A DNA stretch of 64,000 nucleotides, from NCBI RefSeq assembly GCF_932294415.1, contig NC_065535.1:24454782-24518781 (forward strand). The letters run 5' to 3'. Positions 1-64,000 of the stretch are shown one piece after another. The position numbers and the translations under genes were made by a program. Origin of the DNA: Quercus robur. Taxonomy: Eukaryota; Streptophyta; Magnoliopsida; Fagales; Fagaceae. Below the pieces are notes generated by a model that made no database searches, was not told the DNA's origin, and saw only the letters and a list, made by a program, of their open reading frames with translations. Every line of letters starts with the position of its first letter. The first letter of the stretch is position 1.

Positions 1-1340
1 ATTAATTGCATTCTATGTTAAATACAAGTCTTAGGAATTCAAATAACAATCAGATAACAATAGATACTCCTATGAATATTCAAAATACTAACAGATAATC
101 CTAAAGGGACTCAACTTCTTAGAAACTCAAATACAAGTACCAAATCAGATATAACTTTATCTAAATAACATAATTCAAATATGAATGCAACAACAACTCC
201 ATAGTAATCCAAATACTAATTTCAAATGCAATAGCTATCCACCCACGACAATAGCTATCCACAATGCTAAGTCTTCCACGTAATCTTCTCCCTTTCAGTA
301 GTGCACTTCTTTCTTCAGACATCACATTCTACTTCGAAAAAATTCAATTACAAGTTACAACCGTAGGCCATCTTTGATAGAGCTACTATTTTCCTGGCAG
401 AGTACCAACACTTCATATTCTTAGCAATTTTTATGTCAAGCTTTTCTTTATGTAGAACTGTCATGTAATGTGTCTTAGTTGCTATGCTCTTTTCTGAATG
501 TGTCTTAGATCATGGAATGCTTCAAAACATTTTATCCTGTTAACAAGAAAACAAGAGACATATAGCTATTAATCCATCTAAGCTTTGGCCACAATAAATG
601 GGGAAAAATGCATAAAACAAACTCTTGTTCATAAGCTCAATTGTGCCTAAATTTAAATGCAATTTCTGCTTTATTGTATAGATCAGTACAATATTTGTAT
701 AATTTAGAAATGCCCAATTAGAATTAGAGTTCATAAATCAGTAACATATCTGTATAACATTGAAATGCCCAAGAATTAAAGTTCATCTAGAAATATTTGA
801 AGATCTATTAAAAGAAAAAAAAAAAAACATCACCAAATTTTCAAACATTCTTTTGAACCAAAAACCCAGAATATTTGAGGGAGGCCTTAACATATAAAAA
901 TCTAAATTGACTACTTAAAATTTGGGCTAAACTTGTTAAGTATGATTGGTAACAATTCAAGCAAGAAAAAATTTTCCCCTCAAGTTAGCCTATCAAGAGC
1001 CACAGTTTATACCTTTAAAATGAACTACAACACGCAAAATACCCATCTGCAATTTAGGAAAATAACAGGTACCTAAGAAAAATTAGGGCAAAAAGAGAAA
1101 TTTCATAATGATTTTTTTAGCATAGACCAAGCAACACAATTACTTTATAGATGTCAAAGACAACAACACACAACAATTACAAGCAGGCCACTTTCCCTTC
1201 AATCACAACACATTTGGCTGTACCCAAAAACCTCCATTGTTTTATGCACAAGGAAATCTAGTCACTAATAAAAATTGAAACAAAATGGGGGTTTCGGTCA
1301 TTTCTAAAAAGCAAATAAAAAGAGAAGAGACAATACAGAG
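1..1340. other. AT-rich non-coding stretch
   Basis: No exon with convincing codon structure was found on either strand. The first 300 bases contain loosely repeated words, for example two copies of ACAATAGCTATCCAC near 230-262, which looks like a small local duplication. The 64-codon minus-strand open frame near 540-734 has no recognisable motif and is probably chance. Confidence 0.5.
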
Positions 1341-1606
1341 AAAAAGAGGGGTACCAGCGGCCACCAATGGTGTAAACACTGACTATATGCATTGCCACCG
1401 ACAGTAGTGTGGGTGCAAGAAGAAGCTCAGCCAAGTGTGAGCTTTAAAGAACTTTTTTTTTTTTTTTTGAGAAAATTAAAAGAACGAAAAATCAAAGAGA
1501 AAGACAGAGGAACTTTACCAGAACCACCACCGGAATTGGTGGAGCGGAACACGGTGATTGCTACCTGTAGCTATGGAGATTGAGCATCAACTTCTCTCTT
1601 TCCCGA

Positions 1607-1745
1607 TTTTCTCCAAATCCAAACCCTAACCTTCTTTGATTTGGGTCTGAAAAGCATCAATGTCTCTCTCCAGACCCAATTCTCTCCAAACCCCAACCCT
1701 TACTCTCTCTCTGATCTGGGTCTAAAAAGGATGCGAGTGTTTGGG
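1607..1745. repeat. tandem duplication of a ~70-bp leader-like segment
   Basis: Two diverged adjacent copies share the order TCTCCAAA, then CCAACC-like, then GAT(T/C)TGGGTCT(G/A)AAAA. The first begins near 1607 and the second near 1679. It lies beside the 34-bp minisatellite, so the segment has been locally amplified twice. Confidence 0.6.
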
Positions 1746-1820
1746 TGTCGGGAGCTCCGATGGTGAGTTAATGTTTTTTCTTTGTTTTTGTTGATGGGTT
1801 TGAGTTGGGTATGCTAGAAG

Positions 1821-1922
1821 TGGAGACGACGGGCTGACAGGGAGGTAGAGAGAGTGGAGATGACGGGTTGACGGAGAGGTAGAGAGCGTGGAGACGATGG
1901 GTTGACAGAGAGGCAGAAAGTG
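1821..1922. repeat. 34-bp minisatellite, 3 copies
   Basis: Three head-to-tail units begin TGGAGA(C/T)GA at 1821, 1855 and 1889. Each contains GGG(C/T)TGAC and GAGG(T/C)AGA(G/A)AG, with a few substitutions between units. On the minus strand the repeat would lie in the putative 5' leader described above. Confidence 0.85.
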
Positions 1923-2010
1923 TGAAGCGTTAGGGAGAGTAAGGGAAAGAACCCAATTGAAGTGAGAGAGAAAAGAGAGATTTTTAGTGAAATTCAAATT
2001 TTGGGAAGCT

Positions 2011-3230
2011 GAAATGAAAACAGAAGTGAGACACGGATTGCCAACCTGGACGGGTGAGGTGTCAAATATTTAAGCCATTAGATTAAATCTATGGCTGAGA
2101 ATTGAGGTATTGCACGGGATGTGAATTCATAAAAGTGAACCTTATATGTGGGTCATGTATATAAAATTCATATCATATATTTATTATATAATAATAGTTG
2201 AGTTTTAGAAATAGTCGTTGTACCAGGTGGTTATCTTCATTCTTCTCTCCGCGATAAATGGCTACACTTTCTTGAAGATAGTTTACCTAAAATTATATTT
2301 TATTATCAAAATATCAAATGACTCTAAGTGGTATGAGGGCCATTCTACAAAACCTTTTTTTTTTTTTTTTTTTGGATAAGGTACTCACCCAAATCTTAAC
2401 CATTAATTTAGTATTGTTTTAATCATGATCGTTCATTTAATTTTATTGGTAAAATAGTTATCAAGAAAGCAAGTTAGTGTATATAAACCCAAAAAAAAAA
2501 TTTAGATAGTACCTCTCTCATCTTTTGTTCTCCCATTTTCCACGTCTTCCAGGTTGCTTTTTCTCACATTTGGTTTATCATCCAATTGATTTAGTCTCAG
2601 GTGAAGGCTTCTTAAAAAGATCAAAATCCTTTTGATATTGTTAAAGGCAATGATCAAAACGCTAAAACCCTAATTTCACTACCATAGTTTTGTTTCCCTT
2701 TTTTTTAATTAGTTTTTCAGAGATTGCCCACTTGAAAAGCTAGATATATGCAATTTCAACATTTTATTTCATATGATTAGTGTTGATTTTCTTGTGGCTA
2801 TTATGTACAAGGTGGGTGGGGATGAATACTCAATCTTCTTCATGCATCTTCATGCATTTGTGTCGTACTATTGCAAACAGTTTTTAAGTCCTTTTCTGAT
2901 AATTATATCAGTAATATGATCTTTTTCTCTACTCTGTGGCAATGGATTTGGCTTATTTATTTAAATTACGGTTGGTTGGTGCTTGGCACTTAAAGATTGA
3001 TTTTTTTAGGGACAGGAGGTAAATAGATTGAAAATTGCATCAAGATTATTAATTTTAGGGGTGTGAATGTGTTAATAGTGCAAATAGTGATTACTTTTAA
3101 GGTCCCAAAGCAATTATAATTCAGGTTTTTTTTTTAATTTTTTTTTCCTTTGGATAAAATCATAATTCACTTTTATTTTGTGCCATTTACGAGATGTTTT
3201 ACTTAACTATACATTCTAACTGAGAAAGTA
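2011..3230. other. non-coding, no gene seen
   Basis: AT-rich with long T tracts (around 2350, 3127 and 3140). A pyrimidine-rich leader-like stretch occurs at 2515-2570, but no exon follows it. Nothing else could be identified. Confidence 0.5.
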
Positions 3231-3238
3231 GCTGCATG

Positions 3239-4625
3239 CAGGGGCGAAACTAGAGGACTGGGAGGGTTGAAAGAAGAAATTATCTTAAAATTTAGGAGTA
3301 ATTTAGTTACCACCCCAAATTTTATATATATATGCCATTTTCATTTTTAATCCTCAAATATTTCAGGGAAAAAAAAAAACCAAAAATATAAATATAAATT
3401 GGCCCATTCGTTGGCCAATAATTCCTCCAAAATACAAGATTACAAGCAACAAAATAGTTTTAATCAATTCACAATAACATCACAAAAAAAATAAATAAAT
3501 AAAATCCCTAAATCCCTTTTACATGTATTCCTCTTAAATCAGGACTCCTCCAAATAAAAAGAAAAAACAATCTCCTAATTAAACAACCCCCAAAACCTAC
3601 CGCCGTCCCGTTTACTCCCAAATCAAAATCTGAATACATATATTCCAAGTTCCAACAACCACCACCAAAAAAAAAAACCTTACCGCTTAAACGCCGCGCG
3701 CCGGCTGCAAGAAGCGACGACAGGAGCGAATCAAGCCTCCACTCGAACCGCTGCCGCCGTCGCACCAGGTTAGTCCCTCCACAGCTTCACTGGTATTTAT
3801 CTCTCTTTGGCTCTTACCGTGTAGTGAATTATATTCAAGTTTCCATGCACTCTTTAGTAAAAGTTACTGAAGTAGCTTATAGGTTTGTTAATTATATACA
3901 CAGATTGATACCTGTAGATCAACTAAACAAGGAAGAACAGTACGTGTAGTATTGTAGTCGGATTCTCAAAAAAATAATAAAAAAGGGTGTCTACTATTAT
4001 AAAAATTAGGATTGTTATTAGAAAATTGCTTTATATTAAATTTAATTTAATAAAATTTTTTTTTATTGTTTGTTTAATGGAGAGTATTTGTTTGAGCAAA
4101 AAAACTAGGACTTTTTTGTTAGTTATATTTTATTATAATAAGTTAGACAAACTCACGGTTTAATTCGACATCATACACTTTAGTGTTTACTTTTTTTAGA
4201 TGCTATATGAATAGATTATTAAATTTAATATTTAGGTTTTCAAAATGTGTTTAATATTTTGGTTTTCAAAGTGTGAGTAATTTATAGGAAAACCGTCTAC
4301 AATTTATGCATATTTTAAAAGAAAATTTGTTCAAAATTCAAAGGTTACTATTCAAAGTGTGAGTAATTTATAAGGAATATCTTATTAATCAATGCGATGA
4401 AATTCATCCAGAGTATATCAAATCTAGGCCATATCAACATGAAAGTGAGAATTATAAATTGTCTGAAAATGAAAAGCATCCCAAATATTCTTCATGGTTA
4501 GAATATTAGCCAATAACAAATGTTGCCTATTGTTTAGTAAATTATCTCATTAGTAAGCCAACAAGGTTGGGTAGTAGGACGTCTCAAGGTTGCCCCCACT
4601 AGAAAAATTCATGACTTCGCCACTG
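3239..4625 (+). mobile_element. degraded hAT transposon with 8-bp target duplication
   Basis: The left end begins CAGGGGCGAA and the right end, read inverted, begins CAGTGGCGAA, giving a short terminal inverted repeat. The element is flanked by GCTGCATG (3231-3238) and GCTACATG (4626-4633), an 8-bp near-identical direct repeat as expected for the hAT superfamily. Inside, around 4398-4515 on +, a broken frame reads CDEIHPEY...KHPKYSSWLEY, resembling the TTF-type zinc-finger region of ZMYM/hAT transposase-like proteins. No intact transposase remains. A CpG-rich patch at 3690-3770 ends in a donor-like CACCAG/GTTAGT and may be the element's old first exon or a captured fragment. Confidence 0.7.
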
Positions 4626-4633
4626 GCTACATG

Positions 4634-6639
4634 ATTGAAGTCAAAATCTATTACTGAATTGATTGAGCAAGATGTGGTATCTCAAAGTATGCTATTCTTT
4701 ATTTTCCTTAGATATGACAGATTACATAAAATTGCCCAATGATGACCTGTTTAGTTAGTCATACACAGAGGTTTTGACATTTAGATTTTAGTTTTCATGG
4801 GAGATTTGATGTAGGATTTCAATTTTTCATTTATTTTGCTAATTAGATGATCAAATAATATTTGATTTGAAGATGGGGTTGGGGCTATGAAGGGAAAAGG
4901 TATACGGTGTGCACGAGTTGTGAGAATTTATTAACTTGTGAAGCAACTCTGCTACCAAAGAGTGTTTCATAGATTGACTTTCAAAATTTTGGTGGTAGGG
5001 ATCAAATCTGTACTTGGCATACCACTTGTGTTTCTCAAAAAGACCACCATTCTAATTTTTGATTATATGCACTTCAAAACTTTTTTTTTACCGATTTTCA
5101 ATATCCATGTATAGCCCAATTTGTTTTTATTCCAAATAAAGTGGTGGAAGTTTGTATACTAGTCCTGCCTAATCTTTTTGGTTAGCTAATAACTAAACTT
5201 GAAATTGTTTTGTAAATGTGCATTCCTTCAATTATTTGTAACCAAGACAAAGATATGATTGCTAGATGTCAAACCTTAATATTATGTTTAATGCTTATCA
5301 TTGTTTTCCTACTTCATGTTTTTCAGATCAGTATAATAAGTGTTTTCCTAGCTCATATTCTATAGTACCAACAAATTTTTTATTTTTGTTTTTATAGTAC
5401 CCACTTATATCTTAACCATTAGTTTTACTTGTTATAGATAAGAAAAACTGAAAAAGAAGAAACGTACTTCCCAAAAGGATGGTTTGCTGGATGATTGAGG
5501 TTTTTCTTTTCTTTTCTTTTTTTTTTTCTTTTTTTTAACACTTAGAACCTAAAGCTAGGCAGCAAGAAATTTAAAGTGTGGGGATATATGGGCAGTAGCT
5601 TGGGCTTGGTGTTGCTAACTTGGAAAGAGCTGGTGGGTATGTGTGTGTGGGTTAATATACTAGTAAGTTTAAATTCTACAAATTGGGCTGTGAGGTAGCC
5701 ATAGACTTGATCTCCTTAATTGTTTTCTCCTTTAAATATGGTGGTTGCTAGTAGGTTGGGGTTGTTTTTGTCTGGTATGTTTCTAATAGAGTACTTGTTT
5801 TTTATTTGGTTGGTATTGCTTGCACTTACTTTTGTTTATTTTTTATGGCTTGTTGCCATGGTTGTTGGTGCTATGAGTGCAAAAAACTAAAATCAAAGAA
5901 TGCAACAAAAAGATTACAATCGATAAAATGAAATTGAATTTTCAAATTTATTTAATAAAATTGTTAAAGTTCTATTGGGATACGCCAGTGTACAATTTTC
6001 TGTTTAAATTTTCGTTTTATTTATTTAGTTTTTGCTGCAGTTTAATATTGTATTTAGTATTTAGTATATGTTGAACAGAATGTAAAGCAGAATCTATGCC
6101 AATTGAACATAAATCAGAATCTAGGTATCTATGAAATTTGAATTTACCAAATGTATGTATTTATCTAGAATTATGCTATTGCTTACCTTGTTTTTATTTC
6201 ATGCAACTTGATATAGGTTGCTTACCTATAGGAGTATGGTTATAGTAAATAATATTGAAGAGCAAGATGATGTCTATGTTAGTTTCCCTAAAAGACCAAT
6301 TGAACCATATTTTTTGTATGAGTAAGATTTAGGCTATTCATTATGTATCCACTAATATTAATTTTCCAATTGTTATAAGTAAAATAGTCTAATTGATTAA
6401 ATTTGGATTTGCAATATAAAGCAAATAGAATCGATGAAAGCTAAAGGTATTGCCAATAAAATAAGCAAAGCTATAAGTCACATAATAGTTAGATTTTTTT
6501 ACCATATTATTATCAAATATATTGTTTAGTTGACATATTCATTCGCAAACCACGTAAAGTAAGTATTCATCTATGAAACTTTTAACATGCATTAATATTT
6601 ATTAATTTCTTTATGAAACCCTTTTTACCCAATATATAA
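4634..6639. other. non-coding AT-rich stretch
   Basis: No recognisable exon or element ends. The 65-codon open frame at 5877-6074 is Lys/Phe/Leu-rich and looks like AT-biased chance. Simple CTTTT/T tracts lie at 5505-5540. Confidence 0.5.
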
Positions 6640-7430
6640 CACAGATTTCAATAGTACTCAATTTGCCCTGATTGTGTTGGTAAGATAGTGGCTAGCTTAA
6701 ATGAAAGTAAAAAAAATTTGTCATTCTAAGAGTTGGGATTGGGTGGATTTTTTGGATTTAAGGTATATAAGCTTAGATAGAGATCTATGCACATGGTTAA
6801 TTTATAACTTTTAACTAAATTTGTGTTCATTGGATATCTGTGGTAAGAGTTTACCAATATCCATTAGAGATATTAAGTTTATTTTAGGAATAAAGTCAAA
6901 TGGGGTTGATGCCAACAACTTGGACTTAATGTTTTCATTTGTGAGTTGTTTTATGTTGTTTGTCTTGGGTACTTTATTGTGTCCCACAATAAAACCTTGT
7001 GTCAAACGATCTTTATTTTCAATTCTCCAAAATACTTAAGATATTAGAAACTTGAATTGCGTGAAACTTGTATTGAATTTCTTTCGTTCAAGGTGTGCAC
7101 GAATATAAAGACAAGAACCTTGTTGTGCTATTGGTTGTGTTTTGTTGTTAATGGTAAGTTGTGATAAATAGTTACATTCAAAAATATGATTTTGTTGATT
7201 AAATTTCTATAACTCTTTTAATTAAATTTCTATGAACATTTTATACATATTGTAGATGTTTTATTTCAAGCATGTTAACATTGAAATGAATGTTGATCAA
7301 ATGTCCAAACAACCTCAGTCATGTATTTGTTATTAGTGAGACCAAGAAGTTAAGTAAAGAATACAAAAGTTGCATTCGATTGGAAGTTTTGATTGTCTAG
7401 AGGTAATACTTGTATTTATAATATTAAACT
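6640..7430 (+). mobile_element. left arm of a foldback; fragment of a Ulp1/MULE-type TE ORF
   Basis: The open stretch 6821-7039 reads SLDICGKSLPISIRDIKFIL...LFVLGTLLCPTIKPCV. This resembles the uncharacterised conserved region found in plant Mutator-like elements that also carry Ulp1 peptidase domains; the family assignment is from memory of the motif. The first codon is arbitrary and stops lie just upstream, so this is a relic. The same sequence recurs inverted to the right: 6960-7430 matches 7455-7907, and 6640-6900 matches about 11915-11640 on the minus strand. Relative to the right arm this copy lacks roughly 100 bp (the GDIPIKVLEDKL-like segment). Confidence 0.6.
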
Positions 7431-7454
7431 ATTTATTAATAAGTTCAAAACATA

Positions 7455-7907
7455 TTTTAACTTATTAATATATAGTCAAATATTATAAGTACAAGTATTA
7501 CCTTTGGACTATCAAAACTTCCAATCAAATATAACTTCTTGGTCTTGCCAATAACAAATAAATGGCTGAGGTCGTTTGGATATGCATTCAACATTCATTT
7601 CAACATTAATATGCTCAAAATAAAACAACTGTAATATGTTCATAGAAATTTAATCAATAAAATCATATTCTTGAATTTAATTATTTATAACAAATTACCA
7701 TTAAGAACAACACTCAACCATTAATGCCAACATGGTTTTTGTCTTTATATATGTACATACCTTGAACAAGAAAATCCAATACAAGCTTCTCGCAATTCAA
7801 GATATTAACTTTTTAAATATTTTGGAGAATTGAAATAAAAGATCGTTTGACATAAGGTTTTGTTGTGGAACATAATCAAATACTCAAGACAATCAACAAA
7901 ATACAAT
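7455..7907 (-). mobile_element. right arm of the foldback, inner part
   Basis: Inverted copy of 6960-7430 separated by only about 25 bp. Shared landmarks include the words around GATCGTTTGACA, TTGGAGAATTGAA and CTTCCAATC. On the minus strand the end near the LTR element encodes LCSTTKPYVKRSFISILQNI, the diverged partner of the left arm's LCPTIKPCVKRSLFSILQNT. The arm is interrupted at 7907/7908 by the LTR-derived element and resumes at 11549. Confidence 0.75.
7903..7907. repeat. target-site duplication, left copy (ACAAT)
   Basis: The five bases immediately left of the element's TGTTGA terminus are ACAAT. The right flank (11549-11553) is ACAAC, a 4/5 match, as expected for an aged 5-bp LTR-retrotransposon target duplication. 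Confidence 0.6.
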
Positions 7908-9636
7908 TGTTGATACCTTGGAAATAGGCATCTTAATTTTGGCCATTAGATCCTTAATCTCATTTCATCAAAATGATATTGATGTTGTAACGACCAAATC
8001 GACTGGTCATAAACCCTAATTGGACCATCAGATTGAAAGTTATCATTAAATCAAGTTTTAATGTCCTAAATGTACTATCACAAATTGAGTCCAACTATAT
8101 GTGATTATGAACAATTAATTTCAATTGGTTATAATTATAATCAATTTGAGATTAATGACGTGTGATAATTTGATTGGTTAGGTCTACATCTTATGATAAT
8201 GTTGCACACACTTAATTAATTAAATAGTCAAACATTAATTATTTAATAAGTAATTTATGTAATTATATTTTAATTAGGATAAATTTGGAACTAATTAAGT
8301 CTGAAATGGAAGTGATTAGAGTCTATTAATGTTAATTGAAAACTAATTTGAGACCTATTAATGTTAATTATACCAAAATTATATTCTAACAAATGACTTT
8401 TGCTCACCATTTTGTTGATATTTCTAAGAATATTTTGAATCTGTGAGTGAGGCTAATTATTCCAGAAACTAGACATATGGGGCTTCAATTTGAGCACAAG
8501 AACGAGACAATTCGTATCAGAATTAAGTATGATATAAATTTTTGAATTTGGCTCTGCGAGCTGTTACAATAGCTACGTGAAAAACTGAATTTTGCTTGCT
8601 CATCACTCCTACCAATCTTTACATTTAATGCATCAGCTTTCCCCGAAATTTGAAATAGGGTCTAGGTTTATGATTCCTTTTGATCATTTTTCAACCCTTA
8701 TTAAATGACCTTCTATTCATTTTTTTTTTTTCCACTACAACTATATAAATCTCCCATCTTCTTCATTTCAAAGTACACAAAAACACTTTCTCTTCTCCTC
8801 TCTTGAGTTCTAGTGAAGTAGAGTAATCTTGTCATATCTTGGTCTTCTTGAGACTCAAGGTATTGAGCGAGACTCACTCTCCCTCACTTAGTTCTTATTT
8901 TCTACTCCACCCTTAGGACCTTTACCAAGAGTCTCTTCCTCCATCGTGTGGATCTTGCATGTAGATATAATCCATTTCCCTAACTCTTTTTTTTATATTA
9001 CTATGATGAGATTAAGATTAGAGCATGCTAATGTTTATTTAAATTCCTTGAATATGTTTGAATGTTTTTAAATGTTCACATGTTCTTAATTGTTCATCAC
9101 ATGTTCATACATAATACTAGTTTTGATCTTAAATTCACATCAAAAATATGGAAAACATGTTTGTTTCATAATTCTCTCAAATCCTCGAATCTAAGATATT
9201 ATCATTCACACACATTCACTATAATTTATTTTTTAATCCAAATGTAAGTATTAATAAATTGAATTAGGATTTATCACATGCATACACGTTAAATTCAATA
9301 TGCAAATTGATTGATAATATATTGGATTATATGATATGAATATTGGTCATCATAATCTAGAAAACCGGTTTTATCGGGTAAGGTGATGCCTAACACCTTT
9401 TCACCTTGTAACATAGTCTTCGAGCTTAGATCGAGGGTTGATAGACCAACGCTTATCCATGTAATTTTCAATTTCTAGATTGAAACTAGGTAACAAAGTT
9501 ATGTACTTTATCTTAAATTGTATCTAAAACCAAAGTCATGTAATTTCTTATAATCAATGTAAATTCATTTGCAAATCAATAAAATGAGGAATTTTTCAAT
9601 TTTGATTTTTCTTATATATACCAATAATTAAATAAG
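7908..9636 (+). mobile_element. long terminal repeat, forward-facing arm of an inverted-LTR element
   Basis: It starts TGTTGATACC, close to the plant Ty3/gypsy LTR start TGTTGACACCCC. It contains a promoter-like CTATATAAAT at 8741-8750 followed by a CT-rich leader. Further on come the conserved block with AAAACCGG...GGTGATGCCTAACACC (9360-9400) and AATAAA at 9578. It ends at AATTAAATAAG, followed by the primer-binding-site-like TGGCAACTTTG. Compared with its inverted partner it has lost about 60 bp just inside the TGTTGA end. In the TATA-containing segment the two arms agree at roughly 85% by eye, so they are old. The LTR call is from termini and layout; no gag or pol is present. Confidence 0.65.
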
Positions 9637-9765
9637 TGGCAACTTTGTTTTGGTGTTGGGCCAAACTCACGTGAATGAGTGGAGTCTTGTTATTGCCTCT
9701 CGAAGTGAAGGTTCGACTGCTTATATTTTTCTCTTTAGATTATGCATTTTATAATGGAGTCGCCA
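9637..9765. other. 129-bp core between two inverted LTR-like arms, with a PBS-like site at each end
   Basis: The left edge reads TGGCAACTTTG on +. The right edge, on -, reads TGGCGACTCCATTAT, which matches the TGGCGACTC-type primer-binding sites of some plant Ty3/gypsy elements. Each PBS-like site points inward, so the core is the only internal DNA left for both LTRs. No coding potential is seen. Confidence 0.55.
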
Positions 9766-11548
9766 CTTATTTAATTATTAGAAAATAAAATAAGAAAACC
9801 ATAATTGAAAAATTCTTTATTTTATTGATTTGATAATAAATATACATTGATCATAGGAAATTACATGGTTTTAATCCTAGATACAATTTAAGATAAAGTA
9901 CATGGTCTTATTTTCTAGTAACAATCTAGAGATTGAAAATTACATAAATAAGCAGTTGATCTACTAACTCTTGATCTAAACTCAGATGTTATGTTACAAG
10001 ATGGGAAGGTGTTAAGCACCCACCTTGCCCGGCGAAACCGGTCTTCTAGACTATGGTGACTAATATTCATATCATATCATCCAAATCACTCAATTGCATG
10101 TTGAATTTTAATGTGTATGCATGTGATGAATCCTAATTCAATTTATTAATCATTACATTTGAATTGAAAAATAAATTCTAGTAAATGTGTGTGAATGATG
10201 GTATCCTAGATTCAACGATTTGAGATTTATGGAATAAACATGTTTGCCATATTTTTTATATGGATTTAAGATCGAAACTAGTGTTATGTATGAAAATGTG
10301 ATGAACAATCAAGAACATGTGAATAATGCATATAAACATTTAAGAACATTTAAACATATTCAAGGAATTTAAATAAACATTAGCATGCTCTAATCTTAAT
10401 TTCATTATAGTAATATAAAAAACAAGTTAGAGAAAGGGATTATATCTGCATGCAAAATCCACACGATGGAGGAGGAGACTCTTGGTGGAGGTCTTAAGGG
10501 TGGAGTAGAAAAGAAGAACAAAGAGAGGAAGAGCGAGTCTCACTCAATACCTTGAGTCTCAATAAGATCAAGATATTACAAGACTACTTTACTTCACTAG
10601 AACTCAAGAGATGAGAAGAGAGAGTGTTTCTGTGTGTTTTGGAATGGAAACGAGAGAGGATTTATATAGTTGTAGTGGAAAAAATATGAATGGAAGGTCA
10701 TTTAATGAGAATTGACAAATGATCAAAAGGAATCATGAACCTAGACCTTATTTGAGATTTCGGGGAAAGTTAGCGCATTGAATGAAGAGATTGGTGAGAG
10801 TGATAAGCAAGCAAAATTTGGTTTTTCCTGTAGTTATTGTAACAGCCAGCATAGCCAAATTCAAAAATTATATCTTACTCAATTTTGATCGGAATTATCT
10901 TGTACTTGTGCTTAAATTGAAGTCCCGAATGTCTAGTTTCTAGAAAAATTAACCTCATTCACATATTCAAAATATTCTAAGAGATATCAACGAAATGGTG
11001 AGCAGATGTCATTTGTTAGAAAATAATTTTAGCACAATTAACATTAATAGGTCTCCAAATTAGTTTCCAAGTAACATTAATAGGCTCCAATTACCTCCAT
11101 TTCAGATTTAATTGTTCCAAATTTACCATAATTAAAAAGATAATTGAACAAATTACTCATTGAATAATTAATATTTGACTATCTAATTAATTGTGTGCAA
11201 CTTTACCATAAGATTTAGTCCTAGCCAATCAAATTATGACATGTCATTAATCTCAAGTTGGTTATAATTATAATCAATTGAAATCAATTGTTTATGATCA
11301 CATATAGTCAAACTCAATTTGTGATAGTGCATCTCGACCATTAAAACTTGATTTGATGATAACTTTCAATTTGATGGTCTGATTAGGGCTTATGACCAGT
11401 TGATTTGATCGTAATCATATCAAGATCATTTTGATGAAATGAAATTAAGGATCTAATGACCATAATTAAAATTCTTATTTCCAATATAAAATTACTCTTT
11501 TACCTTCCATGTGAGGTTAAATACAGGTTGCAAAATGGGGTGTCAACA
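9766..11548 (-). mobile_element. long terminal repeat, reverse-facing arm of the inverted-LTR element
   Basis: On the minus strand it starts TGTTGACACCCCATTTTGC at 11548, carries CTATATAAAT (complement of 10661-10670) and the ACCGG...AAGGTGGGTGCTTAACACC block (near 10010-10045), and ends AATTAAATAAG next to the PBS-like TGGCGACTCC. It aligns along nearly its whole length with 7908-9636 in inverted orientation. This copy keeps the full canonical 5' end that the left arm has partly lost. Confidence 0.7.
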
Positions 11549-11915
11549 ACAACCCATAAATTCATCTCCCAATGTTTTTATCTCTTTCAATTTGTCCTCT
11601 AAGACTTTAATTGGTATATCCCCTCCCACATTGAGTCCATGTTAGCATGTATACTTTATATCTTTTGTGCTCACAACGGTAGATACTTCAACCCTGTTTG
11701 GCTTTATTCTCATAATGTACTCAAAATATCTAGTGGATATCGATAATCTCTTACCATAAATATCCAATGTACACATGTTTGGGTCAAAATTATCAATTAG
11801 CTATTTGCATAAATCTTTATCCAATATTATACACCTTAAATCCAAAAAACAACCAAACCTCAACCCTTGAATGACAATTTTTTTTACTTTCATTTAAATT
11901 GCTAACCAACATACA
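11549..11915 (-). mobile_element. right arm of the foldback, outer part (TE ORF relic)
   Basis: On the minus strand, around 11785-11549, it encodes CTLDIYGKRLSISTRYFEYI and, further on, GDIPIKVLEDKLKEIKTLGDEF, after which the LTR element interrupts it. This is the diverged inverted copy of 6640-6960. It retains the segment deleted there, so together the arms show what the parental element looked like. It contains several stops, so it is non-functional. Confidence 0.65.
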
Positions 11916-12481
11916 AACATAAAAATAAAATGCCGAATAATTGTTTATATAAAGATATTCCACAATAATTGTAACATAGAGAACAAATTGAGAGATATTG
12001 CCTCATTGATGTGCTTCATAATATCTCATGACAAGATAAATAAATTAATGTCAATTCCATGAGTGATGAGTTTAAGGTGGTGGAGTTGAGGCAAGGATTA
12101 GGTCTCTCTCTTGAGACGATACATATCGTCTACGGAATTTTCGGTGTAGTATACTAACAATTTTGTGTGCCACCCTTAGGATACAAAAGTCCAACCACCA
12201 AGCTGAATATCCTAACAAAGTCTACAACACTTTTAGGATGAGAAATTCTCAAACAATACTTTCTTGAACCCAGAATAAAATATATAAAAATAACATTATT
12301 TGTAAATTATATACTAGAAAATGTGAGGAAAATAACTCTAAAAAGTATATTGAGAATACTTGTTTTTAGAGAGAAGACTGAAGCTATTCATGCTCTTCTA
12401 TAGCCGGCAATACAAGCCTATATAAAGTAAAGAAATAATGCCAGTTAAAACCATCTTTAATAAGATAAAGGTTAGGTGTAA
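11916..12481. other. non-coding, no gene seen
   Basis: AT-rich. Weak similarity to sequence left of 6640 suggests the outer foldback arms may reach to about 12000. No other element boundaries were recognised. Confidence 0.4.
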
Positions 12482-13624
12482 TCTATATATATATATAAAA
12501 CCGAAGTCTTTGCTGGCACCATATTTTTCCACGTCAGCACAATATTTAAAAAATAAAAAATAAAAATAAAAACATTATAACACCTCAAAACCCTAGCAAC
12601 CTTACCCCTCTCTCAAGTTAAGAAATATAAAGCCACAGTTTCTGCAAACTCTCTCTCTCAAAACATAAATATCAAATTCAACCCCTTTAATTTCTCTTTA
12701 TATTTTTTAGGCTTCTATAGAGTTATAGTGAGTTATGCTGATTTTGTTTTTTTTGTGTGTGTATAGATGGTCATAATACTCCGGTATTCCAAGAAAAGTT
12801 CGTGTTTTCGTTAATTGAAGGCCTTAGAGAGATAAGTGTTGCAGTTTGGAACAGTAATACAAAAGACGATTTCATTGGCAGCGGAAAGTAATTACTTTGT
12901 CTCATATTTTTGTTTTTGAATTGATTTTGTGTGCTTTTTAGACCCTTTTGGATCAATTTTGTTAATTGGGTGTTTTTTTTTTTTTTTTTGATAGGGTCCA
13001 ATAGGGGAAGGTTCTTTCAAAGGGTTACGACGACCGCACTTGGTATCTGTATACTAATAGTGGGGGGTAAGTGCTATAAATTACTAACCATTTTAAGTGT
13101 ATAATCTGTTTCTAAAATTATCTATAATATTTTGTCCTTCGAAAATTTTATCTCTTTAATTTTAGTATATTGTGTTTCTTAAACTATAGATAGATTTTCT
13201 TTGTTTCTTATTTTCAATAATAAATCATTTTATTGCAATACCGGTAATTGTTTGAGAAATTCAATATGTTCATATCTCTATAGAATAGAGAATAGTTGAA
13301 GCCAATTTTATTACAACTACTTAAACTGAGTTGACTTAATTCCGTACAATTACAAAGTATAGCATGAAAGATAATGGAATTAATTGTTGTAATTTTTATT
13401 TTCTTTCCATGTTTTGAATTTCCATGTTTTTATTGTTGATGAGAAATTAAGGCTCAGTTGCACAATATGTGTAAATTCTTCAAAAGACTACTTTAAATAG
13501 TAAGTCAATGTGTCTCTTACATTTGGGTATTAGTTATAATTATTTTCAAATGATTGTACCAATAAAAGTGAATATGTATAAATTTTGTTTAACTATCCCG
13601 TGCATTGCACGGGTTAGCGACTAG
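12482..13624 (+). mobile_element. non-autonomous Helitron
   Basis: The 5' end is TCTATATA, with ACCGAAGTC 20 bp in. The 3' end has a perfect 7-bp hairpin CCCGTGC-ATT-GCACGGG (13597-13613), then TTAGCGA and the terminal CTAG (13621-13624). The hairpin sits 11 nt from the end, as in canonical Helitrons. The flanking bases are A (12481) and T (13625), the expected AT insertion site without duplication. At 1143 bp it has no Rep/helicase and so depends on another element for mobility. It carries two exons of a host C2-domain gene. Confidence 0.88.
12767..13066 (+). pseudogene. C2-domain gene fragment captured by the Helitron (two exons)
   Basis: Exon a (12767-12887) encodes GHNTPVFQEKFVFSLIEGL, then REISVAVWNSN and DDFIGSG. 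Exon b (12995-13066) encodes GKVLSKGYDDRTWYLYTNSG. Both keep their AG and GT borders, and the split Lys codon joins in frame (AA/G). The order matches the C-terminal half of small plant C2 (Ca2+/phospholipid-binding) proteins of the elicitor-responsive type. Just after the junction a TAG (13001-13003) replaces the Leu expected from relatives. With that stop, and no N-terminal calcium loop or C-terminal strands, it is a non-functional fragment. It lies in the same orientation as the Helitron. Confidence 0.75.
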
Positions 13625-14590
13625 TTTTTTTTAATTGCTATGACTCTTCAAATTTATTGTAAGAAAGAAGCTTAGAAGATTAGCAACATTCACTTCAACG
13701 TTTGAAAAAAAAAATTTGATAATCAGTTTGCATTGATTTGACCAACTCATAATTGGCAAGTTATGATATTATTACTAAATTTTAATTTAATAGCACGAAA
13801 CTGTTATGCCATCAATGAAAAAGATTTTTCTTTTCTTTCACTTAATTTATAATAATTTTTATAAAAACATTCCAACAATCCCCCACTAATTTTTATAAAA
13901 AATTAGTTCATAAAATTTTGGGTTAAGATAAAATAGTATGCATAATGAGGGTGTCAATAACTTGAACCCGTATTCAGCAATGTAGTTCCAAAGTCAATAT
14001 TGAGCAATATCTTGAACTATGACTTTTTATGTGGAAACAATATATTGCTATCACACACATAATATTCTAGTACTTTGCTACAAGCTTCTAGACCAGTATA
14101 TTACCGCCTTATACTTGATTCTAACTTTCATGAACATAGCAAAGATTTTGTAGCTGAATTGACACCTCTTCATGTACAAAGTACTTGGGAGTCTAGGGGG
14201 AAAAGGGTTCGAGCTGCTAAGCATGTTGTAATTAACTAATTATCTTTCAAAAAAAAAATTTCATGAACATTTTAGAGAATTAGCCCCATTATCATAGAAA
14301 ACAACCTTTTCAAGTGGGTAATCCCAAAAGACTAATAAATAAAAAAGGGAAACAAAACAATGGCAGTGAAATTAGGGTTTTATCATTCTTATCATTACTT
14401 TTAACAATATCAAAATGATTTTAATCCTTTCCCTGAGATTTTAATCCACTTGATGGCAAAGAGAACGCAAGAAAAAGTAATCTAGTTTTTCTTTTTAAGA
14501 AGAAGCAATCTAGAAAAAGTAGAGAACACGAAAGAAAAAGTTGAGAGGGGAACTATTTGTTTTTTTTTTTTTTTTTTTTTTTTGGGTTTA
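13625..14590. other. non-coding intergenic stretch
   Basis: No exon or element ends were recognised. Long A and T tracts occur at 13707-13716, 14251-14260 and 14560-14583. Confidence 0.5.
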
Positions 14591-15082
14591 TAACTTTATA
14601 TAAACTCACCTGCTTTACCAATAACTAGTATCCCACTAAAAATTAAATTAACAATTAGATCAAAACAATACTAAAATCCCATTAAAAAAAAAAAAACTAA
14701 ATTCCCATTAAAAAAAATACTAAAGTAATAATTAATAATTAAGATTTGCGTTGGTTTTTTTTTTTTTTTTTTAAAGTACCTAGAAGGTAGAATGACTGAA
14801 TGACCCTTTATAGAAAGCTAAAATTTCTCATTAATGAGAAACAGCTCTGTGTTTTTTGGCCTTTTCGTTTTCTTTTTCCCCAAATACACGACAAGAAAGC
14901 ACGGGCCTCCTCTCACCCCGATCCTTGTTTGACTGTGTATCACACTAGTTTCTACTTTCTACCCCAAACCAAAATCGATTTTTCTATATCTCACAGAGTT
15001 AAGAGTCAGAGGAGCTCGATATCCCTCTTGATAGTTCAATCAATCAAATTGGTTCGATTAGATTAGAGATTTAGCAGAAAAG
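14591..15082 (+). promoter_or_regulatory. likely upstream region and 5' leader of H2A.Z
   Basis: A TATATAAA motif lies at about 14597-14604, and a pyrimidine-rich leader with TCTCTTG-type words precedes the ATG at 15083. Whether this TATA box is used cannot be told from sequence; the leader would be about 450 nt. The 88-codon frame 14800-15066 lies in this region and has no recognisable content. Confidence 0.4.
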
Positions 15083-18000
15083 ATGTCAGGGAAAGGCGCA
15101 AAGGGTTTGATAATGGGCAAAACCCTAAGCAAGGACAAGGACAAAGACAAGAAAAAGCCCGTCACTCGTTCCTCTCGAGCTGGTCTTCAGGTACTCTGTT
15201 TCTTGCATTTCTTTGGTTTTGGGTTACTGGGTTTTCTTTGTTGTTTAATTTCACGTAATGGGTCATTCAATTTTGCACTATTTCGGAGCATGTGAAACCC
15301 CCACTGGACTGAACCGTGTCTATGTTTGATATGCGATTTTTGTGCTTACATGGTTATCTGGTGTTTGCTGATGGGTTTTGTTATGTGTTTTCAACCTGTC
15401 CAACTTTTACTTTACGGTGATCTTTAGTTTCGACTTTTATAAATAATTGGCATGTTTCAGAAATCAAGCTGATCTGATTGCTTAATACAGTCTAGAAATA
15501 GTGAGTTATTACTTTTGGAGATTTAGATTTTGAGTTATCACCTAATCGTATAAAAGAACTTGTTTTGATTTTGTATTGGGTTGCAGCCTGCTTGAATGTA
15601 CAACAGGGAACATAAATTGATTACTTACAAATTCTGTTAGGATTCCAATTTTTCCACTGTTTTATAAAAATTCTGTTAGTGTTTCGAAATTTCCATCCTC
15701 TAAATTGCCAATATTCTGACTTTTGGGGAGAAGATACCGGGCCCATTTGGTTATACGTTTTGGGAGCTTAATAGATCTTTTTTAAAACCAAAGACTGTTT
15801 TGCAACCACAACTTCTCATAACTTTTTTACAAACGCTCATCTTAAAAACACTGTTTTCCAACAGCTTATACAAACACACCCACCATAAAGTTTGTAACCT
15901 TTTGGGGTAAGACGCATCACATCCTCCGTGAGCCATCCATGTAGGAAAAATGGGATGGGACAAGGGCTTTTGAATTTGCGCACTGAACTTTTGTTAATCA
16001 ACTCTTCAACTTATATCTGCATGTCAACTCGTTGTTGAGGTGGCATTCTATAAACAGTCAGATTTAGCAAAGCTACCTTTGGTATTAAATCAATACCATG
16101 CTGAATGCTTCTCATTGCTGGCAAACAATGAGGTAATTCATAAGAGTTGTTGAATTTCTGGGGAATGATCATCAAACTCTAAAAGCTGTACTTCCTTCCC
16201 AACTTTGCAATGGCATATATAACTCCCATATCTTGACTCTTAGCTTCAAACTTTGTAGCAGTCTAGAAGCCATTAATCTTGATGTATTTAGAAGAACTGG
16301 TGACTTTTTCCCTAAGAGGATGCAGGATATAGTTTTCATTGCCCTTCGGAATGATTTAATTATTGGCTCTAGTGTGATTGATCATGTCATAGTCATATAA
16401 CAATGGTCTCCCTATAGAACGTGACAAGGATTTATGGGCACAATATTGCATGTACCCTCACTATCAACATTGTCACCAAGGAAAATTGACTAAGTAGCAA
16501 GACGTAACCAACACTTCATTACCATTTCAAAAGCAAAGCAATTTTGTAAGGATAAGGATGCTTTTGATATGCAATTTCAAATTTTCAGTCACCTCTTTGG
16601 AGATATGTTCTCACAGCTCCTCCTATTGAGAACAACATTGCACACCTATTACAATCACTAAGAACTCTTGCCTGGAAAATATCATGATGCCTCCAATCTT
16701 CTTCCTCCACTTTCAGTGTTGTCATTATATCACTCCCAGCACCACCAAGGACTCTCCTACTGGATAAATATCAAAATCCTCTTCCTCATTATCATAAGTT
16801 GGCTCCAGTAGCATCTCGTCTTCCCCTTCAAGTTCTACAAGGTTCACCCGTCATTGTGGAAATTCTTAGGTGTGCCCCTTTTCTCCACTAGCAAAACATC
16901 ACACGTGATCCATAACCAACCTTGGAAGAAGCTGGACCAGAATTGCTTTGTGCTCCATATCTTACTATATCTTTCCCTTTTTCACTTCTATCAACATTGC
17001 TAGTATTTCTCCTCATTGCTTGATGCATTATGGTAGTGTCTAGACCAACATTTTGAGTTGTTTGGTCAGTATGAACTATGAACACCCCGAACAACTAATG
17101 AACCCCTTTGTATTGCACAACCAACTCTTCCTGACAAAGTTCTCCTTGCACCATAACACAACACCTGCTTTTCTGTCATTAAGGTACATTGTCAAATGTC
17201 AAGTGTCTTCAAAATTAATCAACCCCATTTCATTGCTAATAGGTTGGTTTACGCCTGCAATATAGATCTCATTTGCTTGTTAGTCTCATCGACGCTAGCT
17301 CGAATAGAAAGGTTGTTGAACTCCAAAGTGCATTCCTCCACAAACATCCCTCTTTGTTTTAATGAATGGAATTTTTCATACAATTTCACTGCATAATTAG
17401 CTAGGAAAAATTGCTTCTGTAGCTTCAATTTCATGTGCTCCCACACTTGATTTTTGGCTTGCCTTGTCGAGCATGTTTCTCTTTAACTCTCTTCTACCAT
17501 TGAAGCTCTATCTTGATTCCCTCACCAACCAATCCTCCAATCTGCCTTCTGTCACACGTTCTATAGGTCTGACTTCATGAAAGGGTTTTTTTTTTTTTTT
17601 TTTTCATCCTCCTCATCCTCTATCAAGAGCCTTGTAGCCCAACCAGCACCTCCCGACATTTCCAATGGAAACATCCAAGGTTCAAACCCCCCCCCCCCCC
17701 CCATATTTTAACTATCAAATTATATAAATAATAATAATCATCATCCACATTTTGGTGTCCTAGGGTTTGCATTCACCTTTCAGCATCTCTGTACGGGCTC
17801 CTGCTGGTTCCTGTCACTAAAGAACTTGTACAACTCATGAAAATTCTTCAATCATACGCCTCATCTCAACCATATCTGTCTATTGGCCTTGATTTCCTCT
17901 ACCCCAGAACTTGTACCACGACCAACCATAGCTTAACATTGCAACCTTTGACTTAGATCTAAATTTTGTGGCTTAGATCTAGGATCTTTTTCCCTGATAT

Positions 18001-21000
18001 TACTTAATACAATGTGAACTTAGATCTATCTAGAAGAAATTCTAGCATCAAACAACATTAAAGCAAAGAGAAAGATAATAGGATTGGAATTGGAACCACA
18101 AATATCAAGTTCTAGGGTCCAAGAGCTCAAGAAATATTCAAATCTGAAATTTCATGCAATAGATAAGAAAATGCTGCCTACAATGACTCAAAAGAGGCTA
18201 TCTATAATGGCCTTCAGTAACCTTAGAATCCTATCCCTTCATCTTACATATAACAGTTAAATCCTACCATCAAACATCATTGAAAAGTCACATGCTAGTC
18301 AGTTGACCCTTTTTTTTAACCTACCAGAAATAAAAGCAACAACAACAACATCGAGAGATAGACTAGTCTTATCTTATAATAACTACGGACTTGGCAAAAT
18401 AATCTACTGGCCCTTCTTGGCTTAGATGCTTCTGCATCAAGCTGTGTAATCAACGTACAGAAGTTGGCAGTAGACTTGTTTCTCATTTAGTCCTAAGTAA
18501 TGGTTTGTCTTGAGCTCAGATGGTAAGGTTTAAAGTAAAAAAGTTGAGGTGCAAAGAGATCTTGGACTTGTCCCTTAGAAATTATAAACAGATTGTGAAT
18601 GTGTATTATATCTTGTCAGTGGTTTAAATAAGATTATGACTTCAGCCTTGAGGAATCTTTCTTTATTTTCTAATGTTGATTTATTAGATTTATGCAATTT
18701 TTGTAACTGATTGTTTATATTTTTATTACTTATCAAAAAAAGTAAAAGATGATGTCTTCAAACTTTAAAATGCATTTTTGGGGGATAAATTGCTTGGAGA
18801 CTATTTTTATGGCTAGTTGAACAGGTTTTAGGAAGCATTATGAAGTGTCTCTGATTTATTTTAGCAGACTCAGAACATGTGCTTTCTCTGGTCTTGGATT
18901 TTTAAGCTGTCTTAAGGGTTCCTTAGTTTGCTCCACCGAAATGTGAAACAGTTAATTTTTATGTGGGATTAATCTTGTTCATATAGCCTCTTAACAACAG
19001 AAGTAGCATCCAATAAAGCTGTTACCAACTTACAATAATATCTCTCTCTCTATGGTGAGATTAGGATTGTCAAGCTCTATTGATCAAGTTGTAATGGGTT
19101 TTGAAGGGCTTGGCATTTCTCATTTTCTTAAAGCAATTGAAACACTTAGGTTCCTGATAATAATCCAGACATATTAATCAGTGGAATAGTAAATGCTATA
19201 CAGGAGCTGATTCGTGTTTCCTTCATTTATTATCTTCACAATCATAATTTCCATCTGCATGGAACCTGCACATGATGATGTATCTTGCCCAATAATGTGG
19301 TAAAATTGTGATGTTCTTTTCCTAAAGATGGGACATCTTATTGGTTAAAAGCTAAATATTTAGAAAACTTAAATGCTGAGCTTAATGGAGTATTTAGAGT
19401 AAGTTCATATCCAAAAGGACTATAATTTGGTGGCATATTGATTAATGTTCCTAATTCTCCTTATCTCAACTTTCTGGCCTATGCTTTCTTTTTCACATGT
19501 TTACATTTTGGAGTTTAAAACAGTTTTCAGGTTTTTTTAATACTTCAGGAATTTCTTTCATAAGAGACCAATGACAATATTTCTCTCCTTAAAATTTTGG
19601 AGAAAGTATATGTATCCTTTAAAAATACCAACATTACAATTCATATCTCGAAAACATTTCATGTCAAGTTAGTCTCTCTCTTTTCAAACGAATAATTTAG
19701 TCTCTGGACACTGCAGCATCACATTTTGTGATGGAAAATGATGACTTGTGCTATTCTTTTTTTAACTTGGTACACAACAAAATACATGTTTTACCTAGTC
19801 AGCCAATTCCTGAGGGGGAGACTTAGCGCTGCATATGACCCACAGAAGCTTCCCTCTCATTTTCTTGCCCATTTCACCTGTACTCCTCGCATGCAACGCT
19901 AATTTCCTCATAGTCTCGAGAATTGACTGCCTAGTTAATATGCTAATTTGATTTCTCACACTTCTCTCCAAATAGACCGCATGAGACATAAAGGACTTGC
20001 ATTCCATTTGTCTCTTGTTTATTTATGTTATGTGCCACATCCTAAAACAATGATATATATCACTCTTTTGCATCCATATAATGTAACATCATAGTCAGAT
20101 GAGACCAAATTGAGTCATTTGGGGAAAAAAAAAAAAAAAACACAGGACCAATTTGACATGAAGTACTTTCTAGAGATGAAATTGAAAATGGGTAACTTTT
20201 TAGGGACCAAACATATACAAATACTCTAGGCTAAAGCTTTTGTGGGGGACCAGATTTTGGAATTTAGTGCTACATGCTACATGCTTCATTCCATTCACTC
20301 GCCTTTGAAAGAATTTATAAGAAAAGAATAATCCAACACTCTAGTTTAATTGAATACTTACGTTTGCCTCATGCATTTCATGGCCCTTACATCTCATGGA
20401 TCCCTTTTCTCTAACTAAGAATATCTGGTGGCAGTTTGGATCCTATGCTTCCTGCCATTGATATTGAACCAATTCATTGAACATGACCAATCCTTGGCTA
20501 CATATGCTTGGGCTGGTAGCATAAACCTTATATGAATTTGGAGGTATAAGAGGATTGGCACTACAACAGGAGTTGATAAATGAGGTTCTTTAAAACACAA
20601 GTTTTATTTGTTTGTATATTCTACTAAGTTTGAAATGTAGAACTCCTGGATGGCTTAAATACTTGCCCAAATATTTTAGTAGTCTTGCTTATTTCCTAAT
20701 AGAATTCCAGATACAAGTGATGGATGTTATTCACAATTGATGAACTATTTTGGTATTACCTGTTTTTATAATTTTAGCTTTCTACGTTTAATGCATTAAG
20801 TTTGTTGAGTTTTGCTCATTTCACTTATCCTAAAAAAGGGATTATGTTCTTTTGCTTCTATTTCACTAATGACTCAACCTTGTACATCTGATCCGGCAGT
20901 TCCCTGTTGGTCGTATTCACCGTCTCCTTAAGACAAGGGTCATGGCCCATGGAAGAGTTGGTGCAACAGCTGCTGTGTACTCTGCTGCCATCTTGGAATA

Positions 21001-21196
21001 CCTGACTGCAGAAGTTTTGGAGCTGGCAGGCAATGCAAGCAAAGATCTGAAAGTGAAGCGTATAACACCTAGGCATCTTCAGCTGGCAATTCGTGGTGAT
21101 GAAGAACTTGATACACTCATCAAAGGAACAATAGCCGGTGGTGGTGTGATTCCTCACATTCACAAGTCACTCATCAACAAGTCTGCAAAGGATTGA
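15083..21196 (+). CDS. histone variant H2A.Z (2 coding exons: 15083-15190, 20900-21196)
   Basis: Replacement histone that pairs with H2B in nucleosomes, is deposited by SWR1-type complexes, and marks transcription start sites and responsive genes. Exon 1 encodes [13 protein letters not shown]...RSSRAGLQ (36 aa). Exon 2 starts [13 protein letters not shown] and ends INKSAKD. Joined at CAG/gtactc...cggcag/TTC they give 134 aa, the normal plant H2A.Z length. H2A.Z marks are the extended acidic patch [11 protein letters not shown] (102-112) and the docking-domain [13 protein letters not shown] (116-128); there is no SQ motif of H2A.X. The Lys-rich tail (KDKDKDKKK) is the acetylatable N-terminus. 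Residue 51 is Met (RVMAHGR), where relatives I recall have Ser or Thr. The intron is 5709 bp and filled with transposon debris. The start is fixed by the conserved MSGKGAKG. Confidence 0.96.
15738..15895. mobile_element. small hAT-like MITE in the H2A.Z intron
   Basis: An imperfect inverted repeat pairs CCATTTGGTTATACGTTTTGG on the left with GTGTTTGTATAAGCTGTTGG-like sequence read inverted from the right. This is the TTTGGT-type terminus common in plant MITEs. It appears to truncate the 3' side of the neighbouring gypsy relic. Confidence 0.45.
15896..18000 (-). mobile_element. degraded Ty3/gypsy retrotransposon fragment (gag to start of RT) inside the H2A.Z intron
   Basis: On the minus strand, conserved gypsy blocks appear in order. 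The gag core is [20 protein letters not shown] with [18 protein letters not shown] (17446-17249). A basic linker follows at 17094-16888. The region before protease reads [19 protein letters not shown], then [19 protein letters not shown] (about 16810-16620). Next come [19 protein letters not shown] (about 16430-16360) and, in the RT approach, [20 protein letters not shown] (about 16140-16080). The frame changes repeatedly and has many stops, so it is inactive. The Asp-containing protease site is not conserved. No LTRs were recognised. It is antisense to H2A.Z, which fits tolerance of intronic insertions. Confidence 0.8.
17685..17702. repeat. poly-C tract
   Basis: Uninterrupted run of about 17-18 C inside the gypsy relic, error-prone for assembly. 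Confidence 0.85.
18001..19594. other. H2A.Z intron, unassigned part
   Basis: AT-rich intronic sequence with no recognisable element ends or exons. It may include the 5' untranslated part or a lost LTR of the gypsy relic. Confidence 0.45.
19595..20230. mobile_element. ~0.64-kb foldback (MITE-like) element in the H2A.Z intron
   Basis: The left arm contains AAAGTATATGTATCC...TTTCATGTCAAGTTAGTC. The right arm read inverted contains TATATGTTTGGTCCC...CTTCATGTCAAATTGGTCC, giving imperfect terminal inverted repeats of roughly 100 bp. The 70-codon minus-strand frame 19795-20007 lies between the arms and has no recognised motif. Confidence 0.6.
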
Positions 21197-21445
21197 GGTT
21201 ATATTGGGATCCTTATATTGTTAACTTTTAAAAAGTGGGATTTCTGTGTACATTTTGCTGACATCTATGGTGGATATTGGCCCTTTTGTAGGATTGGCAA
21301 TTATTGGGACCTTCCGCGGTTATCACAGGATATTGATTCTATTTTGTCTTGGTAGTTGTTGGGGACATTTGGCATGGTTGTTTTGTAGTATTTCTGTCTG
21401 AATGTATTTATTTTTCTATGAAGGTTACATCTTGAACTTGAACCT

Positions 21446-21450
<5 letters not shown>
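21197..21450 (+). other. H2A.Z 3' UTR region
   Basis: T-rich, non-coding sequence directly after the TGA. No canonical AATAAA is obvious, so the cleavage site cannot be set from sequence. Confidence 0.4.

Positions 21451-21482
<32 letters not shown>
21450..21482. repeat. (TC)n microsatellite
   Basis: Uninterrupted TC dinucleotide repeat of about 15 units, 250 bp after the H2A.Z stop codon. Confidence 0.95.
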
Positions 21483-21483
<1 letters not shown>

Positions 21484-23560
21484 GGGTGTGTCTGAGCCTG
21501 TGCCGTTTGACCATTTTACTCCAACAATAAGGCTTTGCCGTAAGATGTGGAGGATTTTTGTACTGCTTTTGGTAGCTTGTTTGCTTAAAGGTAAGTTTCT
21601 GCAAATAAGCGTACTTTATTTGATTAAAGCTTTTTTACTGACCTTTAAGCGAATAAGTTATCAAAACATATGCAAACGCATTCGCAGAAACTTTGTGAGC
21701 CTGTAGAATTGGATGGCCATGAATAACTGCTTGTCATTTTAGTTGGAATCGGGTGAAATTATTTGATGCATTCGGTGAATTATACCCTCCTCATATAAGT
21801 TCCTCATATATGACGGATTCCACTGTGTGAAAGAGAAGCATGGTACGTGTGTTTGGGCTTTGGAATAAGGAATACTTTCCTGGGAATGAGTTCAGTAGAT
21901 AGAACAGAGGAATTCTTGTCACTCACAGTTTCTGAACTTTAAACATGTTCTCCCTCTCCGCATGGGAAAAATATTATGAAGTTATGACTTATGAGGCCAT
22001 CATGGGTTGCAAAACGGAAAATGTGAGTTTATATGTTCGAGTCACCTTGGAAGTCAGTACTATTCAGCACTCTATTCCCTGAGGGGTACGATTAGGAAAT
22101 GTTGCTGGTCAAAAACATTATGAAAGGAGAAAAACCTTTTGGTATTCTATAGTGGGTGGCATTGTGAAGTTTTTAGAAGATAATACCAAAGAAACGCATC
22201 TTTATTTCATGCTCTTTGCTCTTACACATTTCATTAGCTTCAGTACCTAAAATTATTAACGCAATATGTTCTCGTTGTGTCAGGAAGTCCCTGTCCGTTA
22301 AAGGCTCAAACCAGTTAGGGAATTGAAGTCAAAATTTGGCATTGGGCACACCAAATACCAAAAAACCTCCCACATCAAGTGTTCTAAATACACCAAATTT
22401 TAGTATAGGTAAACAGTATAATGCTATGTTAATTTTAATTCTTCTTCTTTATCTTATTTTTAATTCTTTTTTTTTTCTTATTAATTTCCCAATTTATTGT
22501 TATATTTTCTCTTACTTTTCCTCCTCCCTTTTACCTTTTCATCTCCCTATTACTATCTACCTTAATATCACTTTTCCTCTATTCCTTTACCTTCCTGAAT
22601 TTTTTGCATTTCTTATTCCTCTCCTCTTACTATAAATTTTCAATTCTCTTTTCCATTCTGTTCATAATTTTTTCACACACAAAAAATTATTTTTCTCTTT
22701 TTTTTTTTTTTTCTTTTTTCCTTTTTTAGTGGATTTTATTATATTTTTCTTGCATCTCTACTTTAGGTTGATGAATTTTTGTATTATTTGGAACTCTAAT
22801 TTGGGTTTAAGTTGTTATCTTTTTTATTCTCTTTGATTTCATAGATGTTATCATATTGCATTAAAAAGATAGTAGTATATAAGAATATAATGTTATTTTA
22901 TTGCATAACATAACTTGGATAATCTGGTGTTTATTACTATATTTTTTTTTATTTTTACTTTTTTTTCTTCTCATATTATTTTCTATAAATTTGTTATTAT
23001 TCTCTCTCACATTCTCTCTTGAAAAAGTGGTTATTCTCTTTCTCTTGATTTTTTATTCTTTCTTGCAACTCTATTTTATATTTGATGAATTGTTGTGATT
23101 TTTAAAACTTTATTTTTGGTTCATACGTTTTGGTGTTGTATTTTTTAGTTCCCCATCACAAGTACTCTCTCTCTCTCCAATAAAATTTAGAGAATAAATT
23201 ATACATATTCAGTATAAGTTTGATATGAGTTTTGATTATCATAATTATCTCTTTTAAGAGAATGAATAATTTGAATAATTTATTTAAATAAAAATTATAC
23301 ATACATACATACATGTATATATTTATTTATTTTGCTTAAATGTATAATTCAACCTCATGCAATTTATTTAAAAGTAACAATATTAAAACAAATGAATAAT
23401 TACCCTAAAGATTACATCTGTATATTTATAGCCATTATGTTAAGAAAGAATTTCATTTAAATTAGCCGTATCAAAGTGGACTGAAATACTACATTAGTGT
23501 GGCTCAAAAAAATTATAACAACAGTAAATACTACGCTTAAGACTTTAGATATTACGAGTT
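21483..23560. other. intergenic, very pyrimidine-rich
   Basis: No gene recognised. From 22430 to 23120 the + strand is strongly C/T-rich with long T runs, which explains the Phe/Leu/Ser-rich open frames there (22336-22635, 22901-23098). These are compositional, not genes. A TACA/TATG microsatellite lies at 23300-23320. Confidence 0.5.
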
Positions 23561-23639
23561 TGAGATTTATATATATATATATATTAATAAATTTAGATTT
23601 AAATTAGGTGCTTTTAACCTAAACATGTTTTTTTCCATT

Positions 23640-24320
23640 ATGTAAGTGCACAAAAATAAATCGAAGTGGACCAAAATAAATTGAAGTGATCCAAATTGAC
23701 CAAATTGGACCAACTGAAACAAAGTTGACCAAATGGACAGAATAGGACCGAATGGTTCGAATAGGAACAAGGTGGACCGAATGGACAGAATAAGAACAAG
23801 GTGGACTGAATAGGACAGAATGGACCGAATGGGACCAAATAGGACCGAATAGGACTGAAGATAAAAAATGGACCAAATAGGACCAATGTGGACTAAATAG
23901 AACTGAAGTGGACAGAATGGACCGAATGGAGCCAAAGTGGACAAAATGGACCGAATAGGACCAAAGTAGACCGAATGGACCGAATAGGACTGAAGTGGAT
24001 TAAAGTGGACATAATGAACCGAATAGGACCAGAATAGACTGAATAGGACCAAGTAGAATCAAAGTAGACAGAATGGACTGAATAGGATAAAAGTGGACAA
24101 AATTGACTGAATATGACTGAAGTGGACAGGATATGACCAATGTGGACCGAATAGGGAAAATGTGAACTGAATGGACCGAATTAGACCGAGATGGACTGAA
24201 TAAGACCAAATTGGTCCAAATAGAACTTTATTGGACAGAATGGACTAAATAGGAATGAATATGACCAAATAGGACAGAATGGACCGAATAGAACCAATGT
24301 GGACCGAATAAGACTTTTGA
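23640..24320. repeat. degenerate minisatellite, ~9-12-bp GGACCGAAT-like units, main block
   Basis: Dozens of units built on (G/T)GGAC(C/T)(G/A)AAT(A/G)G, with higher-order alternation of TGGACCGAAT, AGGACCAAAG and GGACAGAATGG. The minus strand is open over 161 codons (23567-24052) as repeats of GPIRSILSTL and SVHSVHF, a by-product of a repeat unit without stops in that frame. A second, more diverged block lies at 24535-24690. Confidence 0.9.
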
Positions 24321-24534
24321 ATATTTATCATTTTTATTGCATTTTTAGGGCTCATATTTCTAATTTCTAATGTCTATTTTAGTATTTTCCTTGTATTTTT
24401 TAACTCAAAACTAAAGAGATTAGCCCAATAAAATTTCATACTTTTCAATCCAAAAATTAAGAAAAAAAAAAAGAATTTTTGAGCTAAACTTAAAAAGAAA
24501 ACCTACAAAAGAATCAATTTAAAGACCAATTAAT

Positions 24535-24690
24535 CTAAAATGGACTGAAGGGGGCCGAAATTGAGCAACTGGGCTGAATTGGACTGAGGGGACCAAATTG
24601 GACCGAATTAGATCGAATGGGACCCAAAAATACCTAATTGGACCAAATGGGACTAAAGAATACCTAATTGGACTGAATAGAAATTGTTTA
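24535..24690. repeat. second block of the GGACCGAAT-like minisatellite
   Basis: The same unit type (TTGGACTGA, GGACCAAAT, TTGGACCGAAT) resumes after about 200 bp of unrelated AT-rich sequence. It includes a duplicated AATACCTAATTGGAC segment (near 24629 and 24659). Confidence 0.8.
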
Positions 24691-25114
24691 ATTTTTAGGA
24701 AAAACAAAATATCTTCAAAAATTTTAGAGAAAATATTATATATTATATTACAATACAAAATAATTATTTATTTCCACATGCTTAGTATGCGACTAGTTAG
24801 TTCATTTTAAAAAGAGATGAATTAAAAAGGCAACTGCTTTAGATGCCTATTGGTTTTCTAGTGCCACCTATTTAGATGCACACGCTAAATCAAAAATGAA
24901 GGAAACACGAAACCAAGTAATATATCATGTATACTAGATGGCTCGATCTCATGAATAATTAAAAAAATATATTAAAGTTGGACTCATCTGTAAATAGAGT
25001 TATATTATCCGCGGTAAGTAATATTCATGATTGCTATTTGATGATAGTGATAGCAATTCAAAATATCCAGATGAAGACAATGATCAAAGTTCCATTCCCT
25101 TCAAAAATTATTGA
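24691..25114. other. non-coding, no gene seen
   Basis: AT-rich. A GCGACTAGTTAG word at 24789-24800 resembles the 3' tip of the Helitron at 13624, but without a proper hairpin (see rejected items). Confidence 0.4.
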
Positions 25115-25123
25115 TCTCAATAT

Positions 25124-25442
25124 CTAGGAAAAAATGGGCATTTGCCCTTAATTTACAAATTATGCAGCAAAATGCTCTTGTTTTGAAACTATTTAGCAAA
25201 ATGTCTCTATTTTTTAAACTTGACTTCAACAAAATCGAGTTACAAGTGAAACTCGACATTAGCAATGTCGAATTCTATGCATATTTTGCCACTTAGATTT
25301 TTTAAAAAATTTAAGTGGAACTCGACATTGCTAACTTAAAAGTATACATAAACATAGAACTCAATTTTATTAAAATCGAGTTTAAAAAACAGAGGCATTT
25401 TGCTGCATAGTTTGTAAATTATGTACAAATGCCCATTTTCTC
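25124..25442. mobile_element. 319-bp MULE-like foldback MITE with 9-bp target duplication
   Basis: The terminal arms are inverted copies: GGAAAAAATGGGCATTTGCC on the left, and GAGAAAATGGGCATTTGTAC read inverted from the right. The inner parts contain AGCAAAATG and AAAATCGAGTT words. Flanks TCTCAATAT (25115-25123) and TCTCAATCT (25443-25451) form an 8/9-matching direct repeat, the length typical of Mutator-like elements. The internal sequence is itself palindromic around TGTCGA(A/G)TT. It resembles the larger element at 33277-34030. Confidence 0.7.
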
Positions 25443-25819
25443 TCTCAATCTACTGCCATGGACTTCCAAGATAACGTGAAAACACCTTCTCCTAGTCTGA
25501 TCCTATCTGGAAACAAATACCTGATAAATAGCCAGAAAATCACAGTTAAATCTCAGTTTCTGACTAGAGAGCTCAGTTGACCTCCATCTAGCATTACAGA
25601 AAATCATAAACATTCTTAATATCCTACCAAACAGTAACGGTTAACAACATACAATTAGAAACTAACCAAAAGAAAGATTTAGAAAACGAAAATACACCAG
25701 TCCTAGCACCTTTCCAACCTAAAATAAGAAATAAAAAACCATAATCTGGATCCCCATTGAAGCAAAAAAAACAAGAAGGATTCACCACTCAAAGAGCAGA
25801 GGACCTGTCACCGTCGCAT

Positions 25820-27352
25820 TCAGATGGTCGAGATCTTAGGAACATTCACTGGGAACTGATGAATCTCATCCATCCATGGGTTCTCCTTTGCTGGATTCAC
25901 AGTCTTTAGAGACTTCCAAACTGCACTGTTACATTTGAACCCGGATCCAAACGCTATCTGCCATATTCTGTCTCCCTTCTTCACTCTCCCCTTGGCTTCT
26001 GTATAAGCCAATTCATACCAAAGAGAGCTACTTGAGGTGTTGCCAAAACGGTTGAGTGTCATCCTTGAAGGTTCCATATGCCAATCCGAAAGCTGCAAGT
26101 TCTTCTCCAATTCATCCAGCACAGCTCTTCCTCCGGCATGAATGCAGAAATGCTCAAAAGCCAGTTTGAAATCTGGGATGTATGGCTTCACTTTCATCTT
26201 GAAAATTTTCTTTCCAACCAACGTAGCAAAGAAGAGCAATTGTTCAGACATAGGCAACACAAGAGGACCCAATGTTGTTATATTAGTCTTTAAAGCATCC
26301 CCAGCAACTGCCATTAGATCCTTAGACAAAGAAACTCCAATCCTCCCAGTGGAATCCTCTTGTTGAGTAACACAAGAGAAGCACTTATCATCAGCTCCTT
26401 TGTGGGTACGAACTGTATGAACTAATCGATACTTGGATCGACATTGTTCAGACCTCTTGTTTGTAAGCAAAATTGCAGCCCCTCCCATTCGAAACAAACA
26501 ATTCGAAACAAGCATCGATCTATCATTCCCAAAATACCAATTCAAAGTGATATTCTCCATGCTAATCACCAAAGCATACGAATTGGGATGAACTTGAAGA
26601 AGATCTTTAGCAAGATCAATTGAGATCAAACCAGCACTACAACCCATTCCACCCAGATTATAACTAATGATATTCCCTCGAAGCTTGTAATGGTTAATGA
26701 TCATGGCAGAGAGCGATGGTGTTGGATTAAACAAGCTACAATTCACGATCAAAATCCCAATGTCTTTCGGTTTCAAACGTGTTTTCTCAAAAAGCTGATC
26801 AAGGGCACCAAACATTACCATCTCAGCTTCTTTCCTTGCCTCTGCCATTGATGGGTTTGGAGGAATTCTCAAAACCGCTTCAGGAAGATAAGTTGACTCT
26901 CCAAGACCTGACCTCTCCATAATTTTCCGTTGGAACTCGAGGTTTTCCTCAGTGAATGTCCCTGTCAAACAGGACCGATTCATGAACACCTGCCTTGTGC
27001 ATTTCCGGGCATCCTCTGGCTTATAGCACGAGAAATCAACAAGGTAGATTGGGCGGGGACGAGTAAGAACATAAAGGGTTGATAGAAAGACAAGGAGAGT
27101 TGAGCAAAGTATCACAGATATGAGATTGAACTGGAGTTGGTTCCATAGGTCATAGACATCTTGAAGTGAGAATGTAGAGAGTTGCGCTGCTATTAGAACA
27201 ACCAAAGGCGACAAAAACAGGTACATTCCATGGGTGATGAGGTAATGGTAGCCAAGTTTCACATATTTCAGCTTCACAGATTGTTTGAAATCAGGGAGGT
27301 TTCGCGAGGACAGCTGTGGAATCAAGGGAATGTTTGGATTGGATTCAGACAT
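25820..27352 (-). CDS. 3-ketoacyl-CoA synthase (KCS11-like)
   Basis: Condensing enzyme of the ER fatty-acid elongase; it joins malonyl-CoA to a long-chain acyl-CoA for waxes, suberin and sphingolipids. The 510-aa single exon matches KCS length. Residues about 43-61 and 75-96 are two hydrophobic membrane segments; then comes the FAE1/CUT1-type condensing domain. The catalytic triad is visible: Cys238 in [10 protein letters not shown], His405 in [11 protein letters not shown], Asn438 in RFGNTSSSS. The C-terminal [17 protein letters not shown] is the usual ACP_syn_III_C end. The [21 protein letters not shown]-terminus places it with KCS11 and relatives. The frame is open 52 codons further upstream, but [13 protein letters not shown] at 27352 is chosen because homology starts there. 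The substrate chain length cannot be read from sequence. Confidence 0.95.
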
Positions 27353-27419
27353 TTTTGGTAAGAAGTTGATTACACTAATTGGAATGGTGCGGATCAGAAT
27401 TGACAAAATAAAACAATTC

Positions 27420-27950
27420 CTGTGATGATCCAAATGAGAAAGTGAAAAAGAGCATGAACCCTTTTCCCTTTCCCTTAAAGCAAAAATTCTATGAATTTTT
27501 GAGGTCACAGGAAGTGCATTTGCTCAACAAATCGAAATGTATGACCTGGGTAATTAGTAAAATAAGTTTTTGGTTGTTGGGCTGAGAATAAACAAATTTA
27601 GGTGTACTGGAACTGTATTTTCTCGGATTTTCAGAACCTGACAAGGAAAGGGTACCTTAGAAAGGGCTTATAAATGGATCAAAATGAAAACTTTCATAAC
27701 ATAGAATTAGAAAATGCAGCTCAAAGAACCTAAAACATTCCTGCCAAAAACAAAAAAAGAACGAAAAAAATTACAGAAGGACAAACTTTTAAATACATTT
27801 ACTATAAGTTTTTTAATGTAAAGTACTTATCAAAAAATAAAGTTTCTTAATGTAAAGTGCGAAAAACAAATGAATATTTAAATGAAATAATGCAGAAGAG
27901 AGATTCTTCAAGACATGCAAGAGACCCAGTAGAGAATGAAAAAGCCTTAC
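27420..27950 (-). other. probable 5' UTR intron of the KCS gene
   Basis: On the minus strand a donor AATTTAAG/GTAAGG lies at 27951/27950 and a good acceptor TTGGATCATCACAG/GAATTG ends at 27420. Splicing would remove 531 bp and leave a short leader before the ATG at 27352. It would also remove most of the in-frame upstream extension. Inferred from splice-site quality only; the extension itself has no conserved residues. Confidence 0.4.
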
Positions 27951-28100
27951 CTTAAATTGGCATCTGAGCAGAGGTGCTCTTCTTTGTGCCGGAGAAAACA
28001 ATGACACAGAGAGCAGAAATATTTTGTGATTTTCGAATTGTTTAATGAAAGAGGCGATGTGTGTGTTGTTTTTTTTGTTGTGTTGTGGTGAACTCTTAAA

Positions 28101-28108
28101 CTTTTATA
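28101..28108 (-). promoter_or_regulatory. TATA-box candidate of the KCS gene
   Basis: TATAAAAG on the minus strand, about 150 bp upstream of the proposed leader donor. This spacing would place transcription start near 28070. Confidence 0.45.
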
Positions 28109-28594
28109 TTTGAATCCCAAATGTGTCTTCTCCAGTGAACTTGGTGCAGTTAGTGCTAGTTTGTCCGCATTACAGTTACTGAGATTTTTTTAGTTACAAC
28201 TTTCTCCGATTCTTCTTCTTCTAACTATTTAACAACAACAACCTCTTTGTTTGAATTGTTTCTCAAAAAAATAAAATAAATAAATAAATAAAACAACAAC
28301 AACAGTCGAAAATTTTGAAATCTGATTTTTTTTTTTTTTTGAGAAAACTGAAATCAGATTTTAATCTCTAAATCTTATCTGAAGTGAACTAACTTCTTTT
28401 TTAATCTCTTACTTACATAAGTGCATTAAAGGAAAATGCTAAATCAATTCTAAATTTTATTAAAAAAAACTTGCGGGACAAAAATATAAATTAGTGCCAC
28501 TTAAACACTTAAACAACGTAACAAATAAAGAAAGTTTTTATAAGCCTTTTGTGTTTAATCCTTTTATTTATTTATTTTTTTTTGAAAGGAATTA

Positions 28595-28945
28595 AATTAA
28601 AATTTAGTCCACAAATATTCAATTATTATATTTGATACAATAAATTATAAAGTATAAAGTTTTGGTTTTAAAATGAAACCAATAGAATTTAGTCCAAATT
28701 AATAGATTTTGCATTTTTTTTTTGAATGACCAAATTATCCTTGTGGTTTGACCCAATCTCAAGTTAGTCCAACAAGTTTTTTTCAATTTTTACATTTTGA
28801 CAACTTAAAGTTTGGATTAAAATGAAATGATATAAATATTTTGGACAGAACCCTAATAATTTTATTTTAGTCCAAACCTTAAAGAGCCAAATGTTGCAAT
28901 TGAAAGTTTATTGACTAAATTGTGATAGAGTTAAAGTACATGGAA
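28595..28945. mobile_element. ~350-bp foldback MITE (TTTAGTCCA type)
   Basis: The left arm has AATTTAGTCCACAAATATTC and AATTATTATATTTG. The right arm read inverted has CACAATTTAGTCAATAAAC...TTTCAATTGCAACATTTG. The arms are imperfect inverted repeats of about 100 bp. It is the same family as 30472-31785. Confidence 0.5.
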
Positions 28946-29831
28946 AAAATATATTAATTTTTCCTTAATAAAAAATTGACTAATTATTCCAAATATATTA
29001 TCACTCTGTTTGTTTTGTTGTAAAATTTGGTCAAACTTGAAAATGTTTTCCAATAATCATAAAATTCTTTGTAAAATTTTGCCAACATGGGTAATTAGTC
29101 CTACTCTGAGACTTGATATCAATGGGAGTGATTTTTTTTTTTTTTTGGATTTTTTGATATCAACAAGAGTGAAATTTAGTACAACTTAAAATTAAAATTG
29201 AACAAAAAGAAAGGAAAGATGAAAGTAATGGAAGTGTGTGTACATATATATGTCAAGCAAGCTTGGCATTTACATGACATCCATATGATGCTCTAGCGTC
29301 GTTTCTTTTGGATTTTGGTTGATAATTGCTTTGCTGGATTTGCCTCCATCCCTATCGACACCTTGGCTGGTGGGTAAAGAGTTTCACACACAAATATAAA
29401 TAAAAGAAAAACCTATTTTAACATTTGAAAAATTAAAAATAAAAATAAAAATTTGAGCCCACTGCCTCCTTCGCTTGGGCCATGCATCATCGCCCCAAAT
29501 TATTTATTAAAAAAATAATTCAGAATATGTATAAATTGTTCCATTATAACTCTAGTCTATTCAGTTGGAAAGGTAAAAAAGTGGAAGAATAGAAAATATT
29601 TAGTTTACTCTCAAATGTGTTTAGCTAGGAGAATGGAAAAATAGAGATATAAAAAACTATTGAAAATGAAGTTAGTATAGATTTATAATTATATCATTAT
29701 TAAATAAAACAAAAAGCAACACAAACTTTTATACAAATTTTTTTAATTAAAAATTTGTATATGGACACTTCACTTTTTTTTTTTAATATATATTTTAATA
29801 GCACAGGCTAAAAGAATCCAAAACTTGTATA

Positions 29832-29869
<38 letters not shown>

Positions 29870-30430
29870 CACGAGAATGAAAGAAAGATAAAAACAAAAT
29901 AAAAAAAATAAAAATTAAAAATTAAAAAAAAACCGGAAAACAACAACAGTGGAGTCATAGATAAAAATAAAATAAGGAAAAAGAAAAAGTGAGATAATGA
30001 AAAAAGAAATGAAACCAAAACAAATGAACTGGAATAATAGAAGAGACGAAAAACAAAACAAAAACAAAAACAAGCAAAAAAAAAAAAAAAAAATGCTTGC
30101 TGGTGGAGAATGACAATTTTTTCCAAAAACACACTTTCAAAATAAAAAAATAAAAGAAGTTTTAGTGGGCCTAGAGACAAAATAGCCGGGCCCACCATTT
30201 TTCTCTTCCCTTTCTCCTTCCAACTAAATACCTATCTCTCCTATTTTCCTTTTTTTTTTTTTTTTTCCATCCTCTATAAACTCATTCCAACCAAACATAC
30301 TTGAATGTTTAATTTATTTGACTATTAGCAATAATTTGTCAATTACCTTAGTTTGTCCACAAATTTTTTAAATTGATTTACAATTTTATGAGATTGGGAT
30401 TTTAGTTAAAGTTTTCTCCCTTCACTCACA

Positions 30431-30470
<40 letters not shown>

Positions 30471-30471
30471 G
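28946..30471. other. intergenic, with A-rich low-complexity block
   Basis: No gene seen. 29838-30090 is extremely A-rich on + (runs of more than 20 A), which makes the Phe-rich minus-strand frames 29839-30198. A (TA)n tract occupies 30431-30471. Confidence 0.55.
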
Positions 30472-31785
30472 GTCAATTACATTTTAGTCATTCTTTTGAT
30501 CTTATCACAATTTAGTCTATAAGTTTTCAATTATTATATATTTGAACTTAAAAAGTTTAGATTAAAATAAAACTCTTAGGGTTTTGTCCTAATTAATAGA
30601 TTTTACATTTATTAAAACACTAAATTATCCCTTGTAGTTGATCCAATCACAATTCAGTCCAATCGGGGTTTTTTTATTTATTTTATTTTAATAATAATTG
30701 TTACAGTTTTGTTAGGTTCAAAATATTGAATGTTGGAAACCCATGACAAAAAGGTTGAGTCCGAGTTAGAAATTGCTCAAAGACAACAAAGTTTCTATAT
30801 GCTCAAGAGGAGAAGTTATTGTTCTTCCGCTCATATCTTTTGCATTCAGACCTATTTGAATTTGAAACTAGTGACATATTGCGGTTTAAAGTTGACCCTA
30901 AAAGTTGAACTAGGAAGTGCAAAAAAACTGTAGGATTTAACTCCAAATTCTAATAAGAGAAGTATTTTTGATAGGTTTTAACCCTACTTTGTGCACCTAT
31001 ATAAACCACTTATTGCACAACTTTTAGAGGCAAAAAAGGCAGTTGTAAAGGCAAAAACCCTAAGGGTTTAAGAGATAAAACTCTAGCCTCCACCTAGTGA
31101 ACCTGTGAGTTCAGAAAGAGAAAGAATAAGATTTCACTACAACTTTTGTGTGCCTTCGAGCTATTTACCACCATCGTCTCTGACATCGTATTAAGATCAT
31201 TGAGGTGTTTTTAGTGAAGCTATTACAAAAACAAGACTACGACAATCAAGAATTTCTATGGTGAAGTCAATCGTGTAGATTATAGATTAGTGCACACCAA
31301 AGAAGGATACTAAGAAGAGTAGTCCAATTGAGTTGGAGTTGAGCTTGGATTGATCAGTAGGATCTACCATAGGTAGGTACTTTGGGATCGAGTATATTCC
31401 CTATACTTGTAACCTCAATCTTTGTTAGTGGATAATTCAAGGAGTGATGACCTATATATCACCTGTTAGGATTTTTCCTGCGAAGCTTTCACCATCGTGA
31501 CCATGTTGCCCGTGTCAAATTTATTTGTTGCTGCATTAATTGAATGTTGCATAAAATTAGACAAATTTAATCAACCGAGGTAATTAGTTAATTTAATTGG
31601 GGCCACACTTGAACGCAACAAGTTTGACTCTCTAAATTTTGTATTAAAATGGAATAGTCAAGGGGTACTTCAGAAGGAAACTTAACGATTTTATTTTAAT
31701 CCAAAACTTAAGGGTTAAATGTAACAATTGAAAATTTATAAATTAAATTATGGTAGTGTTAACCACAAGATGGTAAATTGTGATT
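30472..31785. mobile_element. foldback MITE split by an LTR-like insertion
   Basis: The outer arms (about 30472-30590 and 31665-31785) are inverted copies sharing CACAATTTAGTCTATAAG / TAATTTAATTTATAAA and ATTAAAATAAAA. Between them, 30731-31620 begins TGTTGGAAACCC and ends GAACGCAACA (TG...CA). This insert contains R-U5-like sequence (ATTCCCTATACTTGTAACC, AAGGAGTGATGACC) typical of plant Ty1/copia LTRs, so it is probably a solo LTR on +. No matching 5-bp target duplication was found at these borders, so the exact ends are uncertain. The short frame 30730-30933 is LTR sequence, not a gene. Confidence 0.5.
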
Positions 31786-33267
31786 TTTTTTTTTATAAAT
31801 TTTGGCTAATTATTTCAAATATATTATTCTTCAAACTTATAATTAGTTTACAAAGTAATAAATAAAAATTAATTTTTTGTGAGAATAGTAATCTTCTTCT
31901 AAACTAGAAGAAGAAGTTTATATCAGTAACATTTAAAACTATGGGAAAAGTGTTGGGAAATTTAGTCCTCAGTTGATTTTAATTAATTAACCAACTTGAT
32001 TAGTTTAAACTAATAATGCGAAATTCCAATTTAACATGTGATGTACATAACTATATATGGTTATGAAGAAAAAACTCGGACAGAAAAAATGGTTTCGATA
32101 GTTTGTAGCTTACCACCAAACTATAGAATTCACTAAGTAAAATACAAGTTGTTACAATACAAGATTATCATCAATCCAATAATTGCTACCTACGGTAGAA
32201 ACTTACACACGTAACAGTATGCAGCTCCAACCATGTTGAACTACTTATGAATCTCTTTAATGTACAAATACCTAATCGATATCTAACCCTATAGCAACAA
32301 CTTGATTAAAGTAGGTTGTTGATGCAGTAACTTCACTTGAGGCACTCCTTTTTTTTTTTTTTTAATGTATATAGGACTTGAGGCACTTCTTGGTCTTCAA
32401 TAAGGTGTCAGAGAGTTCACTTGGTACAAACCTTTGGAGCCAAACATCGCAACAAGATCTCATTTTCAATGAGTGTTTTCATGCTTATGATGACCTAATA
32501 GTACACGGTTCCTTGGGTCCTTTGGTTATTATGGATTGCAAATTGAGAAATTAGTTTACTCAAGTCTCGATAGGGTTTTCCTCAAAAAACAAAAAGAGTC
32601 TCAGTAGGGTGACCGGAGTTGAGGAAAGAATTTAGCTTTAATGAGACTCAACCGATTGAGCTGTAGTCGAGGCAGCATAAACTTCAACTTCGGAGCAATT
32701 TTTTGTGTTTTCAATATAATTCTTCAAACACTAATCTCGACCCTAAATCTTACAATTTAATTATTACATTTGAAACAAAGCTTTGGAAGGGGGTTTGCCA
32801 ACAAATACATTTGACCCTACTGAGAGTTTGTCAGAACGGTGTGATTGCGAACTAACTTTCCTCTCCCTACGATCTTCGAATGTTTGATGGTATCAACTAA
32901 TGCTATTGAGTATTGACCATCATGGTACGTGGAAGGATGGACCGAGGACTTTCACATTAAATGCTTTTCCTTTTTTGTTTTTTAAGAAATTTCCAATTTA
33001 TTCCTATAGCCTATAGCATTTTTATTTTTATTTTTTGGAGAAGAATATAGGACTTGATAAGTTAATAACCCCAATTTAGCTTTAAAAGTAAAACAATTAT
33101 GCTTTGATTTGTCCTGGGCTTCAACAAGAGTTGTCTCCAAGTCCAAATACATCCACCATAGTTAGAAAAACATACGTTTCACAAAACTAAAATAGCACAT
33201 TATGCAAAGCTAGAAAACATATTTAAAATTTCATATTTGGCAATTAAGGAAAGAAACTCAAGCCCTA
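31786..33267. other. non-coding; possible LTR remnant
   Basis: Around 31960-32560 the sequence has an LTR-like character (TTAGTCCTCAGTTGATT, CACCAAACTATAGAATTCAC), but no boundaries or coding blocks could be set. No gene seen in the remainder. Confidence 0.35.
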
Positions 33268-33276
33268 CAGTAACTA

Positions 33277-34030
33277 GGGAATTCTAGCCTTTTGCCCTTA
33301 ATTTTTTAAAAATTTAGCAATATGCTCCTATTTCGAAACTATATAGGGATATGCCCCTGTTTCGATACTCAATTACCTTAAAATCGAATTTCAATGAAAT
33401 ACTCGATTCGTAGAAAATCGAGTTATGCCCAATAAAATTATTAAAAAAAAAAAAAATGCATGGAACTCGATTTTAGGGAAGTCGAGTTCCAAAACACTGC
33501 TATAAGGCTTCAAAACGTCACTATAGGGCTTAAAAACGCCACTATAGGGCTCCCTGAACCTAGTATGGGGCGATAACACATAAAATAAATTTTGCAGGAA
33601 AACGCCACTATAGGGATTTAAAACGTCACTATAGGGATTAAAAACGCCACTATAAGGCTCCCTGAATATGGGGGCAATCGCACTTATAAAAAAATTTTCA
33701 TGAAATCGGCGCTATAGGGATTTAAAACGTCATTATAGGGTTTAAAAACGCCACTATAGGACTCCCTGAATATGGGGCGATCACACTTGTAAAATTTTTT
33801 TTTGCATGGAACTTGATTTCCTGAAAGTCAAGTTTAATGCAATTTTTTTTTTTTTTTTTTTTTTTTTAAGTTTGATCAGGCATAACTCGATTTTCTACGA
33901 ATCAAGTATTTAATTGAACTCGATTTTAGGGTAATCGAGTATCGAGACAGGGGCACGCCCCTATATAGTTTGCAAACAGGAGCACATTACCAATTTTTTT
34001 TAAAATTAAGGGTAAATTGCCAGAATCTCC
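33277..34030. mobile_element. 754-bp MULE-like foldback element with perfect 9-bp target duplication
   Basis: Flanked by CAGTAACTA at 33268-33276 and again at 34031-34039, an exact 9-bp direct repeat. The ends are inverted: GGGAATTCTAGCC on the left, GGAGATTCTGGC read inverted from the right. The similarity continues inward through GCCCTTAATTTT, CTATATAGGG, CAATTACC and a TACGAATC / ACTCGATTTTCTACGA block, giving arms of about 150 bp. Between the arms lies an array of short repeats (next entry). No transposase is present. Confidence 0.8.
33495..33810. repeat. higher-order tandem repeat with ACGCCACTATAGGG core
   Basis: About nine subunits of roughly 20 bp carry (A)AACG(C/T)CACTATAGGG(C/A)TT. 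They are grouped in three ~110-bp blocks, each closing with CTCCCTGAA(T/C)...GGGGC(G/A)AT(C/A)(G/A)CAC. The subunits alternate CGTCACTATAGGG and CGCCACTATAGGG in the same order in each block. Confidence 0.85.
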
Positions 34031-34039
34031 CAGTAACTA

Positions 34040-35264
34040 AACGTATGGTAGGCTAAAATCAAGAGAAGTATAAGGGCGAATGAGTTAGGAAGGGAAAGGA
34101 TATGGTGTTGGTGATGCGTGTTAATAGCTTAATGCTTATTTTTATACTTTGCTGGAAGTGTGTAAAAGGTGCTGGTTGAGCGAATAGATGGAGGGAGTTT
34201 TTTCATAGTGAAGATTAAATATTGTCTTATTGTTTCATACAAGCCTTTACGGTGGTTGATGATCTACTTTTGCTGAATTTATGTATTGCTAATGCTGACG
34301 GAACATCAAAAGCCTTTCCTATGGGCAGCTGTGGACCTGTGTTGGGCATAGGAGTTGGTTGCATTTTGGATATGTTTGGGAATAGCTTATTTAGCTAAAA
34401 TTAAAAACTTTTTGTTAAAAGTGTAAAAAATAAACTAAAAAAACTAGCTGAATAGTACAATAGAACTCATGAATAGCACAAAAAAGAAGCTAAAAACTCA
34501 AATAAGCTGAAGCTTATAACTCATCCCAAATGAACTCTTTAATTGTTCATGGTTTTGGAAGCTCAATGGTAAAAGAGAAGAAAGCCTTATAACTCAATGA
34601 AAAAAATTCACAAATACTCTAAAAACATTGATTTATGAAATATTTTTAAAAACTTTTTACGATAAAAAAATAATAATAATTAACTTTTTGACAGTTTTTT
34701 ATATTTTTCATATAATTCATATTAATTTTTTTTTATACAATATTAAAATTTTTTTAAAATTGTCAATTTACAAATGCTCTAAGAACACCATTGAGTTAAC
34801 ACTAATTTAATTAGCCGTGATTGGTGTTTCCAAAGATATGTTCAAATTCCCCAAAAAAAAAAAAAAAAAAAAAAAACTGTAAAAGAAAGGAGTTGTATTG
34901 TAACTAATGTTACTTAATCGGCTAATTATAAGGCAAAACAACAATTGCTGATAATTGTTTTGGGAAAAAATCAAGGTAATTGGGTGAATTGTAATCGAGA
35001 AGTTAATTAGAAAAGGAGAGAAAATTGAGGCCAAATTTTAAGGAAAGCCAGCAGACTCAGTTGGAATGAAATCCTTCTTTTTTTTTCGTATTTCTTCATG
35101 GGCTTGGGCTACTGTACCTTCTTCTTTTTTTGTTGATGGAATGGACTGTACTTTTATGAAAGATATTTTAATCATCCTAACATTCTTTAGACTATTTGCC
35201 TGCCATTGGCCTGTAGGCTGTCTCATCTGTGGGCTGAGTTAGGCTCATAAGCCTATGGCATTGG

Positions 35265-35302
<38 letters not shown>

Positions 35303-35303
35303 G
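34040..35303. other. intergenic; one small MITE
   Basis: 34372-34540 has imperfect inverted ends (TTTGGGAATAGCTTATTT left, TTTGGGATGAGTTATAAGC inverted right) and resembles the element at 44608-44784. No gene recognised elsewhere. Confidence 0.4.
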
Positions 35304-35475
35304 GGTGCGGTTAATATGTGCCCTTAGGACATATATTAACAAATTCATTTTTGAAAAAATTTTATTAAAAATTGAAAAAGTTGTCAAAATTTTTTAAAAT
35401 CACAATAAAACTTTTTCCAAAAATGGTGTACTATTGTGCATCCTTAGGGCACACATTAGTAAAATATATATATAT
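35304..35475. mobile_element. small MITE bordered by TA repeats
   Basis: Inverted ends GTTAATATGTGCCCTTAGGAC (left) and CTAATGTGTGCCCTAAGGATG (read inverted from the right). It is bordered on both sides by (TA)n tracts, suggesting insertion into a TA microsatellite. Confidence 0.55.
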
Positions 35476-36905
35476 ATATATATAGAGTAATAAAGGATTT
35501 ATTATTAATGTATACCGCCGTATTTTAATAAACCATTTTAAGAAATCTTTTATAAAAAAACGAAAAGTAATTAACCAGACCTTAATAATAATAATAATAA
35601 ATGAGAAGAAAAATCCACTTAATGGAAAATTCTTAGATATTCTTGGAATATGAAAAAATAATGTTTCTCTCTTCTCACATTCATAGTAAGCCTCATTATG
35701 AATTAATTTAATAAAAATAGACCCTAATATAGATGTGAAAAAAATAAATACTATTCTACATATTTCTAAAATATTTAAAAATTACACTTCTTTTTTTTTT
35801 TTTTTTAATTACACCTCAACAACAAACGCGTAGTCAAATTCGTGAGCTCATGGTGGACATTGGAACGCGTAGAAGAACCCGAGGTTAGGTCCTACTTCTG
35901 CTGCACACGCGATATAACTCCTATTCTTGTACAATCTTTAGGTATAGGTATAGGCGTATAGCCCTTCATGCTTTATTATTTTCCAAGCAATTGTGCTATG
36001 CTACGTCAACTCATTAAATATCCAATACTAACTGGAAAGTTGATAGAATAAAGTTTCACCTTAATTTCTACACAACTGAGTGAGCGAGAGAGAGAAAATC
36101 ACTCAAATCAGTTTGTGCTTCATTTATGACACCCAAAATGTTGTTGGCTTGGTCACGATGTTGTCTAGATTAAAATATGACATCAATTGTTAAATCATCA
36201 CATTCACATTCAGCTGTTGGCTGAGATGGTCCTCCAGGCTCCAGCCACCAAAAGCTTACTCTTCTTCTTCTTCATTTTTTTTTTTTTTTTTTTTTTTTAA
36301 ACGTTAGGAATAAGGTTAAAAGTTAACTTTTTTTACTTTGAATCTCAGGTCTTACTTGATATTACACGTTAAATATATTGCGTTCACTTGTTGAAGCTTA
36401 CTTTTTAACTTTTCTTATGTAAGGACAAAGACAGAGATTTAACTTCTTTTTTTTTTTTCCGAATCTCATATATCTTGGATGATAATTACACCAAATCTCA
36501 ATCCGTTTATAAATGCGTAGCTAATTACGCAAAGACAAAGGAATCCGCTTGAATTGATTTGTATGCTAGTAGTTGGCAAAATGGCGAATTAAATAATCAT
36601 GCTACCTAACACTATTGCTTTCCCCACGTTAAAGGCAAACTTGATTTGAAATTCGAGTACCGAAGTGACAATAACTAGGTTCCTTCTCAACATAAACTTA
36701 AAAGAGAATTCATCTGCTCCAAAAATGAATTTTTTTTCTTCTTTTTGCCGGATAACAACCACGTTTCACATGCGTGAGATCAAAGCCATTGAACATTGAT
36801 ACAATAACCAGGAATTAATGTGTCTTATACAAAGCGTCTAAACAATAAATTATAAATGTATAATAAAAAACCATACCTCATTAAATTGAAGTCATTAGTT
36901 GGACT
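35476..36905. other. non-coding, no gene seen
   Basis: AT-rich, with T runs at 35792-35806 and 36275-36297. No exon or element ends recognised. Confidence 0.5.
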
Positions 36906-36907
36906 AT

Positions 36908-36955
36908 GAGGCCGTTTGGATTCAGCGTTTTCCGCTGAATCCAAGCTGCGTTTTC

Positions 36956-36991
<36 letters not shown>

Positions 36992-37192
36992 AGCCGCATA
37001 TTTTGACTAAATCAACTGTGAACAGTGCATTCGTGCACTGTTCATGGACCCACAAATTTCACTTTTCAGCAACTTCTTCATTAAAAATGGGTCCCACGAT
37101 ACTATTCACATATTTAAAAATTATTTTGCTATAGTGTTTTCAGTTTCAGTTTTCAGTTTCAGCAAAAATAAGCTCAATCCAAACGGATCCTA
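36908..37192. mobile_element. hAT-like MITE, family A
   Basis: The left end GGCCGTTTGGATTCAGCG and the right end read inverted GGATCCGTTTGGATTGAGC form the terminal repeat. The internal hallmark is GTGCACTGTTCATGGACCC...GGGTCCCACGATACTATTC, then ACATTTAAAAATTATTTTGC and TTTTCAGTTTCAG. The same internal string recurs at 44782-44962 and 54705-54918, so three copies of one family lie in this window. Confidence 0.7.
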
Positions 37193-40100
37193 TATAGCTT
37201 TTCTCTTTCTTTTTTTTCTTTTTTTGAGCTAAAGAGACCCAGTTACTCACTTATTAAAAAAATAAATAAGCACAGCTTAGGAAAATGAAAGAAGAGTCTA
37301 AGTATTATAAAATAAATGTGAGTTTTAATTAGTTCAACTTGTGATTAAAGTCTATAATAGTTGAATAAGAAATTTTGTGTTTAATTTTCACATACACAAA
37401 AATCAATTAATATTTTAATTTGATGATAAATAACATAATCATTAAAAATGATGGGATACTTTGAAACCCTGTTTATTAAAAAAAAAACTATTATAAAAAA
37501 TATAAACTATTATAAAAAATGCTGCGAAAATATTTGCGTGTACAGCATTGCAGCAATTGCTCATAGGTAAACATATTCCCTTTTTCGCAGAGAAGTAAAA
37601 ATGCTTTCGTGCGTTTTGGGCTACAATTTTGTCATGGATAAGACCTCCACATCATTTTTTTTTTTTTTTTTGCTAAATAGCCTCCACGTCATGTTGACGA
37701 GTCAAAAATACTACTAGATCATAAGATCACGATTTCTTGCTTGCTTAACTAAACAATTCCACTTTTAAGTTATTTACAAGTATACCAAAAATGAAAATTT
37801 GACTTCCTTTATAATTCAATGGTGAGAATAACTGAATAAGTGAATGAGGGGAGAGGAAAGAGTAATTGAGGGGACAGGGATGTGGCTTTATACTCCCCTG
37901 TTTGGATGATTTTTTTTTGAGGAATCTTATCAATGATTACCTTAAGACACATGTTAAAGATTAATAAATGCTTAATTATGAGCTACAAGCCTCTAATGCG
38001 TACTCATTAAAAAATAAAATGCATATGTTAATGATTCATTGACTTACATGTACAAATTTTTCTCTAAAAAAAAAATATACACAGATTCATTGTGGTTGTG
38101 TACATTTTTATAAATTTGTACAATTTAACTTTATTGTTTGAAAAATATATAAAAATATTAGATGTTGTTTCTCAAAAAAAGAAAAGAAAAGAAAAAGTTA
38201 AAAAAAACACTCAATATATTTTAATCATTACTCTTGAGACATTCGTTAATAAAATCATTTTTTTTAAGTGGACAATGATTGGGATATATGTCTTACTAGG
38301 GTTTTAATAATATATATAATATTCAATAGTATAATAATTGGAGATAAGAAATTTGAACCATGATTCTCCTAATAAAGAAAATGAGACTATGCCACTGTTG
38401 CCACAAGACTACCCGTCTCTTGCCTCTTGGCTGTCCCTTGCTAGTTACAAAATAAGAAAAAAGGAAACACTTAGATATATAATGGAAGAAAGTTATACTG
38501 TACTCATTGATTTGCATCTCTTATATAGCAAAAGATAGATGAACAACGAATAATGGGGTGCCAAAATAACAATAAATATAAAAATTGAACATTTTAAAAG
38601 TTTCACACAAGAAATATGAAGAGTTTTCAAGGCTAACCATATACCTTTTAAAAATCTTAGGTAAATTTAAGGTAAAAATCTAATATTTGAAAACTTTGGG
38701 AGAGTCATGGGTCCCTCCAAACCATCAATGTGATTCCATCCCTGATTACATATGTACGTGTCATATGATGGAATAGACGAAGATCATTTTCATTAAAAAG
38801 AAAAAAGAACCTTTTTTTTTTGTAATCTAGGAAAGAGCTGTCTCTTTACATTTTGCAAAGGTTCATTACACTTCTCACATGCCTTTCCTATTCATCCATT
38901 TCTTTGATGGTGCTATTCTTCAACGTCTAGAATTGATATCAAAATTGTAGGGATGACATTAATAATTTATAGGTTAGAGATGAAATAGAAATCAGACACA
39001 TAATTTACCAATAAAAAATTCGGTGCCCTTAATCATAATAATAATAATTGTTCCGTCGTTATCATCATTCTTATCACTATGATTCATAGTAAGAGCAGCG
39101 TTATGTTCAAGCCAGGGGTTCAAATGAAACCCCTGACCTGTCTAAATATTTTATATATATATATATATACTTCAAAATTTTGTTTTGACCCCCTAAAATA
39201 AAATTTTGAACACCCTGAACTAAATTTTATTTAAACCTAAAATAAATTTGAATATGATCATCTTAATGCTACTTTCATAATATTTTCACAATAAATGTTA
39301 TGTGGTAAGTTGTAACTGGTTTATTTAAACCCATAATTGACATCATTTTTTACCTACCTTCAAAAACTTGCCACCTAGATTTTGTTTTAAATTATTTGTG
39401 AAAGTATTGTGTATTGAATTTTATAAAAAAAAATGTTTCAAAATCTTGCTCTTTCATTTAAAAATAAATAAATCTTCTCTCCAGGACTCAGGCTTACTTT
39501 ACTGTTGACAACAGAATAAAGCTATTTTTCCCTGCACTTTTCTTCTTCATAAGCAAAATATTACACCACTATTACAATCAACATATCTCTATCTACATAT
39601 GTGATTCTTTCCTCATTCTCCTTATCTCTTTTTCTCTCTTCTATATTATCTTAGTTTTTCTCTTTGTTTGATCAAATAGTTTGATAAACTTTATATATTT
39701 CCAAGTCCAAGAAGTTTTTTAGTGTTTGCTCAAATTCCAAGAGAGTGACCATGTTTATAATTAAAAAGCCATAAACTTCAAAAACAAAAACTTATATTAG
39801 TTACTATTTTTTTTCTTAGTGAGCGTTTGCATTACATTTCTCCTCAGCGTTTTAGCGTTTGCATTTACTCACCACGAGGACCCACGCTACAATGCCACGA
39901 AATAAATGCACAACTCTTCCCAGCTGAAACACATGGATGAGATCAGCTTGAACGCACCGTTTCATTAAGCTGTGCGTGTGCGTGTATTGTTCATGGACAC
40001 ATCCTTGAAAGGAAACGCGTTGTATCGTGTACATGTACTGTTCACTCACAATAACCCACGAAGAAGCAGAGTAATAAAACACAAAACGGTGCGTTCAGGC

Positions 40101-40372
40101 CAACGTCTATTTTCGCATTCTCCAGGTTTCCTTTTTTCTCTTAACTACCATGGCAGATGTCTTCAATTTTTTTCAATGCTCTGTCTTCTTCCTCTTCAAT
40201 GAATTGCACCTACCCACCAACCAATAAACCATCAAAACAGAGGAAACACAGTAATTACAAATCCATTACACGGAACAAACGAACCCGATCCCCTTTGTTC
40301 TTCCTTCGCTCGAGCTCACCTTCTATCCGGTTAGGACATCATTGCTGCCATTGTAGGTCTCTGCATTCATAG
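37193..40372. other. intergenic; upstream of the Myb/SANT pseudogene
   Basis: No intact gene. 39822-40110 has AGCGTTTGCATT words and GTGTATTGTTCATGGACAC, faintly like MITE family A, so it may be a diverged copy. 40157-40372 looks like a non-coding first exon of the following pseudogene, ending at a donor CATAG/GTAAGT (40372/40373). Confidence 0.4.
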
Positions 40373-40681
40373 GTAAGTTGTGTCTAACTTCTCATATTCT
40401 CTAATTTGTTGGTGTGTGGTTATATTGTTTTCCATGAGGTTTCAATCTGTGGTTTTTTGTGTTCAACGTTTGTGTGTGGTTTTTGTGTTTTCCATGACAC
40501 TAGTATGTGGGTTTCTCTCTCCTTCGTGTAATTTTGTGTGTTTCTCTTCCTACCTATGTTGTATTTGTATTATGCAAGTTTATTTTGCATTTTTCATGTG
40601 GGCATGTGTAACCGATTATGATATGCACACGAATTGTTTGTTGAAATGCCTCAATGAGTATAGAAGGAAGTTGTAGCAAAA

Positions 40682-41716
40682 ATGGGTAAAGGGAAATCGA
40701 AGGACGGTGGTAATGATGCGAGAACTGGGTGGAAAGAACCAGCGGAACTAAAAGTTTTTTGTGATTTATGTGCTGCTCAAATCCTAGACAGCAAGAGTGG
40801 AGAATTTTTGAAAAGGGAAGGGGTTGATGCAGTGATTAAGCAGTTGGGTAAAATGAGAAAAGTGGTGACTCACATGCAATTTAAAAATAAATGGGATCAT
40901 TTGAGAAAACAGTGGAAGGTGTATAAAGAGTGTTTTGAGCGTGAGACTAGGTTAGGTATTGATTCTGTAACTGAGAAGCTCGAGGCCAGTGATGAGTGGT
41001 GGACCTAAAAGATTGCGGTTAGTTCACTTTACATAATTGTGAAAAACTCCACTGTCTACAACTATATTGTGTTCTAACTACTGGTTGTCCACATGTAGGC
41101 ATGTCCCAAGGCATTAACCTTTTAAAAAAAAGGTATGCCGAATGTTGACTCCATGGAAATCATATTTGAAGGCACGGTTGCAACGGGAAAAAATGCATTT
41201 TGCACAAGTGGTGAAATACCAAAAGAAAGCATCGAATGGTCTGGGGACTCCGCTAATAACAAAGAATTTGTTGACCCCTAATGTCAACCCTCTATGAATG
41301 TTGACCCAATGGAGGTTGAAGGTCCATCATTGTCAAGGGCAAGACCAGCAGTGAATAAGGGGAAAGGCTTAGCAAGCGGTGTCCACTTTTTTTGAGGAAT
41401 TTGCAAGAAACCAAGAAAAAAGCGTTCAGTTGTGCAAGAGATGTCTGACTCTTTGAAGAACATCTCAGATGTTATTGTTGAAAGTAGAAGTATAAGTACT
41501 CGTACACCATTTACTTCCATAGCAGCTGCTGAGGTTCAAGCAACTCTAGACATGGTGTTGAGTCTTCCTGGGGTCCAATTGGGTGATCGCCTTCATTTGT
41601 TTAGCACCTGCTTCTTCATGGGAAACTAAAAGGGTAGGTTCATGTTTGCAGCACTTGTGAATCAAAAGGACGTCCAGTTGAAGTGGCTAGAGTTGCAGTA
41701 CCAAAAGAAACCTTAA
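40682..41716 (+). pseudogene. Myb/SANT-like DNA-binding domain gene (L10-interacting MYB type), nonsense-ridden
   Basis: Exon 1 (40682-41017) encodes MGKGKSKDGG, then GWKEPAELKVFCDLCAAQIL and MQFKNKWDHLRKQWKVYKE...ASDEWW, the Myb/SANT-like (Myb_DNA-bind_3) domain of a large plant family. An 81-bp intron (41018-41098) follows. Exon 2 carries ACPKALTF, IEWSGDSANNKEFVDP and, C-terminally, LSLPGVQLGDRLHLFSTCFF and FMFAALVNQKDVQLKWLELQ. Reading one frame across the junction meets stops at 41006, 41123, 41279, 41393 and 41627, and local phase shifts (for example near 41392-41438) are likely. A leader intron 40373-40676 fits upstream. No PIF transposase or other partner ORF is adjacent. The domain region is well preserved, so the decay is probably recent. 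Confidence 0.8.
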
Positions 41717-43924
41717 TATCATTTTTCCTGAAGGAAAGGGGATTGTCTCGATAGGGTTGCTTAGGCTTGGTGTTGTAGTAATCGGATTTTCTTTATGTAC
41801 CTATTGCACTCTTTTTTTTCTTTTTTTTTTTTATTGGCAGAAACTATGCTTACCATGGGTGTGTATGTAAGACAATGATTACTAATTAATTGTCATCTAA
41901 TGTATGCTCACTTGTTCCTTTTTCTTTTGCTAGTGTTTATAATTGTTGTCTATAAGTAAGACAAGAGTTAGTAATTAAACCATAGTTCTAATTGCATTAG
42001 TGTCTACCCCATAGTTTGAAGTAAATTTATTACAATCTAGATCTTGAATGAGTCTTTGCTAGGATAGTCAAATTTATGTTGTTGGACTCAATAATTTATG
42101 TTGTTGGACTCAATAATTTATGTTTCTCATAAACAACTAGGGCTTTGAAGGCGACTACAATGATACTCAATCTTACAGTTGCAGACAATGGTGCATCTCT
42201 TACTGCTTGAATATAAAACTACCTAAAATTATTTTATGAAATATTTACTTGGGCAAGTTTTCTTGTCATCTATCTTGCTGTTTGTCATTATGTTTTTTAG
42301 TGAACATTCTTTCTTTTTGCCATGTGGAGGAGTCAGCTTAATCAGCCAATTGGTTGATTATGCTGTGAGCTGATCTACTTAACTTGCAGTTAAAATTATA
42401 CAAGTTACACGCATAGATGCTTTCCCTTACCTGTGCTGATTGTTATCTACGCATTAATTTTATCATTCTAGATTATGTATGGCTAATAACTAAATTCTAT
42501 AAATTTATAATGGCACATCATTGAGCACTTTTTTGTTGTTCTCTCAGTTATTGAAAATCTATAATGTTTATGTTGACAGGATTATTTTTAATGAACTTTC
42601 CAAGCTCACGTCAAAGCTAGACTTGGTGGTGAGAATTCATTTCTTTTTTTCAATTGTTTTTTATTTCCATTGTTTAAAATGAACCGACATGTTCATTTTC
42701 AATCACAGTAATTTGCAATTGTTTCACATAGTTTAATCTGTCGCCCTTATGTATGTCCCACTCTTTATTATTGAGTTTGTTGATAAGTAGGAAATGAAAA
42801 GTAGGAAGAATTCTTTGTAAAGATTAGTGAAATTTGTACATCCAGCAGCAAAATAAGCTTTCCAATAAATAATAAAACAAAACAGTTTTTGATCTTTTTT
42901 GTACAATTTTGGAGTACTTTAATGTATCGAACATGTGTTTACTAGGTGTGTTACTATTTTCTTTATCATATATTTTTATTTGATTGATATTACATATAAA
43001 TATAATAAGTTATTATTTTTTTGAGAAAGTAATAAGTTATTATTAATTTGACAAAAATGTATGATTAATTATTTAATTATACTTGTTTATGCATTCAATT
43101 GTTATTGTCCTACCGATATATCTTTAAACTATTAATAACTTTTTAGACTATTATACAATATAGTTGTATTGTATACTAAATTCTATTTAGAATACAATTT
43201 TAGATTATTGTATATAATATGGAAGTTGTATGTACAAATATATATATATATATATATATATAGATATATATCATTTTATTTTTTACTTGCACTCATGACA
43301 AGTGTCTATCTCTGTCATTGCCGACCCTCTAGAAAAAAATCCTAGAGCTGACACTGATTCATAGCCAACATTAATCTTGCTGATTTCGTGCATGATGCAT
43401 TGAGTGGATTTAGAAGCAAGCAGCATGTGTCTCTCAAAGAAAAATGAAAAGTGGGAGCGACGTCTCTGATCGCTCCCATTTTAATTTATGACGCGGGGAA
43501 TTGGTGCACCAAAATGAGGTCATATCAAGGAATATATATATATATATATATATTTTCAAAAATAAAATAATGTAAAGCGTGCATCTGTTGCGTCGCTATT
43601 AACAATTGCATAATAATCGTCAAAATATACATTTTAAAAAGTCAATGATGATGCATTGGTTGTATTAAGTATAAAAGCACTTGTGCAGAGGAGGAATGCC
43701 TTCTTTTATGGAGGTAGGTGTCCATAATATCATATGATTAAATTGCAAATGGCTTATCAATATATATATATATATATATATAAAAGATAAATAAATAAAT
43801 AAATTGCTCATGGCGTGGTGCGCGTGAAAAGTGAAAATAATATGCCACATGATCCGCGCTTTCTCGGGTTTCAAAATAGAAAATTAAAATCGCATGATTT
43901 TTTTTTTTTTTTTTATTTGATAAG
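41717..43924. other. intergenic; no gene seen
   Basis: AT-rich, with a direct duplication of ATTTATGTTGTTGGACTCAA (near 42071 and 42093). (TA)n tracts occur at 43240-43262, 43532-43552 and 43763-43782. A short GC-containing hairpin is described in the findings. Confidence 0.5.
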
Positions 43925-44044
43925 AATACCAGGTTAGCTAAATACGCCAAAGGTGTTAGTGATTATGTAACTTGGATAGGTGAAAATTCTAGTATGCTTG
44001 AATCCGCATTAGCTCAAGATGTATTGAATTTATCTTCTTCTTAA
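43925..44044 (+). mobile_element. LINE 3' fragment (RNase H tail)
   Basis: An open stretch encodes RLAKYAKGVSDYVTWIGE then LESALAQDVLNLSSS and a stop. This matches the C-terminal end of the RNase H-like domain common at the 3' end of plant non-LTR retrotransposon proteins (A..LA+.A......+VWME...). It is preceded by a T tract and has no upstream RT, so it is a small relic. Confidence 0.6.
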
Positions 44045-44607
44045 AAACCGCATAAATTGACCAAACATCAAAGTGTTCGATAGAGATTTTTTATTTATTT
44101 ATTTTTTTAAGAAATATAGTTAGAAGAGAGAAAGATGAGTTCCTAAAAAAATAGATGTGTGTATGTATATGTGTGTGTGTGTTGGGTTTAAGTCAGGGAC
44201 AAAACCAAAATTGTAACTCGGGTGGCCTAGGTTCTTTGTTTGAGAATTTTCAAATTTTGGAATATCAACATTAGAGGTTGCCAATGTTACATCATTGATA
44301 TATGTTTTTGACTTCTTTGTATTTTTTCTAATGAAATAAAAGAATTAAACATTATAGTTGATAATCTACGAATCAAAGGGAAGTAATAGGAGTATTAATT
44401 ATATGGATTTATAGCCAAGAGTTTTGTATCTTAATTGGCACTTGCTGATATTTTCAATGTCCGAAAATTGGTGAGATAGAATAAGATGTGAGATCTTTTC
44501 TTATCAAAAATTGCAATTTGAAGAAATAGTAATATGTAGCTACACTTCATTATCAACTTGCCTACAGGCTTCGACAATTTTCATATAATCAGGGACGGAA
44601 AGTTTGA
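44045..44607. other. non-coding, no gene seen
   Basis: AT-rich, with a short TG/TA microsatellite around 44156-44180. Nothing else recognised. Confidence 0.5.
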
Positions 44608-44784
44608 CTAAGTGTTTGTTTGAGAACAGCTTATTTAGTTGAAACTAAATTCTTTTTGCTTAAAGTACTGTAGATAAAGCTAAAAAGTAGCTGAAATAGT
44701 ATAGTAAAGCCCATAAATAGTAGTAAAAATAAGTTGAATAGTAAAAAAAACTGGCTTTTTAAGCCAATGCCAAACACACACTAA
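44608..44784. mobile_element. hAT-like MITE 1 of an abutting trio
   Basis: Inverted ends CTAAGTGTTTGTTTGAGAAC (left) and CTTAGTGTGTGTTTGGCATT (inverted right). The interior (AGCTTATTTAGTTGAAACT) resembles the element at 34372-34540. Confidence 0.55.
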
Positions 44785-44962
44785 GTGTGCGCGTTTGCAT
44801 CCAAACCTAGGTTCTGTGCATTGTTTACGAGACCCACAAACCTATTTTTTTAGCAAAATTTTCATTAAAAATGGGTCATATGACACTATTCACACATTTA
44901 AAAATTATTTTACTATAGTATATTCAGTTTTCAGCAATAAGCGGTATCCAAACAGACCCTAA
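44782..44962. mobile_element. hAT-like MITE 2 of the trio, family A
   Basis: Bears the family-A string GGGTCATATGACACTATTCAC then ACATTTAAAAATTATTTTAC. It is flanked by CTAAGTGT at 44781-44788 and 44960-44967, an exact 8-bp direct repeat that fits a hAT target duplication. It therefore appears to have inserted at the junction of the two neighbours. Confidence 0.6.
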
Positions 44963-45166
44963 GTGTTTGTTTGGCAAATATTATTTTTGCTAACTTATTT
45001 TACCATTCAGCTTATTTTTGATACTATTTACGGGTCCTACTACACTTTTTGGTACTATTCATGAGTTCTACTGTACAATTTCATCTAACTTTTATCTTTA
45101 TTTACAGTATTTTCAGTAAAAAGTTTTCAATTTCATCAAAATAAGCGGATCCCAAATGGACCCTAA
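44958..45166. mobile_element. hAT-like MITE 3 of the trio
   Basis: Left CTAAGTGTTTGTTTGGC and right (inverted) TTAGGGTCCATTTGGGATCC are its ends. The interior (CTGTACAATTTCATC, TTTACAGTATTTTCAG) is related to but distinct from family A. Confidence 0.5.
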
Positions 45167-45706
45167 ATCAATATACTCAAGTTAAGTTATATAATAACAT
45201 CTCAATAAACTCACAATTAAGTTGAATTTTCGAATGGGTATTAAAATAGATTGAGTGTGGTTGTGCCTAACTACTGTGTGGAGCGGTCAATGGTGTAGGA
45301 TGTTACTTGATGGCGGTGGAGTGGAGCCATGAGGAAAAGATAAAGTTAAGAGAGGCAGAGTTAATTGGGTAAAAGTTATTGGGGTTATGTGATTTATTTT
45401 GCTAGAGATTTATGATTTCTAATTGTTTTGTTGGTAGTATTTTATTATTGTTTAGCCCCAATTTATCATTTGTTTGTTGGAATTTTAGTTTATTTTAAGG
45501 ATTTTCTTGTTATCTAGGTTATTGTCCAAATGATTTATTTATTTGCTTAGGACAACTAGGCAATTATAGATAAATATGTTTTGGATTTCATGGGTATTTG
45601 AAAAACTTTTGGGTGAGGAGGCCAAGATATAAATTTTAGTGCCAAATGTTAGAACTTATAAGAAACTACATATGTTATTCTCAATTTTGTCAAAACCCCG
45701 TGGCGC
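45167..45706. other. non-coding, no gene seen
   Basis: No exon or element recognised. Confidence 0.5.
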
Positions 45707-45741
45707 GGGGGGGGGGGGGGGGGGGGGGGGGGGAGGGGGGG
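45707..45741. repeat. poly-G tract
   Basis: Twenty-seven G, one A, seven G. It makes the 80-codon Gly-rich frame at 45646-45888, which is not a gene. Runs this long are prone to sequencing and assembly error. Confidence 0.9.
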
Positions 45742-45756
45742 AATGTGGGTTCACTA

Positions 45757-45945
45757 CTCAATATTTTTTTAATGAATGCAAATTTTGACAAATCTTTCAT
45801 TAGGACCCGGGAGGGGCATGGGTCCCCTGGGCCTCAACATGGGTTCGTCTTTGGTTTAAGTTACATTTGGTGTAACTTTAAGTTATAAGTTTCACCACTC
45901 AATATTTTTTTGAATGAATGCAAATTTTAACAAATCTTTCATTGG
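45757..45945. repeat. direct repeat pair of ~45 bp flanking a GC-richer segment
   Basis: CAATATTTTTTTAATGAATG and its continuation through CAAATCTTTCATT near 45757-45801 recur with few changes at 45899-45943. The segment between holds GGACCCGGGAGGGGCATG. Confidence 0.75.
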
Positions 45946-46944
45946 ACAAGATTTCTTTTTATACTCTACATACTTACAAAAATTTAAGACGATATGAGAT
46001 TAATAACTATATCATTGACCAAATGATTACATTTTAAGTTTTTGTATTTAAAAGTGTGCATGCAAAATGAGTTTCTAGATTGAATTGTAAATAGTATCCA
46101 ATTGGCATGTTTCATGGTATGTGTATCTATACTACTATTCAAAGAGCTTCCAAGTCATGGAAGTCTTGGATATCAAAAAATGACTTCTACGCTGATTTTC
46201 AAGCTATGACCTCTAAGTTTTTGATATCCCAAATTATCCCCTACCTACTCACTCACAGGTTTTTAGTTAAGGGGATAAATTTGCAAAATAAATTCTCACA
46301 ACTTAAAACCTTCCACTAAACCCACATAAATAGCCGTCTCTCTTTTATTTTCACTTTTTAAGTGCTCTCTGTTTTTTGTCAGATTCACATGATGGTCCAA
46401 GGTAATTGCTCCATTTTCTGTGTTTTTGGTTTTAGTTTTTATTTTATTTTATTTTTTTTTAAGGAAGCCTCCTCCATTTAAACCTGGTTGTTGGTTAAAG
46501 CATTATTGTAATAAGGTCCTTATTTGTTCTGCTCAGTGCAGACTCTGCGCATTGGGTAACTCTTAACCCTTCTGCAATTTTCATATTAGCCATAACAAAA
46601 TCTTTCTCTAAACTAGTTTGAAGAGAAACACTTTAAAATCTTCATATTTCTTTTTGTTGAGTGTGAATTTTGAAAGTCTAACTATTAGATTGCATGTTCT
46701 TATTATTTCTTTTATGCTTGCAAAATTTCAAGAAGATCAAAGATCAATTATTATGTTATCAAATAAATGTTAAAATTTCAAGATTTTGTGATCTAAAATT
46801 GTGTTTAAAAAATAAGTTTATTGATCGAATAGTAAATAACAATTGATTTGAATGAAATTTGATATATATGTTAAGAATGAACATGAAATTCAACAGTTAA
46901 ATTTTCAAAATTCACACCTAAAAAAGAGATATATTAGAAGTTTT
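45946..46944. other. non-coding; possible Helitron 5' remnant
   Basis: At 46126 TCTATACTACTATTCAAAG, preceded by A, resembles a Helitron 5' end, but no matching 3' hairpin with CTAG follows. No gene recognised. Confidence 0.35.
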
Positions 46945-47075
46945 AGCCAAAAGTTAGTCCGGCTATGGTAGGTTATGTATATGACCTTATATATACTAGT
47001 TTGGAGAGAAATTTTGTTCCATTAGCTAAAAGTTAGTCTGGCTATGGTAGATCATGTATATGACCTTATATATGT
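46945..47075. repeat. 79-bp-period tandem duplication
   Basis: AGC(C/T)AAAAGTTAGTC and the next ~35 bases (GGCTATGGTAG...ATGTATATGACC) occur at 46945 and 47024 with a few substitutions. Confidence 0.85.
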
Positions 47076-48306
47076 TCTGTTTATTTCGCTAGAAAACCTT
47101 CTATAGAGATAGTTTTCCACAATTTCCAGTGTTTTGTAGCACCAAAAAAAAAAAAAAAAAAAATTTGGTCAACAGAAAACTATCTTTAGTCAACGGAAAA
47201 CCTTAATAAAAATAAAGATTATTTTCTATAGGTTGTTTTCCAAAAAAAAAAAAGTTGGAAAACAATCTCTCTCTCACGCTTCACATTTCCTATAAATATT
47301 ATATTATTTTGTAGTCTCTGTAGCCATGGGAAACAGGAAATTTTTTTGGCGCCTTCTCTCTCTCATGATAAGCTCTCTTCAACAAAATGGTTATATACGA
47401 AATGATACAAAACTTTAGCCTAAGGCCTCTACAGGACTATCAAAAAAACACAAAACCATATAAAAGAATTTGAAGGTTTAGTTCCACTCAATATCTACTG
47501 TAGCACTAAACAATCAACAGGTCAGCGAATAACTCTAAACACAAATGGAAGTAAGAACAAACTGCTTGAATTAACTCATAACTACATCTAGATATGTAAT
47601 CCAAAAACAAATAAACCCAAGGTGATCAAGTTAATCGGCTCTATAGTTTCACCTGAAAACTGACAAAATCTGGTTGTAAACCATCGAGTGAAGCTAAGGG
47701 TTTGCTTGGTTAAGCATTTTGGGAAAATTTTAGTTTGAAAACCAAATTCATACTTGTTTTTTTTTATTTTATTATATTGATTACATAAGATGTGTTTACG
47801 TAAATTTCATATTATTCATGTTTTAAATTATACAAGAAATGTTACAAAAAGTTTGTGCATACCAAACACTAGAAACATTTTCAAGCTCATTTTCAAGATT
47901 GTTATCAAACACCAGAAAATGAGATAGTTTTCCAAAAAATGTTCTCTAAAAAATGACCTATTTTTTAAAAAAACTTTAATGCCGAAACATACAAAGTGAT
48001 AATAAATAAACTCATTAGATATTTTCCCCCAACTTAGCAGGTAACGCCATTGGAGGATTGGTCTTCCATTGAAGCATGTATTATACGATATATGAGAAGT
48101 TAAATACTACTGTACACTGCTATACGATATATCTTTGCGATTGGAGAAGTTATATATTACTGTACAATGCTGAACGTGAATTTATATATTTAGGTTATTT
48201 ATTTATTTATTTTTTTATGGGTTTGATAATTTTGATAAAAAAATAAATTAAAAAAAAGGTTAGATGAAGATGTGAAATTTGATTTTTTTTTTTTTTTTTT
48301 TTTTTA
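47076..48306. other. non-coding, no gene seen
   Basis: AT-rich with A and T runs. The words TTTTCCA / GGAAAAC repeat between 47095 and 47270. No exon recognised. Confidence 0.5.
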
Positions 48307-48626
48307 CTAGAACACGTGAATATGATATATTTTGAGTTTTTTCTTTCTTTCTTTAATTCTTTAATATTTTCTTCTACTTTGCAAACCAATCAGTAAATGA
48401 AACTAATATTTTGTTTACAGAAGCCACGTTCATGATGTGAAATTTGATATGTTTTGAGTTTTATTTATTTATTTATTTATTTTTTATCTATTCTACTAGC
48501 TAGAACACGTGAATATGATATATTTTGAGTTTTTTCTTTCTTTCTTTAATTCTTTAATATTTTCTTCTACTTTGCAAACCAATCAGTAAATGAAACTAAT
48601 ATTTTGTTTACAGAAGCCACGTTCAT
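48307..48626. repeat. recent duplication: two apparently identical 127-bp copies
   Basis: 48307-48433 and 48500-48626 read identically by eye, from CTAGAACACGTGAATATG to AGAAGCCACGTTCAT. The partial word GATGTGAAATTTGAT precedes each copy (48269 and 48434), so the duplicated unit was larger and its T-rich spacer has diverged. The identity suggests a young event. Confidence 0.9.
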
Positions 48627-49041
48627 TTTGTTTTGCCCTAAAAAAGATGCTTCTTTCCACTGGGGTTTGAAAACGTGAGAGCCAAGGTAATTGAACAGAA
48701 CACTCCACTCGGGTTTGAAAACATGAATCTTATATATATGCTTGGTTTTTAATGTAGTGAATTATTTTAATTTTACCCTATGTAAATATTTCATGTTTCT
48801 ACATTGATCCATCAACTTCTTTATAATAACTTTAGTAAATATTTTCTCATGCAATTTTTAAATAGTTTTGTACTTAAAATTTCATTATCTATTTTCACTT
48901 TATGTAAATTTATAAGATTTGCTTAGAGGATCTTTTTTTCCCCTAAAGGTTAATATTGAATTATAGCATCATCTTCCAATCATTGAAACATTGATCATAA
49001 TATTAACAAAATTGTTAGGTGATAATTAAGAAATACTAGAC
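48627..49041. other. non-coding, no gene seen
   Basis: Contains ACTCGGGTTTGAAAAC-like words repeated near 48661 and 48707. Otherwise featureless. Confidence 0.5.
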
Positions 49042-49078
49042 TCTGAGTATGCGCTCACTTGCGTGCTCAAAGACTCTT

Positions 49079-49122
<44 letters not shown>

Positions 49123-49393
49123 TTGTAAAAGTTAATAGTTTTCATTCATTATAATTTGAAGTTACTACATTTTTCAATAACAAAAATACCTACTATATAG
49201 TGTGATGAGATTTACGCCAAAAAATTATTTTACCCACAAATGCATAAATCTCATCACACCCTTAGGCATTTTTATGATTGGAAAATGTGGCCACTTCGAA
49301 TTATGATGAATGAAAACTATTGTCCTTTACCAAAAAATAAAATAAAATAGAAGAACATCTAAGCACGCACTTGAGTGTGTGCTCAAAGGCTAG
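49042..49393 (+). mobile_element. foldback element with Helitron-like 3' end
   Basis: At the 3' end AGCACGCACT-TG-AGTGTGTGCT (49362-49383) forms a 10-bp stem with one wobble. It is followed six bases later by CTAG (49390-49393) and a T, the layout of a Helitron terminus. The left end starts TCTGAGTATGCGCTC. The interior is a palindrome: TTCATTCATTATAATTTGAAG pairs with the 49276-49310 region, and GTGTGATGAGATTTA with TAAATCTCATCACAC. The base before the TC is C rather than A, so the 5' border is uncertain. Confidence 0.5.
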
Positions 49394-49919
49394 TTAACTA
49401 TTAAGAACATAGTGAACATGAAATCCAACAGTGATATTTTTTAAATATTAATACAATAAAAAGTTATTAGGTAATGTAACATTACTTAAATTTATTCCAT
49501 TTGTAAGTTTTCATCCAGCCAATTTGTAAATTGTGAATTATCTTTTTAAATTATATTGATCAAAATTGATATTCTTTAAACATTTTAGATCAAGAATTTT
49601 GGTTAAATAAATTGGATATTACACAATTAGAGTAGACTAGTTTTAAAAAATTATGAAATATATAAAAATTAAATAAATTTAAAATAATTTAGATAATAAA
49701 CATCACTTTACATGCCTAAACATTTACAAGTCAAAAAAAAAAAAAAAAAAATATAATATAAGCCAAAAGAAAACCTTATTTTTCACCGATAACAATGTAA
49801 TATGGATCTCTAACTCATATCCATAATTTTCCTTGTAAAAATAAAAATAACAAAAGTGTAGTATACATACCTATAATTCTCAATACACAAAAAGGGTTTT
49901 TATCTTGCAAAATAATAAA
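49394..49919. other. non-coding, no gene seen
   Basis: AT-rich, with an A run at 49734-49751. No exon recognised. Confidence 0.5.
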
Positions 49920-50621
49920 TGCTTCTATGGGGTCGAAAGGACTTGGAACAAGGATGGGCGTCCTAAGGCTCTAATCATCACAATTAATTTGTTAAACAAG
50001 AGGGTAATCCACAATGGGAAGACTGAACAAGTATAATCAAGAATCAAAATGAACACTTAGATTTAAATACATGAATACACTTTTGTCGATGTTACAAGCA
50101 AGCTTTTATAAGTGGAAAACACTCCTAAGACTTAAACACTTTCTCTCCCCATTTTTCTAGTCCCCATTTAGTGTGTAGGAAGAGGTTATTTATACCTCAG
50201 ATAATCCTCCCCCTTAGTGGATTACCAGGCTAGACCCCATCGTGGATTACCAGGCTGGATGTCAGTAAATCTTTGTCCAATCAGGTTTCTCTTCCCTTAG
50301 TTTCATGATGAAAATGGACTTTTGGAGTGTCAACATTGTTTAGGCCGGTCATTTAGCATTAAATGCGACGTGCATTAGGTAGAAACACCTAATTATTGTG
50401 GAGGTGACTACTGCTTAGATTGCGTGCCACTTTTCTTGGCTCCTCGGTTGTTTTTGGGCAATTCCTTCTTCCTCAGCTGTTTTAACCCTCGAACGCAACC
50501 TTCCCGTTGCACAATGAGTCTTGTCTTCTCTTCTTGGGAATAAAGGATCCAGCCCCACTCGACCTTTTCCCTTACTCAAATAATAAGGAGAGGTTGGAGT
50601 TAGAATTGCAAGTTACAACAA
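49920..50621 (-). mobile_element. solo LTR (702 bp)
   Basis: On the minus strand it begins TGTTGTAACTTGCAATTC and ends ...CATAGAAGCA (TG...CA). Flanks ATAAA (49915-49919) and ATATA (50622-50626) match 4/5, consistent with an aged 5-bp target duplication. No internal region or partner LTR is near, so it is most likely the product of LTR-LTR recombination. An internal GGATTACCAGGCT repeat occurs twice (near 50218 and 50243). Confidence 0.6.
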
Positions 50622-50711
50622 TATAAGAAAATGAAATTAAGAGAGTCAAGATAAATTTAAAGACTAGCATACAGTAGATATCATAGGAGTTAGATTAGAG
50701 TTTTCTTTACC

Positions 50712-50716
<5 letters not shown>

Positions 50717-50749
<33 letters not shown>

Positions 50750-51190
50750 ATATTCAATAGTTTACAGCGGAATGGTGTATTTGAACATTAGGTGTCTCCT
50801 TTTGAAAACACTAGGAGGTAGTAACCTATATTATACAAGTTAGTTATATAGTTGACTCTTTTTAAATTGTTATCCATCTATATTAAAACAAATGAATTAG
50901 ATATTACCACATTATTAATACTTAAAACAAATATTGACTATCACAATAGTGGTATATATATATATATATATATATTCAATAGTTACAATGGGAGAGCGTA
51001 TTTGAATATTGGATGTCTCCTTTTATAAACATCGGGAGGTACTAACCTATATTATACAAGTCAATTATATAGTTGACTCTTTTTAAATTGTTATCCATCT
51101 ATATTGAAATAAAGGAATTGGACATTACCACATTATTAATACTTAAACAAATATTGATCTTAAACAAATATTGACTATCACAGTAGTAGA
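50717..51190. repeat. ~236-bp tandem duplication anchored on TA tracts
   Basis: Each copy starts in a (TA)n run and continues TATTCAATAGTT, GTGTCTCCTTTT / GATGTCTCCTTTT, CTAACCTATATTATACAAGT-like and ATAGTTGACTC words, ending near ACTATCACA(A/G)TAGT. The copies (50717-50952 and 50953-51190) differ by scattered substitutions and small indels. Confidence 0.85.
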
Positions 51191-51866
51191 TATTTTATAT
51201 ATAAAAATATAACTTTACCAAACCTGTCCTTTAATTTGATAATGATTTACTTGAGGATATGATAGGGATATTACAAATTTTAGAACATAAGTCTTTCAAA
51301 CTAATGTATGGTCACAAAATATAGTTAAACATTTATTTACTATATTGTTAAATGACACTAATCACATTCATTACAACTTCAGTTTTTTGATAATTTGTAG
51401 AAAATTATTCAATACTTCCATTGTAGGAAATTTAACCGAAATCTCAACCTGTGAGAAACAAAAAAATAGAGAAAATACACGCCAAAGAAAGCAATCACAC
51501 GCACAAGACAATATTTTCGTAGTTCGGCAATTTGCCTACGTTCACGGAGTTGCAGGGATTTCACTATTATCAGGGAAAAGTACAAAGTGCGGCTACAGTT
51601 TTTCTCTCTCTCAAAAATACGGCAACCACGCAAACCCTAATCACACAATTGCGTTTTATACACAAAATGGGCCAAAAGAAATTTTCCTGGGGGCATTCGG
51701 CCCAAGCCTCCGCTCTATGGACTAAGCCTTAATAAATCTCTCATTAAAAATCATGCAACATTATTTGGGTCGGTTTGGGTTGTCAAACCAAATCAAACAA
51801 AACTAGTCTTCACAAAGCCCAACATCCATTACCATAGCAATGCTCCATTCTCTAGGTCCCACAATT
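51191..51866. other. non-coding; likely TE-derived
   Basis: An overlapping set of open frames (51345-51725 on +, 51409-51633 on -) shows no known motif. The stretch GTAGTTCGGCAATTTGCCTACG (51519-51540) with CACGGAGTTGCAGGGAT resembles plant LTR sequence, but ends could not be set. Confidence 0.3.
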
Positions 51867-52362
51867 AAGGGTACGTTTGGTACACTGAATGAGGATTACG
51901 ATATGAATTATAATCTTTATTACTAGTAATAAAGTGCGTTGTAATGTAATAACTAAACATATTCATTATTTTGGTTGTGAATTATAACATTAGAATGAAA
52001 CTTAAATATTTATTTTAGGAAATATCTTACTCATACAATTATATCTTCTTAAAAATTGTTATTTTTAAATTTAAGAGAGATATATGTTATTTTTTATGAA
52101 TTTTTATTTTTATAATTGTTAGATGTATATGGAAAGTTTGCTTATTTGAAAATATATTAAATTTTGAAATTATTGCACTTACTAAGGAATATCTAATGCA
52201 ACCTTTTAAAGAAGAATAATTATTCCTCATTTTAAAGAATAACTATTCATAAGGAATGACTACTTCTTGTAATAAAAATATAACCAAATTAAAGAATAAC
52301 TAAACTATAGGAATAACTATTACACTACAGTGCCTATTACAGTTTACCAAACATGCCCTAAG
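51867..52362. mobile_element. ~495-bp hAT-like MITE
   Basis: Inverted ends TAAGGGTACGTTTGGTACAC (left) and TTAGGGCATGTTTGGTAAAC (inverted right). The interior is AT-rich with ATAACTATTC-type words and no coding sequence. Confidence 0.7.
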
Positions 52363-52873
52363 AGTTTGAGAGACGGAGAACCAAGGATTGAATCTCACAA
52401 TGGGAAGTGTATGTGGAAAAAATTGCATGCTTTCGGCTCATGCTCACTAGCATTCTCAATGGGGATGAGTGCATAATTATTGTTCATTCAGATTCCCTGC
52501 TCCCACAGGCCGAAACTTAGTAGGTAGAGTGTCATTATGGTCACACTTAAGTAGAAGATGCCAACTTAGGTCACCCACCCTACCCATTTTTTTGTTCACT
52601 AAAAAAAAAAAGTTAGATTATATGTGCAAATGTAGTTCATGTTTTTTTAAATTGAACAACATCAAATTTGTTCACAGTTACTTGATTAAAATTACTTTTT
52701 CCACTGTGTCTAAAATATTTTACCTTAAACATATCTATACTAATAATTAATAATTCAATGATTATTTAAATTGTATTATTTGAATTTGTTATGTATATGA
52801 TTTTCGTTTTTAAGCACAATCTCAATAATAATAAATAGATCATATCCATCAATAGTAAAACTATAATACAATA
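52363..52873. other. non-coding, no gene seen
   Basis: The 93-codon frame at 52469-52750 has no recognisable domain and includes a poly-Lys stretch from an A run, so it is not called. Confidence 0.45.
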
Positions 52874-53122
52874 TGGGGGCGTTGGTTCGCCCCGATATTA
52901 CATTACACCATAATATTACATTAATGTAATTTTATATTAATGTAATTTCAATACAAGAATACAATATTACATTATTTAAGAATGTACGAGATTAATGTGA
53001 TGTGATATATTTTGTAATTTTAGATTATGATAGTGTTAGAAAAAATAAATGAAACCAAAAACCTTAATGTCACATCATTGTAAAGTACATCACATCAAAG
53101 ACACATCACAACGAACCAAATG
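52874..53122. mobile_element. ~250-bp MITE with TTGGTTCG ends
   Basis: Left GGGGGCGTTGGTTCGCCCCG and inverted right CGGACATTTGGTTCGTTGTG are imperfect inverted ends. The interior repeats ATTACATTAATGTAAT. Confidence 0.55.
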
Positions 53123-53876
53123 TCCGAATAGTTCTTCCATTATAATCATTAAGTAAAAGTAAGCAAGACTTAGTATAGTTGAAGAGAGACAACGCATGTC
53201 CAATTGTGTACAACAGTAAACAAGCTTTCTTTCTTAGTACATGCGTAGGTAGGAGATGAACATGTGATGGAGTTTTTTGGTGCTATGTGGTATTGAGATG
53301 GTGAGATCAGTTTAGTGAAGTTTAATTAACATGTGGGGTGAGATCAGTTTTGTGTTGTGTGGTATTGAGATGGTGCAGGGTCAACCGGATGTATTTGGGG
53401 TCTAAAACGATAACTAAATTGAGGCATTTTATGCATTTTAATTTCAATTAAATAAGTGAGTTTCAATTAACTCATCTGGTAAAGTCTTTCATAATTAAAT
53501 AAGAGATATGAGGTTCAAACCTTGCCTAAACCAAAAACCAATTGGTGTCTTGGTTTGATGATAAAATGTTATCATCAGGAGCGGACGCCATAAGTTGAAA
53601 CTCTTCAATTTCAATTGAATAATATTTTTACTAAAAATCTATTTTTCCAGCTTTTTAAGATGCATGTTTACTAATTAAATTTTGTTTCAAAGTTCTGATA
53701 ACATATCCTTTTCAACTAATAATATGACTAATCCTCATAATCTTTTTTGTGATACAATTGATCTTGTATATGATAACATCAATTTTTAACTTTGGAAAAC
53801 TTCTTTGTACAAAGTAGCAACATCAAGTATTGTATTATTAGTAAAATTCTCTAAGCAACACGTATTTTTTTAAGGG
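53123..53876. other. non-coding, no gene seen
   Basis: AT-rich. Short repeated words GAGATCAGTTTAGTG / GAGATCAGTTTTGTG lie around 53304-53350. No exon recognised. Confidence 0.5.
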
Positions 53877-54294
53877 AAAATTACACTTTACCACTTTAAA
53901 CTATATTTTATGTTACATTTTGCATCCTAAACTTTTCGAATGCACTTTTTTGCAGCCTAAACTATGACTCTTGTTACACTTTGCACTCCGATGTTAAGTT
54001 TACTGTTAACTTGGATGGAAAAATATGACACCATGTGAAAAGACCTAATTGCCCCTCTTCTCAATGCTTTAAAAATAAAAAGATAAATTACACTTTACCA
54101 TCCTAAATTATACTTTTTATTACACTTTGCACCCTAAACTTTGAATTTTTATTTAAGTTGACAGCAAACTTAACGGCAAGGTGCAAAGTGTAATAGGAGT
54201 CATAGTTTAAGGTGCAAAACGTGCATTCAAAAAATTTAGGGTCCAAAGTGTAACATGAGGTATAGTTTAGGATGATAAAATGTAATTTTCTCAT
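53877..54294. mobile_element. foldback MITE with ~140-bp arms
   Basis: Left GAAAATTACACTTTACCAC and inverted right GAGAAAATTACATTTTATC continue as paired arms through CCTAAACT, GAATGCAC, ACTATGACTC and TTACACTTTGCAC. A third partial copy of the arm start lies inside in direct orientation (54084-54140). The minus-strand frame 54103-54294 is arm sequence. Confidence 0.75.
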
Positions 54295-54704
54295 TTTATA
54301 AAGTATCTAACCTTTTGAATATAAATTTATTTGACATTTTCATTTTCACAAAACTTAGTTTTTGTTAACAACTAATATATTACTTTATATTACATAGATA
54401 AAACAATGGATTCTGACTTATGTGTCTTCTAGACTCTACGAACAAAGATAAAACAAAGAATAACACAAACTGAAGCTTGTCCACAGGTACAAAACCAAAC
54501 CAAGTGAGAGAAGTTTTACACAAATCCGAAACATAGATTTTAAAGCCAAACCTGAAGGAAATGCTTGGTCATAGAAGAAAGTTCCAAGCATTCCTACAAA
54601 GAAGCTTAAAGATATCACTGTTTTATGTTTTAAAATGAAAAGTGGCAAAAATTTTAGCAGTGAGTACAAAAAACAAGACTTGAGATTGAGATTGGTTGGT
54701 CTTT
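54295..54704. other. non-coding, no gene seen
   Basis: The minus-strand 113-codon frame at 54436-54777 runs into the MITE at its 5' end and has no recognisable domain, so it is not called. Confidence 0.45.
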
Positions 54705-54918
54705 TGGTTTTGCCTATGTTTGGATTGCACTGAAAATGAAAGATTTTTGCGTCTGGCGTTTTTTGTGTGGTGTGCACTGTTTACAGGACCCGCAAGTACG
54801 AATTTCAACAAATTTTTCTTTAAAACTGGGTCTCATGGCACTATTCACACATTTAAAAATTATTTTGCTATAATGTTTTCAGTTTTCAGTAATAAACGGT
54901 ATCCAAACAAACCCTTAA
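54705..54918. mobile_element. hAT-like MITE, family A (third copy)
   Basis: Left end CCTATGTTTGGATTGCAC, inverted right end AAGGGTTTGTTTGGATACCG. The hallmark interior has TGCACTGTTTACAGGACCC, GGGTCTCATGGCACTATTCAC, ACATTTAAAAATTATTTTGC and TTTTCAGTTTTCAG. Confidence 0.7.
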
Positions 54919-56640
54919 TTTTTCTTTGTTGAGAGAGAGACTAAAAGAAAGATATTTTTCAGCTTTTGTATGGAGATCACGAGTTCCACACTTTGAAACT
55001 CCCACGTAGAGTAAATGAAGCATCTAGCACATTTAAAGAATAAATTTTTGAAAAATGCTAAAGCGAATACAAATTTTATTACATATATAAAACATATTAT
55101 CTGATGTGGTAAATAATGTGATTTGAAGGGTTTCATTCACCTAATAAATGAATGTTTGATTTGTCTTTTTATGTTTGATGATACATCAATTTATAAGTTT
55201 ATGTAATTCATTTTGTATTAACCCAGTATTAATTTATATTATTTTTGTGAGTTTTTTTTAAGAAAATAAAATACTTTTTATCTATTGGCTAACATGTGGG
55301 TTGCTTAATTAATACTCTTGATACATCGATTAAAATTTGGGTGTCTTTTTTCATTTGGAGGTCTTGGGCGACTACTTAACTTGCCTAAGACATGGGCCAA
55401 CCATGAATTAACGAGACAATTACTATGAAAGAAGGAGAAGTTTTATCCCAAACAGTTACTATATGTGAGAAGAAGAAGCTTTATCCAATAGTACTAATAA
55501 TCTTGTTGTCATCTCAAAAAAAAATAAAAGTCTATTTAATATTTATAGTAAAAGGATCCTATTAACGGCTACTTTAATGTGTTTGTTAATTGACAACTTT
55601 CATGAAAATTTTAATACCACTTTTATGAAAAATATACAAATATGTCCCAAAAGTCAATTTATTTTTTCTTTTTACATAAAATGTTTCTAAAAATATTTAT
55701 TAAATTAATACACATTTGTTAATTTTTTTCCATAGTAAAATTAGTAGTAATTTTAGTATTTCCCTTAATTGGCACGTGGGTCTATGAAGATGGAGAAAAA
55801 ACAATGAGAGAAAAGACAGGTAGGATAAGAGACTTGGGTTTAGGGTTTCGGCAAAATTCCTAGCCAACTAACACAAATAGGACACCCAACCGCTTGTGAG
55901 GCAAAAGTGCACATTTTGGACAGGTAACACAGCTGTCAAAATAATCTTCATAATTCTCAAAAAAAAAAAAAAAAAAAAAATCTTCAGACTACACCCACCT
56001 AACCATAATTAATAATATTAATTAGTCAGATTATCAAAAAAAAATTAATTAGTCAGAGTATCACTTTACTATTACATTAAAAACGGGAAAACAACTTTGT
56101 AAATTATGACACCATTAATTACATCACAAACATAAAACGGATAAAACAAAAACAAGTTCACCAGCCAAAAAAGAATAAGGGTACGGCTAACAAGTGATAT
56201 TTTAAGAAAGTTTAAATATAAAAAATGTCTAAAAGTACTTTTTAAATCAATGCTCTAAATATATTTATTAACTTTTTATCTAACGTTGAAATTCTATTTT
56301 AACATAATTTAAGTATATATGTGTGAAATTTTTTTCAAACTTAAATTCACCCCAATCTCTTAAAATTATCACCATGTCAAAGATACACAGTAATAATTAA
56401 TTAAAAATATAAAGAACAACAAATGGACAAACGTGAATTTACAACTTTGCCATAATATCGCTTGATAAATTATGGGTGGCAGAGTTACTGTAAGGGGTGG
56501 AGTAAAGTGGTGGTCCAAAAAGCATGGAAAGCTGTGGATTTTATTGTTTTAGTTGGGAAAAAAAAAAAAAAAAAAAAACCAGAAACCGAAACAAAAACAA
56601 AAGAAAAATAGGTTGAGTGGGAAAAATCCAAAAAAATGAA
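54919..56640. other. intergenic, upstream of invertase
   Basis: No gene seen. A runs occur at 55959-55980 and 56561-56578. Confidence 0.5.
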
Positions 56641-57430
56641 AAGTCAGAGGACGTCAGACACAAAATCGATATTGAGTCCACGTGAGACAGCTCCGGGCAA
56701 ACCAAATTTTCCTCGTGCGGTCTTACCGGCTATTCCTGTATCTCTCTCTCTCTCTCTCTCTCTTTCTACGTAGTTTTAGTTAGAGTTTCGACAATTGGAC
56801 TTTTCGGATTTGGTAGATTAATAAAAAAAAGAAAAAAGAAAATTCTATTAAGGGAAGGTAACTTACACCTATTTTTTCGGTTTTGTAATTATTTTGGAAA
56901 AATGAATATCCGTTTGCATTTGAGACACTGTTTCTCTCACCTATAAATAACAGCTGTGGAACACATGCTCATTTTTTCTCCTCTTCTTCCTCGCTCTTTT
57001 ATTCTTTTTTATTTTTTATTTTTTCCTCCTCCTCCTCCGACCACCACAGAGTGCCGGCGAATTCGCCGGCGATAAAACGACACCGTCTATCCTCCTCCTC
57101 ATCCTTCCTATTTCAGCTTCGCTCTTCTCTCTCTCCCTCCCTCTCCTTATTTGGATCTTTTGTCTCTTTTCAGATCTGGTTGTTCAGGTACAGATTGCTC
57201 AATTTACTTGCAAATTATATTTCATTTTGTTTTTCACTCTTTATCATCTAATTGCTTTGTTGTTGATCTTGATCTGCCATTGTAGATTTTGAAAATTGAT
57301 CCTATTTTTTTTTTTTCTAATTTTTGCAATAGATTAGGTAATTAAATTTCTGTAATAATGTGGTTTTTGTTTGAAACTGTGTGTGTGATTTGTTGCAGAG
57401 TTCGATTTTGAGAGAGAGAGAGAGAGAGAT
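56641..57430 (+). promoter_or_regulatory. promoter and 5' leader of the alkaline/neutral invertase gene
   Basis: Candidate elements in order: GACGTC (56650-56655), a G-box CACGTG (56679-56684), a (CT)n tract (56740-56763) and a TATA box TATAAATA (56942-56949). Transcription would start about 30 bp later. A leader intron is likely, with donor TTCAG/GTACAG at 57187/57188 and acceptor TTGCAG at 57398. A GA repeat directly precedes the ATG. The G-box and ACGT core suggest bZIP/bHLH binding; this is inference from motif only. Confidence 0.6.
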
Positions 57431-60325
57431 ATGGATGGGAGCAAAGAGATGGGAGTAGGTGTGGGACTTAGAAACGTGAGCTCGCATTGCTCCATCTCGG
57501 AAATGGACGACTACGATCTCTCTCGTCTTCTCGATAAGCCGAGGCTCAACATCGAGAGGCAGAGGTCGTTCGACGAGAGATCGTTGAGTGAGTTGTCGAT
57601 CGGTCTAGCCAGAGGAGGATTAGATAACTTTGAGAGCACGTGCTCCCCCGGAGGAAGGTCCGGGTTTGATACCCCGGCTTCTTCGGCTCGTAACTCATTC
57701 GAGCCTCATCCAATGGTTGCTGACGCTTGGGAGGCTCTTCGCCGCTCTTTGGTGCATTTTCGGGGTCAGCCGGTTGGGACTATTGCTGCTGTTGACCATG
57801 CCTCTGAGGAAGTTCTAAACTACGATCAGGTATATATACTCTTTTTGATATTTTATGAGCTCACTGTGTAATCTACTATGATCCAATTCATGTACCACAC
57901 CCATTAGAGATTGCTAGAATAATAGTATCTTTTAAATGCTTAAAATTGAAAACTTTGATTCAATTCAAGAGGAAAACGAACCCATTTGAAACTAAAAAGA
58001 ACGGACCCATTTAAACTTGTTATATGTTTTTAACATGATGACAAGCTATGTGAACCTGGGGTATTACTTTTTATGAACTTAGTATACAACAATAACAACA
58101 GCAACAACCGGGTCTTACTCCCAAATTTTTGGAGTTGCTATGGATCCTCAACAGATTAGTATGGGTACACTACATATTTTCTATTCAAAGTCATTCTCTT
58201 TCACTGCATCTGGGGTCTGATACAGTGCCTCGCTAGTAAGGGACACCCCAACTGGTATCTGTAGTGGATCCATTCTCATTCACTGCATGTGGGGTCTTTT
58301 TTTTTGGGCCTTGGAACCGGTTATAAACAAAATATATGACACTAAGCACAGACACTGTATGTGAACTTCGTTTATGTTTTATAAATCTAATTTGATGTGT
58401 GTTTCGCTTTAGGTTTTTGTACGAGATTTTGTTCCTAGTGCTTTGGCTTTCCTGATGAATGGTGAGCCTGACATAGTCAAGAATTTTCTCTTGAAGACTT
58501 TGTACCTTCAAGGGTGGGAAAAAAGAATAGACAGATTTAAACTTGGGGAAGGTGCAATGCCAGCCAGCTTCAAAGTTCTTCATGACCCTATTCGAAAAAC
58601 AGATACACTTATTGCAGATTTTGGTGAGAGTGCCATTGGGAGAGTTGCTCCCGTTGACTCTGGATTTTGGTGGATAATTCTGCTGAGAGCTTATACAAAG
58701 TCCACAGGGGATTTAACTCTTGCAGAAACATCAGATTGTCAAAAGGGGATGAAGCTTATTTTAACTTTATGTCTGTCGGAGGGGTTTGATACATTCCCAA
58801 CTCTGCTTTGTGCAGATGGATGCTCTATGATTGATCGAAGAATGGTAGGCTGCCTCTAAAATGATTTTACTCATATATACTTTTTTAGTTTTATAAATAA
58901 TTTTTGTCAAAGATGCTTGGATAATGCTTAGCTGCTCCTTTACCAATCTGTTTGGTTCTTATTATGAAATATATAAAGTTTCTACGGGAAAGCAAGGTCA
59001 CCTCATTAAGTGGTCTTGGTTGATGTTGACCGGCCAATTTTAGTTTCAAAAGAAGAGCAATTGAACCAATGAAGAATTAGCTTGCTCAGTGCAATGTTAT
59101 CTTTTAGCCATGTTGTTCTTTGGTGTGGAAGTCAGGTCTAAGTTTAATGGCTTCCTGGAATAATTTCTTTTCTTATGACTAAATAAATCCTTGTTTTCAT
59201 AGGTATATGTTGTTAGTGACAATGAACATTATTTTCACTTAATATTTATTTACTTGGATTGGTTTTAGCAGTGTTTGAGCGTATTGCAACAGAGACTTTT
59301 TGAGTTCTAGAATGATCTATTAAGCATTAAAAGATATTTGCATACCTGTAAAAAAATAAGAATAAAACTCAATGATGTTTGCATTGTTACAATGCTTCAT
59401 TCTAAGTGTAGCAACAGGATTATTATTTATTTGTAAAAGCCTCGAGACGGAGAGGAAATTCTTAATCATAACGATATGTGAAAATTTTTATTGTTTTGTA
59501 ATGCTCACTGCCTTGTAAGGATGGATAACCCAGTTTCTCTTGTTTCCTGTGCACTTCCCTCTTTTTGATGTGCTTTAGTAGGATATGGAAAGGATTTACA
59601 TGAAGATGCAGATGTTTATTTATTTGTTTTCTTTAGTCTGTTGAGGATGTTTCCAATTTAGTATCCCCAAATAGAATGAATGCAAATGTTCTTATTTGAT
59701 CTTTGCATAGTCCTTTTCATGTTCTTTATGGGTCAACCCCTCATCTAAATTTCCTTTTATAACTGCTCAATGAGGATGCTGACTTTTCATTCCATATTCC
59801 TTGTAAATGTAAGTCACACAACTGTTCTCAATTCTCTCTTTCCAGCATTATTCTCTACAATATATTACTTTGTCTCTTATTTTTTTTGTTTTGGTTGAAA
59901 ATTTTCTCTAGTGCTTGGTGTTGACTCCAAGCAATCCTAGGTGGTGACTCCTAGGTTCTATCTTTCCTTTTTCATTGCTTGGTGCAAACTCCAAGTGACC
60001 TAGACGTGACTCCTACGTTCTATAATTTTTGTTGTTTTTTCGTGTTAAAAAAATTTCCCAATAGACATTCCCCTTGAGAATTCTTCTATCTTTTATCAAT
60101 TTTAATATCAAAGCCCTCTGTTCTGCATCAATTCTTTTCTTTCAAATAAGTGCATTTGGCAACTCAAACTTACATTATTGAAAGAGGGAGTACATGGGAG
60201 TCATTCTCTAAGCCAATTCAAGAAGATCAAACAAAAATGGGATGAAATTGTTAGTGATGCCCCCTCTGTTTGATTCCTTGCTCAACTTTCTCATTCCTTG
60301 GCCCTGCTTATTCGGATATTTGTTG

Positions 60326-60362
<37 letters not shown>

Positions 60363-62323
60363 TTTTTTTTATATTATTTTAAAACTACACTATCAGCTGT
60401 TAAATCTCATTTTATTACTTTTTTTTTTTCAAATTTTAAATTTTAAATTTTTTAAAGTTGAAAAATCATTTCAATGCCTTTTCCTCTACTTGATGAAAAG
60501 CTACTACTAAGCCAAGGCCTAGGGGTGTTGAATACTGCATAGATTTTGATGATTTAGCAGGTTTTGCATAGTTTGATGCTTTGGCTAAAACAATTGCATT
60601 GTAGTGAACATCAAGTAGTTTATAGCTACAATTAGATTCGAAGCAAGTTTGTGGGGAGTAAAATTAGCAGTTGTCAAATTTTTGAGAGTATGGTTTTATT
60701 CAGAAACTCTTCTTGATTGACTTCACTGCATTTCCTTAGTTACTCTTCTAATTAAAGAAGTATTATTTTAATTTTTTCACTTATTATCTCCATTTTTTTT
60801 TTGTATAAAAGGAATTCATCCATAGCCTGGTTCTTGTGCCAGGCATGCTTATGTTATCATAGTGGATTGTTGTTGTATGTGTAAGCAAGCTGGGGAGTCT
60901 ATGATCACTTATTGTTAAATTGTTCTATGGATAGAGATCCATAGTCTTTCATTTTATGCCTCTTTGGGGTGCAGTGGGTTATGCCAAAGAGGGTGTAGAT
61001 TTGTTGGCATTTTGGAAGGGGCAGTTTTCTAGGCAGAAAAATGGTGATATTTGGAATGCAATCCCTCTGTGTCATGTGGATTATTTGGAAGGAACAAAAT
61101 AACTGGACATTTGAAGTCCTTGAATGATTAATGTTGGCTGTGAAGTTGATTTTTCTACATACTTTGTATGATTGGATGGCTCCCACAAGTGGTCATTCTG
61201 TCTCTAGTTTGCCCTTTGGTTTTAAATACTTGATGTTAACCTGTTATGTTTAATTATAGTATTCGTTTTTGAATTGACATGCTTTACCTTTGGCAGACTT
61301 CTCGTTCTATTAGTTTGCAAATTGTGTTGTTTGTTAATTAGTCCTTGAAATATACTCTTTAGTCCTTTTGTCTTGAAATTCGAACAGGCCATTGATCCTG
61401 AAATTTACTTTCTTTTAGGTCATTGATATGGGAAAAGGAAAAATGCAAGACACTTCTGTATAATACTTTCAGCTACTGCACTTGTCATATATTGTTGGCA
61501 TGTAACTTTACTCTTTTTTGCTTCTTTCCTCTGTTTTTAATATTATGCTTGTATCTCTTATATAGCCTATGGAACTTATATGGAATTGTATTTTTTGTTT
61601 CTGTTATAACTGATCTGTTTCCCAAAATCATAACATAATGTTCCCCTGGTCTTCTTCACCTTTTTTCTTTTTCTTGAGGAATTTGTCAGGAGTTCAGTTA
61701 TTCTTTTACACTTTTGAAGAAGTCTTTCCTCATTTACATTTTTATTGCGTGAATTCTTTTCCAGGGCGTATATGGTTATCCAATTGAAATTCAGGCACTT
61801 TTCTTTATGGCGTTGAGATGTGCTTTGGCAATGCTTAAACCTGATACAGAAGGAAAAGAATTTATAGAGCGAATTGTGAAGCGTTTGCATGCATTGAGTT
61901 ATCACATGCGAAGTTACTTTTGGCTTGACTTCCAACAGCTAAATGACATTTACCGCTACAAGACTGAGGAGTACTCACATACTGCAGTAAATAAGTTTAA
62001 TGTTATTCCTGATTCGATCCCAGAATGGGTATTTGATTTTATGCCAACACGTGGTGGTTACTTTATTGGAAACGTTAGTCCTGCAAGAATGGATTTTCGA
62101 TGGTTTGCATTAGGCAATTGTGTTGCGATTATGTCATCTCTTGCAACACCTGAGCAATCAATGGCTATTATGGATCTTCTTGAATCTCGCTGGGAAGAGT
62201 TGGTTGGAGAGATGCCTCTGAAAATAAGTTATCCTGCTATAGAAAGTCATGAGTGGAGAATTGTAACTGGTTGTGATCCCAAGAATACCAGATGGAGTTA
62301 CCATAATGGAGGATCTTGGCCAG
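57431..62323 (+). CDS. alkaline/neutral invertase, GH100 (partial; exons 57431-57829, 58413-58844, 61765-62323)
   Basis: Cytosolic-type invertase hydrolysing sucrose to glucose and fructose at neutral pH. Exon 1 (133 aa) holds [34 protein letters not shown] and [11 protein letters not shown], then GQPVGT. Exon 2 (144 aa) has [31 protein letters not shown] and [12 protein letters not shown], where Asp215 is the likely general acid of GH100. Exon 3 (186 aa) runs from [18 protein letters not shown] to [19 protein letters not shown]. All junctions are GT-AG and phase-consistent; exon 3 ends after the first base of the next Val codon. The 463 residues seen lack the C-terminal ~90 aa (the VLLW... 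exon), which was not found before 64000. No transit peptide is seen, so it belongs to the cytosolic (CINV1-like) group. Introns 1 and 2 are 583 and 2920 bp. Confidence 0.95.
59913..60036. repeat. ~65-bp tandem duplication in invertase intron 2
   Basis: TGCTTGGTG(T/C)(T/A)(G/A)ACTCCAAG, a GTGACTCCTA block and GTTCTAT occur twice head to tail. Confidence 0.75.
60840..61215 (+). mobile_element. LINE 3' fragment (zinc-binding RT tail) in invertase intron 2
   Basis: In shifting frames the + strand encodes [19 protein letters not shown], then [13 protein letters not shown], and later [12 protein letters not shown]. These are blocks of the zf-RVT region at the C-terminal end of plant LINE reverse transcriptase proteins. 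Frameshifts and stops make it inactive. It has the same orientation as the gene. Confidence 0.7.
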
Positions 62324-62931
62324 GTTTGCCTCTTTTCTTGTTATCCAAGTTTTCTACGTTAATGCTTTTAAGTTATGCCAACTGAAGTCCAATATGAATT
62401 TTAGTGAGGACCTTTTTGCCGAGGTGGTAGGAATAAACTCACCATTTTGGCACTCAATAGTCAATATGCATATGTTAGGGTCAAGTGAAGGTCTGGATAG
62501 CACAGGATTTTTATAGGATGACAATGTTGTTCCCATCTAGAAGGATGCTTTTCTATCTTGCATCTATGTGCTTGAAGAGCTATCCTGAAAGCAATCTCTC
62601 TCAGTCCTTCCCATCACTCTTCTCTGCACACAAACCATAGAAGGATGCAATCCAAATAGAAAATCATGATTCAGGCATAAAAGCAGATGCTTGGGTTCCA
62701 AGAGACGAGGATAAAATTTAATTTTAGTCGTTGGTTTATTAAGTATTAGGGTAGAAAGGTTCTTTTATCATTAATTCTAGGATAAAATTTATTTTACATC
62801 TTCCTTGATGTCACTCAGTCCTGATTAAACCATGTGTGTTTTAAGTATATTTATGTTTGATAAGTTGTGTGATTTTGAATATTTCAATCACATCTCATGC
62901 TTCAAGGTCGGAGTCACACCCTTTTCATCAA
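62324..62931 (+). other. invertase intron 3, first part
   Basis: Sequence after the GTTTGC donor. The short frames 62316-62516 and 62354-62536 are read-through into the intron. No next exon seen. Confidence 0.6.
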
Positions 62932-63332
62932 GGACAAAATTTAGCTACAAAATTGGTTGTAGCCAAAGGCTATAACTTTACTCAATAAAATAAACATTAT
63001 TACATATTTTGGAAATTTAATCGTTAAATTGCATGTTCTTTACGCTCTTTATACACATGTCAAATTTTGTGTCATTTGGATATTCTTTACTTTATAATTT
63101 ATAAGCTTATATTTTATGGTTAATTTTAAATTACAAAAACTTGCAATTTAAACAATTTATTGATGACATAGTTATTGATCTTTAATTTTCTAGAAATTTT
63201 GCAAGCATGGAGAATATAGGAAGAAGATGTGATCCAATAGTGGATTTGTCAAAATTCATCTCCAATAAAAAGATATTGAGTAAGGTTGTAAACTAAGGCA
63301 ATAACTAATTTTGTAGCTAAACTTTGCACACA
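62932..63332. mobile_element. ~400-bp MITE in invertase intron 3
   Basis: Inverted ends of about 57 bp: left ACAAAATTTAGCTACAAAAT...AACTTTACTCAAT, right (inverted) GCAAAGTTTAGCTACAAAAT...AACCTTACTCAAT. Confidence 0.7.
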
Positions 63333-64000
63333 TGATTGGGATATGACTTGTCAACCAATTATATTATGTCATATGTTAAGAGAATTATATCTTTAACCAT
63401 TCTTATATTTTAAATATTAAAAAGATGGAAAAGAAATAAAAGAAAGAGATTGAAGATAGATAAAAAATGTAGGGACAAACAAATCTTGAACAGGGGGAAA
63501 AAAAAAGGAAATATAGAAATCAAAGTGGGGATGAGTGAGGGATGTAATAGAGAGGGAGGGATGCAGCAGAATAAAGAAAGAAAGAAAAAAAAAAGAGTTG
63601 AATGGAAACAGGAATTGTAACCTCGCGGTCTGCTGTAGTCAGTCTCATGGTGTGCTTGATTGGAGAGTCAGCTGTCTCAGCTTTTGCGGGTTGCTTCTCA
63701 AGCCTGTGAGTGCCAATCTTCGCTTGGGCCGGCTCCGAGGCTCTACCTTAGCTTTTCATTGGTTACAACTAGGGGCCTTTTATCACATCGTGCACGCATC
63801 TTCAAGAAATCGGGGGTGGGGGGGGGGGGGGGGGAGTACATAGACGAGGTGGTCCTGGGAATGAAAGCCCATTACTTCATGCTCTAGAACTCCTTAACTT
63901 AGGTTGAACAAAAAAGGTTAAATCTGGTGAAACCATAGCGTAGGTAAAACCCATCAGCTTGATGAGGTGGCCCATGGGAATGTGCTACACGGAAACCAAC
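63333..64000. other. unassigned sequence at the right edge, with a poly-G tract
   Basis: A GC-richer block (63610-63890) contains a run of about 18 G after GGGGGTG (63813-63833). The frames 63535-63843 and 63660-63887 have no recognisable domain. The invertase final exon is not here, so this is still intron or a TE inside it. Confidence 0.4.

Follow-up and report, generated by a model that had tools for sequence, protein, structure and literature searches.

An inverted pair of LTRs inserted as one unit into an arm of an older inverted repeat in Quercus robur

The locus and its target site

The window, by which we mean the whole stretch of 64,000 nucleotides of Quercus robur DNA analysed here (C2:24454782-24518781 of a 785.7-Mb assembly in 42 contigs), contains genes for a fatty-acid elongase-type synthase and an alkaline/neutral invertase. 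It also contains two copies, arranged tail to tail, of a gene-like segment, G, the second of which is interrupted by a pair of inverted LTRs: G1 (6672..7450, plus strand) is the uninterrupted paralog of the target, with its empty site at 6949/6950 and with ~40- and ~70-nt deletions of its own just before that site, and G2 (minus strand) is divided into a portion that lies after the insertion site in the G reading direction (7453..7907) and a portion that lies before it (11549..11925). G may resemble plant mobile-domain or C48-like proteins; in Pfam, neither two frames over the site nor two pieces with X at the stops gave a match.

If the unit at 7908-11548 is removed together with one 5-nt copy, G2 aligns straight over the site with G1 (598/716 identical, K2P 0.189). 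The G family is small, and all 13 of its candidates in the genome were scored. Judged by coordinates, the two parts of G are 127-132 nt apart in 11 other arms versus 3782 nt in G2, and none of the nine of these 11 arms that were aligned across the site (two from L100 and one from each of seven further loci) has an insertion there. Each of the nine carries a single GTTGT or a variant of it, with GTTAT in four and a 2-nt loss in L107. When the removal of 0 to 12 nt was scanned, exactly 5 nt gave the best fit for G1 and for six of seven paralogs, L107 fitting best at 6. Given this fit, ACAAT (7903..7907), whose removal with the unit restores an uninterrupted G2, and ACAAC (11549..11553) are a real 5-bp target duplication with one mismatch from a later mutation. 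Among 20000 random pairs of 5-mers from the window, 0.3% agreed fully and 2.7% had at most one mismatch. A duplication of this length round an empty site lies within the 4-6 bp looked for in integrase-type insertions.

In total, the LTR pair in the window represents a single insertion into the G2 arm of an inverted repeat that was already there. The sequence-only reading had proposed a single insertion unit bounded by ACAAT/ACAAC and had suggested a search for an empty site; the search, carried out on G1 within the window and on the paralogs elsewhere in the genome, confirms the limits of the insertion. An inverted segmental duplication of the host segment, in which an LTR and its flanks were mirrored together, would account for the 78% inverted similarity between 6672-6909 and 11688-11922, beyond the LTRs, and yet is hardly credible: this homology is the older G repeat, G1 runs uninterrupted over the site, and a G palindrome without LTRs is present at C40 (L100). 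A version of the mirror duplication in which 6946-7906 is a separate fold-back was also rejected, as 6946-7450 continues the flank and the G1 frame crosses the site.

Structure of the unit and the family of its LTRs

The left LTR (7908..9644, plus strand) and the right LTR (9645..11548, minus strand) both have their U3 end outermost; the former is short of ~139 nt at the 3' end and of 54 nt close to its start, the latter of ~35 nt at the 3' end, and the joint between them lies at ~9640-9653. An alignment of 7908-9644 with the reverse complement of 9758-11548 gave 1484 identities in 1717 ungapped columns (86.4%; K2P 0.153; 16 gap openings), and blastn of arm against arm gave 84.4% over 1747 columns (E = 0). 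The 54-nt deletion lies just inside the outer end of the left arm, so that a plain alignment begins late. TGTTGANACC is found at both outer ends, 7908(+) and 11548(-), and nowhere else in the 64 kb; TGTTGA is thus outermost on each side, in place of the normal pattern of one U3 and one U5 outer end. These data bear out the earlier proposal of inverted, inward-facing LTR arms with LTR 5' ends outermost. An assembly fold-back artefact is disfavoured because it would give near-identical arms, and these have diverged by ~14%.

Within the unit, TATATAAA starts at 8742(+) in the left LTR (8742..8749, 834 nt from the LTR start) and at 10668(-) in the right LTR (10661..10668). TGGCRACT is found at 9637(+) and 9765(-), in a left look-alike of the primer-binding site (PBS), TGGCAACT (9637..9644, plus strand), where the similarity to the right arm stops, and in a right look-alike, TGGCGACTCC (9756..9765, minus strand), which is internal to the LTR in relatives and is the sole place in the window that matches at least 8 leading bases of the complement of the PBS primer 2395. 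A purine-rich stretch such as GAGGGGCATTC, as seen before the 3' LTRs of relatives, is absent from both flanks of the unit, and between 7040 and 12770, a range that covers the unit, there is no stop-to-stop frame of at least 65 aa.

First-look searches of the genome with the two LTRs gave 1020 and 1400 candidates. At all seven loci fetched for their paired matches (L066-L072), the LTRs form direct pairs in longer elements, with starts 6.4-7.8 kb apart; self-alignments of six of these pairs gave lengths of 1.88-1.93 kb and a K2P of 0.027-0.059. The LTR ends with CTCTCACA or a variant of it, and the 5' copy is followed by a G nucleotide and the PBS, which in six of the pairs reads TGGCGACTCCACTGGGGA (L066 and L072) or a variant of it that differs by no more than 2 changes or lacks one base (L068-L071). 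This PBS is one base off the complement of primer 2395, whose tRNA we take to be tRNA-Arg. The primer is included among plant PBS primers in PMC9245474.

The sequence-only reading had placed a 129-bp core between the arms and a PBS-like TGGCRAC site in each arm. Neither assignment survives comparison with full-length relatives: the sequence of the supposed core follows both LTRs in six of the seven elements (in L067 it was found at the 3' LTR only), so that it is LTR sequence, namely the 3' part of the right-hand LTR (9645-9757), and TGGCRAC belongs to a look-alike within the LTR, ~150 nt before the true PBS, for which 38 of 76 aligned copies have GTGGCGACTCC. The core had also been considered as tRNA read-through or filler, which was rejected on the same comparison and because ARAGORN found no tRNA; Rfam gave only two snoRNA matches in 7900-11560, both far below gathering scores. 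The unit in the window is therefore made up of two 3'-truncated LTRs that are joined tail to tail directly.

The arms are probably LTRs of a non-chromovirus (OTA; Tat/Ogre-like) family. Compared with plant OTA Tat/Ogre-like elements as classified in PMC6317226, the family is alike in its direct LTR pairs, PBS and 5-bp duplication, whereas in the window the LTRs are inverted, have U3 at both edges, enclose no internal region and are joined near their 3' ends. As a yardstick for the target duplication we used ordinary copies of the family at 11 loci, 10 of which were readable at both ends: five (L022, L026, L059, L062 and L074) have 0-1 mismatches between the flanks, two have 2 and three have 4-5. 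Two of these last three are not solo LTRs, as a PBS-like stretch comes after L060 and a purine-rich one before L063.

Other inverted units in the genome

At least three inverted units with target duplications are present in the genome. In addition to the unit in the window, L065 (C2:66802800-66807700) has exact flanks, ACATG/ACATG, and arms that are 97.2% identical (1852/1905); here the LTR runs to its very end, continues with GTGGCG and is followed by an inverted LTR minus its last 11 nt, with GCG common to both sides of the joint. L097 (on C41), from a related family, likewise has exact flanks, GTATG/GTATG, and its arms are 89.2% identical (1948/2183, K2P 0.117); an LTR extended by 49 nt, namely its PBS and 30 nt of leader, is followed by an intact inverted LTR end. 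The left LTR of L097 has C as its first base, where T is expected. Relative to the LTR 3' end the joints thus lie at ~-139/-35 in the window, +6/-11 in L065 and +49/0 in L097. L096, with facing LTRs of a third related family, is a fourth candidate and is left out of the count for want of clear outer ends.

These units emerged from two kinds of search. Of 76 fetched loci, some of which overlap, five had LTR ends that face each other at a distance below 400 bp: the window accounts for four of these five and L065 for one. Scans for facing look-alike motifs gave, at a spacing of 240-300 nt, one place with a strict pattern (L065) and three with a relaxed pattern (one facing pair, again L065); at 180-240 nt, four places (two facing pairs, L096 and L097); and at 300-360 nt, no place. 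The relaxed pattern allows the variant of at least 56 of the 76 aligned copies and misses truncated units like that in the window, and the four remaining places were judged by eye from their sequence.

No other place spanning the junction was found for the window among 40 scored of 1204 candidates, nor for L065 among 40 scored of 1608, so that the suggested search of the genome for further copies with the same core gave no such copy among the places scored; each of the three units with a target duplication has a junction of its own. Based on these findings, the inverted units look like recurrent one-off products rather than copies of a self-propagating element. A propagating family of palindromic LTR-derived elements would fit with the occurrence of several units, and the candidate L096, in one genome, yet it is highly improbable in view of junctions that are unshared among the places scored and of a unit devoid of frames of at least 65 aa. 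Of the origins offered in the sequence-only reading, an aberrant product of integration fits best, and a new propagating palindromic class is not supported.

Alternatively, ordinary elements could have given rise to such loci, either by a normal insertion that was later rearranged or by two nested insertions followed by a deletion. Ordinary facing LTRs do occur: at L095, a facing LTR end lies beyond an LTR that has its PBS and leader, and a further LTR match is present ~8.2 kb away in the same orientation, on the basis of which the facing end would appear to represent the 3' LTR of a complete minus-strand element and L095 a case of ordinary neighbouring elements. At the three loci discussed here, however, the outer U3 ends sit exactly on the 5-bp target copies, and each locus would need a second hit in the identical 5 bp or an inversion exactly at an LTR edge. 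We consider this origin very unlikely.

Fold-back DNA transposons have long inverted arms and a target duplication; here, in contrast, the arms are LTRs and not terminal inverted repeats, as arms of this type are elsewhere direct pairs 6.4-7.8 kb apart with a PBS at the 5' copy. The unit has a 5-bp target duplication, which DIRS elements are not known to make. Inverted LTRs with inward-facing sense and antisense promoters are a trait shared with DIRS-1 (PMC5633606), which differs in having three ORFs, a tyrosine recombinase and circles; reverse transcriptase and tyrosine recombinase ORFs are lacking from the unit. With solo LTRs and aberrant cDNA the unit shares an LTR-only insertion and a target duplication. 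Two-LTR circles, autointegration and end joining of LTR cDNA are described in PMC12786077 and PMC9694575, but these forms are circles, and the word 'inverted' is absent from the portions of the two papers available, whereas the pair described here is chromosomal and inverted with U3 outermost. Among the open-licence papers listed in a literature search by titles and the starts of abstracts, none was found to describe inverted LTR pairs with target duplications; one dealt with DIRS-1. Pattern matches in public genome contigs (8 stretches) and viral contigs (10) were dismissed as chance, the longest alignment to the unit being 22 nt, and one further viral pattern scan gave no match.

Proposed origin, hairpin potential and significance

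Combining the target-site data with the structure of the three units, we suggest that two U3-ended LTR DNA ends of one family were co-inserted into the older inverted repeat with their inner ends joined tail to tail, and we give this reading a probability of about 0.75. In this model, (i) two LTR DNA ends of one presumably Tat/Ogre-like family would enter G2 together, (ii) the integrase would act on a pair of U3 ends, where one U3 and one U5 end are normal, and leave a 5-bp duplication, and (iii) the inner (U5/PBS) ends would fuse tail to tail close to the 3' ends of the LTRs. Fusion could precede integration, with end joining or reverse transcription that folds back giving an inverted LTR dimer, or could follow directly upon it, through repair of two LTR molecules that had been bound separately. 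Plus-strand synthesis, which begins at the polypurine tract, starts with U3, the end found outermost on both sides here, and the usual mark of LTR integrases is a duplication of 5 bp. In the survey of PMC6317226, 93.4% of plant elements have a duplication of this length.

Co-insertion is supported by the 5-nt fit, the empty sites and the two further units with exact duplications; set against this, one of the three duplications, that in the window, has a mismatch. Insertion by an integrase through two U3 ends would be the most economical reading. All three joints lie near the LTR 3' end, from ~-139 to +49 nt, and it is around this end that strong-stop DNA and linear cDNA terminate. A unit of this kind has no normal route by which to replicate again.

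The arms themselves were considered as proof that one molecule was inserted. In the window neither the tree nor the private states decide: the arms are not recovered as sisters, sisterhood is not rejected (p-AU 0.208), and they have 3 private states in common, against up to 4 and a mean of 1.5 in other pairs of old copies (36 pairs). In L065, the arms are sisters in the tree (support 97/87) and share two states that are absent from 25 other rows; their private changes, 14 versus 30, are unequal (p = 0.023), which argues against arms that began identical and changed at the same rate.

How the inner ends came together can be envisaged in two ways. One integrase complex may have inserted two separate U3-ended LTR molecules, the free inner ends of which were then joined by microhomology. 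This route, which we put forward tentatively, is in agreement with joints that are asymmetric and different at each locus, with the GCG shared at the L065 joint, with window arms that are no nearer to each other than to other old copies, and with the uneven numbers of private changes in L065. For other elements, PMC12786077 describes end joining of LTR cDNA as well as a PBS-guided alt-EJ route. The two short LTR-only molecules must be assumed, though, and the L065 arms, with their well-supported pairing and two unique shared states, look as if they had one source.

Alternatively, plus-strand strong-stop DNA could have primed its own fold-back and the resulting palindrome could have been integrated: a U3-R-U5 copy with a few tRNA nucleotides would snap back on the U5 end by ~3 nt and recopy the LTR. 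L065 is as predicted, in that the GCG of GTGGCG after the LTR end can pair with CGC within the U5 end and copying would then continue at the adjoining base, and the left arm in the window ends inside the PBS look-alike. The same L065 sequence, however, is expected from microhomology joining; L097 has 30 nt of leader past the PBS, which exceeds what strong-stop DNA contains; and because the left arm in the window is the shorter one, self-copying would require the right arm as template, at a joint too old to be read exactly. We regard self-priming as the less likely of the two routes and as doubtful in its own right.

Both LTRs read inward and retain a TATA box, and from their sequence the facing promoters could yield a long hairpin RNA. 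A transcript of 8772-10640, its ends being assumed, has a predicted folding energy of -1091.8 kcal/mol, compared with a mean of -383.6 kcal/mol (SD 11.5) for 10 dinucleotide shuffles; 710 of the 827 predicted pairs link the two arms, which share five exact runs of at least 21 nt, the longest being 49 nt. CpG depletion in the arms (0.469 and 0.405) is similar to that of the whole window (0.473) and so gives no sign of extra methylation. A role in silencing is possible.

The unit was inserted after G1 and G2 had diverged (K2P 0.189), and the mismatch rates of LTR arms and G arms do not differ significantly (p = 0.066). The window arms are 0.154 K2P apart and 0.146-0.157 from the nearest other old copies; given these equal distances, the divergence of the arms reflects the age of the subfamily and would give a weak, indirect hint at the date of insertion. 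The earlier estimate of ~15% arm divergence is close to the ~14% measured here, and the conclusion drawn from it, that the unit is old, is weakened.

In the textbook cycle, one U3 and one U5 end are joined to the chromosome. The three units with U3 at both ends and 5-bp duplications suggest that U3-U3 insertion is workable in a living plant, and such units can be counted as fossils of reverse transcription that failed or of cDNA ends that were joined. More speculatively, integrases of related LTR families may repeatedly insert inverted LTR dimers and in that way seed chromosomal loci with inverted repeats, from which small RNAs directed at the parent family could arise. If expressed, each unit would be a ready hairpin against its own family and a possible start of retrotransposon silencing.

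The target segment as an inverted repeat

The gene-like segment G, into which the inverted LTR unit was inserted, is a tail-to-tail inverted repeat in its own right (6672-7907 together with 11549-11925). A second G palindrome, which carries no LTRs, is located elsewhere in the same genome (C40:17956800-17958450) and spans positions 8-1646 of that locus at 80.8% identity, and the remaining members of the G family have the appearance of single arms. G gave no Pfam match, and we suggest that it may be a fold-back element carrying part of a gene.

Neighboring repeats and genes

Outside G, an inverted pair is formed by 2407-2739 and 14306-14675 (81.5% identity over 319 ungapped columns), and this pair may represent either an outer portion of the same old inverted duplication as G or two copies of another repeat. 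A compact inverted repeat at 33269-34038 (78.5% over 233 columns) holds related repeats nested within it. The window also contains a fragment matching Retrotrans_gag (17249-17479, minus strand; E = 5.9e-06) and two host genes, i.e. a FAE1/3-ketoacyl-CoA synthase-like reading frame (25823-27523, minus strand) and exons of an alkaline/neutral invertase (57389-62382, plus strand).

Facing LTRs and the internal PBS look-alike

The LTRs of the family contain a PBS look-alike approximately 150 nt ahead of the true PBS, as at window position 9765 (minus strand) and at position 2313 of L065, the second inverted LTR unit; its sequence is GTGGCGACTCC in 38 of the 76 aligned copies. At L096 (C2:59848700-59853500), a facing LTR pair from a third related family and a candidate for a further inverted unit, one LTR is truncated past the look-alike and its partner is intact up to its end. 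The look-alike within the family's LTRs may be a relic of a shifted LTR edge or, alternatively, may serve as an alternative priming site.
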